Translations under genes and position numbers: made by a program
Part shown: positions 1 to 64,000 of the stretch, piece after piece
Layout of the letters: each line of letters opens with the position of its first letter
Position numbering within the stretch: position 1 is the stretch's first letter
Notes under the pieces: generated by a model
What the model was told of the DNA's origin: nothing
Seen by the model: the letters and a program-made list of their open reading frames with translations, nothing else
Databases searched by the model: none
Assembly (NCBI RefSeq): GCF_009674585.1
Contig: NZ_WKJP01000001.1
Span: 744,001 to 808,000, forward strand
DNA: 64,000 nucleotides
Direction of reading: 5' to 3'
Source: Haloferax marinisediminis
GTDB lineage: Archaea; Halobacteriota; Halobacteria; Halobacteriales; Haloferacaceae

Positions 1-439
<439 letters not shown>

Positions 440-533
440 AACGAACGAGACCACCCCGACGGGGTGGCTCACTTTCGATCTCCCGAGTTCGCCGACGTCC
501 GTTCGGACACCTTAGAACTACTAGGGCTGACAC

Positions 534-605
534 GGGCCCATAGCTCAGTGGTAGAGTGCCTCCTTTGCAAGGAGGATGCCCAGGGTTCGAATCCCTGTGG
601 GTCCA
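534..605 (+). tRNA. tRNA-Ala (anticodon UGC)
   Basis: This is the usual archaeal spacer tRNA between 16S and 23S. The acceptor stem pairs GGGCCCA (534-540) with TGGGTCC (598-604), with A605 as discriminator and no encoded CCA. The anticodon stem is CCTCC/GGAGG and the loop TTTGCAA holds TGC at 566-568. The T-arm reads GGGTTCGAATCCC. It is co-transcribed with the rRNAs and must be cut out of the same precursor. Confidence 0.97.
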
Positions 606-764
606 TGGTAAGCAATGTTCAACCCTCGTTGAATCGTGCCCCTTAAGTGTGGGACGACGATACGAAGGAATGAGCATTGACGACTGATGCACCAACCCGC
701 GCAAGCGTGGTTGGGAAGGGTCGAATACGCGCCAGAAGACTACTGGGCGTATGATGAAACCGTG

Positions 765-813
765 TGTACGTGCAATCCAGGCGTCCACTGGACCCGTTCT
801 CCGGGTCACAGTG
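765..813 (+). other. 23S pre-rRNA processing stem, 5' arm
   Basis: This arm pairs with 3735-3782 beyond the 3' end of 23S. TGTACGTGCAATCCAG (765-780) is perfectly complementary to 3767-3782, and the inner segment from TGGACCCG to CAGTG pairs again with one- to few-base bulges. Archaeal 23S precursors are released from such stems by the bulge-helix-bulge endonuclease, followed by ligation. The stem is seen directly; the cut sites are inferred. Confidence 0.85.
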
Positions 814-822
814 ACTATATCA

Positions 823-3726
<2,904 letters not shown>

Positions 3727-3734
3727 TTCATACG

Positions 3735-3782
3735 CACTGAGACCCGAGAACGGGTCCAGGCGCAAACTGGATTGCACGTACA
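3735..3782 (+). other. 23S pre-rRNA processing stem, 3' arm
   Basis: This arm is complementary to 765-813. CTGGATTGCACGTACA (3767-3782) matches the 5' arm over 16 bp without mismatch, and CACTGAGACCCGAGAACGGG pairs with the inner part after small bulges. Together the arms loop out the whole 23S for splicing-type maturation. Confidence 0.85.
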
Positions 3783-3799
3783 AAAATCAGCATCGACGC

Positions 3800-3835
3800 C
3801 ACCGATATTGGTATGGCGATGGTTCGATTCCATCG
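3800..3835 (+). other. 23S-5S spacer with tRNA T-arm-like hairpin
   Basis: The short 23S-5S spacer contains a hairpin GATGG-TTCGATT-CCATC (within 3817-3835). Its 5-bp stem and 7-base loop look like a tRNA T-arm. Just before it, CGCCA...TGGCG can form a second stem. No acceptor stem or D-arm could be found, so this is not called as a tRNA. It may be a relic or a processing structure. Confidence 0.45.
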
Positions 3836-3842
3836 ATCGGAA

Positions 3843-3965
3843 TTAAGGCGGCCAGAGCGGTGAGGTTCCACCCGTACCCATCCCGAACACGGAAGTTAAG
3901 CTCACCTGCGTTCTGGTCAGTACTGGAGTGAGCGATCCTCTGGGAAATCCAGTTCGCCGCCCCTA
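3843..3965 (+). rRNA. 5S ribosomal RNA
   Basis: This is the third rRNA of the operon, about 122 nt. It starts at TTAAGGCGGCC and ends at GGCCGCC-complementary CGCCGCCCCT. The internal CCCATCCCGAACACGGAAGTTAAG is diagnostic of 5S loop B/helix III. It follows 23S by about 115 bp. Ends are set by base-pairing of the terminal helix (GGCGGC/GCCGCC) and are good to one or two bases. Confidence 0.95.
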
Positions 3966-3974
3966 CTCATACTC

Positions 3975-4010
3975 AGAAAGCCCACCGGAGATTCCTCCGG
4001 TGGGCTTTCT
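3975..4010 (+). terminator. strong hairpin after 5S, candidate rRNA terminator
   Basis: A perfect 16-bp inverted repeat (AGAAAGCCCACCGGAG / CTCCGGTGGGCTTTCT) separated by 4 bases begins about 10 bp after 5S and runs into TTCATTT. Archaeal termination is normally driven by T-rich tracts rather than hairpins, so this bacterial-looking hairpin is notable. It could end the rRNA transcript or stabilise or process its 3' end before tRNA-Cys. Confidence 0.6.
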
Positions 4011-4307
4011 TCATTTATGGCGAGCGGGATTCGTACCCGCTCGCAGATTTCATCCGAGAGCGGCAGCGCTGTCGAGTCGCGGGAGCATCGGGCTCGGAGT
4101 CACGAGAGCATCCAGCTCATTGAATCGCGAGTGTACCCGGCTCGCTGGAGAGCGTCGCTTCGCGTCTCCCCACGCAAAACTACTGATGATGTTCGAGACT
4201 GTACGCTCTGGACGATTCGCGAGCACACCCCGAAACGGGGGTCCAACACACCCTAACAGCCCTCACACCGTCAGGCTTAAGCACAAGACGGCGATACGAT
4301 AAACTGC
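4011..4307 (+). other. non-coding spacer between 5S and tRNA-Cys
   Basis: I see no gene here. At 4020-4044 there is a 9-bp hairpin (GCGAGCGGG/CCCGCTCGC). On the minus strand its 7-base loop and inner stem read GGGTACGAATCCC, one base away from a canonical tRNA T-arm. CTTAAG near 4277 could be part of a tRNA-Cys promoter about 30 bp before the tRNA. Reading frames across it look like chance. Confidence 0.5.
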
Positions 4308-4384
4308 GCCAAGGTGGCAGAGTTCGGCCCAACGCATCCGCCTGCAGAGCGGAACCCCCGCCGGTTCAAATCCGGCCCTTGGCT
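4308..4384 (+). tRNA. tRNA-Cys (anticodon GCA)
   Basis: The acceptor stem GCCAAGG (4308-4314) pairs with CCTTGGC (4377-4383), and T4384 is the discriminator. The anticodon stem TCCGC/GCGGA encloses the loop CTGCAGA with GCA at 4344-4346. The T-arm is CCGGTTCAAATCCGG. A tRNA-Cys after 5S is the usual haloarchaeal arrangement. CCA is not encoded. 4385-4528 holds nothing I can support. Confidence 0.96.
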
Positions 4385-4528
4385 TTCTCCTTCACTTCAA
4401 CACCTCACCAGCGGTGCGTCTCGCTTGCAACCACAGTGACGACGTTCTACTCGCAGGTGAATCTCCCGAGATAATCAGTCCGGACACACCGTGCGAGTCC
4501 AAGAGACAGACCCGCCGAAAACACGTGT

Positions 4529-7500
4529 TCAGTCGAGTTGTACTTCGATATCGACATTCGCTGCTCCGTCACCCAACTCCTTGGCGAGTTCGAGGGCGTC
4601 GAGTGCGGTTTCCCGTGCTCGAACCCCGGCTTCGACAGACGAAAAGCACTCTACAGCACGCTCGAATGCGGCCAGAGCATCGGCGGGTCGTCCCACGGTG
4701 CGTAGCACGTCGCCGAGGTGGCGGAGCCACCGCCCTTCGAGGATTTTCGTCGGTGCGAGTTCGACGGCCGTTTCGAGGTAATCGAGTCCGTCGTCTACTG
4801 CTCCGTCTGCGACTAGCACGAGTCCGTACGCACCGTTCGCGTGGGCTTGTGACTCCGAGTCGAGTGTCTCGGCCTCGTTGAGTACGTCTTCAGCAATCGA
4901 CCGGGCATCGTCGAGGTTTCCGCGATCGAGATGTGCACGCGCACTAAGCGCTCGGGCTTCGACACGTTTCGACTCCATTTGGTCGAAGACGTCTACTGCG
5001 GTGGCAGCGTAGTCGGCCGCGTCTGCTGAGGCACCTAGTTCGAGGAGCACTGCACTGAGGCCGAGATTGGCACCTCCGTAAATCTCCGTGAGCTTTTCGT
5101 CGTCGAGGGAGTTGAGGAGGTCCTCGTAGCGCTCGCGGGCATCGTCGAGTGCACCCCGTTCGTATTCGATTCGAGCGAGGTTGTTCGACGAGAGTGCGGT
5201 CCCCATCTCGTCGCCGATGTCGAGACGAATCTCGAGTGCCAATCGGAGATACCGCTCTGCGTCTTCGAGCGATCCGTCTTCGAGCTCGATATGGCTGAGA
5301 AGATCGAGGCTCAACGCTTCTCCCCACCGATACTGAATTCCTCGGCGAATTCGGAGACTCGTTTGGCCGTACTCTCTCGCCACGTCGTACTCTCCAAGCG
5401 TCCGTTCGACGTGCCCGAGGTTTGCGAGGGTGCTCGCAACTTTCGTCGCATCGCCGACTTCTCGTCGGAGTTCGAGTGCCTGCTCGTAATACTCCTTTGC
5501 AGGCTCGGGGTTGTCCGTATGGGCCTCGATAGCACCGAGTGCGTTCAACACGTCACTCCGCCCGACGTCGTCGTCTATCTGTTCGAAGCGGTCGAGTGCT
5601 GCTTCTGCATTCTCACGTGCGCGCTCGAACTCGCCGTGGTAGCGAGCAACTTCGGAGACGCCCGCAAAGCCATCCGCACGCGCCCGCGTGAGTGCTTCGT
5701 CGCCGAAGTCGTCACCGGCGATGTCGGTGAGTGCTTCGAACTCACGTTTTGCCCGGTCGAGTTCGCCACCGTTGACGAACATCCGAGCGCGCCACCGACG
5801 GACGTCGAGTCGGAGGTCCGAATTACACATATCAGGGACGTCGACCGCAGAGTACTCCGTCTCGGCGAACAGTGCCGAGAGCGTCGGGTTGTTGATGCCG
5901 AGTTGGAAGACGTTCTTGACGAGGCGGTCACCCCACGAGGCGGGGTCGTCGTCTATCGTTCGGACGATATCTGCTGCCCCACCGAACACCGACTGGACTT
6001 GTCGGCGGGCCTCCTCGTCGTCAGCGAGCGAGAAGAGTGCGCCCAGACAGCGTTCGAACCGGCGTCTCGCTCGGCGTTCGGATTCGACATCGAGGAGTCG
6101 CTGGAGGAATCTCGTCGACCACGTCTCGTGGACGGTCCGAACACGGTCGGCGTCGGCGTCGCCGAGTGTGGAGTAGAGGACCGAGCGTTCGAGTTCGTCG
6201 AGTGCTGCTTCGACGACCGACTCGTCTCGTCTGTTCGACGACAACGCGTACGCGAGTGGGACGTCAACGTCGATACCGGAGGCGTTCAGGAGATTGACGA
6301 GGACACCGACGTCGACGCCGAGGTCCTCGTCGACGGCCCGAAGGTCCTCGTAGACGCCGTCGATGTCGTCGAGCAGCGTCGTCGGTGCCGAATTGTTGTA
6401 CGCTGTCGGTTCGACGTATCGCGCGAGTCGGTGGAAGAAGAGGTACATCTCCCCGGGGGCGAGTTCGTCACCGTCACCCGGATGCAGTTCGTCGACGTCG
6501 ATATCGATTTCGCGGTCGACCGCCCTCTCGAAGTGATCGACGATTCGTTCGCGCTCGCGAGCATCGACCGGCGGGACCGATACGACGTCGATTGCCTGCG
6601 TTCGGTGCGATTCGAGGCGTGCGGAACCGCGGAGATGGCCGTCTCGCCACTCGTTTTCTCGGCTGTCGAGGAGGAACGTCACTTGGTCGTCGTCGGTGAA
6701 CTCGCGGACGAGTTCGAAGATGGCGTTCGCTTCGTTCCGTGTCGCATCCTCCACGACGACGAGTGTGTGCCCCGGCGCCTCGGCGAGGTACGCCCCGAGG
6801 TGTGCACTCGAGGTAAACGGTTCTCGTTGCCCGCTCTTCCGGTAGACGACTGGTCCCCGTTTTTGTTCGTACCACCGTGTCGCGACTGACATACACACCG
6901 TACTCTTTCCGGCACCAGGCGGCCCGACGACCACCTGGTCGCCGGCGTCACAGAGGCGTTCGAACAGGTCGTCGGTGACGTTCTCGCGGCCATCTGGTGT
7001 CGGGCGCTCACGGTCGAGCGCGTAGCCCTTGCGAACCTCAGCGAGGTCGAACCCTGCGCGCCAGCACGCCAGCGGTGCAGAGACACCGACTCGGTCGAAG
7101 TAGTCCGGTGAAAGTCTGACGAGCCCTTGTGACTGGAGCGCCGTCGGGAGGTCGTCCCCACGGACCGACGTCTCTCCTGTCGTCTCAGTGGCTGGTGCGC
7201 TGGTGGACGACTCGGTCGATGCGGCGGTGGTCGTCTGCTCCGTTTCGCTCGCGTCGGTTGCTTCGCTCGCGAGAGCGGGTTCACCCGAAGAATTGGGTTC
7301 GTCTGCAGAGCCCGTTTCCTTCAGTTCCTCTTCGTCGATGGTGGTGTGCCCACCGAGGTCGAATTCCGTCGCGTCCTTCCAGAGTGACTGTGTATGCTGA
7401 CGCGCCCACGCAATACCCGACTCAGACGTGTTCTGGACGACACACTGGATGTGTCCGCTGTCGTCGTAATTGACGATCGTCAGGTTGGGGCCGTCATCTC

Positions 7501-8134
7501 CGACGGTGTACGAGAACGAAAACGGCGAGACGTCGCCGATACGAACCGTACAGTCGGGAGAGTCGTGGATGGTTTCGAGAAAGACAGGAAACTCTCTCCA
7601 GATGGCCGTGACGACCGATTCGGAGGTGATGAGTCGACACGAGTGGCCATTGGCTATCCACTGCGTCAGTCGTTCGACGAGTGTGCGACTTGGGACTCGT
7701 GCGAAGACGAACGTTCCGTGACTCGTCGTCGCGAGTCGTTCGCCGAGGAGGTCGACGGGGCGGTGCGGAGAGGTTCCCGTCGTGAACTGGACGTCGGCGC
7801 CGACGAGTGCGTCGACGGGAAGCGGGTAGTCACCCGGCTCTTCGACCAGAACCGGGTCGAGTTCGAGAACGTCGCCGAAGTCTTCACGGAGCGAGTCGAA
7901 GAGGGTGAGAAGATATCGGCCCTTCAGCGAGAGGGTAAACCCACCGTCGCGCCCGACGACGAGTCCGGACGTCTTGAGATCTCGGACTGCCCGGTCGACG
8001 GTCGACCGAGAGTAGGTGAGCTGATCGGCCAGTTCGCGCTTGTCGAGTGTGTTCCCGTCTAGAGTCCGGAGGAAGTCGGACCGGTCGAGGACGAGCTCGA
8101 GGTGGTCAGTCACGTGGTCGCTGTTGGGTTCCAT
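4529..8134 (-). CDS. winged-helix / STAND-type P-loop ATPase / TPR protein
   Basis: This 1,201-residue protein has four parts. Residues 1-75 are a winged helix (helix-turn-helix with SRSTVDRAVRDLKTSGLV). Residues 80-265 resemble the effector domain that follows the HTH in many haloarchaeal regulators. Residues 268-330 are a Ser/Thr/acid-rich linker. An NTPase follows with Walker A GPPGAGKS (404-411), Walker B HTLVVVEDA (about 456-464) and a sensor-like VTFLLDSREN. From about residue 790 the C-terminus is TPR repeats with YYEQALELRREVGD-type helices. The order suggests a MalT/AfsR-like switch in which a ligand or partner sensed by the TPRs controls ATP-dependent assembly and DNA binding. Signal and target are unknown. 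It is monocistronic, just after the rRNA operon. The start ATG at 8134 gives the complete HTH. Confidence 0.85.
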   Translation of the reverse strand: MEPNSDHVTDHLELVLDRSDFLRTLDGNTLDKRELADQLTYSRSTVDRAVRDLKTSGLVVGRDGGFTLSLKGRYLLTLFDSLREDFGDVLELDPVLVEEPGDYPLPVDALVGADVQFTTGTSPHRPVDLLGERLATTSHGTFVFARVPSRTLVERLTQWIANGHSCRLITSESVVTAIWREFPVFLETIHDSPDCTVRIGDVSPFSFSYTVGDDGPNLTIVNYDDSGHIQCVVQNTSESGIAWARQHTQSLWKDATEFDLGGHTTIDEEELKETGSADEPNSSGEPALASEATDASETEQTTTAASTESSTSAPATETTGETSVRGDDLPTALQSQGLVRLSPDYFDRVGVSAPLACWRAGFDLAEVRKGYALDRERPTPDGRENVTDDLFERLCDAGDQVVVGPPGAGKSTVCMSVATRWYEQKRGPVVYRKSGQREPFTSSAHLGAYLAEAPGHTLVVVEDATRNEANAIFELVREFTDDDQVTFLLDSRENEWRDGHLRGSARLESHRTQAIDVVSVPPVDARERERIVDHFERAVDREIDIDVDELHPGDGDELAPGEMYLFFHRLARYVEPTAYNNSAPTTLLDDIDGVYEDLRAVDEDLGVDVGVLVNLLNASGIDVDVPLAYALSSNRRDESVVEAALDELERSVLYSTLGDADADRVRTVHETWSTRFLQRLLDVESERRARRRFERCLGALFSLADDEEARRQVQSVFGGAADIVRTIDDDPASWGDRLVKNVFQLGINNPTLSALFAETEYSAVDVPDMCNSDLRLDVRRWRARMFVNGGELDRAKREFEALTDIAGDDFGDEALTRARADGFAGVSEVARYHGEFERARENAEAALDRFEQIDDDVGRSDVLNALGAIEAHTDNPEPAKEYYEQALELRREVGDATKVASTLANLGHVERTLGEYDVAREYGQTSLRIRRGIQYRWGEALSLDLLSHIELEDGSLEDAERYLRLALEIRLDIGDEMGTALSSNNLARIEYERGALDDARERYEDLLNSLDDEKLTEIYGGANLGLSAVLLELGASADAADYAATAVDVFDQMESKRVEARALSARAHLDRGNLDDARSIAEDVLNEAETLDSESQAHANGAYGLVLVADGAVDDGLDYLETAVELAPTKILEGRWLRHLGDVLRTVGRPADALAAFERAVECFSSVEAGVRARETALDALELAKELGDGAANVDIEVQLD

Positions 8135-8337
8135 CGTTCGTCTCTACTCGGTCGTGCACTGCAGTGCCGACCGATGTGTGTTCGTGTAGGATATTGCACG
8201 CAGGTATCAAAACCCTTGGTTGTCCGCCAACTCCCCTCAGTATTCGGGGTGACGTACCCGGTCACCCACTTGCGAGGTGCGGGGACACACTCCGAAGAAA
8301 AGTAATCGTTATACGCCGTGTGGCCCATGCCGAAACC

Positions 8338-9192
8338 ATGCAACGACGCGCCGCGATCATCTCCGTCGTGTTCTTCCTGGTCATCGGTGCCGGTGCATAC
8401 TCGCTCATCGCGACTGCATCGACGCCGTCGATCAGTTTCGAGAACCCCGAGTACTCGCTGGCACAGGGAGACGAGTTCTCCGTCCCCGACAGTGACCAGA
8501 CGTTTACAGTGTCGTCGATCACCGAGGAAGAGGAATCCGGCGGGCACGGTGGCGGCACCACCCTCGTCCGTTCCGGTGAACTCACCTACGTGAACGAATC
8601 AGCCCGCTTCACCGAGACGTGGGACAACGCGAGCACCGTCACGCTCGACGGCATGGACTACCGTGTCGAAATCGCCAACGTCTCCGACCCGTCCGAAGTG
8701 ACGCTCGTCGAACTTCGCAACGATACGGCCATCCTGCAAGCCGACCCGAGCGCAGACAACGAGACGGTCACCCGCGATGGTGAGCGCTACGTCGTCGTCG
8801 ACGGCGAGACGCTCGTTCCCGCCGAGGAGTACTTCCCGGCCAACGAGACGCGCACCTTCGCTGAGGGCGACTCCATCACGTACAACAACGAATCCGCCAC
8901 CGTCGCCGCAGTCGAGACGTCGGGCGCGACCCTCGAATGGTTCGCCGCCGAAGAGCGGACGATCGGTGTCGACAACGAGGCCAACGTCACCGTCGGCGGC
9001 CAGCAGTACCTCGCGTACTTCCCGGACGGCAGCACGATGGTCCTGACGCAGAACTACGAGAGCTACGACCAACAAGTCCACAGCATCGAAGAGTTCCACC
9101 TGCTCGAAAACGGCCTGTGGGGTATCACGATCGTCTCCTTCACGACGATTGTACTCCTCATCGGCATGGCGTTCATGCCGTCGCGGTACTGA
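8338..9192 (+). CDS. membrane-anchored hypothetical protein, two TM segments
   Basis: This 284-residue protein has an N-terminal hydrophobic helix (residues 5-25), a long acidic extracellular-looking domain rich in Asn-x-Ser/Thr sites and a C-terminal TM helix (ITIVSFTTIVLLIGMAFMP). The ATG at 8338 is preferred over upstream in-frame codons because the signal helix starts directly after it. It is divergent from the STAND gene with about 200 bp between them. The repeated VTLDGMDYRVEI / VTVGGQQYLAYF pattern hints at duplicated beta-rich units. No enzyme motif was found and no function can be assigned. Confidence 0.75.
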   Translation: MQRRAAIISVVFFLVIGAGAYSLIATASTPSISFENPEYSLAQGDEFSVPDSDQTFTVSSITEEEESGGHGGGTTLVRSGELTYVNESARFTETWDNASTVTLDGMDYRVEIANVSDPSEVTLVELRNDTAILQADPSADNETVTRDGERYVVVDGETLVPAEEYFPANETRTFAEGDSITYNNESATVAAVETSGATLEWFAAEERTIGVDNEANVTVGGQQYLAYFPDGSTMVLTQNYESYDQQVHSIEEFHLLENGLWGITIVSFTTIVLLIGMAFMPSRY

Positions 9193-9202
9193 ACTCCACC
9201 AC

Positions 9203-9427
9203 TCACCGTTTTTTACGCGCACCTGCCACGCCGAGCGACGCGACTCCCGCGCCGATACCAATCGTGAGGACCGACCCGAGAATCTGAAGCGGAGCACCAG
9301 CGGTCCCGATGGCGGTGTAGCGCCAGGGCATTATCACGAGTGTTCCTGCGCCGTAGAGGGCGACGAACACACCGACTGCGACGACAATCCACGACGTCCA
9401 TCGGGCGGCCGTTTCTCGTCTCATCAT
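9203..9427 (-). CDS. small two-helix membrane protein
   Basis: This 74-residue protein has two predicted TM helices (WIVVAVGVFVALYGAGTLVI and LQILGSVLTIGIGAGVASLG) and a basic tail ending GARKKR. It converges on the preceding gene with a 10-bp gap. The start is the first of two adjacent ATG codons. Longer in-frame extensions read through low-quality sequence and are rejected. Its function is unknown. Small membrane proteins like this are common in haloarchaea. Confidence 0.6.
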   Translation of the reverse strand: MMRRETAARWTSWIVVAVGVFVALYGAGTLVIMPWRYTAIGTAGAPLQILGSVLTIGIGAGVASLGVAGARKKR

Positions 9428-9657
9428 ATCTGATACGTCTCTCTGTGAGAACAAAAACTGGGTGGCGATCTGACCCGTCGAACAGACGGTTCGGACCTCG
9501 CCGCGCTGGCGACAAACAGTCGTCAACGGAGTTGTTGTTCGAGATGAAATGAAGGGGTTCTGTCCTCGATGAGGCGAGTTAATTCAGAGGAGGTCAGGGC
9601 GATTCAGGAGGGCTCCGACCAACCGACGCCGGCGGTCTGGAGACCCGTTGACCCGAC

Positions 9658-12264
9658 TTACCGCCGGAGGAAGTCGAACAGCGAGTAGTCGTGGTCGGGT
9701 TTGTAGGTGCGGAAGACGAGACTGTTCGCGAGCACCGAGACGGAGGAGAACGCCATGGCGCCGGCAGCGAAGACCGGTTGGAGGAGGCCCAGCGACGCCA
9801 GCGGAATCATCGCGGTGTTGTAGCCGAGTGCCCAGAAGAGGTTCTGCTTAATCTTCGAGAGCGTCCCCTCGGAGATGCGGATGGCCTTCACCACGTCCTG
9901 TGGGTCGTCGCGCATGAGCGTCACGTCGGCGGCCTCGATGGCGACGTCGGTTCCCGACCCGAGGGCGGTTCCGACGAACGCCGCGGCGAGGGCGGGGGCG
10001 TCGTTGACGCCGTCACCGACCATCATCACCTTCGTCCCGTCGGACTGGAGGGATTCGACAGCGTCGGCTTTGTCCTCGGGGAGGACGCCAGCGCTGACGT
10101 TGCTGGGGTCGATTCCGACCTGTGCGGCGACGGCGCGGGCGGTTCGCTCGTTGTCGCCGGTAATCATGTGGACCTCGGTGCCGCGTTCGCGGAGGGCGCT
10201 GACTGCCGCTCGTGCGGTGTCTTTCACTTCGTCCGCGTCGGCGACGATACCCGCGAGTTCGCCATCGACGGCGACGAGCATGGCAGTCTTGCCGTCGTCT
10301 TCGAGGGCACGGAGTGCGTCTTCGGCCGGTGACGGGTCGATGCCGTCGTCCGAGAGGAGTTTTCGGTTGCCGACGAGGACGGTCTGGCCGTCGACAGTCG
10401 CACGGATGCCGTGGCCGGGGACGTTCTCGAAGGCTTCGGGGTCCGAGAGGTCGATGCCGCGTTCTTCAGCACCGGTGACGATGGCGCGCGCGAGAGGGTG
10501 TTCGCTGTTGCGTTCGGCGGAGGCGGCGTACCGGAGGACGGCCGTCTCGTCGAGTGCTTCGTCGTCGGCAGTGACGACACCCGACCCGTCGGCCGCAGGA
10601 CCGAGTGCGACCACGTCGGTCAGCGTCATCTCACCTTTCGTGAGCGTCCCGGTCTTGTCGAAGACGACTGTCTCGACGTCTTTGACGCGTTCGAGGATGT
10701 CACCACCCTTGAACAGGACGCCGTTCTGTGCGCCGATCGTCGTTCCGACCATCGTTGCGGCCGGCGTCGCGAGGCCGAGTGCACACGGACAGGCGATGAG
10801 GACCGCCGACGCGAAGACGACGACGGCGAACTCGAACGTGGAGACGCTTCCGCCTGCGATGGCGGGGCCACCAGCGACGAGTCCCCAGAGTGGGAGCGAC
10901 TGGATGAATCCGGCCAACGCCTCGGGGAAGAGGAACCAGACGGACCCCCAAACGAGGGCGTTGACGATGACTGCCGGGACGAAGTACGCCGAGATGCGGT
11001 CGGCGAGGTTCTGAATCTCGGGTTGACGGCCCTGTGCTTCCTTGACGAGCGAAACGATTTGCTGAATCGCAGTCTCGGAGCCGACTTTGGTCGCTTCGAC
11101 CACGAGGACGCCGTTTTGGTTCACCGTCGACCCGACGACTTCGTCGCCGGGTTCCTTCGAGACGGGGACCGACTCGCCGGTGACCATCGACTCGTCGACG
11201 GCGGAGTCTCCGTCGACGACGACACCGTCTGTGGGTATCTTCTCACCCGGTCGGACCTTCATTCGGTCGCCGACCTCTACCTCATCGAGCGGCACTTCGC
11301 GTTCGCTCCCGTCGTCCGAGAGGAGCGTCGCGGTGTCTGCTTCGAGTTCGAGGAGTGACCGAAGTGCCTCGGAGGCCTGTCCCTTCGAGCGTGCTTCGAG
11401 GTAGTTACCGAGCGTGATGAACACCAAGATGAGCGCGGCAGTGTCGAAGTAGAGGCTCCCCGCGAGGAGGCCGAGAAGGACGGCGACGGAGTAGAGATAC
11501 GCCGTCGACGACCCCATGGCGATGAGCACGTCCATGTTGGCCGTGCGGTTCCGGACGATTGCCTTGTAGGAGTTCGCGTAGAACTCGCGGCCGAGGACGA
11601 CCTGAACCGGCGTCGCGAGCGCGAACGCAAGCCACCCCATCGGGATTTCGGTCCCCGGAATCGTCGCAGGCAGGCCGCCAGCAGTGAACAGTTCGACTGC
11701 GAGCATCACCAAGAGGGGGACCGAGAGTGCCGCACCAAAGAGGGTCAGTCGTTTCTGTCGGCGAATCTCTTCGTTTCGGGCGACGTCACGGGCGTCTTCG
11801 CGCTCGCTTCCGGCGTCGCCGTCGCTGCCGTCGTCACCGTCATTCTCGCGGATGGGGGTGTACCCGGCGTCTTCGACGGCCTGATACAGGTCGTCGAGCG
11901 TCACGTCCGCCGGATTGTACGTCACGACTGCTTCGTCGGTGGCGAAGTTGACCTCCGCGTCGACGACGCCCGGGAGTGACTCCAACGACCGCCGGTTCGC
12001 GTCCGCGCAGTTCGCACAACTCATTCCGGAGATACCAATCGAGCGCGTCTCCGAGATGGCGTCGTACCCGGCCTGTGAGATGGCGTCGTACACCTCCGCG
12101 AGCGATACCTCCTCGGGGTCGTACTCGACGGTCCCCTCGTCGGTGGCGAAGTTAACCGTCGCCTCCGATACCCCGTCGAGGGCTTCGAGTGCATCCCCTA
12201 CGGTACGCGAGCAGTTCGCGCAACTCATGCCGCGGATGTCCAGATGTGCCGTTCGGCTACTCAT
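9658..12264 (-). CDS. copA: copper-exporting P1B-type ATPase CopA
   Basis: This 868-residue Cu(I) pump exports copper from the cytoplasm using ATP. Two N-terminal heavy-metal domains carry GMSCANC (Cys15/18 and Cys83/86). The core has TGES (362-365), the transmembrane metal motif CPC (492-494), the phosphorylation site DKTGT (536-540), SEHP (587-590) and GDGVND (750-755). The YN pair and MxxSS pattern in the last helices fit Cu(I) selectivity. It lies downstream of the TRASH-domain regulator on the same strand with a 109-bp gap that holds a TACGTACGTA palindrome (12271-12280) next to the start. Copper-induced control is likely. Confidence 0.96.
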
Positions 12265-12270
12265 TGTGCA

Positions 12271-12280
12271 TACGTACGTA
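12271..12280. promoter_or_regulatory. palindrome at copA start, candidate operator
   Basis: The perfect 10-bp palindrome TACGTACGTA sits 6 bp upstream of the copA ATG, where a leaderless transcript would start. It is a plausible regulator site for the adjacent copper regulator. The palindrome is seen; the function is inferred. Confidence 0.35.
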
Positions 12281-12373
12281 CCCCATTCTTACCTGAGTTG
12301 TGCCTTACAGACTGGGAGAAACCAGGGATGCTAACTTTCGATTCGAAACCGCTCTACGACGAGTCCCTCGTTC

Positions 12374-12979
12374 TCAGTCGTCACCCGACCTTGCACCTGC
12401 TTCGAGGCGGTCGTACCGCGACTCGAAGCGTCCCAGACAGGACGAACAGCAGAAGTGGTAGAGAGACCCACCGATACGGGCGCTCTCGCCCTCGCTCGTG
12501 ACGGTGTTCCCACACTCGGCACACTCCAGTGCGAACCCGGTTCCGTTGACTGTTGGCGTCCACTCGGCGGATTCGACGAGGCTGACCTCGTAGTCTCTGA
12601 CCTGCGAGAGGTCGACGAGTTCGTTCAACGCTGTGCGCGTCGCGTCGCCGTCGAGTCTGGCGTGAAACGTAACCTCGCCGTCGACCGAGACGAACAGGTG
12701 TTCGACCGGGTCCGCAACACGGAGCGTGTCGCGCACCTCGTCGACGAACTCCGGACGAACCGAGAGACGGACGAGGACGGGCGTCCCCCCCGAGAGCGTC
12801 GATTGGTCGAGGTCGACCGTAAACCGGCGGATGATTCCTTCTTCGCGGAGGCGGTCAATTCGGTCGGAGACGGCCGGTGCGGAGAGTCCCACGTCGTCGG
12901 AGATATCGCTAAATGGACGACGGGCATCTTCGGCGAGGAGTTCGAGGATTTGAAGGTCGGTTTTGTCGAGGTCGCGCAT
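12374..12979 (-). CDS. Lrp/AsnC-type HTH regulator with TRASH metal domain (copper regulator)
   Basis: This 201-residue regulator has an N-terminal Lrp-type winged helix (DLQILELLAEDARRPFSDIS, residues 7-60) and a RAM-like middle domain. Its C-terminal TRASH motif has CAECG followed about 20 residues later by FCCSSC. TRASH domains bind copper in known archaeal copper regulators. It lies upstream of copA on the same strand and is divergent from copZ, so it probably controls both from the 131-bp region at 12980-13110. A metal other than copper is possible but unlikely in this context. Confidence 0.88.
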   Translation of the reverse strand: MRDLDKTDLQILELLAEDARRPFSDISDDVGLSAPAVSDRIDRLREEGIIRRFTVDLDQSTLSGGTPVLVRLSVRPEFVDEVRDTLRVADPVEHLFVSVDGEVTFHARLDGDATRTALNELVDLSQVRDYEVSLVESAEWTPTVNGTGFALECAECGNTVTSEGESARIGGSLYHFCCSSCLGRFESRYDRLEAGARSGDD

Positions 12980-13110
12980 GAGACTCGCTTAGCACTCGGA
13001 CTGCATAGGTATTTCTGGACAATTGCTTTGGATTCGAAAGCTCAGAAGCCGATTGGGCCGAACGAACGAAAGAGAAACCGACAAAGTGTGGAAGACCGTA
13101 CCGTCACACG

Positions 13111-13308
13111 ATGAGTACGACTATCACCGTCACTGGGATGACGTGCGAGCACTGTGAAGGCCGCGTCGAGGATGCCCTCGCCGGCGTTTCCGGCGTGACC
13201 GACGCCACAGCAGACCGTGAGTCCGACAGCGCCACCGTCGAAGGCGATGCTGACGTCGACACGCTCGTGGCCGCCGTCGAGGACGTCGGCTACGACGCGA
13301 GCGCCTGA
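13111..13308 (+). CDS. copZ: copper chaperone CopZ
   Basis: This 65-residue single heavy-metal-associated domain has GMTCEHC (Cys12/15) and the beta-alpha-beta-beta-alpha-beta length of the Atx1/CopZ family. It should bind Cu(I) in the cytoplasm and pass it to the N-terminal domains of CopA. It is divergent from the TRASH-domain regulator and starts with ATG after a short leader. The protein is very acidic, as expected for a halophile. Confidence 0.95.
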   Translation: MSTTITVTGMTCEHCEGRVEDALAGVSGVTDATADRESDSATVEGDADVDTLVAAVEDVGYDASA

Positions 13309-13347
13309 GTCGGCACCTCTCACCGTTCTTCTCACATTTTCACACCG

Positions 13348-13752
13348 CTAGTCGCCCTGTTCGACCAGCGGGAGCGACAACACGACTGCGTCGCCAGTGA
13401 GAACCGTCTCGGTCGTCTCGGCGACCGTCTCCACACGAACCCTGTCGTCGCCGAGGTCCTCGACGACTGTCGCGGTTACGGTGACCGTCTCGCCCGGACG
13501 GACTGGCTTCACGAACTGCAGGTCTTGAGAGAGATAGACGATTTCGCCGGGGAGGTCGGCGAGGGCAGCGCTGACAGCGCCGGCAGTGAGCATCCCGTGT
13601 GCGATACGACCGCCGAACATCGATGCTGCGGCGTGGTCTTCGTCGAGGTGGAGCGGACTCGTGTCCCCACTCACCTCGGCGAAGGCGTCGATTCTGTCTG
13701 TGGTCACGTCGAGTGTCGCCTGCGTCGTGTCACCGACGGTTGCGAGTGCCAT
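13348..13752 (-). CDS. MaoC-family (R)-specific enoyl-CoA hydratase-like protein
   Basis: This 134-residue hot-dog-fold protein has the MaoC hydratase signature: FAEVSGDTSPLHLDEDHA gives the catalytic Asp and His, followed by GGRIAHGMLTAGAVSA. Members hydrate trans-2-enoyl-CoA to (R)-3-hydroxyacyl-CoA and can feed PHA synthesis (PhaJ) or fatty-acid turnover. No PHA genes are nearby, so the pathway is not fixed. It is the downstream neighbour of an SRPBCC-like gene on the same strand, 45 bp away. Confidence 0.9.
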   Translation of the reverse strand: MALATVGDTTQATLDVTTDRIDAFAEVSGDTSPLHLDEDHAAASMFGGRIAHGMLTAGAVSAALADLPGEIVYLSQDLQFVKPVRPGETVTVTATVVEDLGDDRVRVETVAETTETVLTGDAVVLSLPLVEQGD

Positions 13753-13797
13753 ACAAGCGAGTCGGAACGACTGCTCTTCTACACTCGGGTAGCTGCG

Positions 13798-14433
13798 TCA
13801 CTGAATCGGAATCCGATACTGCTCTGCTTCGTTCTTGATGTGCGCGAGCGCTTGTTGCATCAAGACCCCGGCGAACGGGCCGATGAGAGACCAGTACAGC
13901 CGGAAGCGGCGTCGTGCCTCCGGGTCGGTCGTCGCGGTCCGCGCCTCGTACGAGAGGAGCGTCCGGTCGGTTCCGTAGGGCCGAACCGAGAAGCCGATAG
14001 CGAGTTTCGCGTATCCCGGTCGGTCGAACGAGACGAACTCGTCTGGGTCGATGTCGACCCACTCGATGTTCGGCTTCCAGAACTTCCCGACGGCCCCGAT
14101 GACGAACTCCTCGGCCCCGCGGTCACCGAGGACGACGTACCCAGTCGAATCGACGAGGTCGTCGAGCGAGACTGATGTCGGCATCCCGCTCCATCGTTCA
14201 CCCTGCATGCGGGCGCGGAGGCGGTCGGGAAGTGCGCGAAGTTCGTTGAGAACGCGGACTGCAGTTCCCATCTGCATGAAGTCGATGTCCAGGACGGCAC
14301 GGTACGTCTCCGCCGGTGACGCGTCGACGACGACGTGACGAATCTGCGTGACGTCGAACGTCGGGAGGACGTCGTCGATGCGCATCGACTGTTCGAATTC
14401 GGTCGCTTCACTGCGATTTGTTCTCTCACTCAC
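13798..14433 (-). CDS. SRPBCC-like protein of unknown function
   Basis: This 211-residue soluble protein has a central pattern (VVDASPAETYRAVLDIDF, then the strand-rich EWVDIDPDEFVSFDRPGYAKLAIGFSVRP and a C-terminal amphipathic helix) that resembles the START/SRPBCC lipid- or ligand-binding fold. There are no catalytic residues to cite. It is followed on the same strand by the MaoC hydratase, so a joint role in lipid or acyl-CoA chemistry is possible but only inferred. It starts with ATG at 14433. Confidence 0.7.
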   Translation of the reverse strand: MSERTNRSEATEFEQSMRIDDVLPTFDVTQIRHVVVDASPAETYRAVLDIDFMQMGTAVRVLNELRALPDRLRARMQGERWSGMPTSVSLDDLVDSTGYVVLGDRGAEEFVIGAVGKFWKPNIEWVDIDPDEFVSFDRPGYAKLAIGFSVRPYGTDRTLLSYEARTATTDPEARRRFRLYWSLIGPFAGVLMQQALAHIKNEAEQYRIPIQ

Positions 14434-14638
14434 GGTATCCCACCTGTGAGAACTACGTGCGCACGTGAGATATACGAGACTGAACGTCTCTCGATTCCTG
14501 ACGGTCGCGTTCGTCTGGTCGTTGTGTTCTACTCGTCTGGTCGTCGATTTTTGCTCGCTTCCTCGCTCACCTTCTCTCCTCCCGTCTTTTGCTCCACCCG
14601 GTCTTCAGGTACAAGAGGCTCGGCGCCTAAGGCCGACT

Positions 14639-14995
14639 GTGTCCACTCCGAGCGACGACGATTTCCAGACGCCACCACCGACCGAACCGATAGACGACAC
14701 CCCGACAGTCTCCTGTTCTCGCTGCGGGAACGAGTGGGACCTCGCGTACGAACTCGACGAGTTACAACTCGGAAACCAGTCGGTCGAACAGTTCGCTCTC
14801 GACCACCACCGCCACACCGGCCACTTCCCAGACGGCGTCACGCCGTGGGTCGTGAGTTGTCGCCAGTGTCCCGACGGAGAACAGTTCTTATCGGACGGGC
14901 CTGCTCGTCGGTGGGCGCGAACGCATGCCAGACACACCCGACACGACGTGGCTATCGAACACGTCGACGAGCAACATATCGTTAGCCACGAGTAA
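14639..14995 (+). CDS. small zinc-finger-like protein
   Basis: This protein is about 118 residues from the GTG at 14639. The upstream in-frame segment is hydrophobic and Pro/Ser-rich and looks like promoter read-through. The protein has a CSRC pair near residue 23, a CRQC pair near residue 79 and several His residues (DHHRHTGH, HARHTRH), enough for one or two zinc sites. Similar small haloarchaeal CxxC proteins mostly lack known functions. The gene stands alone on the plus strand. Confidence 0.65.
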   Translation: MSTPSDDDFQTPPPTEPIDDTPTVSCSRCGNEWDLAYELDELQLGNQSVEQFALDHHRHTGHFPDGVTPWVVSCRQCPDGEQFLSDGPARRWARTHARHTRHDVAIEHVDEQHIVSHE

Positions 14996-15089
14996 CCCAC
15001 GGAAACTTGCCTCGTCACGCCGAGTGTGACCTCCAGCGTTCGGCGTTGCCGCGCAGCTATTTGCCCGCTGACAGCATAGTAGCTAGTTG

Positions 15090-16220
15090 ATGACGACTGT
15101 CGTTCCACAGGCGAGACGATGGTGGTGGGGGTTCGGCCTCGTTCTCGGTGTCGTCGTCCTGTACGTCGGGTGGCCGTTCATCGGAACGCTCTCGTTTGCA
15201 CTCTTTCTGTACTACTTCGCGCGACCCATCTCGACGTGGGCAGAACGGTACGTCCGGCGGAGCGTCGCGACGGCGATAACTATCGTCCTCGTGTTACTCC
15301 CCTTCGTCGTCGTGCTTCTCGTGTTTGCGCTCACGGTGTTGCGACAGCTATCGAGACTCACCGGCGAGGACGTCGCCTTCTTGACGCAATTTATCGAACC
15401 GTACATCGACCTCGCAGCAGTCCCACTCACGCCACAGGATGTCGTCGAATCGCTCTCGAACGGCGACTTCTCGGCTACTGTCACGGGGTACTGGTCGCTC
15501 GCCTCTGACGTGTTCTCGCTGACGGCGACGGTGTTCATCCACTTGACCGTCGTCCTCGTCGTCGTCTCCCTGTTGCTCAAGTACGACCAGTCGATTGCTG
15601 CGTGGGTTCGCTCGAACGTCGCCGACCCGGACTCGACGCGCTACGTCTTCGTCACCGCAGTCGACCGAGAACTCCAGCACGTCTACTTCGGACAGATGCT
15701 CACGATTTTCGTGGTGATGCTCCTCTCGTGGCTTCTCTACTCGGTTTTGAACCTCGTGAGCCCAGCAGGGGTATCCATTCCATTTCCGTTGTTGCTCGGC
15801 CTCGTGACCGGGGTGGCAACGTTCATCCCCGTTATCGGCCGTGCGTTGGTGTACGTGCCGCTCTCGGTGTATCTCGCCGTCCAAGCGCTCCTCGTCAACC
15901 CTGTCTCACTGTGGTTCTCGGTGGCCGTCCTCGCCGCTGGACTGTTCGGACTCGACCCTGTCGTCAGGTACGTCGTCCGGCCCAATCTGACTGGCAGAAT
16001 GTTCGGTGCGGGCGTGATGCTGCTCGCGTATCTGATGGGTGCGGTCGTGTTCGGGTGGTACGGGGTGTTTCTCGCGCCGTTCCTCCTCGTCGTCGTACTC
16101 ACGTTCGTGACCACGGTGTTCCCGTCGCTCATCGGACGTGACCCGACGCTGTCTCCACGAGTAGAAGTTACCGACCCCGGACCCGAACCCGAACCCGGAC
16201 CCGACCCAAGTGAGCGATGA
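15090..16220 (+). CDS. AI-2E/PerM-family membrane permease
   Basis: This protein of about 376 residues has about eight TM helices, arranged as two early helices, a soluble segment (residues 60-140) and a hydrophobic C-terminal half with GRALVYVPLSVYLAVQALL and the family's conserved Gly-rich helices. The family exports small solutes or autoinducer-like molecules in bacteria; some haloarchaeal members act as Na+/H+ antiporters. The C-terminus ends in a PEPEPGPDP proline-acid repeat. The ATG at 15090 is preferred over the TTG one codon earlier. It ends 1 bp from the convergent GNAT gene. Confidence 0.85.
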   Translation: MTTVVPQARRWWWGFGLVLGVVVLYVGWPFIGTLSFALFLYYFARPISTWAERYVRRSVATAITIVLVLLPFVVVLLVFALTVLRQLSRLTGEDVAFLTQFIEPYIDLAAVPLTPQDVVESLSNGDFSATVTGYWSLASDVFSLTATVFIHLTVVLVVVSLLLKYDQSIAAWVRSNVADPDSTRYVFVTAVDRELQHVYFGQMLTIFVVMLLSWLLYSVLNLVSPAGVSIPFPLLLGLVTGVATFIPVIGRALVYVPLSVYLAVQALLVNPVSLWFSVAVLAAGLFGLDPVVRYVVRPNLTGRMFGAGVMLLAYLMGAVVFGWYGVFLAPFLLVVVLTFVTTVFPSLIGRDPTLSPRVEVTDPGPEPEPGPDPSER

Positions 16221-16221
16221 G

Positions 16222-16848
16222 TTAGGTTCCGATGCCTCTCACACCGGGGCGTTCGCCTGGGTCGGGTGTCGTACGAGTGTTCACGAGAACCGACTGGTCG
16301 AGCGGCAACCGCATCTTGGTATCCGTACTCTCCGAGTCCACGACCTCGAACCCGAGGCCGAGATAGACGTGAATCGCTCGGCGATTCTCTTGGGCGACGT
16401 GAAGCAGCAACGCATCGTGCCCTGCGGCCGCGGCGTCGGCGATGACGTGTCGACAGAGCTCGGAGCCAATTCCTCGATTGTGACTGTCTTGGTGGACGAA
16501 GACGGCCAGTTCGGGTTCGGGACCCTCCCGCGGGACGTACGTGATGTGGCCGACGATACGGTCTCCGTCGACGGCGACGAAGTTGCGTCCGTGGTCGACG
16601 AGGCCTGTGAGCCAGTCGGCGATGTAGACGTCACCAACCGGCGGGAGTCCCATCGAGCGGTGTTCACGCGCGTAGTCGCGGTACATCTCGTTGAGGGCGT
16701 CCCAGTCGTCCGATTCGTACGGGCGGATGATGAGGCCCTCACCGAATTTGTCGACGAAGCGTGGACAACGTGGCGGACAGTACGGGGTCCCAGTGCAGTT
16801 GCTCGGGTCCCAGAAGGTTCCGTCCCCGTCACCTGCAGTGACGTCCAT
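16222..16848 (-). CDS. GNAT-family N-acetyltransferase
   Basis: This 208-residue protein has the acetyl-CoA-binding motif A ELAVFVHQDSHNRGIGSELC (R/QxxGxG/A type) followed by the beta-6/alpha-4 region ENRRAIHVYLGLGFEVV. The N-terminus has a small Cys-rich stretch (NCTGTPYCPPRC) that could bind metal and is not part of the usual GNAT fold. The acceptor substrate is unknown. It is convergent with the PerM gene and divergent from the flippase gene. Confidence 0.88.
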   Translation of the reverse strand: MDVTAGDGDGTFWDPSNCTGTPYCPPRCPRFVDKFGEGLIIRPYESDDWDALNEMYRDYAREHRSMGLPPVGDVYIADWLTGLVDHGRNFVAVDGDRIVGHITYVPREGPEPELAVFVHQDSHNRGIGSELCRHVIADAAAAGHDALLLHVAQENRRAIHVYLGLGFEVVDSESTDTKMRLPLDQSVLVNTRTTPDPGERPGVRGIGT

Positions 16849-16938
16849 GGAGAGAGATACGCGTGCTGTCCTCTTGACACTGTGCGACCATTCTCGAAAG
16901 TTGGTGTGTCCGTCTGTCGTCGGCCATTCGCGGAACTT

Positions 16939-18507
16939 ATGTTCGCGCTCGCTCGCGGTGTGTTCGTGCCTCCCGATTCGGCCGACTCACCGCCCGACCC
17001 CGAGGCGGTGGACCGGCGACTCGAAGACGCGTTAGAACGCGTCGCTCACGGGGCCGTCGTCTCGGTCCCCTCCATCGTCTTCGAACGTGGCTTACGACTC
17101 GTGTTCACGGCGGTCTTGACCAACAGTTTCGCCGCGAGCACGTACGGTCTGTTCGCCTTAGCGCGGCGACTGCAACGCTATCTCGCACGCGTCACGCTCG
17201 GATTCCGAAACGGACTGAGTCGATTCCTCCCAACGACCGACCTCGACGCCGACCGCGACGTCATCGCCACGTTCGCCAGTCTCCTGCTCCTCGCCGTCGC
17301 GACGCTCTTCGGCGGTGCGCTGTACCTCGCGACACCTGCCATAGCCGCAGTGGCAGACGAAGGCCCGCTGTTCGAACAACTGCTCCGGGTGTTCGCCCTC
17401 GGCCTCCCGGCGAGTGTCTGGTTGTTCACCGTCACCGAGATGCTTCGCGCGTTCGAAGAGGTCGGCCCGCTGAATCTGACGCTTCGACTCGGGTTTCCAC
17501 TCGCACAACTCGCCGTCGGTCTCGCCGGTGCGTTCGTGTTTCGAGACATGGTGCTCGTCGCCGCCGGCGTGTGGGTCGCGATGGGACTCGTCGGCGTCGT
17601 CGCTATCTGGTGGTTAGGGCGGTCACGGGGGCTTCGTCCGCGACTCCGGACGCCGAACACCGCACGACTCTGTCGTCGCTACGTCGACTTCTCGACGCCG
17701 TTGTTCTTCGGTGGTATCGCTATCACGACCCAACGCCTCGGGTTCTACCCACTCATCGCGGTCTACCTCTCGGGGACTGCCAGTGGCGTGTTCGCCGTCG
17801 GCGTCCTCGTCGGCGAGTTGGTCCGACTCCCCCTCTTGGGTATCAATCAGTTCATCCCGCCGGTCGCCGCGGCACTCTACGAAGAGGGCCACCACACTGC
17901 GCTCCGTCGACTGTACCACGTGACGAGTCGCCTCGTCCTCGTCGGTGCCACCGGACTCGCAGTTCCGGTCATCGTCTACCGGCAGTCGATCATGGCTATC
18001 TTCGGACCGACGTTCGTGACCTACGCTCCGTTGCTCCCGGGTTTCATCCTCGCACAGTACGTCGCGTCTGCTGCCGGGAGCGTCGGTATCTTGCTGACGA
18101 TGACGGACAACCAGCGTGCACTGCTCGTGGTCAATACGGCGATTACGGTCGTCCTCGCACTCGTCGCGATTCCGCTCACTGCCACGTTCGGACTTCCGGG
18201 ACTCGTCGCCAGTTACCTCCTCATGTTGACGCTGAACAACGGATTCGAAGTGCTGGTGCTGTACTACCTCGAAGGATTACAACCGGTGACGCGGGCGCAC
18301 GCGAAACCGCTCGTCGCGGCGATTCCACTGGCAGTCGTCGCGCTCGGCGTCAAACTGGTGCTCACAGGATACGTGGCTGTCGTCGTCGGAACCGTCACTG
18401 GCCTCGTCGCATACGCGGCCGTGATTCGGCTACTGGGGACGACGCCCGTCGAGCGACGGTTGGTCGGCTCTCTCGTCAGTCGCTATCGGACCGCTGTCGG
18501 GCGATAA
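16939..18507 (+). CDS. lipid-linked oligosaccharide flippase (MATE/MOP superfamily)
   Basis: This protein of about 522 residues with about 14 TM helices belongs to the polysaccharide-biosynthesis (RfbX/Wzx-like) group. Characteristic segments are NSFAASTYGLFALARRLQRY, the central cytoplasmic loop with basic residues and YGPTFVTYAPLLPGFILAQY-like helices. It likely moves dolichol-linked glycans across the membrane for S-layer glycosylation or surface polysaccharide. No glycosyltransferase genes are adjacent. The start is ATG 16939; the longer reading frame upstream is antisense to the GNAT gene. Confidence 0.85.
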   Translation: MFALARGVFVPPDSADSPPDPEAVDRRLEDALERVAHGAVVSVPSIVFERGLRLVFTAVLTNSFAASTYGLFALARRLQRYLARVTLGFRNGLSRFLPTTDLDADRDVIATFASLLLLAVATLFGGALYLATPAIAAVADEGPLFEQLLRVFALGLPASVWLFTVTEMLRAFEEVGPLNLTLRLGFPLAQLAVGLAGAFVFRDMVLVAAGVWVAMGLVGVVAIWWLGRSRGLRPRLRTPNTARLCRRYVDFSTPLFFGGIAITTQRLGFYPLIAVYLSGTASGVFAVGVLVGELVRLPLLGINQFIPPVAAALYEEGHHTALRRLYHVTSRLVLVGATGLAVPVIVYRQSIMAIFGPTFVTYAPLLPGFILAQYVASAAGSVGILLTMTDNQRALLVVNTAITVVLALVAIPLTATFGLPGLVASYLLMLTLNNGFEVLVLYYLEGLQPVTRAHAKPLVAAIPLAVVALGVKLVLTGYVAVVVGTVTGLVAYAAVIRLLGTTPVERRLVGSLVSRYRTAVGR

Positions 18508-18585
18508 CGTTCTTTTCGAGGTTCAGAGGCCCTCATTTTGACTACCGCCGATTCCCAGTTCCATGGATTCGAAAATCGGTCTGGA

Positions 18586-18626
18586 TTTATAACCCTCTCC
18601 GGTGCCACGTCTCACATGTGAGGTGA
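18586..18626 (+). promoter_or_regulatory. DoxX promoter with palindrome and SD
   Basis: A TATA box TTTATAA (18586-18592) lies about 25 bp before a perfect 12-bp palindrome CTCACATGTGAG (18611-18622) that would cover the start of transcription. GAGGTGA (18620-18626) overlaps its end and fits a Shine-Dalgarno sequence 7 bp before the ATG. An operator overlapping both the start site and the SD is a reasonable inference. Confidence 0.5.
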
Positions 18627-18632
18627 AGGACG

Positions 18633-19169
18633 ATGGCTGCAACCGGACAAGTCGAGATGCTGGGGAACCGCTTGGACTTCGACTACGCCGAAGGAGCAAC
18701 CGGCTACGTGATGGTGCTCACCCGGCTCATCACGGGCTACTGGTTCCTCCACGCGGGGGTCGGAAAATACCTCGCTGCTGAGCCGTTCAACGCGGCTGGA
18801 TGGCTCGTGAACGCCACTGGAGGTGCGCCGGCGCCGGTGCACGCCTTCCTGGTCTGGGCGGGCCAGACGCCGTGGATGCTGGAGTTCACGAACTTCATGA
18901 TTCCGCTGGCCGAGACGCTCATCGGCTTCGGCCTCCTCGTCGGGGCCGCCGTCCGCCTCGCCGCCTTCGGAGGAGCGTTCCTCATGACGTTCTTCTACCT
19001 CGGCAACGCGGCGTGGGGCCACGGACTGGTCAACGGTGACCTGTTCGGTCTCATGATGTTCGTCATCGTCGGGACGCTCGCCACGGGCCGTATCCTCGGC
19101 CTCGACGCGTACCTCGAACAGACCGAACTCGTCAAGCAACATCCCAAACTGAAATACCTCCTCGGCTGA
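18633..19169 (+). CDS. DoxX-family membrane protein
   Basis: This 178-residue protein with four TM helices matches the DoxX/TQO-small-subunit family: LTRLITGYWFLHAGVGKYL, then PLAETLIGFGLLVGAAVRLAAFGGAFLM and a C-terminal NGDLFGLMMFVIVGTLATGR helix. Relatives form part of thiosulfate:quinone oxidoreductase or membrane redox complexes; many are simply of unknown role. The leader carries an SD, unusual among its mostly leaderless neighbours. Confidence 0.88.
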   Translation: MAATGQVEMLGNRLDFDYAEGATGYVMVLTRLITGYWFLHAGVGKYLAAEPFNAAGWLVNATGGAPAPVHAFLVWAGQTPWMLEFTNFMIPLAETLIGFGLLVGAAVRLAAFGGAFLMTFFYLGNAAWGHGLVNGDLFGLMMFVIVGTLATGRILGLDAYLEQTELVKQHPKLKYLLG

Positions 19170-19258
19170 GGAGGCCACGCTTTCCGCAACCGTTGGTCGC
19201 TCGCTAACTCGTCTTTTTCGACACCCTTCGTGGTCGTGGCTCCACTTCAGCAACACGT

Positions 19259-19309
19259 TTTAGGGTTGCCTAAATTTCGAAAGTGGTTTATTGGATTAGG
19301 CATGCCTAA
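19259..19309 (+). promoter_or_regulatory. twin DtxR-like operators at iron-uptake operon
   Basis: Two palindromes of the same 6-4-6 form lie just before the operon: TTTAGG-GTTG-CCTAAA (19259-19274) and ATTAGG-CATG-CCTAAA (19295-19310). The second contains the perfect TTAGGCATGCCTAA. A TATA-like TTTATTGG (about 19287-19294) lies between them. TTAGGnnnnCCTAA-type sites are bound by iron-dependent DtxR-family repressors in haloarchaea, so iron repression is the expected control. Confidence 0.75.
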
Positions 19310-19314
19310 AACTC

Positions 19315-20508
19315 ATGAGCAAAGACGGACGCAGTTCGGACAAGTCGACGCGGCGGTCGGTTCTCAAGGGTGCTGGTGCAATCGCTGCCGGTGGATTACT
19401 CGCCGGGTGTACCGGGCAGAGTGGCGCTGAGTCGACGGAGGCGGCGACCACCACCCAGACCGAATCGGAGACGACGACCGCATCCAACACTGCGACCGAG
19501 TCTGCCGAAGACGATGGCTCGTACAGCGTCTCGATAGAGCCTGTCGGTGCTGTCGAGTTCGATTCTGCTCCCGAGTCGTGGGTCGCCAACAATGGCAGTT
19601 GGGCGGACATGGGCGTCGCGCTCGGGCTCGAACCGCCGAAGGGCGTCTGGCTCACCAGTCGGTACCACACCCAGTATTACGACGATATCCCCGGACTATC
19701 GGTCGACAAGAGCGACATGGTCTCGCTCTACCAAGACGGCGTCAGCAAGGAGTTGTTCTACGAACTCGACGCCGACGTGCACGTCATGGACCCGAACTTC
19801 CTGATGAACCGCTTCAAGGGATGGGAACAGGCCGACGTCGACGAAGTCGACGAGAACATCGGACCGATATTCGGGAACTGCATCTACGCCCAGCACTACC
19901 CGTGGCACGAGGACTACCGCTACTACACGCTCTACGAGGGATTCGAGAAACTCGCGCAGGTCTTCCAGCGCACCGAGCGCTACGAGGCGTTCGTCGGTCT
20001 CCACGAGGAGTTCCAATCGAACCTCCAGTCGGTCGTTCCTGCGGAAGGTGACCGCCCCGAGGCGGCCGTCCTCTGGGGCGTCGGCGACGAACCTGAGAAG
20101 TTCTACCCCTACATCATCGGTGGCGGAACCGGGTTCAAGCACTTCCGTGACCTCGGCGTGAAAGACGCGCTCGCCGACTCCGACGTGAAGGACTTCCACG
20201 GCAGTCGTGCGGCTATCGACATGGAGACGCTCCTCGAAGTCGACCCCGAAGTCCTCATGCTCCGTGGCTACGAGGCGAAGTCCCGCGAGGAGTTCGAGAG
20301 CACCGTCGTCGACTTTCTCCAGAACGACGACACTGCGAGCGCACTCACTGCGGTCCAGAACGGCGACGTGTACCGTGCTGGCGGCCTCTATCAGGGACCA
20401 ATCACGAACTTCGTGCTCACCCAACGGACTGCCGAGGAACTCTACGGCGTCGAGGAGCAACTCTACGACCCAGAACGTGTTGCCGACATCGTCGCTGGTG
20501 ACATCTGA
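19315..20508 (+). CDS. iron/siderophore ABC transporter substrate-binding lipoprotein
   Basis: This 397-residue surface lipoprotein has a twin-arginine motif (Arg13-Arg14 in STRRSVLKGAG) and the lipobox LAGC with Cys32, followed by a Ser/Thr/Glu linker. The rest fits the FepB/BtuF-type binding fold, ending with LTAVQNGDVYRAGGLYQGP and other family-typical segments. It should capture a ferric siderophore or heme-like ligand outside the cell for the permease and ATPase encoded downstream. It is the first gene of a four-gene operon behind two DtxR-like palindromes. Confidence 0.9.
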   Translation: MSKDGRSSDKSTRRSVLKGAGAIAAGGLLAGCTGQSGAESTEAATTTQTESETTTASNTATESAEDDGSYSVSIEPVGAVEFDSAPESWVANNGSWADMGVALGLEPPKGVWLTSRYHTQYYDDIPGLSVDKSDMVSLYQDGVSKELFYELDADVHVMDPNFLMNRFKGWEQADVDEVDENIGPIFGNCIYAQHYPWHEDYRYYTLYEGFEKLAQVFQRTERYEAFVGLHEEFQSNLQSVVPAEGDRPEAAVLWGVGDEPEKFYPYIIGGGTGFKHFRDLGVKDALADSDVKDFHGSRAAIDMETLLEVDPEVLMLRGYEAKSREEFESTVVDFLQNDDTASALTAVQNGDVYRAGGLYQGPITNFVLTQRTAEELYGVEEQLYDPERVADIVAGDI

Positions 20509-20511
20509 GCG

Positions 20512-21498
20512 ATGAGCGACACAGGGGAGGTGTCGACAGTCGACGTGGTCGTCGTTGGGGGTGGTCCGTCGGGGTGTGCCGCGGCCGTCTTCACCGCCCG
20601 CTACGGTCTGGACACGATCGTCTTCAACCGCGGCAACGCGGCGTTCCGTCGGTGTGCCTATCTGGAGAACTATCTCGGGTTCCCCGCCGGTATCGGTGTC
20701 GAGACGTTCACGTCGCTGATGCACGACCACGTCACGGAGGCCGGTGCGGACTACGTCGCCGACATGGTCGAATCGGTCGAACGTGTCGACGACGCCGACG
20801 CTGACGTCGATGCCGAGGCTGGCGAATTCGTCGTCCACACGCAGGACGGTCACCGTGTCGTCACCGAGTACGTCGTCGCCGCGGCGTGGTACGACGGCGA
20901 CTATCTCCGTGGACTGGACGATGACGATGCGATGTTCGAACACCACGACCACCACGGCGAGTCTCACGAACAGTTCGACTCGTCGTATCCGGACGACGAC
21001 GGCCGAACGCCGGTCGACGGGTTGTACGTCGCCGCCCCGACGGGTGACCGAAACGCGCAGGTCGGAATCGCGGCCGGACAGGGTGCCCACGTCGCTCGCT
21101 GTCTCCTCTTCGACCATCGCCGTGAGCAGGGATTCTCCGGTGATATCCTCGCGGCTCACTACGACTGGCTTCGCCCGGACAGCGAATTTCAGGGTGAGTG
21201 GGGTGACCGCGACCGCTGGCGTGAGTGGTTCGAGAGGCAGGTCCCCGACGACGCCGACGTCGACGAAGACCACCTCGCCGACCTCCGCGAGACCTACATC
21301 GACCGAGCGTTCGAGACGCGACGCAGTGACGACGAGATTGCGGCCGCCGAAAGGCGGGGAGTTCGACGCCTCGTCGAAGTGATTGGAACCGAACGCGTTC
21401 TCGACGCCGTTCCAGACGAGACCCTTCGCACCTACCTCGGCGGGCGTGAACGAGAGGAGTCGACAGATGCGAACAGGGAGGCTTCGAGCGATGAGTGA
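20512..21498 (+). CDS. FAD-binding oxidoreductase lacking the NAD(P)H domain, iron-operon associated
   Basis: This 328-residue protein starts with a thioredoxin-reductase-like FAD domain: VVVGGGPSGCAAA (13-25) and RRCAYLENYLGFP. It closes with the FAD-contact motif GLYVAAPTGDRNAQVGIAAG. Between them, where thioredoxin reductases have a pyridine-nucleotide domain and CxxC, there is only a short His/Asp-rich insert (HHDHHGESHE). A roughly 130-residue charged helical extension follows. The gene lies between the binding protein and permease genes, 3 bp after the first and overlapping the second by 8 bp. Reductive iron release from a siderophore is the natural hypothesis; the electron donor is unknown. 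Confidence 0.8.
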   Translation: MSDTGEVSTVDVVVVGGGPSGCAAAVFTARYGLDTIVFNRGNAAFRRCAYLENYLGFPAGIGVETFTSLMHDHVTEAGADYVADMVESVERVDDADADVDAEAGEFVVHTQDGHRVVTEYVVAAAWYDGDYLRGLDDDDAMFEHHDHHGESHEQFDSSYPDDDGRTPVDGLYVAAPTGDRNAQVGIAAGQGAHVARCLLFDHRREQGFSGDILAAHYDWLRPDSEFQGEWGDRDRWREWFERQVPDDADVDEDHLADLRETYIDRAFETRRSDDEIAAAERRGVRRLVEVIGTERVLDAVPDETLRTYLGGREREESTDANREASSDE

Positions 21499-22606
21499 GG
21501 CGACCGGCACCTCACGAGAGCGTGCGTCGGTCGTCCGGCGCGTCGTCGACTGGGTCGATAGTTCGCTGGTCGCGCTCTGTCTCGGGAGTACGCTCGTCGT
21601 CCTCTTCGGTGGGCTCCTACAGGTGAGCTTCGGGGCGTTCTCCATGAGTATCGCCGAGGCATGGCGAGCCGTGTTCGACCCAGCCGTGGTTTTGAACCCA
21701 CAGGCGTGGAACGCGTTCTTGCTCGGCGGCGAGATTCCAGAACTGCACAAACAGACCCTCATCGTCTGGAACATCCGACTCCCGCGCGTGTTCGTCGCCA
21801 TCTTCGTGGGGATGAACCTCGCCGTCTCCGGGGCAATCTTTCAGGCGGTCACGCGGAACGAACTCGCGAGTCCGTTCATCCTCGGCGTCTCGTCGGGGGC
21901 TGGTCTCGCGATTCTCCTCACGCTCGTGGTCTTCTCCGGCCTCTCGACGTTCTTGCCGCTCGTCGCCTCGCTCGGTGGGGCAGTCGCGTTCCTCACCGTC
22001 TACGCCATCGCGTGGAAGAACGGGACCTCACCGGTTCGACTCGTCCTCGCAGGCGTCATCGTCGGGACGGTGTTCGGGAGTCTTCAGACGGCGTTGTTCT
22101 TCTTCGCCGACGACATCGGCGTCGTCCAGAGTGCAATCGCGTGGACGACTGGCTCGCTCACCGGAACCGACTGGGAACAGGTTCGGATGGCGCTCCCGTG
22201 GACTGTCGTGGCAATGTTGTTGGCACTCGTCAGTTCGCGCCAGTTGAACCTCCTCCTCTTGGGTGAGAACACGGCGAGTTCGCTCGGCATGAACGTCGAG
22301 AAGGTTCGATTCGGCCTCTCCGGTGTCGCAGTCCTCGCTGCGGCAGCGAGCATCGCCGTCGCCGGCATCGTCGGGTTCGTCGGCCTCATCGTCCCGCACA
22401 TGGTCAGAACCGTCGTCGGCAGTGAGTACAAGAAACTCGTCGTCGGGTGTCTCTTCGCCGGCCCGGCGCTGATGGTCGCCGCCGACGTTGGCGCACGTCT
22501 CGCATTGAGTCCGGTCCAGATTCCGGTCGGTATCGTCACCGGGCTACTCGGCGGACCGTACTTCCTCTACTTGATGCGCAAGCAGGACACGATGGGTGAT
22601 ATCTGA
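21491..22606 (+). CDS. FecCD-family iron/siderophore ABC permease
   Basis: This permease of about 371 residues has about nine or ten TM helices. It shows the family motifs RLPRVFVAIFVGMNLAVSGAIFQ, NELASPFILGVSSGAG and GFVGLIVPHMVR (the loop that contacts the ATPase). The ATG at 21491 overlaps the previous gene's end by 8 bp, and its stop overlaps the ATPase start by one base. It forms the membrane channel of the importer, presumably as a homodimer, since only one permease gene is present. Confidence 0.93.
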   Translation: MSEATGTSRERASVVRRVVDWVDSSLVALCLGSTLVVLFGGLLQVSFGAFSMSIAEAWRAVFDPAVVLNPQAWNAFLLGGEIPELHKQTLIVWNIRLPRVFVAIFVGMNLAVSGAIFQAVTRNELASPFILGVSSGAGLAILLTLVVFSGLSTFLPLVASLGGAVAFLTVYAIAWKNGTSPVRLVLAGVIVGTVFGSLQTALFFFADDIGVVQSAIAWTTGSLTGTDWEQVRMALPWTVVAMLLALVSSRQLNLLLLGENTASSLGMNVEKVRFGLSGVAVLAAAASIAVAGIVGFVGLIVPHMVRTVVGSEYKKLVVGCLFAGPALMVAADVGARLALSPVQIPVGIVTGLLGGPYFLYLMRKQDTMGDI

Positions 22607-23439
22607 TGGTCGACGAGCGAACTTCCCCAGCGACCGACCGAGCGAACGCGAGTGAACTCGTCGGTGAGCATCTCGCAATCGGCTACCCGACGACGGACGA
22701 ACCTGTCGTCGAGTGTGAGAACGTCGTCATCCCTGCTGGAGAGGTGACGGCGCTCGTCGGTCCGAACGGAAGTGGGAAGAGTACGCTGCTGAAGGCGATG
22801 GCGAGGCAACACGCTCCCGAGCGAGGGTCCGTCTTACTCGATGGTTCGCAGATTCAATTGTTCGACTCGAAAGAACTCGCGAGACGGGTCGGTCTCCTCT
22901 CACAAGAGAACGAGTCGCCTGCCAGTCTCACCGTCGAAGACCTCGTCTCCCACGGTCGGTATCCCCACCGTGGGTTCTTCGACTCCATCACCGACGAGGA
23001 CCGCGAAGCCATCGACCGTGCCATCGAGTTAGCCGGTGTCGACGACATCCGAACGCAGGACGTTGGCAATCTGAGTGGTGGACAGAAACAACTCGCGTGG
23101 ATTGCGATGGTTCTCGCACAGGAGACGGACGTGCTGCTCCTCGACGAACCCACTACGTACCTCGATTTACACCATCAACTCCGCGTGATGGAGGTCGTCC
23201 GAACCCTCAATCGCGAGGAGGAGATAACCATCGGCATCGTACTCCACGACATCGGGCAGGCGGCACGGTTTGCAGACAACCTCATCGCGATGAAAGACGG
23301 GACGCCGTACGACTGGGGCCCACCGCGAGAGGTCGTCACCGAGGAACTGTTGGCCGACGTCTTCCGCGTCGACGCCGACGTGGATAGCGAGAGCCCCACG
23401 GGGCCGCACATCGCACCACACCGCGCACTCGACGAGTAG
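22606..23439 (+). CDS. iron/siderophore ABC transporter ATP-binding protein
   Basis: This 277-residue FepC/BtuD-type ATPase has Walker A GPNGSGKST (52-60), the Q-loop LLSQEN, signature LSGGQ (156-160), Walker B VLLLDEPT (176-183) and the switch His in GIVLHDIG. It energises uptake through the FecCD permease. It is translationally coupled to the permease (TGATG). It ends the operon; the next gene, an FKBP isomerase, converges on it. Confidence 0.95.
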   Translation: MVDERTSPATDRANASELVGEHLAIGYPTTDEPVVECENVVIPAGEVTALVGPNGSGKSTLLKAMARQHAPERGSVLLDGSQIQLFDSKELARRVGLLSQENESPASLTVEDLVSHGRYPHRGFFDSITDEDREAIDRAIELAGVDDIRTQDVGNLSGGQKQLAWIAMVLAQETDVLLLDEPTTYLDLHHQLRVMEVVRTLNREEEITIGIVLHDIGQAARFADNLIAMKDGTPYDWGPPREVVTEELLADVFRVDADVDSESPTGPHIAPHRALDE

Positions 23440-23469
23440 CACGCGACCAGCGACTCGCCACAGTCGGTC

Positions 23470-23943
23470 TCACTCGACAGCGACGATTTCGATGTCGAAG
23501 ACGAGCGTCTTGCCAGCGAGTTCGTGATTGAAGTCCACCTCGACAGCGTCCTCACGCACGCTAATCACGTCGCCGTGGAGGCCGTTTTCGGCGTGGACGT
23601 GCAGGCCCACTTCGGGTTCTTCTCCGACCATTCCCTCGAACGTCTCGGGGTCGTAGGTCCGGACCCGACGCTCGTCGAACTCGCCGTAGCCCTTCTCCGG
23701 GGGCACCGTCACAGTCGCCTCGTCACCGGCGGACATCCCCACGACTGCTTCGTCGAGCCCCGGGATTATCTCGTCGGCGCCGACGACGAACGACTGGGGC
23801 ACGTAGTCTTCGCGGGCGCGTTCCTGTGCATCGAACAGGCCGTGTTCGACCGCAACCTCGTACCGAGACGTGTTGAAGACGGTTCCGTCCTCGAACCGCC
23901 CGATGTACGCGAGCGCGACACGGTCTCCCGACTCGATAGCCAT
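23470..23943 (-). CDS. FKBP/SlyD-type peptidyl-prolyl isomerase
   Basis: This 157-residue protein has the FKBP start (RVALAYIGRFEDGTVFNTSR), PGLDEAVVGMSAGDEATVTVPPEKGYG and a SlyD-like inserted flap domain (EGMVGEEPEVGLHVHAENGLHGDV), finishing with the conserved NHELAGKTLVFDIEI. It catalyses proline isomerisation and acts as a folding helper in the cytoplasm. It converges on the iron operon with a 30-bp gap. The start is ATG 23943. Confidence 0.93.
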   Translation of the reverse strand: MAIESGDRVALAYIGRFEDGTVFNTSRYEVAVEHGLFDAQERAREDYVPQSFVVGADEIIPGLDEAVVGMSAGDEATVTVPPEKGYGEFDERRVRTYDPETFEGMVGEEPEVGLHVHAENGLHGDVISVREDAVEVDFNHELAGKTLVFDIEIVAVE

Positions 23944-24005
23944 AGCGAAACCTCAGGAGAGGACTCGGATAAATATCGCCATCGACGCGGCGTCTCGGGT
24001 CGAAC

Positions 24006-25553
24006 TCACGCCACACTCGATGTGAGTGAGGGTGCGTTCTCGTCGGCCGTCTCGTTCGTCTCGTTCGTCTCGTTCGTCTCGTTCACAGTGTCCCACGACG
24101 GTCGACTCACCATCGTCGAATCGAGGTTGCCGTAGGTCCACTCGAACTGCACGGCGTAGGACCCTCCGTCTCCGACGAGCTCGTACGTCACGGTCGCGTC
24201 GGTGACGAACCCCTGGTCGTCGACAAATGCGACGAAGTGGTAGTTTTGGACAGGTTCGACGCCGCCAATCGACGGCCGTTGACTCCCCTCGATTCGGTAG
24301 TACGTGACCTCGTTCACGCGAACTTTCCCGGTCACGTTCGTCGTGCGCGTATCGAGAAACTGGCGAACGAGCGTTGGGTTCAGGTGCCGCGGTTCGAACT
24401 GGACTGGTGGGTCGGCCGTCTTGTCGTCGATTCGGCGTGTCCGGTTGCTCTCATTCTGGTGGTCGATGACGTACCAGTCGCCCCCATTCTGGTGGTCGAT
24501 GACGTACCAGTCGCTCCCGTCGTAGTTCACCGTCCGTACGTGTGTCCGTTCTCGACCTGCTTCGACGCTCTCGACGATGAGGTAGGTGTCCCCAGACACA
24601 GCGACGTCGGTGTCGTACTGGACGCGAGTTGCGTTCGGGTCGGCGTCTCGTGGCCGGTACGTATCCAACCAGAGCGTGTACGAGCGGTTCGAGAGGGTGG
24701 CCTCGTGTGCCTCGCTGAGTGCAGTGAGGTTCGTGATTCCGTCACGGGTGACGCCCGGAACCGAGTCGAGGTCACCCTCTGCGAGTGGTTCGAGTTCTCC
24801 TCGCCCGACGTTCCCGACGAACGGCGGTGCTGTCGACGCAGACACAGTAGCCGAATCGGTCGACGGTGTCGCGGGTGTCGGTTGTTCGTACGGTTCGACT
24901 GTGGGCTGTGCCCCATCTGTCGGCGCCGTCCCACCCACCGGTCCTGCGCGCTGCTGCGTCGGCTGGTCGACTGACGAATCGACGAGGCCGAGCGACACCA
25001 CCCCACCGCTTACGGCGAGGAGGACGACTGCGAACATGACGACGCGACGGACAGTGGTGGGTCGGACAACGCGGGAAACGCGGCGACTGGTGTGCGCGAT
25101 GCGCTGGGATACACGTCTCCGAAGCGGTGGGAGTAGTTCGTCTATCGGCGCGTCGAGGTGATAGTCACAGAGGCGGTTCGCCTCCTCGCGGTCGAGGGCG
25201 TACAGGAGCATCTCGGCCAGTGCAGTGGAATCGACGTGGCGGGAACCGTGGGTTTCGGCGAGTGCTCGCCCACGACGGTCGTTCCCGAGCGAGACGACGA
25301 CGTCGACACCGTCGCCACCATCGGTCCGGTACTTCGGTGTGGATACTGCGTGGGTCCACCGCCCACAAACGGGTGCGAGAACAGTCGTGTGACCGTGTCG
25401 CGTCGCGACGACGACGCCTTCACCGATTGTGGTTTCGTACCCACGAGCGCGCCACACCGCTGCAACGAATGCGAGACTGCGCTGTGAATCGAGTCGTTCG
25501 AGGTGGGAGACGAGGAGTGCCCGCCGTCGACTCGCCGGACCACCGGATATCAT
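24006..25553 (-). CDS. membrane protein with cytosolic Mrr-like domain and external domain
   Basis: This 515-residue protein starts at ATG 25553; a longer in-frame start is less likely because a leaderless start fits. Residues 1-145 resemble a degenerate Mrr/restriction-endonuclease-like fold (AAVWRARGYETTI, GVDVVVSLGNDRRGRALAE, STALAEMLLYALD). Residues 171-190 are a TM helix. The rest is a Thr/Pro linker and a beta-rich outer domain reminiscent of LolA/LppX-type lipoprotein carriers. It contains a 33-bp in-frame duplication (GGDWYVIDHQN twice) and a C-terminal NET repeat. Its role is unknown. Confidence 0.7.
   Translation of the reverse strand: MISGGPASRRRALLVSHLERLDSQRSLAFVAAVWRARGYETTIGEGVVVATRHGHTTVLAPVCGRWTHAVSTPKYRTDGGDGVDVVVSLGNDRRGRALAETHGSRHVDSTALAEMLLYALDREEANRLCDYHLDAPIDELLPPLRRRVSQRIAHTSRRVSRVVRPTTVRRVVMFAVVLLAVSGGVVSLGLVDSSVDQPTQQRAGPVGGTAPTDGAQPTVEPYEQPTPATPSTDSATVSASTAPPFVGNVGRGELEPLAEGDLDSVPGVTRDGITNLTALSEAHEATLSNRSYTLWLDTYRPRDADPNATRVQYDTDVAVSGDTYLIVESVEAGRERTHVRTVNYDGSDWYVIDHQNGGDWYVIDHQNESNRTRRIDDKTADPPVQFEPRHLNPTLVRQFLDTRTTNVTGKVRVNEVTYYRIEGSQRPSIGGVEPVQNYHFVAFVDDQGFVTDATVTYELVGDGGSYAVQFEWTYGNLDSTMVSRPSWDTVNETNETNETNETADENAPSLTSSVA
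24049..24084. repeat. four tandem 9-bp repeats in coding sequence
   Basis: GTCTCGTTC occurs four times in tandem and encodes Asn-Glu-Thr repeats near the C-terminus of the Mrr-like membrane protein. In-frame units allow length variation without frameshift. Confidence 0.9.
24452..24517. repeat. 33-bp tandem duplication in coding sequence
   Basis: Two adjacent 33-bp units (24452-24484 and 24485-24517) differ at one base and encode GGDWYVIDHQN and its near copy. The high identity indicates a recent duplication. Confidence 0.92.
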
Positions 25554-25647
25554 AGCTCTTGGTGTGACCAGAATCCCCAACCGTCATAGGTGCTTTTGCG
25601 GTCGAACTGACGAGTTCCGGGTGAGTGTCGCACGTTCACGCGAGCGG

Positions 25648-26370
25648 TCAGACGACCACACTGTAGACGGCTTCGAGTTGGTTCGCGACACCGAGGACGT
25701 CGAAGACGATGAGGAGATAGTACAGGCTGACGACGAGCATGACCGCACCCGTCACCCGATTGATGCTGGTGCTGTGGCGAGCGAACCATCGGGTGACCTG
25801 CCTACTGTACCGTTCTGAGACTAGCGAGAACGCGAGTAACGGCGCTCCGATACCCAGCCCGAACGCGAAGAACCCGAGGATGCTCTCTGCTGCCGTGTCG
25901 AACAGGACTGGAACGCGGGCGAAGAACAGCGCGATGAACCCCGGGTTGCACGGCAGGACGATGGCACCGAAGAAGAACCCGTAAGAGAACGCGGAGAGCG
26001 CCGGATGTCGTGTCTCTGGAGGGTCGATAGTCGGGATGCGAGCGAATAGCTTCGCGTCCGCGAGGAGCGCGAGGCTCACGACGAACAGGATGCCGAACGC
26101 GACTGGCGAGACGATTTCGACGACTGCAGTGAGCGAGATCTCGAGGAAGAGCGAGAAGACGACTCCCACGACGAGCATGAACGAGACGGCGCCGAGCGTG
26201 ACCAGCAGACCGAGGGCGGCAATCGGGAGGCCACCGTCACCGTCGCCGTGTGAACTCTGTCGGGCGAGATACGCGAGAAAACCGGGATACAAAGGCAATG
26301 CACACGCCGCGGTCAGTGGTGTGCCGACGCCGAGGAGGAAGAGTTCGAACAGTTGTAGCCCGAAGTTCAT
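25648..26370 (-). CDS. CcdA-type cytochrome c biogenesis / thiol electron transporter
   Basis: This 240-residue protein with six TM helices belongs to the CcdA/DsbD-transmembrane family, which carries reducing equivalents from cytoplasmic thioredoxin across the membrane. The two key cysteines are in GTPLTAACALPLYPGFL and the symmetric VLPCNPGFIALFF, each in the family's proline-rich half-helix. The ATG at 26370 overlaps the stop of the upstream thioredoxin-lipoprotein gene as ATGA, so the two proteins are made together and should be partners. Confidence 0.93.
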   Translation of the reverse strand: MNFGLQLFELFLLGVGTPLTAACALPLYPGFLAYLARQSSHGDGDGGLPIAALGLLVTLGAVSFMLVVGVVFSLFLEISLTAVVEIVSPVAFGILFVVSLALLADAKLFARIPTIDPPETRHPALSAFSYGFFFGAIVLPCNPGFIALFFARVPVLFDTAAESILGFFAFGLGIGAPLLAFSLVSERYSRQVTRWFARHSTSINRVTGAVMLVVSLYYLLIVFDVLGVANQLEAVYSVVV

Positions 26371-27080
26371 CGACACTCGTCGACTTGTGCACGGAGATAC
26401 TCCGTCGACTTGAACCCGTTTTTGATTCGGGTTGCGGTGCCGTCGGGGCAGACTCGGAGCATCGGAACGGTGGGTGCGCTGGCCATCGACGACCCGAACT
26501 CGTCGGTGAGGCTCTTGGTCACCGGTTCCGGGGAGACTGCGTATCGCCAGTCGAAGCCGTGACGCTCGGCGTGTTCGCGGACCTTCTGTGCGTCTTCGTT
26601 CGGGTCGATGTCGAGGGCGACGGTCAGAACGTCGTCACCGACGGCCTCGTGGAAATTTATCATCTCCTTTTGCTGACTCAGGCAGTTCGAACACCACACT
26701 GCGAACGTCTCAACAAGGACGGGCCGGTCGACGAGTTCTTCGATGGTGAACGTCTCTCCCGTCAGTACGTCGGCGAGTTCGGTGGTGTACCACACGCGGT
26801 CGCCACCCGACCCGCCGGTGTCGCCTGAACTGTCGCCGCCGGAGGCCGCGCCGCCAGTCGCCCCGCCTCCACCACCGAGGCATCCAGCGAGGCCGACACT
26901 GCCGACGCCAGCGAGACGGAGGAAATTCCGCCGGGTCCATTCGCTTCGCTCACTTCCCCGACGACTTCCCACTCGCTCGTGGGAATCCCGTCGGGTCCGT
27001 CCGGCCGTCGGTCCCACTCCTCCGACGACTCCCCGCTCGTTTCCTTCACGGGACCCCCCGCGGGGCGGTGTATTAGTCAT
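26367..27080 (-). CDS. TlpA-like thioredoxin-fold Tat lipoprotein
   Basis: This 237-residue exported protein has a TlpA/ResA-type thioredoxin domain with the active site WCSNC and the cis-Pro loop ASAPTVPML. The signal is TRRNFLRLAGVGSVGLAGC, a twin-arginine lipobox. About 48 residues precede the twin arginines, unusually long, and part of that stretch is encoded by a dispersed stem-loop repeat (26933-26998). A GTG at 26972 would give a shorter, normal n-region, but a leaderless ATG at 27080 also fits. Electrons probably come from the coupled CcdA. Confidence 0.88.
   Translation of the reverse strand: MTNTPPRGGSREGNERGVVGGVGPTAGRTRRDSHERVGSRRGSERSEWTRRNFLRLAGVGSVGLAGCLGGGGGATGGAASGGDSSGDTGGSGGDRVWYTTELADVLTGETFTIEELVDRPVLVETFAVWCSNCLSQQKEMINFHEAVGDDVLTVALDIDPNEDAQKVREHAERHGFDWRYAVSPEPVTKSLTDEFGSSMASAPTVPMLRVCPDGTATRIKNGFKSTEYLRAQVDECR
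26933..26998 (-). repeat. dispersed stem-loop repeat, copy A
   Basis: Read on the minus strand, CCCGACG...TTCCCAC pairs with GTGGGAA..CGTCGGG to form a two-part 14-bp stem with a 6-base loop. It is followed by AGTGAGCGAAGCGAA and a GGACCC. The same sequence lies next to tRNA-Arg at 49056-49188, where the loop is longer. A degenerate second copy lies directly upstream (about 27004-27056). Here it is inside the coding start of the thioredoxin lipoprotein. Confidence 0.85.
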
Positions 27081-27191
27081 TACATTGTAAGAAGCCCATC
27101 GAAGCTTAACTCGGCCGCGGTTGGACGGAGTAAACGCACAACCGATGCTGGCCGGGTGATTCTCACGAACATCGGCGGACGCGTCCTCGCT

Positions 27192-27875
27192 TCAATCACT
27201 CGGTCGGACGTGTCTCGCCTGCTGTGAAGGTAACCGAAGTTCGTCCAGTCCAGGAAGGTGTTCGATGTTGTAGACGACTTTGACCTCGTCCGTCGTCGGG
27301 ACACTGATACAGGAGAGTCTGATGCCGTAGTCCATCATCTCCGACGAGAGGATGTGGTTCGCGGGCATCTCCATGTCGCCTTCGACGACGGCGACGGCGC
27401 AGTTCGCACACGCACCCCCACGGCACGCGTACGGCCAGTTGTGCCCGTCTTCTTCGGCCGCTTTGAGGAGACACGTTCGAGGTTCGACGACGACTGTTCC
27501 GTACGAGGCGGTGTCGAGTCCGGCGTCCGCTGCCTTCTCGAACAAATCCTCGTCGGTCAGTTGCCAAGAGTTGTCGTCGAGAACGTCGTAATCGAGATAC
27601 TCGACACGAGTCCCCTCCTGTCGGGGCTTCGGTTCGGGGTCGGTGTCACCACCGGAGTAACCCGGCCGTTCCACGTCGCGCGCACGGTCTCCGTCTCGGT
27701 CTCCGAGTGAGTAGCCTGTTCGAATCTCTTCGTACGCCTCACGAACCAGTTGGAACTCGTCTGCAGACCCGCCGTGGTCGGGATGTGCTTCTTTCACCCG
27801 TTGGCGGTACGCTTGGATGACGTCCGCTTCGTCTGCATCCGGGTCGATTTGGAGGATATCGAACGGGGTGTCCAC
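27192..27875 (-). CDS. J-domain / 2Fe-2S ferredoxin fusion protein
   Basis: This protein of about 227 residues from GTG 27875 has an N-terminal DnaJ domain with AYRQRVKEAHPDHGG (the HPD tripeptide at about 31-33), a charged linker and a plant-type 2Fe-2S ferredoxin with CRGGACANC and a later CISV cysteine. The start is chosen because a TATA-like TTTATGC (27900-27906, minus strand) lies 25-28 bp upstream, so the transcript should be leaderless; a GTG at 27911 would sit inside that box. The J domain could recruit DnaK to ferredoxin clients or cluster assembly. This is inferred. Confidence 0.88.
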   Translation of the reverse strand: MDTPFDILQIDPDADEADVIQAYRQRVKEAHPDHGGSADEFQLVREAYEEIRTGYSLGDRDGDRARDVERPGYSGGDTDPEPKPRQEGTRVEYLDYDVLDDNSWQLTDEDLFEKAADAGLDTASYGTVVVEPRTCLLKAAEEDGHNWPYACRGGACANCAVAVVEGDMEMPANHILSSEMMDYGIRLSCISVPTTDEVKVVYNIEHLPGLDELRLPSQQARHVRPSD

Positions 27876-28073
27876 ACCCGGGCTAGTAGGAAGTAGAGAG
27901 CATAAATCCACGGCTACTGGAGGTCTTCGAGTGAACTACTGCCGGAGGGTTCGTGAGCCGCCGCGGGATGGCAAGAAGAGACAGACACAGGCCGCAAGCA
28001 CGTTCGCTGTGGTCTGGTGGAGTAGCGGAGACGCGGCGGTTCGGCCACTCGTTGCTATTCTTCGTCGTTTTCT

Positions 28074-28928
28074 CTACTCCTCGTCGTCTTCTGTGTCCGA
28101 GTGTTCCGCTTCGGTTTCGTCCCTCGTCTCCAGAATATCGTCTTCCGAATCGAACTCTTCGCGGTCTTCCCCGAATTCGACGGCAAAGACCGTCCGGAGA
28201 ACGACCACGAGGTTGTTCTTCGTCCCACGACCCCAGATTGCAACCTCGACGGTTTCGGTATCACTGATTGGTCGGTCGACGCTGACGAGCGTGACCTCGT
28301 CGTCGACGAGTAAGAGCCGAGAGATGTGTGACCCAGACCACGACCAGAGTGTTTCGACGACGTTGGAGTCGACGGTATCGGTGTCCCTGACCTCGTCTGT
28401 GACGCCGGCGAGGTGGATGTCTACACCTCGTTCTTCTGCGCTGGTCAGCGCATCGGTGATGTCCTCGGTCAGCAACGTCTCGTCGCTCATCAACACGACC
28501 TCTGCGTTCGCGTCGTCGACGAACTCGGTGATTCGTCGGTCGATGTTCTCTCTCCCGGTGACTGTCCAGACGCCAATCTGTTCGGTCATCGACTCGGTGG
28601 GATTCAGTCGCTCCAGCGACACCGAGAGTTCCTCCGTGAGGTCTTCGTACTTCACGGCGAACTTCCGAATCGTCGTCTCGCGAGAGACGGGAATGAACTC
28701 CTTCGGTGTACCGTACCGAATATCGACGAGCCCCATCTCGTGGAGGGATTCGACCGCGTCGTACACCCGTGAGCGGGGGACTTCGACGACGTCGCTCACC
28801 TCCCGTGCGCTTCCCCTTCCCAACCGGAGAAGCCCGACGAACGTCCGTGCCTCGTAATCGGTCAACGAGAGGCTCGTCAAGAGCTCTATCGCTCTATCTT
28901 CTGTCCGCTCACGGTCGAACGACACCAT
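28074..28928 (-). CDS. TrmB-family transcriptional regulator
   Basis: This 284-residue protein has the TrmB N-terminal winged helix (LTDYEARTFVGLLRLGRGSAREVSDVVEVPRSRVYDAV) and the helical linker TEELSVSLERL. A C-terminal effector domain carries VVLMSDETLLTEDITDAL and ends in an acidic tail. TrmB proteins bind DNA near promoters and usually respond to sugars or related metabolites; the ligand here is unknown. A hairpin-like inverted repeat at 28969-28988 lies upstream of its own TATA-like sequence and may be an autoregulatory site. Confidence 0.9.
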   Translation of the reverse strand: MVSFDRERTEDRAIELLTSLSLTDYEARTFVGLLRLGRGSAREVSDVVEVPRSRVYDAVESLHEMGLVDIRYGTPKEFIPVSRETTIRKFAVKYEDLTEELSVSLERLNPTESMTEQIGVWTVTGRENIDRRITEFVDDANAEVVLMSDETLLTEDITDALTSAEERGVDIHLAGVTDEVRDTDTVDSNVVETLWSWSGSHISRLLLVDDEVTLVSVDRPISDTETVEVAIWGRGTKNNLVVVLRTVFAVEFGEDREEFDSEDDILETRDETEAEHSDTEDDEE

Positions 28929-28968
28929 GCGAAACCTACGCAGTGTCGAATATTCAATGTGTTCTCAC

Positions 28969-28988
28969 CGACGGGTTGACACCCGTCG
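28969..28988. promoter_or_regulatory. inverted repeat upstream of TrmB gene
   Basis: CGACGGGT-TGAC-ACCCGTCG is a perfect 8-bp inverted repeat about 40 bp upstream of the TrmB start and about 20 bp beyond its TATA-like GAATATTC. It could be an operator for this regulator or for the HTH gene on the other side. Confidence 0.4.
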
Positions 28989-29099
28989 TCAACATCGGGT
29001 CCACGTCTCGACAATCTACTCGTTGTTATCGAATACATGCTGTTGTTTCAATCGAACTCTTACTACCCGCTTATTTGCTCGAAGTTCGTTGACTGTTCT

Positions 29100-29456
29100 A
29101 TGAGCACGAAAGGGTCTCCCAAGAGTTTCCACGTCTCTACCGACGAGGTATTCGAACTCCTCGGTGAGAAGCGTCGACGGGACCTCCTCACTGTGCTCTG
29201 TTCTCAAACTAGCCCGGTCACGCTTTTCGCCCTCGCAAGTGAACTCTCACGGTGCGACGAGGATAACGATGGTCTCGTCGACGAAGAGATCGTGGTGATG
29301 CTGCACCACGTCGACCTTCCGAAACTCGACGATGCAGATTTGCTCACGTACGACAACTCGCTTCAACTCGTGATGTTCGACTCCTTGGCAGCAGGCGTTG
29401 GTTCAGCGGTCGAGGAAATCGAATCGGCGCTTCGGCCAGTGCGTGACGCCATCTAG
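29100..29456 (+). CDS. haloarchaeal HTH-like regulator domain protein
   Basis: This 118-residue protein starts at ATG 29100. It has a winged-helix-like layout typical of a haloarchaeal family: TDEVFELLGEKRRRDLLTVLC, LFALASELSRC, then VVMLHHVDLPKLDDADLLTYD and a strand-rich end. Such proteins look like single-domain transcription regulators without a separate ligand domain. It is divergent from the TrmB gene. No target can be named. Confidence 0.75.
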   Translation: MSTKGSPKSFHVSTDEVFELLGEKRRRDLLTVLCSQTSPVTLFALASELSRCDEDNDGLVDEEIVVMLHHVDLPKLDDADLLTYDNSLQLVMFDSLAAGVGSAVEEIESALRPVRDAI

Positions 29457-29576
29457 TTCAGTTACGTTGTCGGTGGTCGACCGCATTTGACGCGCCTCTG
29501 TTCGTCGGTGGGGTCTGTGTGTCCCAACAACAATCTTGATGATTAATTAGCACGAACTAGTGGGCGGTGTATTCGA

Positions 29577-29924
29577 ATGAAGACGACACAAGAGGTGCTC
29601 GACCGGCACCTCGCTTTGTTTGGTGAAGGGGATATGGATGGGATACTGGCCGATTACGACGATTCGTCGATTATCATCACACCCGAACGGACGTATCGTG
29701 GCCTCGACGAGATACCATGGTTCTTCGAGGGATTGTTCGCTGATTTCGGGCAAGAAGGTGCCGTCGCGAACATCGACCTCCAGAAAGTCGAAGGCGACAT
29801 CGCCTACATCACCTGGTCCGGTGAGACGCCAGACAAGGTCTACGAGTTCTGTACAGACACGTTCGTCGTCCAAGACGGCGTCATCACGACCCAGACGTAC
29901 GGAGGAAAAATCGAATCCAAGTAG
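29577..29924 (+). CDS. SnoaL/NTF2-like protein
   Basis: This 115-residue single-domain protein begins with the typical NTF2/SnoaL helix pattern (TQEVLDRHLALFGEGDMDGILADYDDSSIIITPERTYRGLDEIPWFFEGLF) and continues as a curved beta sheet ending QDGVITTQTYGGKIE. Members are small polyketide cyclase-like or ligand-binding enzymes with varied substrates; no active residues can be assigned. It is a single gene flanked by about 120-200 bp of non-coding DNA. Confidence 0.82.
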   Translation: MKTTQEVLDRHLALFGEGDMDGILADYDDSSIIITPERTYRGLDEIPWFFEGLFADFGQEGAVANIDLQKVEGDIAYITWSGETPDKVYEFCTDTFVVQDGVITTQTYGGKIESK

Positions 29925-30125
29925 GTCGAACCCACAGAACCGTGGACACGACTGGCCGACGTAGTTGCGACCAGTCTCTTCGCTTCGACAGAGCCGAGTC
30001 AACTAGATAGACCGATATTTCGAGACGCTGAGCAGCGTCGATTCTCCGGATACAGAGCGTCCGGCACCAATCTATATCTCCCTCGAAGGTGTCTAGAATG
30101 ATATCAATTGGAGACCTGAAACGAA
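29925..30125 (+). other. structured upstream region of QueT-like gene
   Basis: Two small hairpins are visible: GACGCT-GAGC-AGCGTC (30024-30039) and CCGGA...TCCGG (30046-30064). A TATA-like CTATAT near 30072 is the more likely promoter for the next gene, so the hairpins may be upstream of the transcript. No known riboswitch could be recognised. Confidence 0.35.
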
Positions 30126-30998
30126 ATGAGAGAGCTCCTGACGATGTGGCGGGACGTTCGCATGGTCGTGCTCACGGTGGTCATCGCAGCGGTGTATATG
30201 GCCGCGCTCATCCCGTTCAAGGGATTCGTCATCGTCCCCGGGTTCACCGAAGTTCGACCGGCGAACGTCCTCCCGGTCGCACTGGGCTTGCTGTTCGGAC
30301 CGGCGACTGCGTGGGGGGCGGCGTTCGGAAATCTATTCAGCGACGCGTTTGGAGGGACGCTCACTGTCGGTAGCGTGTTCGGGTTCGTCGGAAACTTCTT
30401 CAGTGGCTTCGTGGCGTACAAACTCTGGGGGCACCTGGGTCGACTCTCGTCCCACGAGAAACCCAACATGCGGTCGCTCCCGCAACTCGTCGAGTTCGTC
30501 GTTATCTCGTTCGTGTCGGCAGCGGGCACTGCAGCAATCATCGCGTGGGGGGTCGACCTCCTGGGACTGTTTCCGTTCTCTGTGTTCGCGCTCATCATCT
30601 CGGTCAACAATTTCCTCGCCGCTGCAGTCATCGGTCCACCAATCCTGTATCTGCTGTACCCCCGAATCGAGGAAGCTGGGCTTCTCTACACAGAGATTAT
30701 GGACGAGACGCTCATGCCGGACGTTCCTGCGCAGCGCCGGGATGTCGCGGCCATGGGGCTCGCGGGAGTCTGTACCGTCTGGCTGGTCGGCGGTATCGTC
30801 ATCGGTGTCGCTGTCGTGGGCGTTCCCTTCGGCATCCCGGACGCTGGCATCCAGCTGGGGACTGGTGGCTCGATGCTCCAAGCGGTGTTCGGTGCGGTCG
30901 CGTTTATCCTCCTCCTCGGGTTCAGTGCCTTCGCAGGAGGATGGCAACCGGGGAACTCAGCCACAGGCGACCCACCGCCTACGGGTCGAAGCGACTGA
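30126..30998 (+). CDS. QueT-like membrane transporter (ECF S-component type)
   Basis: This 290-residue protein has about six to seven TM helices. The N-terminal half (VVIAAVYMAALIP, EVRPANVLPVALGLLFGPATAWGAAFGNLFSD, GFVGNFFSGFVAYKLW) resembles QueT/ECF substrate-binding membrane components that take up vitamin-like or deazapurine precursors. The substrate cannot be read from sequence, and no ECF ATPase genes are in the window. The last third holds an extra membrane segment pair. Confidence 0.6.
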   Translation: MRELLTMWRDVRMVVLTVVIAAVYMAALIPFKGFVIVPGFTEVRPANVLPVALGLLFGPATAWGAAFGNLFSDAFGGTLTVGSVFGFVGNFFSGFVAYKLWGHLGRLSSHEKPNMRSLPQLVEFVVISFVSAAGTAAIIAWGVDLLGLFPFSVFALIISVNNFLAAAVIGPPILYLLYPRIEEAGLLYTEIMDETLMPDVPAQRRDVAAMGLAGVCTVWLVGGIVIGVAVVGVPFGIPDAGIQLGTGGSMLQAVFGAVAFILLLGFSAFAGGWQPGNSATGDPPPTGRSD

Positions 30999-31097
30999 CC
31001 GATGCCGAACACCTGAACTCCGAACTACAACGACCGTCGTTCGCCTCTCCGAAGGCCTGCGCACTACCCTTAATCTCACCGATAGCCTAGCTGAAGC

Positions 31098-31286
31098 ATG
31101 AGTATCCTCCACTGTGACCGCTGTGGCGCCCTCTTCGAGACCGACGAGCGATTCATGACCGCAAACGTTCACGTCATCACCAACGACGATCGCGAGACAC
31201 TCCATCAGGTGTTACTCTGTCACTCGTGTATCCGGGACGTCGAAGACTCGCTCACACTCGAGACGACTATTTTCGAGCACACGTGA
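31098..31286 (+). CDS. small zinc-finger protein (CxxC...CxxC)
   Basis: This 62-residue protein has two cysteine pairs, CDRCG (6-10) and CHSC (about 42-45), spaced to hold one zinc ion, with an acidic tail. Small zinc-finger proteins of this type are abundant in haloarchaea and a few affect growth, biofilm or motility, but this one has no assigned role. The short leader and compact size suggest a real gene. Confidence 0.8.
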   Translation: MSILHCDRCGALFETDERFMTANVHVITNDDRETLHQVLLCHSCIRDVEDSLTLETTIFEHT

Positions 31287-31360
31287 CGTTGCCTCCGAAG
31301 GCTGACAACCTCTGTCAGTTGTGTGTGCAATAAACACATACCGTGAAATGGTGAAATATA

Positions 31361-31373
31361 GTTAATATTTAAC
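31361..31373 (+). promoter_or_regulatory. AT-rich promoter element upstream of LtrA gene
   Basis: GTTAATATTTAAC is an AT-rich inverted repeat in an otherwise GC-rich region, about 60 bp before the GTG start of the LtrA gene. It fits a TATA region with a leader of about 35 nt. Confidence 0.4.
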
Positions 31374-31430
31374 CGAGCGAAGTATCTACCGCGTTTCGGG
31401 TCTACGCGACTGCACAGGGGGCGAAAAGGC

Positions 31431-32663
31431 GTGTCACAGTACAGGAGTCCGTTTCGGGGGGTGTTGAAGCGACCGCCGGCAATTGGAGGCGGCAGTGAAG
31501 GCGAGGGTGTTCGCCACGCGACGTGGTTAGAACTGTTCTTCGACCTCGTCTTCGTCGTCGCAATCGCCGAACTTGGTGGATACCTTCACCACCATCTGAC
31601 GCTATCAGATGTGCTGGGGTTTGCAGGGCTCTTTCTCTTGGTCTGGTGGGTCTGGCTTGGCTACAGTTACTACGCCGACCTCTTCGACACGGAAGACCTG
31701 CTCTCTCGGTTGATGATGATTGCCGCCATGTTCCTCGTCATCTTCCTCGCACAGACTGCCGACGACGCGCTCAATGGCGAGTCGTTCGCGTTCGGGGTTG
31801 CGATTCTCCTCCTCCGGGCGATTGTCACCCTGTTCTACTATCGTGCACAACATATCGAGGGCCCCGAAAAGCGGTTCGTTCAGTACTTTACCATCTCGAA
31901 CGTGTTCACGACAGGTATCCTCGCACTCGCGTTGTTCGTCCCCGAACCCGGTCGGTTCGGGCTTTGGGGTGCTGCCGTCATCATCAGCCTCGGTGGGGCT
32001 GCCGTCATCTACACCGCCACCGGTGACGTCGTCGAACAGGCGTCTCACCTGCCCGAGCGGCTCGGGCTCTTCACCATCATCGTTCTCGGCGAGACCATCC
32101 TCGCCGTCTCGTTCGGGACGTCGATTACGGACCCCGGACCAGAGACGCTCACTATCGGGGCACTCGGCTTCCTCGTCGCCGTCTCGATGTGGTGGCTCTA
32201 CTTCCGGTACTTCGACGAAGCGCTCATCGACCGGATTCTCCATCCGACGTCTGAACACTGGCTCAATGCGAGACAACGGGGACTCGTCTACACGTTCAGC
32301 CACTACCTCACTCACATGGGTATCGTCGCCGGTGGCATCGGCATCATCATCCTGTTGGAGTCGTCGCTGACTGGCGTCGCACCCGAACCCGGCGGAGTGG
32401 GTGTGGTTGGCGGCGGAGTCGCGCTGTACCTCATCGGCACGAGTCTCTGTCATCGGGCGATTCCAGACAGCATCGACGGCAACGTGTTCCGGATACGTCT
32501 GCTCGTTGCCGCGGGTCTGTTCCTCTACCCGGGGCTGGGTATCCAACTGTCTCCCATCGTCTCACTGGTGCTCGTCTCGGGGCTGTTGCTCGCGGTCATT
32601 GCCCTGGATTTCCTATCTCCGGGAGTGGCCGCGCCGCAACTCGAAACAGAGGTCAGGCACTGA
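31431..32663 (+). CDS. low-temperature-requirement A (LtrA) family membrane protein
   Basis: This 410-residue protein with about 11 TM helices has the LtrA hallmark HATWLELFFDLVFVVAIAELG near the N-terminus and GLFTIIVLGETILAVSFG in the middle. The family is defined from Listeria cold growth; its transported or modified substrate is not known. It begins with GTG 31431. It is monocistronic and is followed by about 170 bp of spacer without a recognised gene. Confidence 0.9.
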   Translation: MSQYRSPFRGVLKRPPAIGGGSEGEGVRHATWLELFFDLVFVVAIAELGGYLHHHLTLSDVLGFAGLFLLVWWVWLGYSYYADLFDTEDLLSRLMMIAAMFLVIFLAQTADDALNGESFAFGVAILLLRAIVTLFYYRAQHIEGPEKRFVQYFTISNVFTTGILALALFVPEPGRFGLWGAAVIISLGGAAVIYTATGDVVEQASHLPERLGLFTIIVLGETILAVSFGTSITDPGPETLTIGALGFLVAVSMWWLYFRYFDEALIDRILHPTSEHWLNARQRGLVYTFSHYLTHMGIVAGGIGIIILLESSLTGVAPEPGGVGVVGGGVALYLIGTSLCHRAIPDSIDGNVFRIRLLVAAGLFLYPGLGIQLSPIVSLVLVSGLLLAVIALDFLSPGVAAPQLETEVRH

Positions 32664-32834
32664 CCCTTCGACTCCCATTCAGTGTTCTTCCGGATTTTCG
32701 GACCACTGTCTCTCGTCACGTCCTCCACGAAACCCAGCAATGACGACGGTTTCCGTGACTGTTCGCGCCCGTCGAAATTCATCGTTCGGTTCACCTGCAG
32801 ACACGCTTTTGCTCGGAAGTAGCGTCTAGACTGC

Positions 32835-33239
32835 ATGAATCTGAGTCGGACAGGGCGGGAGATTCCGTCCGAAGTAGAGGACCTCCTGACGGGCGAACCG
32901 GTGGTCGCTCACCTGGCGACGTGTGCCGACGGGCGACCCCACTCGGCCCCACTCTGGTACCGGTACGACGACGGCGTCGTCGAGATACTCACGACTGGCG
33001 TCAAACTCGCGAACATCCGAAAGAACCCACACGTGTCGATTTCGATGGAACGAGACCACGAAGGGATTCCCGAGTGGATGGTCACGATTCGTGGAACGGC
33101 GACCATCGTGGAGGACGAAGACGAAATTCAAGAGGCGAACACACGCATCAACCGGAAGTACGGTGTCGAAGACGACGCGTGGTCAGAGAACGTCCTGGTC
33201 CGTATCGACGTCGGGTCCGTCGCCTACCGGACGTACTGA
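32835..33239 (+). CDS. pyridoxamine 5'-phosphate oxidase-fold (PPOX/F420) protein
   Basis: This 134-residue split-barrel flavin- or F420-binding protein has the family signature VVAHLATCADGRPHSAPLWYRYDDGVVEILTTGVKLANIRKNPHVSISME. Archaeal members of this size often bind F420 or FMN and reduce small molecules. The specific cofactor cannot be read here. ATG 32835 lies about 170 bp after the LtrA gene. It converges on the DsrE gene. Confidence 0.88.
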   Translation: MNLSRTGREIPSEVEDLLTGEPVVAHLATCADGRPHSAPLWYRYDDGVVEILTTGVKLANIRKNPHVSISMERDHEGIPEWMVTIRGTATIVEDEDEIQEANTRINRKYGVEDDAWSENVLVRIDVGSVAYRTY

Positions 33240-33302
33240 CGCGCGCTGGACGGTTGGGCTGTCGTCGAGACTCGAAGCGTATTTTTCACGATGGTCGTGT
33301 CG

Positions 33303-33653
33303 CTACGGCGCTTTGATGTACCCGTAGCCTTCGTCTTGGAGTCGTGCGAGTGCGCCGGACCCTGACTGAACACGCTCGACACCGGGGAGTAAGTCGTCGT
33401 CGGTGACGCCCATCCCACGGAGTGCGTTCCCACAGACGAGCAGGGTAACGCTCAGTTCTCGAAGCTCTTCGACCATCTCCGGATTCGACGCGGTTGCTTC
33501 GATGAACATCCGGACACCGGCCCCGTTTGCCACCACTGCAACGTCGTCGCCTGGTGTGTAGACGCTCTCGTCGTAAATCATGTTCAGCGTGTTCACCATC
33601 GCGTGCTCTTGGTCTCCGGGATTCGGGGACGACACGTGAATCACGGTCTTCAT
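33303..33653 (-). CDS. DsrE/F-like sulfur-relay family protein
   Basis: This 116-residue protein from ATG 33653 has the DsrE fold pattern: VIHVSSPNPGDQEHAMVNTLNMIYD, DVAVVANGAGVRMFIEA and LLVCGNALRGMGVTDDDLLPGVE. The single cysteine in LLVCGNAL sits at the position used for sulfur transfer in DsrE/YchN relatives. It lies 61 bp downstream of a VioB-like ferritin gene on the same strand, perhaps as an operon. The role is inferred. Confidence 0.85.
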   Translation of the reverse strand: MKTVIHVSSPNPGDQEHAMVNTLNMIYDESVYTPGDDVAVVANGAGVRMFIEATASNPEMVEELRELSVTLLVCGNALRGMGVTDDDLLPGVERVQSGSGALARLQDEGYGYIKAP

Positions 33654-33714
33654 GACAGAGAGACGACTCCCACCGATATATCGATAGAGTGTACGGGTCC
33701 GAGGTGTGACGAGG

Positions 33715-34818
33715 TCACTCCGACGAGAGGCGAGGCGTGGTCTGTAGACTCTCGACCATCCCGTTGAGGTGAACGAGTTCACCGACGTCTCTGGCGACGG
33801 TGGTCGTCAGTGCACGAATCTGTTCCCACGGCGTCGACGACGCTTCGAACTGGTAGAACTCGAACGTCGGCCCTGCGTTGAGTTCCGCGCCCTCAGACAC
33901 GGGGTGACTCGTCAGGTACCGGGCTAACGGCGAGAGGATGCCGGACATGACCGTGTAGAGGTCACGGACCAGCGCGTCTTTCGTGTCTCTGTCGGTCGTG
34001 GCGTACAGTTCGTCCATGAGGACGAACGAATAGCTATACGCCGCGTTGAACAGGTCAGAGACGGGGCGTAACGCCGGGTCGAAGTCGGCAGTCGTCGGAT
34101 TCTCCGCGACGGGGCGAACCGCTCCAAGTCGATAGGTGCCGTCCGCAATCGACTTGAACTTGTAGTAGTGGGTCATCTCGTGGTGGGATGGGTCTGCCCA
34201 ATGTTCGTCTCGGAGCCCCTCTCCCTGATGGATGACCGTCTCGATCGCCCGACACGCACTCTCGATTCCGTCTATCGGGTGCAGGCCGCCGCTGTCTTCT
34301 TCGTCGAACTCGACTGGCGCATAGTACCCCGGATGCAGTAGTTGTCGTTCGACCTGTGGGTCGTCGAACAGTCCACCTTCGTCGTCGTCGAGTTGCTCGA
34401 TGGCCGCTTCGACTGCGAGGTAGAACTGCCCGATGGTCTCGTAGTTGTCGTCTTCTGGCACCGCATCGACTGCCCGTGGGTGTTCGATTGGCATACAGAC
34501 CCGCTCGATGAAGTCGGGACTACATCGTTCGAGGTTCATCCGAATCGGCGGGTCGTGGTGAGGAAGGTCCATCGGGTACGACGGTATCACGTCCTCGGCG
34601 TAGAACCGTGGCTTGCCACCGACGGCGACCATGAGGTTGGCCGCCAGCGCCATGTGGAGCATCTCCTCGACGACGACGCTCCGGATGAGTCTGTACGGTT
34701 CTGCGCCTCTGTCGTCGATGGAGTACATCGCGTACAGGTAGGTCGGAATGGTCGACAGTTCGACCTGGACTGCCCACTGAAGGTGTTCTTTGAGGTCTGC
34801 TCTCGTCTCGATACCCAT
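33715..34818 (-). CDS. ferritin-like protein of the VioB/RebD type
   Basis: This 367-residue protein from ATG 34818 has a four-helix ferritin-like domain whose first part (LQWAVQVELSTIPTYLYAMYSI, VVVEEMLHMALAANLMVAVGG) contains ExxH-type metal ligands. It later shows HHEMTHYYKFKSI. This arrangement is known from the N-terminal part of iminophenylpyruvate dimer synthases (VioB/RebD), enzymes of violacein-type pigment synthesis. No other pigment genes are present, so the real reaction is open. A DsrE gene follows. Confidence 0.78.
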   Translation of the reverse strand: MGIETRADLKEHLQWAVQVELSTIPTYLYAMYSIDDRGAEPYRLIRSVVVEEMLHMALAANLMVAVGGKPRFYAEDVIPSYPMDLPHHDPPIRMNLERCSPDFIERVCMPIEHPRAVDAVPEDDNYETIGQFYLAVEAAIEQLDDDEGGLFDDPQVERQLLHPGYYAPVEFDEEDSGGLHPIDGIESACRAIETVIHQGEGLRDEHWADPSHHEMTHYYKFKSIADGTYRLGAVRPVAENPTTADFDPALRPVSDLFNAAYSYSFVLMDELYATTDRDTKDALVRDLYTVMSGILSPLARYLTSHPVSEGAELNAGPTFEFYQFEASSTPWEQIRALTTTVARDVGELVHLNGMVESLQTTPRLSSE

Positions 34819-34936
34819 AGTCAGTAATTCGACAACAACGACTATCAATATACAGGTCGGGCCGGCCACTCATTCAGGAGTTTGAGACTCTCTCAACCGC
34901 GAATTCGAGCGTTCGCCCGACGCGCGCGAAGCGAGG

Positions 34937-34943
34937 TATAAAT
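34937..34943 (+). promoter_or_regulatory. TATA box of MFS gene
   Basis: TATAAAT centred 26 bp before the ATG at 34966 places transcription start at or next to the start codon, so the MFS mRNA should be leaderless. This decides the start. Confidence 0.65.
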
Positions 34944-34965
34944 CGCGAGACGTTCAATAGTTGGC

Positions 34966-36216
34966 ATGAAGATTCCCAGGGTCAGCCACCACCGGGGGTC
35001 GATGGTCGATGCCTCCTTGTCGGTGGGTCATCACCTGCGCGTGGGGTTCAGACGAGGTGACGCGACGCTCCCGTGGAATTCACCGACGCTTCGGGTGGTT
35101 TTTGCGAGTACGCTCTTGGCTCCACTGGGAATCGCACTGATTAGTCCGGGACTCCCGGTTATTCAAGCACAGTTCTCCCTGACCGACGCGGAGACGAGTC
35201 TCATCCTCTCGTCGTACTTCCTGACTGGAATCGTGCTCTCACCGTTCATCGGCCTCCTCGAAGACCGAATCGGGAGGCGGGCCGTTCTCATTCCATCGCT
35301 GCTCGTGTTTAGTCTGACGGGTGCTGCAATCGCGTACGCACCCAGTTACTCGGTCGCGCTCGGACTTCGTATCGTGCAAGGAACCGCCGCTGCAGGGATA
35401 TTCATCTCGACCGTCACGCTGATTGGCGATACGTTCGAGGGCGTCGAGCGAACTTCCGTCCTCGGGGCGAATACGGCCGTTCTCTCGACTGGGGCGGCTA
35501 TCTTCCCGATTCTCGGTGGCGTTCTCGCAGCAACGTCGTGGAATGCACCGTTCTTCGTGTACCTTCTGGGTATCCCTGTGGCGCTCCTCGCCTACATCGC
35601 GCTCGACGAACCGTCGGTCGAACACGGAACCCACAGTTTCGGGTCGTTTCGGCAGGTCTTCGATGCACTGACGCCCAGTGAAGCCCTCCTGCTATACGGG
35701 TCGGCGTTCATGATCGAACTACTCCTCTTCGGTGCGGTGTTCACTGCGATTCCGTTCCAGTTGTCCACCGGGTTCGGCGTTCGCCCCGTCGAAATCGGAC
35801 TCGTCGTCACGGCAGCGCTCATCGCATCGGCGGTGGCTGCCTCACAGGCTGGCAGGTTGGCAAAGCACCTGTCGGACGAGATGCTCATCATCTCCGGCTT
35901 CGCCTTCGCTGGTGTCGGCCTACTCTTCGCTTGGCGCGCAGGCTCTCCAACCATGCTCGGCCTCGCCAGCGTCGTATTCGGGGCGGGGTGGGGACTCGTC
36001 CTCCCGTCGATCGACGACGAGGTCAGCGAGTTCGTTCCGGTCGAGTTCCGAGCGGAAGCGTTGAGCCTTCGTAACAGCACGACGTTCCTCGGACGGACGA
36101 TTGCGCCGATTCTGTTCACGGCGCTTGCCCCCTTCTGGGGGTATCGACTCCTCCTCCTCGTGGCAGGTGCTGTCGGATTCGCCAGCGGACTCGTTGGGTG
36201 GATTCTGTCGCGGTGA
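34966..36216 (+). CDS. major facilitator superfamily transporter
   Basis: This 416-residue protein with 12 TM helices has the MFS inter-helix loop GLLEDRIGRRAVLIPS (the DRxGRR motif) and a symmetric second half. The overall look (VFASTLLAPLGIALISPGLPVIQ, AETSLILSSYFLTG) is that of a drug/H+ antiporter. The substrate is unknown. The start ATG is set by a TATA box 26 bp upstream. An in-frame ATG about 20 codons later is possible. Confidence 0.88.
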   Translation: MKIPRVSHHRGSMVDASLSVGHHLRVGFRRGDATLPWNSPTLRVVFASTLLAPLGIALISPGLPVIQAQFSLTDAETSLILSSYFLTGIVLSPFIGLLEDRIGRRAVLIPSLLVFSLTGAAIAYAPSYSVALGLRIVQGTAAAGIFISTVTLIGDTFEGVERTSVLGANTAVLSTGAAIFPILGGVLAATSWNAPFFVYLLGIPVALLAYIALDEPSVEHGTHSFGSFRQVFDALTPSEALLLYGSAFMIELLLFGAVFTAIPFQLSTGFGVRPVEIGLVVTAALIASAVAASQAGRLAKHLSDEMLIISGFAFAGVGLLFAWRAGSPTMLGLASVVFGAGWGLVLPSIDDEVSEFVPVEFRAEALSLRNSTTFLGRTIAPILFTALAPFWGYRLLLLVAGAVGFASGLVGWILSR

Positions 36217-36289
36217 CACACTCCGACTGAGCTAGATACTCGACTGGGAGTGGCTGGCTGGATTCGACCGGGCCACAGGCCACCCCGCT

Positions 36290-36946
36290 TCAGTCGTCTT
36301 CTGTGGTGAATCCAATCTTCTTGTGTGTGTTGTCGCAGAACGGTTTGTTCTGTGACCCGCCACAGCGACACAGCCACTCGTCGGTCGCTCGGTACGACGA
36401 ACCGTCGTCTTGACCGACGATTTCGAACGCGCCTTCGACGTGGAGTGGGCCGTTCCGCGTCGGTGTCACCGACAGGTCGCCCCCTGCTGCATCAGGAAAC
36501 TCGTGGTCTTCGCTGACTGTCCCCGGTGCCTCGAAGTCCACGTCGAGGTGGCTGTTGTCGCAGAGGGGCTTGTTCGCTGATGCACCGCACCGACAGAACG
36601 CGACACGAGTGTCCGAGAGTAACGGTGTCCCGTCCTCGTCGGTTATCTCGACTGCTCCGTGGGCGTACAGCGGACCGTCGTGAGCGACGTGGATGGTGTT
36701 GTCCTCTGGAACCGTCTCTTCCCACCCACCGTCGTTTCGCTCGAAGTGGAGCGCACCCGTCGGGCATCTGGTGATGACTTCTGCGAGGTCGTCGCCGGCG
36801 GCGTTATCCGGAACGATCCAAGGACGCTCGTTGGGGTCGAACACGTCCGGGAGTCCCTTGACGCACTCACGAGCGTGAATACAGCGTTTCACGTCGTACC
36901 GCACCGTGACGTCCACACCCTCGTACTCGTGGAGTTCCTGTTCCAT
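36290..36946 (-). CDS. double CDGSH iron-sulfur protein with N-terminal 4Fe-4S-like domain
   Basis: This 218-residue protein has three cofactor regions. The N-terminal domain has CIHARECVKGLPDVF and CPTGAL, which fits a divergent single-cluster ferredoxin. Two CDGSH motifs follow: CRCGASANKPLCDNSH and CRCGGSQNKPFCDNTH, each giving the 3Cys-1His ligation of a 2Fe-2S cluster. It is therefore a soluble cytoplasmic protein with up to three clusters, likely in electron transfer or cluster handling. It is monocistronic. Confidence 0.9.
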   Translation of the reverse strand: MEQELHEYEGVDVTVRYDVKRCIHARECVKGLPDVFDPNERPWIVPDNAAGDDLAEVITRCPTGALHFERNDGGWEETVPEDNTIHVAHDGPLYAHGAVEITDEDGTPLLSDTRVAFCRCGASANKPLCDNSHLDVDFEAPGTVSEDHEFPDAAGGDLSVTPTRNGPLHVEGAFEIVGQDDGSSYRATDEWLCRCGGSQNKPFCDNTHKKIGFTTEDD

Positions 36947-37118
36947 ACATGTTAACGGACTGCAAGCACGATAATACCATAACTAGCGTCGTCGAGGGAA
37001 CTGCCGAACACTCGTCGTCGAGCAACTGACGTCGCCGCCGTGTTCACACTTTGGAACCCGATATACCGCTAGCATATTCCAAAAATATTTCAAGTCCCTA
37101 TCTAGTCGGTAAAGCTAT

Positions 37119-38537
37119 ATGTCAAACACAGCCAGCGAGAAACCGCTCGACGAAGACGTTGCCGAACTGGCTATGTCTCTTCGAGGAGATATCGTGTCCC
37201 CAGACGACGAATCGTACGACGAGACCCGTTCAGTGTGGAACGGCCTCGTCGACACCCACCCATCTCTCATCGTTCAGTGCGATGGTGCCGCTGACGTTGC
37301 GAAAGGAATGACGTTCGCCACCGAACACGGAATCCCGTATTCGGTTCGCGGTGGAGCACACAACCAGAGTGGGAGTTCGATGGTCGAAGACGGTATCGTT
37401 CTCGACGTATCCCGAATCGACCACGTTCGAGTGTCTCCCGACGAGCAGGTTGCGCAAGTTGGTGCTGGATGCCGTGCCCGCGACGCGCTCATCGAAGCCC
37501 AACACTACGGCCTCGCGATGCCGACCGGGAGCGCAGGCGACGTCGGCATCCCCGGGTCCACACTCGGCGGCGCAATTGGCTGGATGCGCCGAAAGCACGG
37601 TCTCGGTATCGATGCACTTCGGTCGGTCGACGTCGTCACTCCCGACGGTGACCTCGTCACGGCAAGCGAGAGCGAGAACGAAGACCTGTTCTGGGCGGTC
37701 CGTGGCGGCGGTGGTAACTTCGGTGTCGTCACCAACTTCGAGTTCGAACTGTACGAGGTTCCGCCAATCGTCGCCGGTCTCGGTATCTTCTACCCCGGCG
37801 ACGACGCTGAGGCAGTCTTCGAGAACTACCGTGAAGCAGCGGCCGACGCCCCGGACGAGGTGACGACCATCGCACTCAACAGTCACGTTCCGGGACTGCC
37901 TCCGATGCCGGAGGAACTCGTCGGAGAGGACGCTGTTGCAGTCTTAGGCTGTTACATCGGTGACGACCCGGAAGAAGGAATGGCGGCGCTGCAACCCTTC
38001 CGTGAACTCGCGGACGACCCGCTTCTCGACATGAGCGAACCGATGCCGTACCTGATGCTCCACCAACTCGGGACGATGATGTTCCCTGAGGGACGCAACT
38101 ACTGCCATCGGTCGTGTTTCGTCGACGACCTCTCCGAGGACGTTATCGACGCAATCATCGAGCACACCGACGAGGCCGTGTCACACCTGTCCGGTATCGG
38201 TGTGTGGCACATGGGCGGTGCAGTGAGTGACGTGGATTCGGACGCGACTGCATACCCACACCGTGATGCGGAGTACATGATTACGGTGGAGGCGAACTGG
38301 GACGAAGGCGACGACGACGCCAACATCGAGTGGACTCGTGCGGGTGACGACCTGTTCCGAACCCTCGGTGGGTACGGTGCGTACGGCGGCTTCACGGGTG
38401 TCAGTGAGCGAGATGGAGAAGACGCCGCTGAACGCGTGTACGGCGAGAACTTCGAGCGACTCGCCGAAATCAAAGCACGGTACGACGAGTCGAACGACCT
38501 CGACAAGAACGTGAACGTCGCTCCGGCCGACGACTAA
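37119..38537 (+). CDS. FAD-linked oxidase (berberine-bridge/PCMH type)
   Basis: This 472-residue protein has the PCMH FAD-binding fold (YSVRGGAHNQSGSSMVEDGIVLDVS with the flavin-linking His, GSAGDVGIPGSTLGGAIGWMRRKHGL, RGGGGNFGVVTNFEFEL) and the C-terminal BBE-type end. Proteins with both a His and a Cys linkage have Cys in the second segment; here there is none, so a single 8-alpha-histidyl link is expected. The substrate, probably a sugar, alcohol or alkaloid-like compound, is unknown. It has an AT-rich promoter region upstream. Confidence 0.88.
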   Translation: MSNTASEKPLDEDVAELAMSLRGDIVSPDDESYDETRSVWNGLVDTHPSLIVQCDGAADVAKGMTFATEHGIPYSVRGGAHNQSGSSMVEDGIVLDVSRIDHVRVSPDEQVAQVGAGCRARDALIEAQHYGLAMPTGSAGDVGIPGSTLGGAIGWMRRKHGLGIDALRSVDVVTPDGDLVTASESENEDLFWAVRGGGGNFGVVTNFEFELYEVPPIVAGLGIFYPGDDAEAVFENYREAAADAPDEVTTIALNSHVPGLPPMPEELVGEDAVAVLGCYIGDDPEEGMAALQPFRELADDPLLDMSEPMPYLMLHQLGTMMFPEGRNYCHRSCFVDDLSEDVIDAIIEHTDEAVSHLSGIGVWHMGGAVSDVDSDATAYPHRDAEYMITVEANWDEGDDDANIEWTRAGDDLFRTLGGYGAYGGFTGVSERDGEDAAERVYGENFERLAEIKARYDESNDLDKNVNVAPADD

Positions 38538-38732
38538 CCGGCGGTACCGTCGTTCACGCGTACTCTCCTGTCGGACCACCCCACGCGGCCGAGGTTTCAG
38601 GAGGATGAGGAACTGTACGGTTTCTCTTCGAGGTGGCTAGTCGACCCTATGTTGGCTTCGTTTCGTTCGCACAGAACGGATAATCTTCACGAAAGAAGAT
38701 TACAATATGGTTCCCGCCCTACTCTCAGTAGA

Positions 38733-39716
38733 ATGGCTGAAACGAAATCGTCGGGTGGGGAGCTTGCGGAGACTCATCTCGAAGGAGAGGTCGCTCAGAC
38801 CGAAGCCGCATATCGTCGGGCAGAACTGCAGTTCTGGAACCAGTACGGAATCGACCCCGAAGAACACTTCGTCGAACTCGACACCGTGGGTACCACCATC
38901 CGAGTTCAAGCGGTCGGGAGCGGTGACCCCGTCCTTCTTCTCCACGGGTCACCGACCAGCGGCACAATCTTCGCGCCGCTGGTGGCCTCCCTCGACGGAT
39001 TCAGATGTTTGATACCGGACCTGCCTCCCGGTGGGCTCTCGGCACCGTTCGAGATTACGAAGGACAACGTCACCACCTGGCTTGAGCATCTGGTGACGGA
39101 CACTCTCGATGCGATGGGAGTCGAGCGTGCCCACCTCGTCGCATCGTCTTCAGGGAGTGCGCTGGCGATGAAAGCAGCGCTGCGTGCACCTGAGCGAGTG
39201 CAGGGAATCGTCCATCTCGGTGCACCGTGGTTAGTCGAGGATATTCCCGTTCCCTTCGGTGAGAAGCTGATGCTCGTGCCAGGTGTGAGTCGGGTGTTGA
39301 CGGCGATGACACCGGGACGGAGGATGCAAGTCTCGATGCTGAAGTCGATTGGCCATGGCAAGAGCATCGAAGCCGGCCGGATTCCAGACGCGTACTGGGC
39401 CTGGTCCGACGCACTGTTCGCCGAGACCGGAACGTATGCAGACCAGATGCGCACCCTCCCAGCCTTCAGGGGCAGCGGGCTGGACTACGACCCAGCGTTG
39501 AAGCTCAGAGACGATGCTCTCTCTCGACAGGGTCCCACTCTCGTAATCTGGGGGACGGACGAGGGGTTGGCGTCGAAAGACGACGCCCAGTCGCTGGTGG
39601 ACCGCATCCCGGGAGCACGGCTGGAACTGGTAGCCGACGCCGGCCATCTTCCATGGCTCGACTTCCCTGAAGAGGTGGCAGCGTCTGTGCGGCGGTTCCT
39701 GAGCGACGTCGAGTGA
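38733..39716 (+). CDS. alpha/beta-hydrolase
   Basis: This protein of about 327 residues from ATG 38733 has the oxyanion-hole motif LLLHGSPTSG, nucleophile elbow SSSGS (serine in LVASSSGSALAM), an acid in VIWGTDEGLAS and the catalytic His in DAGHLPWLDFP, giving a complete triad. A cap region (about 170-250) is rich in charged and hydrophobic residues. It could be an esterase, haloalkane dehalogenase-like or epoxide hydrolase-like enzyme; the residues seen do not decide. An upstream ATG is less likely. Confidence 0.88.
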   Translation: MAETKSSGGELAETHLEGEVAQTEAAYRRAELQFWNQYGIDPEEHFVELDTVGTTIRVQAVGSGDPVLLLHGSPTSGTIFAPLVASLDGFRCLIPDLPPGGLSAPFEITKDNVTTWLEHLVTDTLDAMGVERAHLVASSSGSALAMKAALRAPERVQGIVHLGAPWLVEDIPVPFGEKLMLVPGVSRVLTAMTPGRRMQVSMLKSIGHGKSIEAGRIPDAYWAWSDALFAETGTYADQMRTLPAFRGSGLDYDPALKLRDDALSRQGPTLVIWGTDEGLASKDDAQSLVDRIPGARLELVADAGHLPWLDFPEEVAASVRRFLSDVE

Positions 39717-39769
39717 CAGAACCCGAGGCTTTGGCTGTCCTGCTGACTACAGTTCTCTGGATTCAGTAG

Positions 39770-40408
39770 CTACTCTACGTCTGCTGCGACTCGTTCGAGC
39801 TCCGCGACCGTGTTCACGTTCGTCACCGATGCCTGTCCGACCTGTGGAAGCTCGTCGATATCGACGTAGTCGACGTCGCCGAGTTCGGTGAGCAACGCAC
39901 CGAACCCGTCATCTACTGACAGTCTGTCCCGACAGTCGATGACTGACTCACGTCGGTACACTGCGTGAAGTGGTTCGTACTGGCCGCGAGAGACCGGAAC
40001 AACTGCGCAAGGGTGGCACGCAGCGGTTCGCGTGGCTCGTTCGAACGTTCCTGTGACTGTGCTGGCATCGACCAGTGGCATGTCACACCCGACTGTGAAC
40101 AGCCACCGCGTCGACGCGGTTTCACACGCGGACAGCAATCCTGCGAGTGGTCCCGTAAGTTCGTCGTCGTCCATCACGAACCGCACGTCCCACGCTGACG
40201 GGAGGGTTCTGGAGAAGCGGTCCCGTTGCGCCTCGGTTCGAACTGCGACGAGAGGGGGCTGTTTTGTCGCGGACGAAAGCGCTCTGACGACGCGTTCGAC
40301 GAGCGTCTCGCCGTCGAGCGTGGCGAGTGCTTTATTGCCGTCTTCGAACCGGCTGCTGCTCCCACCGGCGAGAACCACACCAGTCACGTCGGCTGCGGAC
40401 TCACTCAT
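39770..40408 (-). CDS. mobA: molybdenum cofactor guanylyltransferase MobA
   Basis: This 212-residue enzyme attaches GMP to molybdopterin to make the guanine dinucleotide form that DMSO-reductase-family enzymes need. It has the nucleotidyltransferase motif LAGGSSSRFEDGNKAL (14-29), the metal-binding DMPL and the tail VTNVNTVAELE. It overlaps the upstream molybdopterin-binding gene by 4 bp, and both lie downstream of the dms cluster on the same strand, which fits cofactor supply for DmsA. Confidence 0.93.
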   Translation of the reverse strand: MSESAADVTGVVLAGGSSSRFEDGNKALATLDGETLVERVVRALSSATKQPPLVAVRTEAQRDRFSRTLPSAWDVRFVMDDDELTGPLAGLLSACETASTRWLFTVGCDMPLVDASTVTGTFERATRTAACHPCAVVPVSRGQYEPLHAVYRRESVIDCRDRLSVDDGFGALLTELGDVDYVDIDELPQVGQASVTNVNTVAELERVAADVE

Positions 40409-40890
40409 GCGGAGTACTCTTCGGTTCCAGCCATCGTTTCGAGCGTGTGCGGGTCGGTTCCCGGAGTGAGGTGCCGTGCGTCGAGGACAGCGACGGCTTT
40501 CACGGTTCGGGCGCCGTCGATATCTGGTGCGATGAATCGTGTCTCGTACGGCTCGTGGGCTGCAATCGGCGTTCCGTCACGGAAGAACGCGAGGAGCCCG
40601 TCGAGTGCTGTATAGATGTCGACGCAGATCTGATATCCGTCTGCACTCTCGACGAGCAGGTGGGTCGTCTCGTCCGAGACGTTGGCTTCCGAGAGCAACG
40701 CTGTCACCGGAACTCCACGCCACGTGGCCGTGTGTCGAACTCCCGACGCACAGGCAACGGTGACCGTTCGCTCCTCGGTCGGGAGTGCCGCGAGTCGTTC
40801 GCGGTCCAGCGACACACGCTCGTCTCCAAGAACTGCAATCGGGTCGGTGAGGGAAATTCTCCCTTCTGTGGTGTCTGCTGACAGCTCCAT
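40405..40890 (-). CDS. single-domain molybdopterin-binding (sulfite-oxidase fold) protein
   Basis: This 161-residue protein matches the oxidoreductase molybdopterin-binding domain of the sulfite oxidase/YedY family: VACASGVRHTATWRGVPVTALL includes the Cys that ligates Mo in the full-length enzymes and the downstream Trp-Arg-Gly-Val. Homologous enzymes are two to three times longer, so this is a minimal domain, perhaps a cofactor carrier or a reduced catalytic form. It is translationally coupled to mobA. Confidence 0.82.
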   Translation of the reverse strand: MELSADTTEGRISLTDPIAVLGDERVSLDRERLAALPTEERTVTVACASGVRHTATWRGVPVTALLSEANVSDETTHLLVESADGYQICVDIYTALDGLLAFFRDGTPIAAHEPYETRFIAPDIDGARTVKAVAVLDARHLTPGTDPHTLETMAGTEEYSA

Positions 40891-41035
40891 TGGCGTTCAC
40901 TATCGGCTGGTTTGTCGGCGACGACGCTCTCTGTACCTTCGAATAATTAAGCTGTTTAACTATGCGCGAGGAGTGACGGTTCGCGCTCGCCCAGCAGTCG
41001 AACACCCGCCTGAAGACCGAGTGAATCGAGGGACA

Positions 41036-41101
41036 CCCACACACTCACACACTCACTCATTCACTCATTCACTCACTCACTCACTCACTCACTCACTCAC
41101 C
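41036..41101. repeat. CACT-type microsatellite
   Basis: This is a run of short repeats (CACAC, then ACTCATTC, then about eight TCAC units at 41070-41101) just downstream of and overlapping the Mrp stop codon. It lies between the Mrp gene and the molybdopterin-binding gene. Tetranucleotide runs are prone to slippage. Because the stop is the first unit, the protein would not change; only the spacer length would. Confidence 0.9.
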
Positions 41102-42133
41102 AGCCTGTGTTCGTCGGTGGACGAGACTGACGTTGTCCATGACGGCTCCGGCGAGCGCGTGGAATGCACGGCTCGTCTCCGTCGTGTCGTCTAGTGCGAC
41201 CGGTCGTCCGTCGTCTCCTCGCGTTCGTATCTCGGAGGTCAGCGGAATCGACCCGAGGAACGGCAGTTCGAATCGTTCAGCCAACGCTCGGCCACCGCCG
41301 CTGTTGAAAATGTCGTGTTCGGACCCACAGTCGGGGCAAACGAACCCGCTCATGTTTTCGACGATGCCGAGGACGGTCGTGTCGTACTCGGTGAACATCC
41401 GCATCCCTCTGTCTGCGTCGTCTACGGCGACCGCTTGTGGCGTCGTGACGACGACCGCACCTGCCACAGGGACGCGTTGCAGGAGCGTCAGCTGCGTGTC
41501 ACCGGTCCCTGGCGGCAAGTCGACGACGAGGTAATCGAGGTCACCCCACGCGACGTCGTCGAGCAGTTGTGTGAGGACTTTATCGACCATCGGGCCGCGC
41601 CAGATGACCGGTCCGCCCCCTTCTGTGAGGAACTCCATGCTCATGACGGACATCCCGTGTCGGTCGACCGGGACGAGCTGCTCGTCGTCAGTCACTGCTG
41701 GTCGCTCCCGCGCGTTCATCATTCGTGGGATGTTCGGGCCGTACACGTCTGCGTCGAGAATCCCAACGCGTGCACCGCGCCGGGACATGCTGGCGGCCAA
41801 GTTCACCGCGACGGTGCTTTTTCCGACTCCCCCCTTGCCCGAAGCGACGGCGATGACGTTCTCGACACCCGGTAGCGGCTGCCCGCTCACTCCATCGGCG
41901 TCGTCGTGCTGTGTCGAGAACCGAACGTCGATGCCGTGTTCTTCGAAGGCACCTTCGATGCGACTGCGGAGTTCTGCTACGACTGGTGCGTGCGGCGCGC
42001 CGTGCGCGAGCGACACCTCGGCGGTGTCGTCTTCCACAGTGACGTCCGAAACCACCCCGAGTGAGACGACGTCCGTCCCGAGCTCGGGGTCCTCGACCGT
42101 TCGCAAGATCTCGTCGACGTCGACGTCGGTCAT
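41093..42133 (-). CDS. Mrp/ApbC-type P-loop ATPase
   Basis: This 346-residue protein has a MIP18/DUF59 N-terminal domain (residues 1-75) and a deviant Walker A GKGGVGKST (99-107) with the second lysine typical of the NifH/MinD class. It has DADVYGPNIP and the CPDC pair (FVCPDCGSE) that holds a shared 4Fe-4S cluster in dimers. Mrp/NBP35 proteins load Fe-S clusters onto client enzymes. It overlaps the upstream unknown gene by 4 bp, downstream of the dms genes; its natural client here would be DmsA/DmsB. Confidence 0.92.
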   Translation of the reverse strand: MTDVDVDEILRTVEDPELGTDVVSLGVVSDVTVEDDTAEVSLAHGAPHAPVVAELRSRIEGAFEEHGIDVRFSTQHDDADGVSGQPLPGVENVIAVASGKGGVGKSTVAVNLAASMSRRGARVGILDADVYGPNIPRMMNARERPAVTDDEQLVPVDRHGMSVMSMEFLTEGGGPVIWRGPMVDKVLTQLLDDVAWGDLDYLVVDLPPGTGDTQLTLLQRVPVAGAVVVTTPQAVAVDDADRGMRMFTEYDTTVLGIVENMSGFVCPDCGSEHDIFNSGGGRALAERFELPFLGSIPLTSEIRTRGDDGRPVALDDTTETSRAFHALAGAVMDNVSLVHRRTQAGE

Positions 42134-42498
42134 TCGTCACCCCAGCAGCCGTCGGCAGTCAGTTGTGTCCCGTCGTTTGCAGGCGAGTGCAGCGAGATCG
42201 TCGTCGGTTCCCAGAGATGTGTCGTGAGGTGCTCGGTCATGGGCTGTAGCTGTTCGAGGCAGTCTCGATACGCGTCGGACTCGACGAACGCCGTCCACTG
42301 AGCGAACGTTTCGAATGTGAGACGGAGTCGGACTTCCGGACTCTCGCCCAGTACGTTTTGCTCGCTCTCGAAGCCGTCGAGCTTCGCGGTGGTAATCCAC
42401 TGTTCTGTCGTTTTTGGGAGCCACGTCTCGTGCGCTTCGCTGAACTGGTCGGCGACGCTGTACGTGACCTCGTACACGTATTGTTCGTGAGAGTTCAT
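42130..42498 (-). CDS. hypothetical protein coupled to mrp in the dms cluster
   Basis: This protein has about 122 residues from ATG 42498; an ATG five codons earlier (42513) is also possible. The pattern YVYEVTYSVADQF...WITTAKLDGFESEQNVLGESPEVRLRLTFETFAQWTAFVESDAY resembles a dimeric alpha-beta barrel fold such as antibiotic-biosynthesis monooxygenases. A lone Cys-Trp near the end (DGCWGDE) may matter. It overlaps mrp by 4 bp and follows dmsD by about 55 bp, so it is likely part of the reductase operon. I do not recognise the family with certainty. Confidence 0.7.
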   Translation of the reverse strand: MNSHEQYVYEVTYSVADQFSEAHETWLPKTTEQWITTAKLDGFESEQNVLGESPEVRLRLTFETFAQWTAFVESDAYRDCLEQLQPMTEHLTTHLWEPTTISLHSPANDGTQLTADGCWGDE

Positions 42499-42553
42499 GG
42501 GAAATTGTACCATGGTCGCCTCCGTTGGTCCCGACGAACCACCCGGAGACGGG

Positions 42554-43138
42554 CTACTTGTGGAGCACCTCCCGAGTCACCGTCGCGAGCGACGTGTAGA
42601 ACTCGTCGCGTGCCTCGTTCTCGACCTGAGACAGGAACTCGTCCGTCCAGACTGTGAGGTGTTCGTCGAGGAACTGGTCGAGTCGCTCGTCGAGTCCCTC
42701 CTCCGCAAGGTAGGCGACGAACTCTAGTTCAGTCGCGATGTGGTCCGGCAGGTCCGGGTGGTCTGGCGCTGGTTGGACTCCGAACTCCTGGTACCACCGT
42801 ACGACTGCTGTCGTCGCCGGCCCGTTGACTGGGCCGAGTTCGTCTGGGTCGTCGCCGTCGCGGTAGACGCTCTCGTACGGTGGACACGGCGGTCCCGCTG
42901 GGCCGACGAACAGTCTGGTGTATTCGGTGCGGAGGTCGTGGAAGTCAACCGACTCGAGTTCCCCGAGCACCGTCCGCAACGCACCAGTCTCGACGGCGTC
43001 GACTAACTGCTCGGACGGTTCCCGCCAACACTCGGCCAACACTGCGTAGGTCGCCGCAGCGGCTGACTGGAGTGTGTCGTTCTCGACGTCGAGCTTGGAT
43101 GAGTCGCTCGCTGGGTCGAGTTCTCTCTGGTCGGTCAT
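42554..43138 (-). CDS. dmsD: TorD/DmsD-family chaperone for the molybdoenzyme
   Basis: This 194-residue all-helical protein has the TorD motif FVGPAGPPCPPYESVYRDGD in mid-sequence and a C-terminal helix bundle. Such chaperones bind the Tat leader of the catalytic subunit and hold the protein until the Mo cofactor is in place. The gene overlaps dmsC by 4 bp, matching the dmsREABCD order described for Halobacterium. Confidence 0.92.
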   Translation of the reverse strand: MTDQRELDPASDSSKLDVENDTLQSAAAATYAVLAECWREPSEQLVDAVETGALRTVLGELESVDFHDLRTEYTRLFVGPAGPPCPPYESVYRDGDDPDELGPVNGPATTAVVRWYQEFGVQPAPDHPDLPDHIATELEFVAYLAEEGLDERLDQFLDEHLTVWTDEFLSQVENEARDEFYTSLATVTREVLHK

Positions 43139-44442
43139 CGTTCCTCCCCGTTGCCGCCGTCAGTCACGTACGCACGCTGTCCGTCGATTCGCTGGATTGG
43201 CACGTATTTCAGGCCGAGCGTGACGATGAGTGCGCCGAATGCGACGATACCGAGCGTAATCGCAATCTCGACGAGGGTTGGGGTGTACGCCCCTGCCGTC
43301 GCCCAGATGTCGGTCGTGATACCTGAGTACGCACCACCGAGCGAGATGCCCGGTCCAGCGTCGATGTTGGCGACTTCGTAGCCGGTGAACACCAGACGGA
43401 TGCCCTCGAACATCGTCCCGAAGACTGCCAGCAGACTCGCGGTGAAGATGACCGGGACACGCTCACGTAGCGACGGAATCATCAGCAGGCCGAGCGGGAT
43501 GGCACCGCCGACGATGGTCCAGAGCCAGAAGTACGGCGTCTCACCGATGAGGAAACTGCTGGTGATTGCCCAGAACCCGAAGTGGTCGGCCCACGCGTGC
43601 GGAAGCCGCTCTGCTGCGAGCAGGTAGACCACGTGGAACGCGAGGAAGATTCCGAGAATCTTCCCGAGACTCGTGAGTTCCTCCCGGTCGACTTCGTAGT
43701 TGGTAAAGCGGTCTGCGAGCACGCCCACGACGAGGAGTAACCCGAGCCCAGAGACGAGCGCCTTCGCGATGAAGACCGGTGCGACAAGCGGGCTGAACCA
43801 GCTGCCACGACCGATTTGCGTCGCGAAAATCCATCCCGTCACCGAGTGGAGTGCGACTGCCGTGGGCAGCGCAAACGCCGCCGTCCAGAACATGAGCGTG
43901 CGGTCACGCTCACGACCCTCCTTGGAGTCTTCGACACCGAACGCCAGTGCCGAACCGCGGGCGGCCAAGTCGCGGCGGGTCAGGAGCCAGAGGTACCAGA
44001 CGTTCAGCATGCCGTACAGGAGGACGATACCGAAGTCCCACACCATCGGCGACCGGAAGTCCGGCGAGGTGAAGAACTGGTAGAGTCGCTCCGGGCGACC
44101 GATGTCTGGCAGGATGAGGAGTCCTGCGACGGTGATACACGCGAGACTCACGAGGACACCCAGTCTGGCGAACCCCTCGTAGCGGTGTGAGTGGAAGAAC
44201 TTCGGCGCACTCGAGATGATGAGTCCGCCCGCCGACAACCCGACGAACAGGACGAACATCATGATGTACAGCCCCCACGAGAACACGTTGCGCATTCCCG
44301 TCGCGATGAGGCCCGTACTGAGCTGGTACCCCCACGCGGCCACGCCGATGACCATGAGGACACCGAGGAAGCCGAGCCACGCCTTCCCCTTCGTGTTGAA
44401 CGACGGAATCGCGATTCGTGCAGTCCGGTCTTTGACCGTCAT
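43135..44442 (-). CDS. dmsC: NrfD-type membrane subunit of DMSO-type reductase
   Basis: This 435-residue protein with about ten TM helices belongs to the NrfD/PsrC/DmsC family, which oxidises menaquinol and passes electrons to the Fe-S subunit. Conserved segments include GLYIMMFVLFVGLSAGGLIISSA, GRGSWFSPLVAPVFIAKALVSGLGLL and FWLWTIVGGAIPLGLLM. Its start overlaps dmsB by one base and its end overlaps dmsD by four. It anchors the exported catalytic and Fe-S subunits. Confidence 0.92.
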   Translation of the reverse strand: MTVKDRTARIAIPSFNTKGKAWLGFLGVLMVIGVAAWGYQLSTGLIATGMRNVFSWGLYIMMFVLFVGLSAGGLIISSAPKFFHSHRYEGFARLGVLVSLACITVAGLLILPDIGRPERLYQFFTSPDFRSPMVWDFGIVLLYGMLNVWYLWLLTRRDLAARGSALAFGVEDSKEGRERDRTLMFWTAAFALPTAVALHSVTGWIFATQIGRGSWFSPLVAPVFIAKALVSGLGLLLVVGVLADRFTNYEVDREELTSLGKILGIFLAFHVVYLLAAERLPHAWADHFGFWAITSSFLIGETPYFWLWTIVGGAIPLGLLMIPSLRERVPVIFTASLLAVFGTMFEGIRLVFTGYEVANIDAGPGISLGGAYSGITTDIWATAGAYTPTLVEIAITLGIVAFGALIVTLGLKYVPIQRIDGQRAYVTDGGNGEER

Positions 44443-45287
44443 CAGTCGTCACCTCCTGCGTCCACGGCGGGGACGTGTGGAACCGCATCACCGACTGCGT
44501 CGTCGTCGACCGAGTGGATACCGCCGGTCGACGACCCGGCACTGCCCCCACTACCCGAGTCGGCAGGTACGTCGTCGGTGCCATCAGACCATACCTGAAC
44601 GTCGTCGAGTTCGCTCTCGAGTTTGTCCGACGTCTGCGGCCGGCCGGGGCTCATCTCGCCACTGATGTAGTACGTCTTCGGCTTCGTGCCCCGGTCTTCG
44701 AGCAGTTGGTGCGTCTCGTACTGGTTGATGTACTTCGAGACGGTGCTGGCCTCGTCGTCGAGGTCACCGAAGATACGGGCGTCTGCCGGACAGTTCACGA
44801 CACAGGCCGGGTCGAGTCCCTCGTCGACGCGGTGGCTACAGAACGTACACTTCTCGACGACACCCTGCGGACGGGCAGGCACGTCGCCAGTCCCTTCTTC
44901 GGGCATGTGTTCGGGTTCGTCCCAGTTGAACACCCGCGCGTTGTACGGGCATGCCGCCATACAGTAGCGACATCCGATACACTTCTCGTAGTCGATTTCG
45001 ACGATGCCGTCGTCGCGGGTGTACGTCGCGTTGACCGGACAGACTTTCACACAGGGTGCGTTCTCACAGTGCTGACACGCCGTCGGCTGGTACTGCATGT
45101 CCAGCGACCCGTTGCCGCCGTCGGTCGGGTAGCCCCCAGATGGCGTGTCCATCTTGTCGCCGCCCTCCGTCAGGACGCGGTTCCAGAACTGTCCCATCGG
45201 GACGTTGTTCTCTTGCTTACAGGAGATGGCGCAGGCGTGGCAGCCAATACACCGCTCCTGGTCGATTACTAATCCGTAGTTCGTCAT
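44442..45287 (-). CDS. dmsB: four-cluster 4Fe-4S electron-transfer subunit
   Basis: This 281-residue DmsB/PhsB-type protein has four ferredoxin cysteine groups: CIGCHACAISC, CQHCENAPCVKVCP, CIGCRYCMAACP and CTFC...CVVNCP. These provide four 4Fe-4S clusters that wire the quinol site of DmsC to the catalytic subunit. The C-terminal 60 residues are Gly/Ser/Asp-rich linker. It follows dmsA by 2 bp. It has no signal peptide of its own and presumably travels with DmsA through Tat. Confidence 0.95.
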   Translation of the reverse strand: MTNYGLVIDQERCIGCHACAISCKQENNVPMGQFWNRVLTEGGDKMDTPSGGYPTDGGNGSLDMQYQPTACQHCENAPCVKVCPVNATYTRDDGIVEIDYEKCIGCRYCMAACPYNARVFNWDEPEHMPEEGTGDVPARPQGVVEKCTFCSHRVDEGLDPACVVNCPADARIFGDLDDEASTVSKYINQYETHQLLEDRGTKPKTYYISGEMSPGRPQTSDKLESELDDVQVWSDGTDDVPADSGSGGSAGSSTGGIHSVDDDAVGDAVPHVPAVDAGGDD

Positions 45288-45289
45288 TA

Positions 45290-47779
45290 TCAGTCACCTC
45301 CTGCGTGCGGAGCCTCAGCACTGGCACCGCGTGGGTTGTTTCCTTCGTACATCTCGGTATCCACGTCCGGGGCGGGTTCGACCTCGACGCGGACGTCGTA
45401 GAACGCCATCGTCTGGCCGACTTCGCTGACCTCGTTGTGGGTGAGGTCGTTGTGGTGCCCCTCGAGGTAGTCACGAGACCACCATCCCTGGTCGGTGTTG
45501 ACCAGCCCAGGCTGGAACGCCTCGTTGTACTTCGCCTTGACGACCATCTCACCGCGTTCGTTGTACACGCGGACGTAGTCGCCGTCCTCGATACCGCGGG
45601 CTTTCGCGTCCCGCGGGTGGATGTCCAACTGCGGTTCGGGGTTGACCTCCCGCACCCAGTTGACCATCTCGTACTGGGAGTGGATGCGGAACCTGCTGTG
45701 TTTCTGCATGAACATCAGCGGGTACTGGTCTGCCTTCTCGTAGTCGTCGGCCGTCCGGTCTTCGACCGGACGCGGAAGGTCGAACGAGACGCCCTTTTCG
45801 CTCGGTGGGTCCTCGTTGTACAACTCGATACGGCCAGTCTCCGTCGGGAACGCGTCGGTGTACTTGATCACCGGGACGCTCTGTTTCCGCTGGGTTCCCT
45901 GTTCGAAGAGCGTCTCGAAGTCGATGTCGTCGTCTCTGCTGACGAGTTCGCGAAGCATCTCGCGCTTCGTCTCGGGGAATCGGTCTCCGTATCCGAGGCG
46001 CTCTGCGAGTCCGCGAATCGCGTAGTAGTCGTCTCTGGACTCCCAGAGCGGTTCTTGGACCTTGTGTCGGTAGCCGAGGTGCGGGTGTGAACCCCACCCT
46101 GAGGCGATGTCCTCCTGTTCGAACCAGTGTGGCACGGGGAGGATGATGTCGGCGTGTTGGACCGTATCCGTGTGGTGCATGTCCGCGACCACGTACATCT
46201 CGAGGCTCTCGATGGCCTTCTTGAACTTCTGGCGGTCGGGGAACTGGTTCCCCATCATGTTCGACTCGATGGAGTAGACGGCTCTGACCTTGTGTGGGTC
46301 GCCGTCTAACATCGAGGCGGGGTAGTCGGGGAAGTACATCTTCGGCCCGGGGTTCGAGCCTTCGGGTGCAGACCAGTCGCCGGCGCTGAGCACCGTCCCA
46401 CCGGAGTGGTGGGCGTGGATGTTCCCGCTGCGACCGTAGTCGCCCGTCAGTGCCATCAAGATGGCGTACGCCTGCCCGAAGATGTGGCCGTGGGTGTACC
46501 GACCGAGTGCGTAACTCGGCGCGATGCCACCGGGGCCACGGGTCGCGAGCCAGCGTGCCGCAGTCCGGATGTTGTCGGCATCGACACCGGTCTTCTCGGC
46601 AATCTTCTCGGGTGCGTACTCCGCTGCGTGTTCTTTGAGCGTCGTCAGCGCAGTCACGTACTCGACACCGTCGATGGTGTACTCGCCGAAGAGGGCGTAC
46701 GGACCACCAGTTTCGGGTTCGAGTGCGACCGGTTCTTCCGTCCCCTGTTCGATGGCGACGACCTGGTCTTCGCTTCCGTCTTCGAAGACTTCGTTCGCGC
46801 GGAGCAGTTCACCAGAGTCCTTGTGAATCAGTGCGGGCGCAGTCGTCCGGCTCCGGATGAAGTCTTCGTCGTAGGTCTCCTCTTCGAAGACCGTGTGCAT
46901 CATCGCGAGCGCGAGATACACGTCTTTCCCGGGCTTGACGGGAAGCCACAGGTCGGCTTTCGCCGCCGTCGTCGTGTACACCGGGTCGACGACGACGAGT
47001 TTCGCCCCGTTTTCGACTGCGTCGAGAATCTTCGAGGCGTCCATCTGGAACTGACTCGAGAAGATATCAGACCCCCAGACGATGATGGTGTTCGCGTTCT
47101 CCCAGTCTTCGGCCTCGTTGGTCGGAGGGAGGAAGAATCCGACGCCGGTGACGCGGTTGAACCCGCGTCCGACGTTTGCGTCGATTCCCCACCCCGACTG
47201 GGTCGCACCGAACAGCGAGGCCAGTCGGTTGAACGACTTGCCCGTCTGTCCGTAGTTCCCCGACCCTTCGTGGAAGAGAACGCTCTCTGCACCGTGCTCC
47301 GATTTCAGCGACTCCATCTTCTGTGCGACGAGGTCGAGTGCCTCGTCCCACTCGATGCGCTCGAACTCGGCGTCCGGCCCCCGTCCGGCCCCGTTGGGGT
47401 CGTCCGGCGACCAGTCTGCGCGCTTCATCGGGTACTTCAGTCGCGTCGGGTCGTAGACGCGCTGCGTGTGCGACAACCCGAGTACACACGCACGCTTGTA
47501 CCGTTCGTCCTCGGGCGGGTGTGGTTCGATTTTCTTTACCTGCCCGTCGCGGACGTGAACGTCGATGGGACACTTCCCACGACAGTTGGGCGAACAGACG
47601 GTCTGGACGACTTTGTTCTGCCCGACGAAGCTGGCGATGCCCGGCTCTTCCTTCGACGCCTGACCGTCCTCGCTTTCGACCAGTGTCTGGAAGAATCCAC
47701 CCCCACCGAGACCGAGGGCGGCAGCCGCTCCGCCGGCTTTCAGTACGTCACGTCGATGAACTCCGTCGTCGTCAGTCAT
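45290..47779 (-). CDS. dmsA: DMSO/TMAO-type molybdopterin reductase catalytic subunit
   Basis: This 829-residue catalytic subunit has the Tat motif HRRDVLK (8-14), Cys62, Cys66, Cys70 and Cys98 for the N-terminal 4Fe-4S cluster (CSPNCRGKC...RAC) and two MGD-binding regions (IIVWGSDIF, DPVYTTTAAKADLWLPVKPG and a C-terminal GIEDGDYVRVYN). It reduces a terminal acceptor outside the cell, most likely DMSO or TMAO. At the expected Mo-ligand position there is no obvious Ser or Cys; an Asp in GWGIDANVG is the candidate. Its start overlaps the small dmsE-like gene by 8 bp. Confidence 0.93.
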   Translation of the reverse strand: MTDDDGVHRRDVLKAGGAAAALGLGGGGFFQTLVESEDGQASKEEPGIASFVGQNKVVQTVCSPNCRGKCPIDVHVRDGQVKKIEPHPPEDERYKRACVLGLSHTQRVYDPTRLKYPMKRADWSPDDPNGAGRGPDAEFERIEWDEALDLVAQKMESLKSEHGAESVLFHEGSGNYGQTGKSFNRLASLFGATQSGWGIDANVGRGFNRVTGVGFFLPPTNEAEDWENANTIIVWGSDIFSSQFQMDASKILDAVENGAKLVVVDPVYTTTAAKADLWLPVKPGKDVYLALAMMHTVFEEETYDEDFIRSRTTAPALIHKDSGELLRANEVFEDGSEDQVVAIEQGTEEPVALEPETGGPYALFGEYTIDGVEYVTALTTLKEHAAEYAPEKIAEKTGVDADNIRTAARWLATRGPGGIAPSYALGRYTHGHIFGQAYAILMALTGDYGRSGNIHAHHSGGTVLSAGDWSAPEGSNPGPKMYFPDYPASMLDGDPHKVRAVYSIESNMMGNQFPDRQKFKKAIESLEMYVVADMHHTDTVQHADIILPVPHWFEQEDIASGWGSHPHLGYRHKVQEPLWESRDDYYAIRGLAERLGYGDRFPETKREMLRELVSRDDDIDFETLFEQGTQRKQSVPVIKYTDAFPTETGRIELYNEDPPSEKGVSFDLPRPVEDRTADDYEKADQYPLMFMQKHSRFRIHSQYEMVNWVREVNPEPQLDIHPRDAKARGIEDGDYVRVYNERGEMVVKAKYNEAFQPGLVNTDQGWWSRDYLEGHHNDLTHNEVSEVGQTMAFYDVRVEVEPAPDVDTEMYEGNNPRGASAEAPHAGGD

Positions 47780-48014
47780 CGTCGAACCCCTCTGGTTTGG
47801 TCGGCCGCTCGTCTTTGCCGAACTCCTCCATCACCTGCTCGTGATACTTCTCGTGGAATTCGGCGTCAGTCAGTTCGCCGTTTGAGACACGAATTGCGTC
47901 GCGAGCCATTCGTACTCCCAAATCGGTGTCGTATTCGACACCGTCCAGCATCGCTTCTGCTTCTTCTTCCCACTCGGGAAGCGGCGTCAACCGTGGTTGC
48001 TGTGGGTTGCTCAT
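47772..48014 (-). CDS. dmsE: small DmsE-like protein preceding dmsA
   Basis: This very acidic protein of about 80 residues starts at ATG 48014. The core DTDLGVRMARDAIRVSNGELTDAEFHEKYHEQVMEEFG resembles a segment found at the N-terminus of other haloarchaeal molybdoenzymes, so it may be a detached leader domain. Its position between dmsR and dmsA and its 8-bp overlap with dmsA correspond to dmsE in the Halobacterium dmsREABCD cluster. The symbol is given by position; the biochemical role is unknown. Confidence 0.75.
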   Translation of the reverse strand: MSNPQQPRLTPLPEWEEEAEAMLDGVEYDTDLGVRMARDAIRVSNGELTDAEFHEKYHEQVMEEFGKDERPTKPEGFDDD

Positions 48015-48307
48015 GGCTACAACCACAAGATTAGACCCAGTCTCGGTGGGTTGAACGCTGAATAATGAAGCAGTTTATTACCCCTCCCGAGACCGGTAAA
48101 CTCGGTTACAGGAGCTCGACTCCGACTTCGGTGTGCCTGTTCGCCTCAGTCCTCACCAACCCCAGACCGAATTATCGCCGAACGGGACGACAGAGAAACC
48201 GAGTGGGGCCCCGCGCGTGGTGTGGTCTACCTGTCGATGACGCGTTTTGCTGAGAAGGGCGTTCAACGAAGTTTCCGATGACCCCCGATGACGATGCCAG
48301 TGACTGA
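48015..48307. promoter_or_regulatory. dmsE-A promoter region
   Basis: This 293-bp non-coding stretch separates dmsR from the dmsEABCD genes. On the minus strand TAATAAACTG near 48067-48077 is a TATA-like element with a leader of about 30 nt to dmsE. The related sequences GAGACTGGGT and GAGACCGGTAAACTC flank it and could be regulator sites. I see no further gene here. Confidence 0.4.
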
Positions 48308-48949
48308 TTACGGGTCGAATACTGCTGTTGCCAACTTGGATTCGACGGCACTCAATCGTTGTGAGAGTGCTGACTTCGAGATGTCGAGCGACGCTGCAAG
48401 ATCCTCCAGACTGACCTGTCGAGGGGTCTGATAGTAGCCTCTGCTCACCGCCATCGTCGCTGCTTCCCGCTGTTTCGCAGTGAGATGAGAGAGGTCGACC
48501 GACGTCGGACTCGACTCGGTGGCACCTTCTTTTCTCCTCGTCAACCGTCGCAGATTCACGCGCTCGGCCACGGATTTCAATTCTTCGACTAACTCACTGA
48601 TGACGGCCCGGTCTGAGACGTAGGTCTCGATGAGCATGACGCCGTCGTCTACTCGCTTGATTCGTGGGACACACTCGACGTTGCTGAACGCGAGGCAGAG
48701 ACACGAGCCTTCGATTCGGTTCGTCGTATGGAGGACCTGCCCGGTATCACAGTCGCGGTTCGTGACTGTTACTTCCGCGTAGCATACTCCGTCGTCGATT
48801 TGGTTGTGAACGTTCTCCACTTGCGAACACGGATTCGAAAGCGGACACGGACAGTTGTCAGAAAGTTCGACTTCGAATACTACCTGAAGAGTTCGTTCTG
48901 TTGAAACGTCCGGTAGTGGACTAGTTCGTCCGCCCTCGGAGTGAGCCAT
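48308..48949 (-). CDS. dmsR: HTH-10 (Bat/DmsR) family regulator
   Basis: This 213-residue regulator has the C-terminal HTH-10 domain (HLTAKQREAATMAVSRGYYQTPRQVSLEDLAASLDISKSALSQRL), shared with the bacterio-opsin activator Bat and DmsR. The N-terminal sensor part is cysteine-rich (CPCPLSNPC, DGVC, NRDC, CLC, VEC), at least eight Cys, suggesting a redox- or oxygen-sensitive metal or Fe-S site. It is placed directly upstream of dmsE-A on the same strand and probably activates them without oxygen. Confidence 0.9.
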   Translation of the reverse strand: MAHSEGGRTSPLPDVSTERTLQVVFEVELSDNCPCPLSNPCSQVENVHNQIDDGVCYAEVTVTNRDCDTGQVLHTTNRIEGSCLCLAFSNVECVPRIKRVDDGVMLIETYVSDRAVISELVEELKSVAERVNLRRLTRRKEGATESSPTSVDLSHLTAKQREAATMAVSRGYYQTPRQVSLEDLAASLDISKSALSQRLSAVESKLATAVFDP

Positions 48950-49055
48950 ACCAGGTGAAGACAGTGCCTATCGGTGTAAAAACTAAATCGACCGTTCCAA
49001 CAGAGTGGTAATGACCGAAGTTGCTAGCAGAGATTCGTTGTCAGTCGAGGAGAAC

Positions 49056-49188
49056 GGGCCCGACGGGATTCCCACGAGCAGCGTGAGACGGCACTGCCGT
49101 CTCACTGGCCATGCGGGCGACTTGTGGGTCGCCCGCAGACGACAGCGAGTGGGAAGTCGTCGGGGGAGTGAGCGAAGCGAACGGACCC
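49056..49188 (+). repeat. dispersed stem-loop repeat, copy B, next to tRNA-Arg
   Basis: The same stem arms as copy A are present (CCCGACG..TTCCCAC at 49059-49075 and GTGGGAA..CGTCGGG at about 49149-49166). The loop carries a 67-base insertion (49079-49145) with two further hairpins: GTGAGACGGCA/TGCCGTCTCAC (49083-49105) and GCGGGCGAC/GTCGCCCGC (49113-49136). The right end AGTGAGCGAAGCGAACGGACCC runs into the 3' end of the tRNA-Arg gene. Confidence 0.85.
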
Positions 49189-49254
49189 AACGGGATTTGA
49201 ACCCGCGACATCTTGGTCCGGAACCAAGCACTCTGTCCACTGAGCTATGGGCCC
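49182..49254 (-). tRNA. tRNA-Arg (anticodon CCG)
   Basis: Read on the minus strand, GGGCCCA pairs with TGGGTCC, with G as discriminator. The anticodon arm is CTTGG-TTCCGGA-CCAAG, giving CCG. The T-arm is CGGGTTCAAATCCCG. The gene is 73 nt without encoded CCA. The stem-loop repeat copy B abuts its 3' end. Confidence 0.95.
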
Positions 49255-49320
49255 TCTCAGCGAACAGAGGTACACGACACCGACGTAAAACCGTTGTGGA
49301 ACCCCCAAGCCGGCAGTCGA

Positions 49321-50787
49321 TTATCCGGTCGTTGCGTCCGTGTCGATGACGCTTTCTTTCCAGGTGCCACGGGTGAACCACGCCGTCGCTGCAATCGCCC
49401 CGAGAATCTGCCCGACTGCCATTCCAAGCCAGATTCCCGTCTCGCCGAACCCGAACTGGAACGCCAACAGGTAGACGGTGGGAACCCGGCCCAACCAGAG
49501 TGCGAGCAGTGAGAAACTGAGTGCAGTCTTCGTGTTTCCGGCACCACGGTATGCACCGAGGACGACCTGCAAGACGCCGATGAAGCCGAATTCGAAGGCA
49601 CGAACACGGATGTACTGGACCCCGAGGTCGATGGTCTGTGCCGCCGACTCGGTCCCCGTCGAGATGAAGAACCCGACGATTGGTTCGGCGAAGATGTAGG
49701 CGATGACGCCGATGACGACCATGACGCTCGCGCCGACTTTCGCTGCCAACCAGACGGCGCTCTCGGCGCGGTCGGGTTTCTGTGCACCGAGGTTCTGGCC
49801 GACGATGGTGTTCGTCGCACGGCCGAGACCGAGAGCGGGGAGAAACACGAGCGACGTGAGGCGGTTTCCGAGGCCGAACGCGGCGACGACTTCCGGTGCG
49901 AAGGTGACGACCATCGCGGTGAGCGTGATGAAGCCGAGTGCGGTCGCCGACTGTTCGATGGCGCTCGGAACGCCGATGTCGACAATCTTCTTGATGTACT
50001 CGAACTGTGGGCGGAAGTCAGCCAGTTGGACGTCGGGGCCGGCCGACGTTCCGAAGATGACGTAGATACCGATGACGGTTGCGACCCCTCGTGAGAGGAC
50101 CGTCGCGTACGCCGCACCAGCCACTTCGAGTCCCTCGAAGCCAGTTGCAGCGAAGAGGGCGGCTTCGAGTCCCTGCAGACCCACCATCTCGAACAGCGGA
50201 TTCGACTCGAAGCCGAAGATGAAGATAGGGTCGATGAGGACGTTGATGACGACGCTGATGAACATCACGACCATCGGGGCGCGTGTGTTCCCGTACCCGC
50301 GCATGAGCGCGGAGAAGACGAAGAAGCCGAAGAGGAACGGCAAGCCGAGGAAGAACACCCGCATGTAGTCACCGGCGAGTGGGACGACCTGTCCGGCAGT
50401 CGCCGGTGAACTGGGGAGAACGCCGAGCATCGCGTCGGTAGCGAAGAAGCCGATGATACCAACGGTGATGGCGATGATGGTGATGAACGTGAGCGTCTGT
50501 CCGGCGACGGTCCCTGCGGAGCCTTCACTCTTCGCGCCGGTGTACTGGGCGACGAGTGTGCTCCCCGCGACGGTGAACCCGCCGCCGACGGAGATGAGGA
50601 GGAAGATGAGAGGAAACGCGAGGCTGATAGCGGCGACGGCGTCGGTCGAGAGGCGGCCAAGCCACACCGTGTCGGCGAGGTTGTACGCCACCTGGAGGAG
50701 TTCGGTGACGATAATCGGCCACGCCAGTTCGAACATTGGACGTTTGAGGTCTCCTTCGGTGAGTGAGCCTCCTTCGGGGACAGACAC
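49321..50787 (-). CDS. MATE-family efflux transporter
   Basis: This protein of about 488 residues from GTG 50787 has 12 TM helices in two homologous halves: FELAWPIIVTELLQVAYNLADTVWLGRLSTDAVAA and its counterpart IVDIGVPSAIEQSATALGFITL, typical of the NorM/DinF group. It exports cationic drugs or metabolites in exchange for Na+ or H+. The GTG is preferred because the extra N-terminus from the longer frame lacks family similarity. Repeated GTGAGTCAC sites lie upstream. Confidence 0.9.
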   Translation of the reverse strand: MSVPEGGSLTEGDLKRPMFELAWPIIVTELLQVAYNLADTVWLGRLSTDAVAAISLAFPLIFLLISVGGGFTVAGSTLVAQYTGAKSEGSAGTVAGQTLTFITIIAITVGIIGFFATDAMLGVLPSSPATAGQVVPLAGDYMRVFFLGLPFLFGFFVFSALMRGYGNTRAPMVVMFISVVINVLIDPIFIFGFESNPLFEMVGLQGLEAALFAATGFEGLEVAGAAYATVLSRGVATVIGIYVIFGTSAGPDVQLADFRPQFEYIKKIVDIGVPSAIEQSATALGFITLTAMVVTFAPEVVAAFGLGNRLTSLVFLPALGLGRATNTIVGQNLGAQKPDRAESAVWLAAKVGASVMVVIGVIAYIFAEPIVGFFISTGTESAAQTIDLGVQYIRVRAFEFGFIGVLQVVLGAYRGAGNTKTALSFSLLALWLGRVPTVYLLAFQFGFGETGIWLGMAVGQILGAIAATAWFTRGTWKESVIDTDATTG

Positions 50788-50855
50788 TGAACCTGTGAGA
50801 CACGCGGTGGGCGTTTCAAAGCGTCGATAAGCGTCGTAGAATACCGTACTCCGCA

Positions 50856-50907
50856 CGTGAGTCACGTCTCGTCAGCGACTCACTGCTCGTCCGTGAGTCA
50901 CGACTCG
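50856..50907. promoter_or_regulatory. paired GTGAGTCAC sites upstream of MATE gene
   Basis: CGTGAGTCACGTCTCG (50856-50871) and CGTGAGTCACGACTCG (50892-50907) are direct repeats 36 bp apart. Each is centred on the odd palindrome GTGAGTCAC. They lie 70-120 bp upstream of the MATE start and could be operators. Confidence 0.4.
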
Positions 50908-50969
50908 GGGGCGAGATGCAGCGTCGATTTAGAGGGCAGAAGAGGTCGGTGAGAGAGCGTGTCGAGTGA

Positions 50970-50984
50970 CGAGTGTGACACTCG
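50970..50984. other. palindrome between ferredoxin gene and MATE upstream region
   Basis: CGAGTGT-G-ACACTCG is a perfect 7+1+7 palindrome 42 bp after the ferredoxin gene stop. It could be a protein site or part of a transcript end; nothing decides between them. Confidence 0.3.
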
Positions 50985-51025
50985 GGTAGCGAGAGTGAGA
51001 AAACTGAATGGTGGGTTCCGAGTCG

Positions 51026-51613
51026 TTACGGTGCTTCGCCAGTCTCGATGGAGAAGTCGGCCTTCGGGTAGGCGACACACGTGAGCGTGTACCCGTTGTC
51101 CATCTCGCCTTCGGAGAGGGTCTCTTGTTTGAAGTGAGTCACGTACTCTTCGGCGGGACCGTCGGTAATCTTCGCGGCACAGGAGACACACGACCCCTGG
51201 CGACACGCGTACGGAAGGTCCATCCCAGCGTCTTCACCTTGGTCGAGGATGGTCTCGTTGCTCGCCAGTTCGATGGTCTCGCCCTGTTTGACGAACTCGA
51301 CTTCGAAGTATTCGACTTCGTCTTCGGGCATGTCGGCGGGACTCTGTTCTTCCTCTTCGGCGGCTGCTTCGCCTTCGAGTTCGGCACCTTCTTCGCCACC
51401 GGCGATTGCACCAGCGACCGCGCCACCGCCGATGGAACGGTTCATTGGTTCGGGGAAGTCCGTCTCCGGGACGGTCGCCGCACGGCGCTCGAGGACCTCT
51501 TGCGTGATGTCGGCGGTTGGTTCCCAACCGGTGCCCTTCGAGAAGTGCAGGGCGACGGCGACGAGTACCAGGACTAATCCGGCCCCGACACCCACCAGAC
51601 TGATGACTGCCAT
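51026..51613 (-). CDS. membrane-anchored 2Fe-2S ferredoxin
   Basis: This 195-residue protein has an N-terminal TM helix (ISLVGVGAGLVLVLVAVALHF), a long Glu/Ala-rich linker (residues 60-95) and a plant-type 2Fe-2S ferredoxin domain with CRQGSCVSC and the fourth ligand in YTLTCVAYP. The anchor keeps the ferredoxin at the membrane, presumably on the cytoplasmic side, for transfer to or from a membrane oxidoreductase. It lies next to the 6-phosphogluconate dehydrogenase gene. Confidence 0.9.
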   Translation of the reverse strand: MAVISLVGVGAGLVLVLVAVALHFSKGTGWEPTADITQEVLERRAATVPETDFPEPMNRSIGGGAVAGAIAGGEEGAELEGEAAAEEEEQSPADMPEDEVEYFEVEFVKQGETIELASNETILDQGEDAGMDLPYACRQGSCVSCAAKITDGPAEEYVTHFKQETLSEGEMDNGYTLTCVAYPKADFSIETGEAP

Positions 51614-51760
51614 GAGGGCGGATATGGAGGGAGGGGTTAAGGAAATTGTGATTGTGCCGCCGTCTCCTGACTGTCATATTCGCCACGCAGACAGTGCTGT
51701 CGGGTATATTCCCCCAATATTGCGGGTGGGCGTGGCGTGTTCGGGTTCGCGGTGGACTGC

Positions 51761-52660
51761 TTACTCGTCTTTCCGCGCGACTTCGTGGCGGCCGAAGCCG
51801 TACCGAAGTCGGTTGGCGAGACGGCGCGAGAAGCGGTCGTCGGCGCGCGACCCGAAGCGCTCTGCGAGTGACTGGTAGATGAGTGGCACGGGAACTTCCT
51901 GTTCGAGGGCTTCCTGAACCGTCCACGTCCCCGTCGAGCCACCGGAGATGTGGTCGTCGACGTCGCCGAGGTCCGTTCCTTCCTCGCGGAACGCCTCTTC
52001 ACAGAGTTCGAGGAGCCACGAGCGGATGACAGCGCCGTTGTTCCACGTGCGTGCGACCGCTTCGAGGTCGAGGTCGTAGCGCCCCTCGGCGAGCAGTTCG
52101 AAGCCCTCACCGTACGCCTGCATCAGTGCGTACTCGACGCCGTTGTGGACCATCTTCACGTAGTGGCCCGACCCAGACGGCCCCATCCGGTCGTGACCGG
52201 CCGGTCCGGTCGCGACGGCGTCGAAGACAGGTGTCATCTCGTCGTACGCCCACTGTGGGCCGCCAATCATGAGCGAGAAGCCGAGTTCGGCACCGGCAGG
52301 GCCGCCGGAGGTCCCACAGTCGAGATACGCCGCGGAACATGCTTCGGCGCGGCGAACCGACGCTTCGAAGTGCGAGTTACCGCCGTCGACGACGACGTCG
52401 TTCTCGTCGAGGTGCGGGTCGAGGTCGTTCAGCGTCGCGTCCACCGCGTCGCCCGCGGGAACCATGAGCCAGATACGCTTGTCGTCTCCGAGTCGGTCGG
52501 CGAGGTCAGCGACGCTCTCGGCGGGTTCGGCACCCGCGTCGGCGGCTGCTGCGACTGCCTCTTCGGAGAGGTCGAAGGCAACGACCTCGTGCCCGGCATC
52601 GAGCACTCGGTCGACTACGATGCGCCCCATCCGGCCGAGGCCGATGACGCCTAGTTGCAT
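51761..52660 (-). CDS. gndA: 6-phosphogluconate dehydrogenase, short (decarboxylating) type
   Basis: This 299-residue enzyme has the N-terminal Rossmann motif VIGLGRMGRIV, GGNSHFEAS, substrate-binding CGTSGGPAGAELG and the catalytic lysine in HYVKMVHNGVEY. It oxidises 6-phosphogluconate to ribulose 5-phosphate, the oxidative pentose phosphate route used by Haloferax. The length of about 300 residues is typical of the archaeal/Gram-positive short form. NAD preference is likely but not readable. It stands alone on the minus strand. Confidence 0.93.
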   Translation of the reverse strand: MQLGVIGLGRMGRIVVDRVLDAGHEVVAFDLSEEAVAAAADAGAEPAESVADLADRLGDDKRIWLMVPAGDAVDATLNDLDPHLDENDVVVDGGNSHFEASVRRAEACSAAYLDCGTSGGPAGAELGFSLMIGGPQWAYDEMTPVFDAVATGPAGHDRMGPSGSGHYVKMVHNGVEYALMQAYGEGFELLAEGRYDLDLEAVARTWNNGAVIRSWLLELCEEAFREEGTDLGDVDDHISGGSTGTWTVQEALEQEVPVPLIYQSLAERFGSRADDRFSRRLANRLRYGFGRHEVARKDE

Positions 52661-52854
52661 ACGACGGAGTCGTCTGCGGGGGGAGGTAGTGGTTGTGGTT
52701 TGGCTTCTGGCGATTCCTGCTGGCTCGTCCCCGGTGAACGCGTGTCAGTTCTTCGCGAGTACTTGCTCGGTGAGTCTGGCCATCACCGAGCGATAAGCGT
52801 TCTGTCACTATCGCCAGACGCGGACGTTTTTACTGCGCCACGCGAGGGGCGCGT

Positions 52855-53949
52855 ATGGACGAACGCATCTACGAGCACGCCGAGGTGCTCGTCGACTGGA
52901 GCGCACGAATCGAGGCCGGTGACGACGTCGTTGTCTCCGTGGGCGAGGGTGCTCACGACCTCGCAGTCGCAGTCGCCGGCGCACTCGGTGAACGCGGCGC
53001 CAACGTCGTCACGACCTACGCCTCCGAAGAGGTTCAGCGGGCGTATCTCCGTGCCCACGACGGTGAGTTCGAACTCCCTGAACACGAACTCGCACTCTAC
53101 GAGGCCGCCGACTCGGTCCTCTTCCTCGGCGGGACGCGAAACACGGCCGCGACAGCCGACGTGCCCACTGAGACGCGGCAGGCCTACGGCCGCGCGACGG
53201 AAGCAGTCCGTGAGGCCCGCATGAACACTGACTGGGTCTCGACGGTCCACCCGACGCGCGCGATGGCCCAACAGGCCGGTATGTCGTACGAGGAGTACGC
53301 CGACTTCGTCTACGACGCAATCCTCCGCGACTGGGAGGAACTCGCCGACGAGATGGCGAACATGAAGGAGGTTCTCGACGAGGGGTCGGAGGTCCGACTC
53401 GTCAAGGAAGACACCGACCTCACGATGTCCATCGAGGGCCGGACGGCGGTCAACTCCGGCGCATCGGTCGTCTACGACTCACACAACCTCCCGTCGGGTG
53501 AGGTGTTCACTGCACCTGTCGAAGACGCCGTTGAGGGCGAGGTGTTCTTCGACGTGCCGATGACGCTCGAAGGCCAGCGCGTCGAAAACGTTCACCTCAC
53601 CTTCGAAGGCGGCGAAGTCGTCGACTTCAGCGCAGAACAGGGTGAAGACGCACTCGCCGGCATCCTCGACACCGACGAGGGCGCACGGCGTCTCGGTGAA
53701 CTCGGCATCGGCATGAACCGCGGCATCGACCGCTTTACCAACAGTATCCTCTTCGACGAGAAGATGGGCGATACGGTCCACCTCGCAGTCGGGCGTGCGT
53801 ACGATGCATGTCTCCCGGAAGGAGTCGAAGGGAACCAGTCTGCGGTCCACGTGGACATGATTACCGATATGAGCGAAGATTCTGTCATCGAAGTCGACGG
53901 TGAGGTAATCCAGCGTAACGGAACGTTCCGGTGGGAGGACGGGTTCTAA
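52855..53949 (+). CDS. M29-family aminopeptidase
   Basis: This 364-residue cytoplasmic metalloaminopeptidase of the thermophilic M29 (AmpS/PepS) family has the expected metal and active-site segments: PSGEVFTAPVEDAVEG, ELGIGMN, DEKMGDTVHLAVGRAYD and HVDMITD. M29 enzymes remove N-terminal residues with a dinuclear metal site. It is divergent from gndA with about 190 bp between starts, which holds a plausible promoter. Confidence 0.92.
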   Translation: MDERIYEHAEVLVDWSARIEAGDDVVVSVGEGAHDLAVAVAGALGERGANVVTTYASEEVQRAYLRAHDGEFELPEHELALYEAADSVLFLGGTRNTAATADVPTETRQAYGRATEAVREARMNTDWVSTVHPTRAMAQQAGMSYEEYADFVYDAILRDWEELADEMANMKEVLDEGSEVRLVKEDTDLTMSIEGRTAVNSGASVVYDSHNLPSGEVFTAPVEDAVEGEVFFDVPMTLEGQRVENVHLTFEGGEVVDFSAEQGEDALAGILDTDEGARRLGELGIGMNRGIDRFTNSILFDEKMGDTVHLAVGRAYDACLPEGVEGNQSAVHVDMITDMSEDSVIEVDGEVIQRNGTFRWEDGF

Positions 53950-54170
53950 CGAAAGGAACAGAGACGTTCAGTTTCTCGCGTTTGTTTCGCGCGAGTAGGA
54001 CACGTAAAGGGCGCAGAAAATGGGGCACTGAGGCGTGATGGTGTGACAGTAGTGCGGAGCGAGCGTGCTCGATAGCGGCCCATGTCTTGACAATATAATA
54101 TAACGATATCTCTGCTTGTGGTGTGGTAACGTAGCTCCTACTAAAACCTGTTGCAAGGGTAGATGCAGGT
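53950..54170. other. 221-bp AT-rich spacer before HiPIP gene
   Basis: This spacer contains AT-rich ATATAATATAACGATATC (near 54091-54108), by far the most AT-rich segment nearby and a likely promoter of the lipoprotein gene with a leader of some 40 nt. No gene was found. Confidence 0.45.
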
Positions 54171-55001
54171 ATGGCACAATCTAGCCGGACAAGGAGACGG
54201 TTCCTTCAACTGGCGGGGAGTGGCACGGTTCTGAGTCTCGCTGGCTGTCTTGGTGGCGGGGGGACCCAAGAGACAGAGACGACCACTGCTGAGACGACCA
54301 CCACCGAGGAGATGGAAGAAGAACACGAAGAGGAACTTCCAGAAGGTGTCACTGAAGAGGTGTTCGAGCGGGGGCCAGTCCCCGAAGAGTACCAGACTGC
54401 ACTCTCACAAGCGAACGAAGAGAGAGACCCATCCCGGTTAGTTTCTAAGGAAGATGTCCAGTTCCAAGAGGCAGACGACGCCTTCGACGCAGGACTCGCC
54501 ATCGAAGGGACGAACTGTGGGAACTGCGCGGAGTACATCCCGGACAAGAATGGCGACGGTTTCGGGGCCTGCGCGAAGGTCGAAGGGTACATCGACCCCG
54601 AAGACTGGTGTGTCCTCTGGGAATCCATCGAAGAGGCAGAAGCAGAACAAACCGCGACGGAGGAACACGAAGAGGAACTTCCGGAAGGTGTCACCGAAGA
54701 GGTGTTCGAACGAGGGCCCGTTCCGGAAGAGTACCAGACTGCACTCTCACAAGCGAACGAAGAGAGAGACCCAAACCAGTTACTCACTAAGGAGGACGTT
54801 CAGTTCCAAGAGGCAGACGACGCTTTCGACGCGGGGCTCGCCGTCGAAGGGACGAACTGTGGGAACTGCGCGGAGTACATCCCGGACAAGAACGGTGACG
54901 GCTTCGGCGCCTGCGCGAAGGTCGAAGGGTACATCGACCCCGAAGACTGGTGTGTCCTCTGGGAGTCTATCGAAGAAGCAGAGGCAGAACAGGGGAGCTA
55001 A
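54171..55001 (+). CDS. Tat lipoprotein with two tandem HiPIP domains
   Basis: This 276-residue protein has a twin-arginine signal (RTRRRFLQLAG) and lipobox LAGC with Cys26, then a Thr/Glu linker. Two nearly identical 114-residue units follow, each with the high-potential iron-sulfur pattern C-x2-C-x14-C-x12-C: Cys116, 119, 134, 147 and Cys230, 233, 248, 261. Each should hold one 4Fe-4S cluster at high potential, giving a two-cluster electron carrier on the outer membrane face. Partners are unknown; no oxidase or photosystem gene is adjacent. Confidence 0.88.
   Translation: MAQSSRTRRRFLQLAGSGTVLSLAGCLGGGGTQETETTTAETTTTEEMEEEHEEELPEGVTEEVFERGPVPEEYQTALSQANEERDPSRLVSKEDVQFQEADDAFDAGLAIEGTNCGNCAEYIPDKNGDGFGACAKVEGYIDPEDWCVLWESIEEAEAEQTATEEHEEELPEGVTEEVFERGPVPEEYQTALSQANEERDPNQLLTKEDVQFQEADDAFDAGLAVEGTNCGNCAEYIPDKNGDGFGACAKVEGYIDPEDWCVLWESIEEAEAEQGS
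54321..54996 (+). repeat. 342-bp tandem duplication encoding HiPIP domains
   Basis: Unit 1 (54321-54662) and unit 2 (54663 to about 54996) are in frame with a 342-bp period. They differ mainly at third codon positions. The duplication created the second HiPIP domain together with its linker. Confidence 0.93.
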
Positions 55002-55010
55002 CCCGTCGTC

Positions 55011-55265
55011 TCACTCTTGTGCGACGCCGATGTTCTTTAGCATTCCACCGCAGCGTGGGCAGAGCTGTTCGTGAATGCCGAGTCCAGAGCGATAGCCGCA
55101 CGACGTGCATTCGTACCACGAGCGAGTGACGAGTACCGCTGTGGGGCGCTTTACGAGTTCTTCTGGTCGGCGCTCGGCCAGTTCGGTCGGTTCCGGCTCG
55201 ACGAGTTCTCTCGATTCCGCTTCGACGAGGTCTGTCGGCTCACGTTTGATGATATCGTCAGTCAT
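55011..55265 (-). CDS. small rubrerythrin-type zinc-ribbon protein
   Basis: This 84-residue protein has a C-terminal zinc ribbon (CTSCGYRSG and CPRCGG) after a repetitive acidic stretch (REPTDLVEAESRELVEPEPTELAERRPEELV) in which EPTEL-like units recur. The ribbon resembles the rubredoxin-like end of rubrerythrins but lacks a ferritin domain. It may bind zinc or iron; no function is known. It converges on the HiPIP lipoprotein gene with a 9-bp gap. Confidence 0.8.
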   Translation of the reverse strand: MTDDIIKREPTDLVEAESRELVEPEPTELAERRPEELVKRPTAVLVTRSWYECTSCGYRSGLGIHEQLCPRCGGMLKNIGVAQE

Positions 55266-55418
55266 GGAGACCAGTACGCCATGCTAGGAGTTAACTGTTG
55301 ACACACGTGTTTTCCACCGAAATAGTCCGGAATTCGGGCATCTCGACCCGATTCGACGCGAGTCGTCCCGAGACACGCTTTCGACGTACTTTTTATCCGC
55401 GACCGTTTTCATCCGCGC

Positions 55419-55820
55419 ATGGCAGAATTCATGGTCGTCGTCGCCGACCCCGACTCCGGCGAGACCTACCAGTTCGACGTCGAAGGACAGGATGCAAACC
55501 GATTCCTTGGCCGCGACCTCGGTGACGAGGTCGACGGCGGTGCTGTCGGCCTCGACGGCTTCACGCTCGAGCTGACGGGTGGCTCGGACAAGGCCGGTCG
55601 TCCGATGCACCCCGAAGTCCCCGGCGCAAACCTCAAAGAAATCCTCACCGAGGGTGGCATCGGCTACGCTCCCTCCCGTGAAGGCGAGCGCAAGCGCGTC
55701 ACCGTCCGCGGTCGCCAGGTCTCCGAAGAGACCGTCCAGATCAACGTGAAGGTCGTCGAAGGCGGTTCCGTCGCTGACGCACTCAGCGAAGACGACGACG
55801 AAGAAGAAGCAGACGAATAA
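55419..55820 (+). CDS. rps6e: 30S ribosomal protein S6e
   Basis: This 133-residue archaeal S6e has [45 protein letters not shown] and the conserved [33 protein letters not shown], with a halophilic acidic tail. It is a component of the small subunit. The promoter TTTTTATCC lies about 25-30 bp upstream. A family of unknown function is encoded directly after it (23 bp). Confidence 0.97.
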
Positions 55821-55843
55821 CACCTTCTCGCTTCTCTCTCCCC

Positions 55844-56281
55844 GTGCCAGAGCAACTGCCGTCCGACCATCCGTCGGTCCAGACGTTCCGCGCGAAAATC
55901 GCCCGCAGCGGTGGCACTCGTCGTCCCTGCCTGCGTGTCCCAGACGACGTCCCCGCCGCCGAAGGCGACTTCATTCGCCTCCACCTCGACGGGACGGCCT
56001 ATCACGCTCGTCTCGCTGGCGACGCTTCGGGACTCGTGGTTCGTGGCGCGTACGACAACAAGCGCCTCGCGCGCACACCCGGAGAGGGTGAGAATCGACT
56101 CGTCGAGTGGTGCCGCGAACACGACCGCGGCCCGGACGACGCCGTCGAACTCGACGAACTCGACGGTGGCTACCAGTTCGGTCTCCGGGTCCCCGGTGTC
56201 CGAACCGTCTACCGCGTCACCGAGCGCCCGAACGACTCGCTTTCGAGTATCGCCGAGAAGTTCGGATTGTCCGACGAGTAG
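55844..56281 (+). CDS. haloarchaeal conserved protein of unknown function
   Basis: This 145-residue protein starts with GTG 55844, 23 bp after rps6e. The layout (beta-rich N-half VQTFRAKIARSGGTRRPCLRVPDDVPAAEGDFIRLHLDG, then VVRGAYDNKRLA and a C-terminal helix) suggests a small single domain. There are no metal or catalytic motifs. Its stop lies inside the first of three imperfect repeats at 56273-56366. Linkage to S6e may hint at a translation-related role; this is only context. Confidence 0.75.
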   Translation: MPEQLPSDHPSVQTFRAKIARSGGTRRPCLRVPDDVPAAEGDFIRLHLDGTAYHARLAGDASGLVVRGAYDNKRLARTPGEGENRLVEWCREHDRGPDDAVELDELDGGYQFGLRVPGVRTVYRVTERPNDSLSSIAEKFGLSDE

Positions 56282-56366
56282 GTCGCTCGCCCGGTCCGAA
56301 ACAACCGGACGAGTAAATCTCTCACCCGGTCCATTTCTCTCGACGAGTAAGTCGCTCGCCCGCCCG
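56273..56366. repeat. three imperfect tandem repeats after the gene end
   Basis: GACGAGTA(A/G)(G/A)TC(G/T)CTC(G/A)CCCG occurs at 56273, 56308 and 56342 with a period of 34-35 bp. The first copy includes the stop codon of the upstream gene. Confidence 0.75.
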
Positions 56367-56428
56367 ACGAACGTCGCTCCCGACACAGATACACGCCGCT
56401 TTTAGGGCGTGATGCCTCTAGACGGGAT

Positions 56429-56857
56429 ATGAGCAAGGTAGCGGAGTACCTCTCGGGCGAGCGTCTCGACGACGTGGCGCTCTATCTCACGCACGAGTAT
56501 CTCGACAGCCAAGGCAAACTCCCCAACATGGGCGAAGAAGTCGAAAACGGCTACATCCTCATCGTACCCGGTGACGATGGCCGCCGTGCGTTCGCTGCCG
56601 GAACGGGAATGGACGCGATGGAGTTCGCCCAGACCGCGATGGGCAACGACGGCGACATCGACCGTGACCTGAGCGGCGGTGTCTGCCCCGACGCAACGTC
56701 CGACGAGAACCACGAAGCGAAGTTCATCTTCTCGTTCGCCGAAGCACAGAACGAGGAAGTCGGCGGCATCTACGAGGAGGGCGACGTCATCCACGCCTAC
56801 GCGAAGTGTACCTGCGGAACGACGTACTCCGACCGCTGGGTCGTCGACGACGAGTAA
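56429..56857 (+). CDS. haloarchaeal conserved protein (CTCG motif)
   Basis: This 142-residue acidic protein begins MSKVAEYLSGERLDDVALYLTHEYLDSQ and ends with a CTCG pair (AYAKCTCGTTYSDRWV), plus one earlier Cys in GGVCPDAT. The central part (YILIVPGDDGRRAFAAGTGMDAMEFAQTAMG) looks globular. I recognise it only as a conserved haloarchaeal family without known function. ATG 56429 is 147 bp after the previous gene, with the repeat array between. Confidence 0.75.
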   Translation: MSKVAEYLSGERLDDVALYLTHEYLDSQGKLPNMGEEVENGYILIVPGDDGRRAFAAGTGMDAMEFAQTAMGNDGDIDRDLSGGVCPDATSDENHEAKFIFSFAEAQNEEVGGIYEEGDVIHAYAKCTCGTTYSDRWVVDDE

Positions 56858-56896
56858 CGCGAGTCTCACGCGTTTCTGTCGTGTTCAGTACGTTCG

Positions 56897-58117
56897 TTAC
56901 CGTTCGGTCTCGAGGTCTTCGTCTTCTTCCGGCATCTCGGCCACCCGCTCGAACGCGTTGAGGATGACGCGCTTCGTGGTCGCCCCCTGCGTCGTCCAGT
57001 GGTGGGCGTAGTCGAGCATGTCGTCGTAGATGTCTGGTTTACACCCTGCGGCTTTGGGGTGGCCACCGCCGTTGACGAGACCTGCAACCTCGTGACAGCG
57101 CTCGAAGTCGTCCGACCCGCGGATGCTCGCGCTCCCAGCGGGCTTGACGACGACTGCGGCGTCGGCACCCTTCTCACGGAGCGCGTCTGCAACTTCGTTC
57201 TGCGAGCAGCGACCGTAGGTGATGCCGACGGTCCAGTCGCCGACTGTCTTCATGTCCGCGCGGTCGACGGCGGCCTCGATGAGGTTCTCCTTCTCGATGC
57301 GGCGGTGGGCGATGTACTCCTCGACGACCGGTGGGAGGTCTGCGCCGTAGGCACCGACGATTGCCACGTACTCCTCTTTCGAGGTCCAGTAGGCGTAGTC
57401 GGCGAGGTCCTGACTTCGCTCGTCTTCGTTCAGCCAGAGGTCGTGGTCGCGGGTGACTGCGGCGAGTTCGACGAACCGCTCGTCGAAGTCGTAGTCGAGT
57501 TCGCGGAGCGCCACGTCGGTCGAACACTCCTCGTCGGATTCGCCGACGACGAGGTCGACGCCCGCCTCGCGGACCTTCGATTCGACCTCGGGTTTCCACT
57601 GGTGGTGGTCGTACCAGTGAATCTCGCCTGCGACCTCGGTGAGCGCTTCGAGTTCTTCTTCGACGTACTCGTACTTGTCCGGACAGAGGTCACAGACGTA
57701 CACGTCGATACCTTCGGGTGCATATTCAGCGACGCGAAGGAGGTCGTCTTCCAGCGAGTACGGACTCGACCCGACGAGTGCGACCGACGACTTGGGTCGC
57801 TCTTCTTCTTCGTCGGCGTCCACAGCCGCTTCGTCTTCTTCCTCGTCTTCGTCGTCACTCAGTCGTTCTTTGATGCGCTCTTCGAAGTCGTCGACGTCGA
57901 GGGCGGCGTCGTACATCTCGCGGATGAGCGCGACACACCCGAGACCGTCGGCGTCGGTGTCGGTGACGACTGCCACCGAGGCGTCTTCGAGTTTCTCTTT
58001 TGCGCGTTCTTCGGCGCGAGATTCGTCGAGCGAGTCGGGATAGAAAAATCCTGCTCCCGGGAGGACAGACTTGCGGGGGAGCGAGAGTCGAGAACTGTCG
58101 ATGAGCTCGTCTTCCAT
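56897..58117 (-). CDS. DHH-family phosphoesterase
   Basis: This 406-residue protein has motif I VVTDTDADGLG (about 49-59), the DHH motif in WYDHHQW and the DHHA1 end VNGGGHPKAAGC. The fold hydrolyses phosphodiester bonds using Mn2+; relatives include RecJ-like exonucleases, nanoRNases and c-di-AMP phosphodiesterases. An acidic insertion (DDEDEEEDEAAVDADEEEE) lies between the first motifs. Which substrate it uses is not evident. It converges on the previous gene. Confidence 0.9.
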   Translation of the reverse strand: MEDELIDSSRLSLPRKSVLPGAGFFYPDSLDESRAEERAKEKLEDASVAVVTDTDADGLGCVALIREMYDAALDVDDFEERIKERLSDDEDEEEDEAAVDADEEEERPKSSVALVGSSPYSLEDDLLRVAEYAPEGIDVYVCDLCPDKYEYVEEELEALTEVAGEIHWYDHHQWKPEVESKVREAGVDLVVGESDEECSTDVALRELDYDFDERFVELAAVTRDHDLWLNEDERSQDLADYAYWTSKEEYVAIVGAYGADLPPVVEEYIAHRRIEKENLIEAAVDRADMKTVGDWTVGITYGRCSQNEVADALREKGADAAVVVKPAGSASIRGSDDFERCHEVAGLVNGGGHPKAAGCKPDIYDDMLDYAHHWTTQGATTKRVILNAFERVAEMPEEDEDLETER

Positions 58118-58247
58118 ACAACCGCGTCGGACGCGACGGGGAAAACTCCTGCCGATTGCATCGACTCGTGTTCGTCCGGGTCGGCTTCGGGGCGGGTTCC
58201 AGTCGTACTCGGGTCGTTCGCGTGTCTGTTCGCAGACCGTCGTCTCT

Positions 58248-58709
58248 TCAGGCCGCTTCTTCGCCGAGGAGTGTGTCGACTGACCCCTCTTCGAGTTGCC
58301 GAACCGTCAACACCGGCACCGGACAGGTTCGGACGACGCGTTCGGCGACGCTCCCGATGAGGAAGCGGTTCTCACCGTGGCGGCCGCGAGTTCCCATCGC
58401 GACCAAGTCTGCGTCCGCTTCGCGGGCGTAGTTCGAAATTTCGGCTGCCGGCCGCCCCTCACGGACCGCGAACGTCACGTCTCGCTCCGTCTCCGCCTGC
58501 ACGTCGGCCAACGCTTCCTCGCCGCGCTCGCGGAGCGCCTCGCGCATCTCTTCACGGAGTCGCTCTGGCGCCGTCTCCACGTCGCCGGCGTCGACGACGT
58601 ACAGCGCGTGAACGTCGGCATCGAAGCGCTCAGCGAGGTCGACGGCGACACGGATCCCGCGTCTTACGCTCGCCGACCCGTCGGTGGCGATGACGATGGT
58701 GTCGAACAT
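58248..58709 (-). CDS. universal stress protein (UspA family)
   Basis: This 153-residue protein from ATG 58709 has the Usp fold with FDTIVIATDGSASVRRGIRVAVDLAERF at the start and the ATP-binding G-2x-G-9x-G(S/T) pattern in MGTRGRHGENRFLIGSVAERVVRTCPVPVLTV. It probably binds ATP and acts in stress response. It is divergent from a second, more diverged Usp gene, with about 100 bp between. Confidence 0.92.
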   Translation of the reverse strand: MFDTIVIATDGSASVRRGIRVAVDLAERFDADVHALYVVDAGDVETAPERLREEMREALRERGEEALADVQAETERDVTFAVREGRPAAEISNYAREADADLVAMGTRGRHGENRFLIGSVAERVVRTCPVPVLTVRQLEEGSVDTLLGEEAA

Positions 58710-58809
58710 GTCCTCGGATTCAGCGTGCGACGTGATAAAACCCGTCCGGTCAGCGAGCCGCCGGCGACGGTGGGTGAGTTTTTTGTCGTCCCCCAACGGA
58801 GGTGGGGAC

Positions 58810-59265
58810 ATGTCATCGCGCCCGCTCTCTATCGACCTCGTCCTCGTGCCGGTCGACCAAAGCGAGGAGGCGACGCGTGCGGCCCGCTACGCCGTCGAAA
58901 TCGCGGCCAAGTACGACGCCGCGGTCCACGCTGTCCACGTCCTCGGCGAGGACGTCGTCCGTGCAATCGAGCAGGGCGTCGTCGACCAGGACGCCGTTGC
59001 CGAAGACAGTAAGGCAGTGACGGATACGGTCTCCAAGATTGCTCACGACGCAGGTGTCCCAATCACCACGTCTGTCGCGTACGGGTTCTCACCGACGAGC
59101 AAACTCCGTCACCCCGGTAGTGTCGTCCTCGACACCGCAGAAGAACTGGAGGTTGATTTCGTCGTCGTCCCGCGCGAACCCGTCTCGGGCGACCCGGGCG
59201 AGGTGCTCGCGAAGGCCGCCGAGTACGTCCTGTTGTACGCCAGCCAACCCGTTCTCTCGGCGTGA
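58810..59265 (+). CDS. universal stress protein (UspA family, diverged)
   Basis: This 151-residue protein from ATG 58810 keeps the Usp core (DLVLVPVDQSEEATRAARYAVEIAAKY, AVHAVHVLGEDVVRA) but its C-terminal half lacks the Gly-rich ATP loop seen in the neighbour (it has VVVPREPVSGDPGEVLAKAAEYVLLYASQPVLSA). It may therefore not bind ATP. It faces the other Usp gene across a shared intergenic region. Confidence 0.88.
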   Translation: MSSRPLSIDLVLVPVDQSEEATRAARYAVEIAAKYDAAVHAVHVLGEDVVRAIEQGVVDQDAVAEDSKAVTDTVSKIAHDAGVPITTSVAYGFSPTSKLRHPGSVVLDTAEELEVDFVVVPREPVSGDPGEVLAKAAEYVLLYASQPVLSA

Positions 59266-59274
59266 CGACGCGGG

Positions 59275-59817
59275 TTACTCCGACGGTTCGGTGAGGCGAA
59301 TGGTCATCTCTAACTCGAAACTCTCGGCGTCGCTCGTCTCGAACCCGACATTCTGGTAGAGGCCGACTGCGGCGCGGTTCCATCGCTCGACGGTGAGCCA
59401 CACCTTTTCGACGCCGGACACGCGCCCGTGTCCGAGGAGCGCTTTGATGAGTCGCGTCCCGATACCGGCGCGCTGGTACGTCTGGTGGACGAAGATTGCG
59501 AGTTCGTAGGCGTCGCCGTCGGGGACGAGCGTCGCGTGTCCGGCAACCTCGTCGCCGTCCCACGCGATGACGTTCAGACAGTCGCCGTCGAGGATGTTGT
59601 CCAGCCAATCACGGATACGGTCTTCTCGCCCCGGTGGGATACCTTGTGCCCGGTCTGAGGGGTCGAACGAATCGTACATCTCGACGAGGGCTTCGAGTTC
59701 CTCGTCGGTGCCGTCGTAGGTACGAACCTCGATAGTCCGGTCGTCTTTGTCGCTGAACGACAGCGGTGGCGGGTCGTACGGGTCTGCGACGACGTCGGAG
59801 TACGTTCGAGTGCTCAT
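59275..59817 (-). CDS. GNAT-family N-acetyltransferase
   Basis: This 180-residue acetyltransferase has motif A ELAIFVHQTYQRAGIGTRLI and the following VWLTVERWNRAAVGLYQNVGFET typical of small-molecule or peptide N-acetyltransferases. The substrate is not predictable. It begins with ATG 59817, overlapping the end of the upstream Usp gene by 4 bp, so the two are co-expressed. It is the second GNAT of this type in the window. Confidence 0.9.
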   Translation of the reverse strand: MSTRTYSDVVADPYDPPPLSFSDKDDRTIEVRTYDGTDEELEALVEMYDSFDPSDRAQGIPPGREDRIRDWLDNILDGDCLNVIAWDGDEVAGHATLVPDGDAYELAIFVHQTYQRAGIGTRLIKALLGHGRVSGVEKVWLTVERWNRAAVGLYQNVGFETSDAESFELEMTIRLTEPSE

Positions 59818-60182
59818 CGTACTAGGGTCACGGTTACGTGGGAGTTGAGGAGGACGAACTCCGCGATGCTCCCAATCTGAATCTTCCCCATCGGACTCGT
59901 CTCTCCGCCGCCCAACACGAGTTGGTCGAACCCTTCGTTCTCGGCGAAGTCGACGAGCGCGCTCCCGGGGTCACCCTCGAGGTGGCGGACCGTCGCCTCG
60001 ATTCCGAGGTCGGAGACAACTTCTGAGACCTTCGATTCGATATCGTCGCGCGAACGCTCCACAGACGGGTTATCGACGATTGCGATGGTGAGGTCGTCGT
60101 CGACGTGCGCTGTTCGTTCGACCGTCTTTTCGAGCGCTCGGATGGAATCGTCACTGCCACCGATTCCGAGCAGTACCTTCAT
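59814..60182 (-). CDS. universal stress protein, small
   Basis: This 122-residue protein from ATG 60182 has MKVLLGIGGSDDSIRALEKTV, VDNPSVERSRDDIESKVSEVV and the ATP-binding end LVLGGGETSPMGKIQIGSIAEFVLLNSHVTVTLV. It is shorter than the 140-150 residues usual for Usp proteins. It is translationally coupled to a GNAT enzyme. The longer upstream reading frame is Ser/Pro-rich antisense sequence and was not used. Confidence 0.88.
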   Translation of the reverse strand: MKVLLGIGGSDDSIRALEKTVERTAHVDDDLTIAIVDNPSVERSRDDIESKVSEVVSDLGIEATVRHLEGDPGSALVDFAENEGFDQLVLGGGETSPMGKIQIGSIAEFVLLNSHVTVTLVR

Positions 60183-60303
60183 GATTCCCACTCTCGCGGG
60201 GATGATAGAAAACCCTTGCCCGGACTTGGGGTTCGAGTCGGTCCACAGCGTCACCCCCTGTCGTCGCGGAACCCTTTTCGGCCATGGCACGGTACCCCGC
60301 GGT

Positions 60304-61125
60304 ATGACAGACGAGTTTGGCGAGTCCGACGAGGACTTGGCCGGTTCCGAGACGGAGCCAGACCCGACCGAATCGGTCGAAGACGCACCCGAAACGACGG
60401 AATCTCGGGAGTCCGAGTCAGCAGGGGCGACCGTCGAAACCGGAACCGGTGTCGATGCGGACGCCGATGCAGCGTCCGAGTCTGCCACTGAGTCGGTTGA
60501 CGAGGAAGCCGATGCCGGCGCTGACGAGGAATCGGGTTCTGACGGCGACACCGACGTCGAATCCGCTGACGCCGACGCTGACGCCGGAGACGACGCCGAC
60601 ACCGATGCCGACGCTGAACCCGACGTTCCGAAAGACGTGCAAAAGTACGCCCGCTTCAAGAAGGTCGACGGCGCGCAGTACGACCGCGTCAACGACTTCC
60701 TCCGCGACCGGACCTACGTGACGGCGCGCGAGTGGGCCATCGCACGTCTCTGTGCGGACTTCCGAACCGAGACGGGTGTCGAGATGACGAAGATTGGCGA
60801 GAACCTCCCCGAACTCGTCCCGTTCATGACCGACACGTACTCGCCGCAGGCGGTCAATCAGGCACGCTCTGCGTTCCGTGACAAGGTTCGAAAGTCGGGT
60901 GCGACGTTCCTCTACGGTGCGATGTCGGGGTTCTTCACGGCCGAAGAACTCGACGAGATGATGTACGAAGTGACCGAGATTGCGAAGTTCCTCCTCGAAG
61001 TCGAGGGTGTCGACCTCTCGGTCGAAGAAGAACTCGAAGCCGAAGAGCGCATCTCGAGCGTCATGCGCGAGGTCCGTGAGGCGAGTACGGAACTCCGGAA
61101 CGAAGAACTCTCGAACGACGACTGA
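60304..61125 (+). CDS. haloarchaeal protein with long acidic N-terminus
   Basis: This 273-residue protein starts at ATG 60304. Residues 1-110 are almost only Asp, Glu, Ala, Ser and Thr with DADAD-type repeats. The folded part (about 112-260) is helical: VPKDVQKYARFKKVDGAQYDRVNDFLRDRTYVTAREWAIARLCADFRTETGVEMTKIGENLPELVPFM. It is a conserved haloarchaeal family without known function. The helical part could bind nucleic acid or protein; there is no direct evidence. Confidence 0.8.
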   Translation: MTDEFGESDEDLAGSETEPDPTESVEDAPETTESRESESAGATVETGTGVDADADAASESATESVDEEADAGADEESGSDGDTDVESADADADAGDDADTDADAEPDVPKDVQKYARFKKVDGAQYDRVNDFLRDRTYVTAREWAIARLCADFRTETGVEMTKIGENLPELVPFMTDTYSPQAVNQARSAFRDKVRKSGATFLYGAMSGFFTAEELDEMMYEVTEIAKFLLEVEGVDLSVEEELEAEERISSVMREVREASTELRNEELSNDD

Positions 61126-61145
61126 AGAGAACGCTCGAACGAGCG

Positions 61146-61667
61146 TTACGGAAACAGTGGGTCCGGGTCGGACTGGAGGAGTTCGACACGCTGGTCGGCT
61201 TCGACCGGCCTGACGTAGAGCCGTAATTCGCCCTGCTCGCGGGCTTTCTTCGCCATTACGTCCACCTTGTCCAGCGCGTAGTAGAGCGGAACGACGACTG
61301 CTTTCTCCGCCGCCGGTGCTTGCACGACGGAGACGGCGAACACCGTCCCACTCTCGCGGGCACGGTAGACGTCGTATCTGTCGAACGCTGCGTGGTCGAC
61401 CCACTCCGAGAGCGTCTCGAACTCACGGCCCGGCACGAGGATGTCGAATCCGACGCGCTCGGTCGCGTCGGGGAGATTCGCCGGGGGAAGCACCGTCACG
61501 TCACCGGGGTGGAGGACGAGCGTCTCCCAGCCTTCTGCCTCGTACTCTTCGGCAGTCGCTTCGGCGTCTTCGACGACAGTCTCCCAGAACGACAACACTC
61601 CTTCGAGTGGATGGGGGTCTCCTGCGTTCGGTCCACGAGTCCGCGGCGGCGTCTGCTCTTCGGTCAT
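61146..61667 (-). CDS. haloarchaeal conserved protein of unknown function
   Basis: This 173-residue protein from ATG 61667 has a core with LSFWETVVEDAEATAEEYEAEGWETLVLHPGDVTVLPP, GFDILVPGREFETL and a C-terminal RLYVRPVEADQRVELL. The mixed alpha-beta pattern is reminiscent of small regulatory or binding domains, but I see no motif. It converges on the acidic protein gene and is 120 bp downstream of pyrC. Confidence 0.72.
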   Translation of the reverse strand: MTEEQTPPRTRGPNAGDPHPLEGVLSFWETVVEDAEATAEEYEAEGWETLVLHPGDVTVLPPANLPDATERVGFDILVPGREFETLSEWVDHAAFDRYDVYRARESGTVFAVSVVQAPAAEKAVVVPLYYALDKVDVMAKKAREQGELRLYVRPVEADQRVELLQSDPDPLFP

Positions 61668-61787
61668 GTGTGTCGTTGTCTCGGTGAGTCCGACGGGAAA
61701 AGGATTCGCTTGCCGAATCAGAACGTGGCGGCGAAACAAGCAGTCATCTCGTCGAAAGTCACGGCGCGGTACTGGGTGGCGTGTCGG

Positions 61788-63077
61788 TTACGCCCGAACG
61801 TTCTCGCCCGACACGTCGCCGAACGACTCGCCGTCCCAGACCAACTCGCCACGGAGCATCGTCCACTCGGGGAAGACGCCGGTGAATCCCTCGAACGGCG
61901 TCCAGCCACACTTCGAGTGGAGGTCGTCACCGCGAATCTCGCGGGCTGCGTCGAGGTCGTAGAGGGCGATATCGGCATCGGCGCCTTCCTCGATGCGACC
62001 TTTCTGCGGCAGGTCGAAGATGTCTGCTGGGTTCGTCGCGACCACGTCGCGGACGGTTTCGAGCGACAGGTCGCCGTCGACGGCCGCACCGAGGAGGAGC
62101 GGAACCATCGTCTCGACGCCGGGAACACCACTCGGCGCGTCGAGGAGTGACTGGTCTTTCTCGTCGACCGTGTGCGGCGCGTGGTCGGTCGCGACCACGT
62201 CGATACGGCCGTCTGCGAGGCGCTCGAACATGGCTTCGCGGCGTTCTTCGGAGCGGAGTGGCGGGTTCATCCGACCGTAGGTTCCGAGGTCGGCGAGGTC
62301 GTCGCGCGAGAGGAACAGGTGGTGGGGCGTCACCTCACAGGTCGCACCGCCGTCGCGGGCGGCGTCGACGCCCTCCGGCGTGCTCGTGTGGGCGATGTGA
62401 ATCTGCGCGCCCGTCTCGCCACCGACGCGAACGGCGCGTTCGACGGCGACCGCTTCGGCCTCAGCGCTGCGGTAGGCACTCCACGCGTCGGCGTCGGCGT
62501 CGCGGCCGATGCCACCGAGGTCACCCTCGATAGCCGACTCGTCGAACAGGTCGGCGTCTTCGGCGTGGACGGTCACCGGGACGCCGGCCTCACCGGCGCG
62601 CTCGGCGGCCGCCGAAAACAAGTCGGCGTCGATGCCCATGTCACCGGTCGAGTCGGCGAGGAACACTTCGCCGAGGGCGAACAGCGGTCGGTCGAACAGG
62701 CTCTCGGGGTCCCAGTCGGGTGTCACGCCGCCGTTGATACCGTAGTCGATACACGAGTTCGCGGCCCGGTCGGCCTTGGCGTCGAATCCAGCACCCGTGG
62801 TCGTCGTGGGGTCGGTGTTCGGTTGGTCGGCGACCGTCGTCACGCCGCCCGCGGCGGCGCTCTGCGACCCGGTCTCCCACGTCTCTTTGTGTTCGAATCC
62901 CGGTTCGCGGAAGTGGACGTGGACGTCGATTGCGCCCGGTAGAAGGAGGTTCTCGTCGGCGTCGATGGTCTCTTCGTCGGCGACTGGGTCGAGGTCACCG
63001 ACGGCGGCGATGCGTCCGTCTTCGACGCGGACGTCAACCACGCGCCCGTCGGCCAGCGTCGCGTTCGCAATTCGCAT
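61788..63077 (-). CDS. pyrC: dihydroorotase
   Basis: This 429-residue amidohydrolase of pyrimidine synthesis forms dihydroorotate from carbamoyl-aspartate. The metal-binding HVHFREPG motif, GGVTTVADQPNTDPTT, PVTVHAEDAD, AQIHIAHTST and VVATDHAPHTVDEK are all present, so it is the class I type and should be active. The start is ATG 63077; an ATG five codons upstream is also possible. It lies close to a lipoate-ligase-like gene on the same strand. Confidence 0.95.
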   Translation of the reverse strand: MRIANATLADGRVVDVRVEDGRIAAVGDLDPVADEETIDADENLLLPGAIDVHVHFREPGFEHKETWETGSQSAAAGGVTTVADQPNTDPTTTTGAGFDAKADRAANSCIDYGINGGVTPDWDPESLFDRPLFALGEVFLADSTGDMGIDADLFSAAAERAGEAGVPVTVHAEDADLFDESAIEGDLGGIGRDADADAWSAYRSAEAEAVAVERAVRVGGETGAQIHIAHTSTPEGVDAARDGGATCEVTPHHLFLSRDDLADLGTYGRMNPPLRSEERREAMFERLADGRIDVVATDHAPHTVDEKDQSLLDAPSGVPGVETMVPLLLGAAVDGDLSLETVRDVVATNPADIFDLPQKGRIEEGADADIALYDLDAAREIRGDDLHSKCGWTPFEGFTGVFPEWTMLRGELVWDGESFGDVSGENVRA

Positions 63078-63137
63078 AGGTGGGGGTGCCACGCGCCGCG
63101 TCCTAAGTCCGGCGGTTCGGGTGACGGACCTTTACAC

Positions 63138-63827
63138 TCACAACTCGACGTCGCTCGCGGCTTCGATTCGAGTCACCGCGTCGCCGACGAACACGTCTTC
63201 GAGCGCCTGGCAGACCGCGTCTGGGTCACCCGGTCCGCCTGCGGTGTCGACGCTCCCGACCGACTCGGGGTCGAACGGCACGTCGATTGCCTCGTAGATA
63301 GGGACGAGTACGTCGGCGATTTCGTCGCGGTCGGTGACGATGACGACGCCGGAGACGAGCGCAGACGACTTTCGCACTCGCTGGGCGATGCCGCAGAGTT
63401 TCCCACCGGCCTGAACTGAGTGGTCGCCCGGACAGTACGAGTTCGGCGGTTCGCCCCGTCGAGCGGGCACACCGAGGGTTCGAAGTGCACGGATGACGGC
63501 CGTGGCTCCCGCCTCGTACCGTTCGTCGAGACCGGCGCGGGCGTCGTCGAGCGGAATCGCGTGGGCGAACGCGACGGTCGTGCCGGTGTAGGCGACCGCC
63601 CGTCCGCCGACTGAGCGTTCGAGTGCGGGGAATCCGCTGGACTCGGCGGCAGCAACGGCGTCGTCGTATCGACTCGCTCGCGTGTCGCGCCGGCCGAACG
63701 CAATCTGTCGGTGCGGTGTCCACGCACGGAACGCGGGTTCGCCAGTCTCGCCAGTCTCGCTGAGCATGGCCGCGGTGACCGCCCGGTCGGCCTTCCTGTC
63801 GGATTTTCGGCCGCGGATGACGCGCAT
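63138..63827 (-). CDS. lipoate-protein ligase A-like enzyme
   Basis: This 229-residue protein from ATG 63827 belongs to the BPL/LplA cofactor-ligase fold: FRAWTPHRQIAFGRRDT, SVGGRAVAYTGTTVAFAHAIP and QAGGKLCGIAQRVRKSSALVSGVV, where the lysine in GGKLCG is the conserved reactive residue. It probably transfers lipoate or octanoate to E2 or GcvH proteins. The preceding 29 codons of the open frame look non-coding. It is divergent from the gene entering the window end. Confidence 0.87.
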   Translation of the reverse strand: MRVIRGRKSDRKADRAVTAAMLSETGETGEPAFRAWTPHRQIAFGRRDTRASRYDDAVAAAESSGFPALERSVGGRAVAYTGTTVAFAHAIPLDDARAGLDERYEAGATAVIRALRTLGVPARRGEPPNSYCPGDHSVQAGGKLCGIAQRVRKSSALVSGVVIVTDRDEIADVLVPIYEAIDVPFDPESVGSVDTAGGPGDPDAVCQALEDVFVGDAVTRIEAASDVEL

Positions 63828-63881
63828 ATCTGTTCGAAGCACCCCGACGTACCTAAGAACATCCGTCCCGTCCCCACGACC

Positions 63882-64000
63882 ATGCTGCGTCTGCCGCGGT
63901 CGGTCCTCACTCACTTCGAGCGGTTTTCGCTCTATAACTCACCGTATCCCGCGCACGATAGTGGATGCGCAATCGACCTCTACGTCGACGCCGACGACAC
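63882..64000 (+). CDS. start of an unidentified gene, cut by window end
   Basis: From ATG 63882 the frame stays open to the window end (39 codons: MLRLPRSVLTHFERFSLYNS...). It is divergent from the lipoate-ligase-like gene with 54 bp between starts. The segment contains a pattern SPYPAHDSGCAIDLYVDAD that looks like a real protein start. The family cannot be decided from this fragment. Confidence 0.6.
   Translation, partial: MLRLPRSVLTHFERFSLYNSPYPAHDSGCAIDLYVDADD

Follow-up and report, generated by a model that had tools for sequence, protein, structure and literature searches.

In a window of 64 kb from Haloferax marinisediminis, by which we mean the whole stretch of DNA analysed, a single gene encodes two tandem four-cysteine domains behind a lipobox-type signal. 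The locus raises the question of which carrier family these domains belong to, how they came to be doubled, and what a doubled form would do. High-potential iron-sulfur proteins (HiPIPs) are one-electron carriers cycling between [4Fe-4S]2+ and [4Fe-4S]3+, they are exported in the folded state by the Tat system, and most known members come from Pseudomonadota. The sequence-only reading had placed a tandem HiPIP lipoprotein in an archaeon, and the host is indeed one. We consider it likely that the protein is an electron carrier held outside the cytoplasm by a lipid anchor, with two HiPIP domains in tandem and one predicted [4Fe-4S] cluster in each; its clusters, potentials, export, anchoring, partners and the advantage of doubling are what we infer.

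The two-unit gene and its direct repeat

The gene comprises 276 codons and a stop (Table 1), and the N-terminus of its product reads MAQSSRTRRRFLQLAGSGTVLSLAGC. A twin-arginine lipobox-type signal is followed by an acidic, Thr-containing linker and by two near-identical units, both of which have the cysteine pattern C-x2-C-x14-C-x12-C, with all eight cysteines intact. The copies of the direct repeat are spaced by 342 nt from start to start, corresponding to 114 codons, so that repeat and translation confirm the two units and the spacing described before. The duplication had also been called clean; the repeat itself stands, and the adjective has to be qualified, as approximately 9% of the bases differ between the 306-nt cores, with a dS of 0.45. 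The amino-acid sequences of the two units share 95% identity across 106 residues. Due to the base differences and the dS value, the duplication is not brand-new. Since the copies differ and the same two-unit gene is present in the same neighbourhood in the assemblies of H. profundi SB29 (G005) and of a further Haloferax genome (G013), the repeat is not an assembly artefact.

Table 1. Features of the two-unit HiPIP gene and of neighbouring genes (positions in the window)
Feature	Position	Strand	Basis and remarks
[2Fe-2S] ferredoxin-domain protein with N-terminal hydrophobic stretch	51026..51613	-	PF00111; stretch read from translation
M29 aminopeptidase family gene	52855..53949	+	PF02073; ends 221 nt upstream; not part of the system
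Two-unit HiPIP lipoprotein gene	54171..55001	+	ORF and translation; PF01355, 30.8 bits (cut-off 22)
Signal peptide (twin-arginine motif TRRRFL, lipobox motif LAGC), Cys26 presumed lipidated	54171..54248	+	Pattern
Thr/Glu-rich N-terminal linker	54249..54335	+	Translation
Direct repeat copy 1	54318..54617	+	300 nt, 92% identical to copy 2
HiPIP unit 1 core, 102 codons	54336..54641	+	Repeat, translation, PF01355
Unit 1 Cys codons	54516-54518, 54525-54527, 54570-54572, 54609-54611	+	Translation
Inter-unit linker AEQTATEEHEEE	54642..54677	+	Translation
Direct repeat copy 2	54660..54959	+	300 nt, 92% identical to copy 1
HiPIP unit 2 core, 102 codons	54678..54983	+	Repeat, translation, PF01355
Unit 2 Cys codons	54858-54860, 54867-54869, 54912-54914, 54951-54953	+	Translation
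Zinc-ribbon/rubrerythrin-like domain protein, convergent	55011..55265	-	PF23455, NF033497

Membership in the HiPIP family

Judged by profile comparisons, both units belong to the HiPIP family. The whole protein exceeds the cut-off of the Pfam model PF01355 (HIPIP) with two matched stretches (Table 1), and the single units, scoring 19.8 and 21.1 bits, fall just under it. All 23 diverse haloarchaeal units of alignment A4 match PF01355, and a profile built from them retrieved 14 matches from the PDB, all 14 of which are HiPIPs, the best being 3h31 of Rhodothermus marinus (E 7e-11). The family assignment made from the letters is upheld by the Pfam score of the whole protein and by these PDB matches; furthermore, single-unit paralogues are annotated by NCBI as high-potential iron-sulfur protein. 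The iron oxidase Iro (NF041615) was rejected as a candidate with 25.3 bits, far under its cut-off of 100. No Pfam match to a cupredoxin domain was found in the protein, which sets it apart from the halocyanins. AlphaFold2 models of the full-length protein (A5) and of the unit (A4) were poor, with mean pLDDT values of 49.6 and 51.1, and were not used; a Foldseek search with the poor full-length model gave 3h31 as best match (E 0.61) and nothing significant.

Known HiPIPs such as 3h31 and the Haloferax protein agree in sequence family, in the order of the four cysteines and in an aromatic residue after the last cysteine. They differ in architecture, since the 14 PDB HiPIPs are chains of 62-142 residues with one matched stretch each, whereas the Haloferax protein combines two domains with a lipobox-type signal. 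A further difference is given by the C-x2-C-x14-C-x12-C spacing together with a D-x-N-x-D motif between Cys2 and Cys3 (e.g., 54543-54557), which resembles the start of a calcium loop, has precisely D, N and D at its three defined positions in 103 of 113 domains and is absent from the 3h31 alignment.

Export signal and proposed anchoring

The signal sequence TRRRFLQLAGSGTVLSLAGC contains RR-x-F-L and L-A-G-C, as identified by eye, and this pattern supports the Tat lipobox signal proposed earlier; the NCBIfam Tat model TIGR01409 reaches 9.9 bits, below its cut-off of 16.7. Gly25-Cys26 of the lipobox is invariant among 29 aligned proteins. Tat-dependent export and lipidation at Cys26 are presumed, and the protein is probably exported and membrane-anchored.

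Occurrence of one- and two-unit HiPIPs

In a census of 391 haloarchaeal genomes with a match threshold of E 1e-4, HiPIP-type matches were present in 94 genomes and in 34 of 86 genera. Two-unit HiPIPs were confirmed in at least 27 of the 391, namely in three Haloferax genomes and in at least 24 genomes with a second, older type, recognised by two adjacent matches and confirmed as one ORF with two units in 24 of 24 cases. The expectation that a two-domain form would be a rarity is therefore not supported, and the protein, a variant with two domains within an established family of carriers, is somewhat less exceptional than first claimed.

The older-type genomes fall into the family codes f1 (9), f4 (5) and f7 (10) and, as counted by eye, into 13 genus codes. 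Named examples are Salinibaculum sp. KK48, Halobellus inordinatus, Halalkalirubrum salinum and halophilic archaeon SHRA6, and some of these records coincide with organisms already in the census. Like the protein studied here, the older type has a lipobox-type signal, an acidic linker and two HiPIP units. The spacing of the units is approximately 102 codons in the older type, 114 in H. marinisediminis and 119 in G005 and G013, and an extra cysteine before the motif is found in unit 1 of 23 of the 24 older-type proteins, as opposed to none of the 24 in unit 2. At the loci concerned (within L092-L115), this cysteine stands immediately before ligand Cys1 of the first unit (CCxNC).

Within Haloferax (15 genomes, including the one studied here), two units occur in three genomes, i.e., our own, G005 and G013, and one unit in the remaining 12, among them H. 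marinum MBLA0078 (G010). The single-unit proteins are encoded at the same locus and share 66-81% identity with the two-unit protein over the aligned part. In case of the single-unit loci examined, the flanking genes are the same, and the difference lies in the presence of one unit only. No phage record matched the HiPIP search, and in the phylum of an Acidobacteria MAG (G403) a HiPIP, with one domain, was found in 1 of 297 genomes. A full-text literature search, with subscription journals largely outside its scope, retrieved no publication that deals with HiPIPs of haloarchaea or with HiPIPs in tandem.

Proposed function and candidate partners

The HiPIP gene stands alone between the M29 peptidase gene and the convergent zinc-ribbon gene. 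For 41 HiPIP loci (24 older two-unit, 7 other and 10 small single), clustering of the ORFs within approximately 8 kb revealed no conserved redox partner. Besides HiPIP itself, the widest neighbour cluster is a universal-stress-type family, which occurs at 12 of the 41 loci in varied places.

According to section 8 of a review (PMC8305020), halocyanin is the probable one-electron carrier to the terminal oxidases in haloarchaea, and about a third of the haloarchaea reportedly lack complex III, with their electron route unresolved; its passages on this subject do not mention HiPIP. Halocyanin and the HiPIP lipoprotein are comparable as extracytoplasmic one-electron carriers, the former according to the same section, and tandem pairs occur in both. 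They differ in that halocyanin is a cupredoxin unrelated in sequence to HiPIP, and the genomes keep both. Halocyanin matches over the cut-off are present in 15 of 15 Haloferax genomes, and 11 matches at E 1e-5 were counted in this genome, whose single match to the cytochrome b model PF00033 lies approximately 0.8 kb from one of them. HiPIP thus adds to halocyanin, and the idea that it acts in place of halocyanin finds no support. Tandem halocyanin pairs in one frame with both domains over the cut-off were counted by eye in 13 of the 15 Haloferax genomes. One such pair in this genome (G000:C1:1558685-1559395, a 380-codon frame) is situated beside NirK at C1:1557366-1558289.

Genome co-occurrence was compared by Fisher tests, whose p-values are only indicative because the genomes are not independent and membership was counted by eye: NirK is present in 16 of 24 older two-unit genomes versus 202 of 367 others (p = 0.30), PF00033 as a marker of complex III in 16 of 24 versus 276 of 367 others (p 0.34) and, with respect to any HiPIP, in 65 of 94 genomes with versus 227 of 297 without (p 0.17). 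None of these comparisons indicates an association, and the suggested link to denitrification was accordingly not found with NirK. H. marinum (G010) and H. mucosum (G012) possess a HiPIP and have no NirK match. As 8 of the 24 older two-unit genomes, counted by eye, have no PF00033 match, the two-unit HiPIP cannot depend on complex III everywhere.

For the carrier role that we favour, the following sequence of steps is proposed. The protein would be exported in the folded state by Tat; cleavage and lipidation at Cys26 would follow, and a flexible acidic linker would tether it to the outer face of the membrane. Each cluster would cycle between 2+ and 3+, accept one electron from a membrane dehydrogenase, whether quinol-oxidising or of another kind, and hand it on to a terminal acceptor, either an oxidase or halocyanin. 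Given the 95% identity of the units, near-equal potentials and equivalent sites would be expected; the likeliest gain from doubling would then be two equivalent carrier sites per anchor, i.e., capacity and local concentration, rather than a downhill relay. HiPIP-type proteins occur in a quarter of the searched haloarchaeal genomes, including genera with working genetics, and the class is a testable candidate for part of the gap in the electron route of organisms lacking complex III. It is tempting to speculate further that an iron-based HiPIP route on the outer face exists beside the copper-based halocyanin, that both carriers were repeatedly doubled on one lipid anchor and selected under hypersaline conditions, and that the two-unit HiPIP is part of the quinol-to-oxidase route where complex III is missing, although we regard this extended scenario as unlikely.

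A different role is suggested by the relatives of the protein. Fusions of a small single-unit HiPIP to NosL, a family of copper chaperones for nitrous oxide reductase, were observed in 8 census genomes (L126:7686-8543; L141-L147) and in Haloarcula sp. GH36 (L136:8878-9696), with both Pfam models over the cut-off in each case. The GH36 fusion gene is located near NosD, SCO, CcdA and ba3-type oxidase genes, and the HiPIP of H. halophila (L135) is apparently the same protein as that of census locus L141. No paper joining ‘high-potential iron-sulfur’ and ‘NosL’ was retrieved by full-text search, subscription journals being largely outside its scope. The second, single-unit HiPIP of this genome (L001:1486-1878, contig 5) lies beside an ORF resembling a heavy-metal P-type ATPase, as seen by eye. 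The plasmid-borne paralogues of H. mediterranei and H. lucentense likewise adjoin such an ATPase, and on the plasmid of H. larsenii one gene separates the two; in H. lucentense and H. larsenii an annotated iron transporter is found near the paralogue as well. A protein of genome G229 (L150:1143-1910) carries, after its HiPIP domain, a plastocyanin/azurin-type domain that binds copper (PF00127, 21.3 bits, cut-off 21.2); this fusion of carriers for two metals fits an exchange of electrons with cupredoxins and so agrees with the carrier role favoured above.

The NosL, copper-domain and P-type ATPase contexts point to copper-linked partners, but for other branches than that of the two-unit protein. 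Haloarchaeal HiPIP lipoproteins might serve to reduce extracytoplasmic copper or iron, or to maintain it in the reduced state, for transport or cofactor delivery instead of main-line respiration, with the two-unit form as a larger version. The NosL fusions, the ATPases and the iron transporters speak for such a role, but in the unit tree the small single-unit proteins group separately (100/99) and no such conserved neighbours occur at the Haloferax two-unit gene or at the older two-unit type, and we hold this role to be improbable. On a plasmid of Halostagnicola larsenii (L139:8992-12876), a single HiPIP gene closely precedes genes for a 4Fe-4S ferredoxin-domain protein and an NrfD/PsrC membrane subunit, a gene set that could possibly represent a quinol-to-HiPIP unit.

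Conservation of the cysteines and predicted metal binding

The haloarchaeal loci were gathered by profile and similarity searches, and the named records by peptide patterns (NGDGxGAC, VEGY...), so that some ascertainment remains in the counts. Cysteines were counted with an HMM built from A4, which scores cysteines and does not require them. The search yielded 146 domains, 115 of them unique, and all four cysteines are present in 113 of the 115, spaced 2-14-12 in 111 of these 113. Loss of the cysteines in homologues had been named as an observation that would speak against a HiPIP, and it was not encountered. Both exceptions stem from a single frameshifted gene, one half each, of Halomicroarcula sp. 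SYNS111 (L060:8850-9300); this gene is read in two frames with the break between Cys2 and Cys3 and is either disrupted or affected by a sequencing error.

A set of four cysteines is in itself no proof of a cluster, and weak zinc-finger matches appeared in the scan of the whole protein, so that the units might instead hold zinc or a different metal in a structural role and take no part in electron transfer. Those matches are under their own cut-offs, the profile is specific to HiPIPs in the PDB search, and all 113 domains retain aromatic residues both at Cys2+3 (Tyr or Phe) and at Cys4+3 (Trp, Tyr or Phe), which makes a structural metal site very improbable and argues for the HiPIP reading.

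Duplication history and selection

The unit tree was built from 80 unique units and 91 columns, few columns for so many rows. In this tree, the older-type first units group together (25 rows, 99/98), and the second units have a clade of their own (25 rows, 100/99), from which one old duplication is deduced. The Haloferax units lie outside both clades, and the two units of H. marinisediminis are sisters (100/89) and not members of the older unit-1 or unit-2 clade. Due to this separate position and the sister relationship, HiPIPs seem, as far as the tree of the units indicates, to have been doubled at least twice in the haloarchaea. Judged by the flanking genes described below, the Haloferax and older two-unit types may share one ancestral locus.

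The DNA tree likewise pairs the two H. marinisediminis units (99/96). Groupings of its unit 2 with unit 2 of G005 and G013 (p-AU 0.001), and of its unit 1 with the corresponding unit 1 (p-AU 0.002), were rejected, both having been picked after the protein tree had been seen. In G005 and G013, unit 1 and unit 2 are separated by dS values of 0.65 and 0.44, respectively, and between the two genomes dS is 0.23 for unit 2 and 0.48 for unit 1. Judged by these distances, the doubling in G005 and G013 is older than their split, despite the value of 0.48 between the first units. A tree of flanking genes does not resolve the order of H. marinisediminis, the single-unit H. marinum (G010), and G005 plus G013. 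The pattern within Haloferax fits either two duplications or one duplication followed by gene conversion in the H. marinisediminis lineage; a shared AEQTA segment in the linkers favours the latter a little.

Between the two H. marinisediminis units, dN is 0.025 and dS 0.447, i.e., dN/dS is about 0.06. Because silent changes greatly exceed amino-acid changes, both units look maintained and functional, and gene conversion could contribute to the low dN. That unit 2 is a slippage by-product without a role, as its presence in only 3 of 15 Haloferax genomes and the single unit of the related H. marinum might suggest, is very improbable, given the low dN/dS (part of which gene conversion could mimic), a doubling in G005 and G013 that predates their split, and eight intact cysteines.

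At L099 and L102 (G166 and G143), an older two-unit HiPIP gene is located within approximately 6.5 kb of peptidase, phosphogluconate dehydrogenase and ferredoxin genes, which also flank the Haloferax HiPIP gene in a different order.
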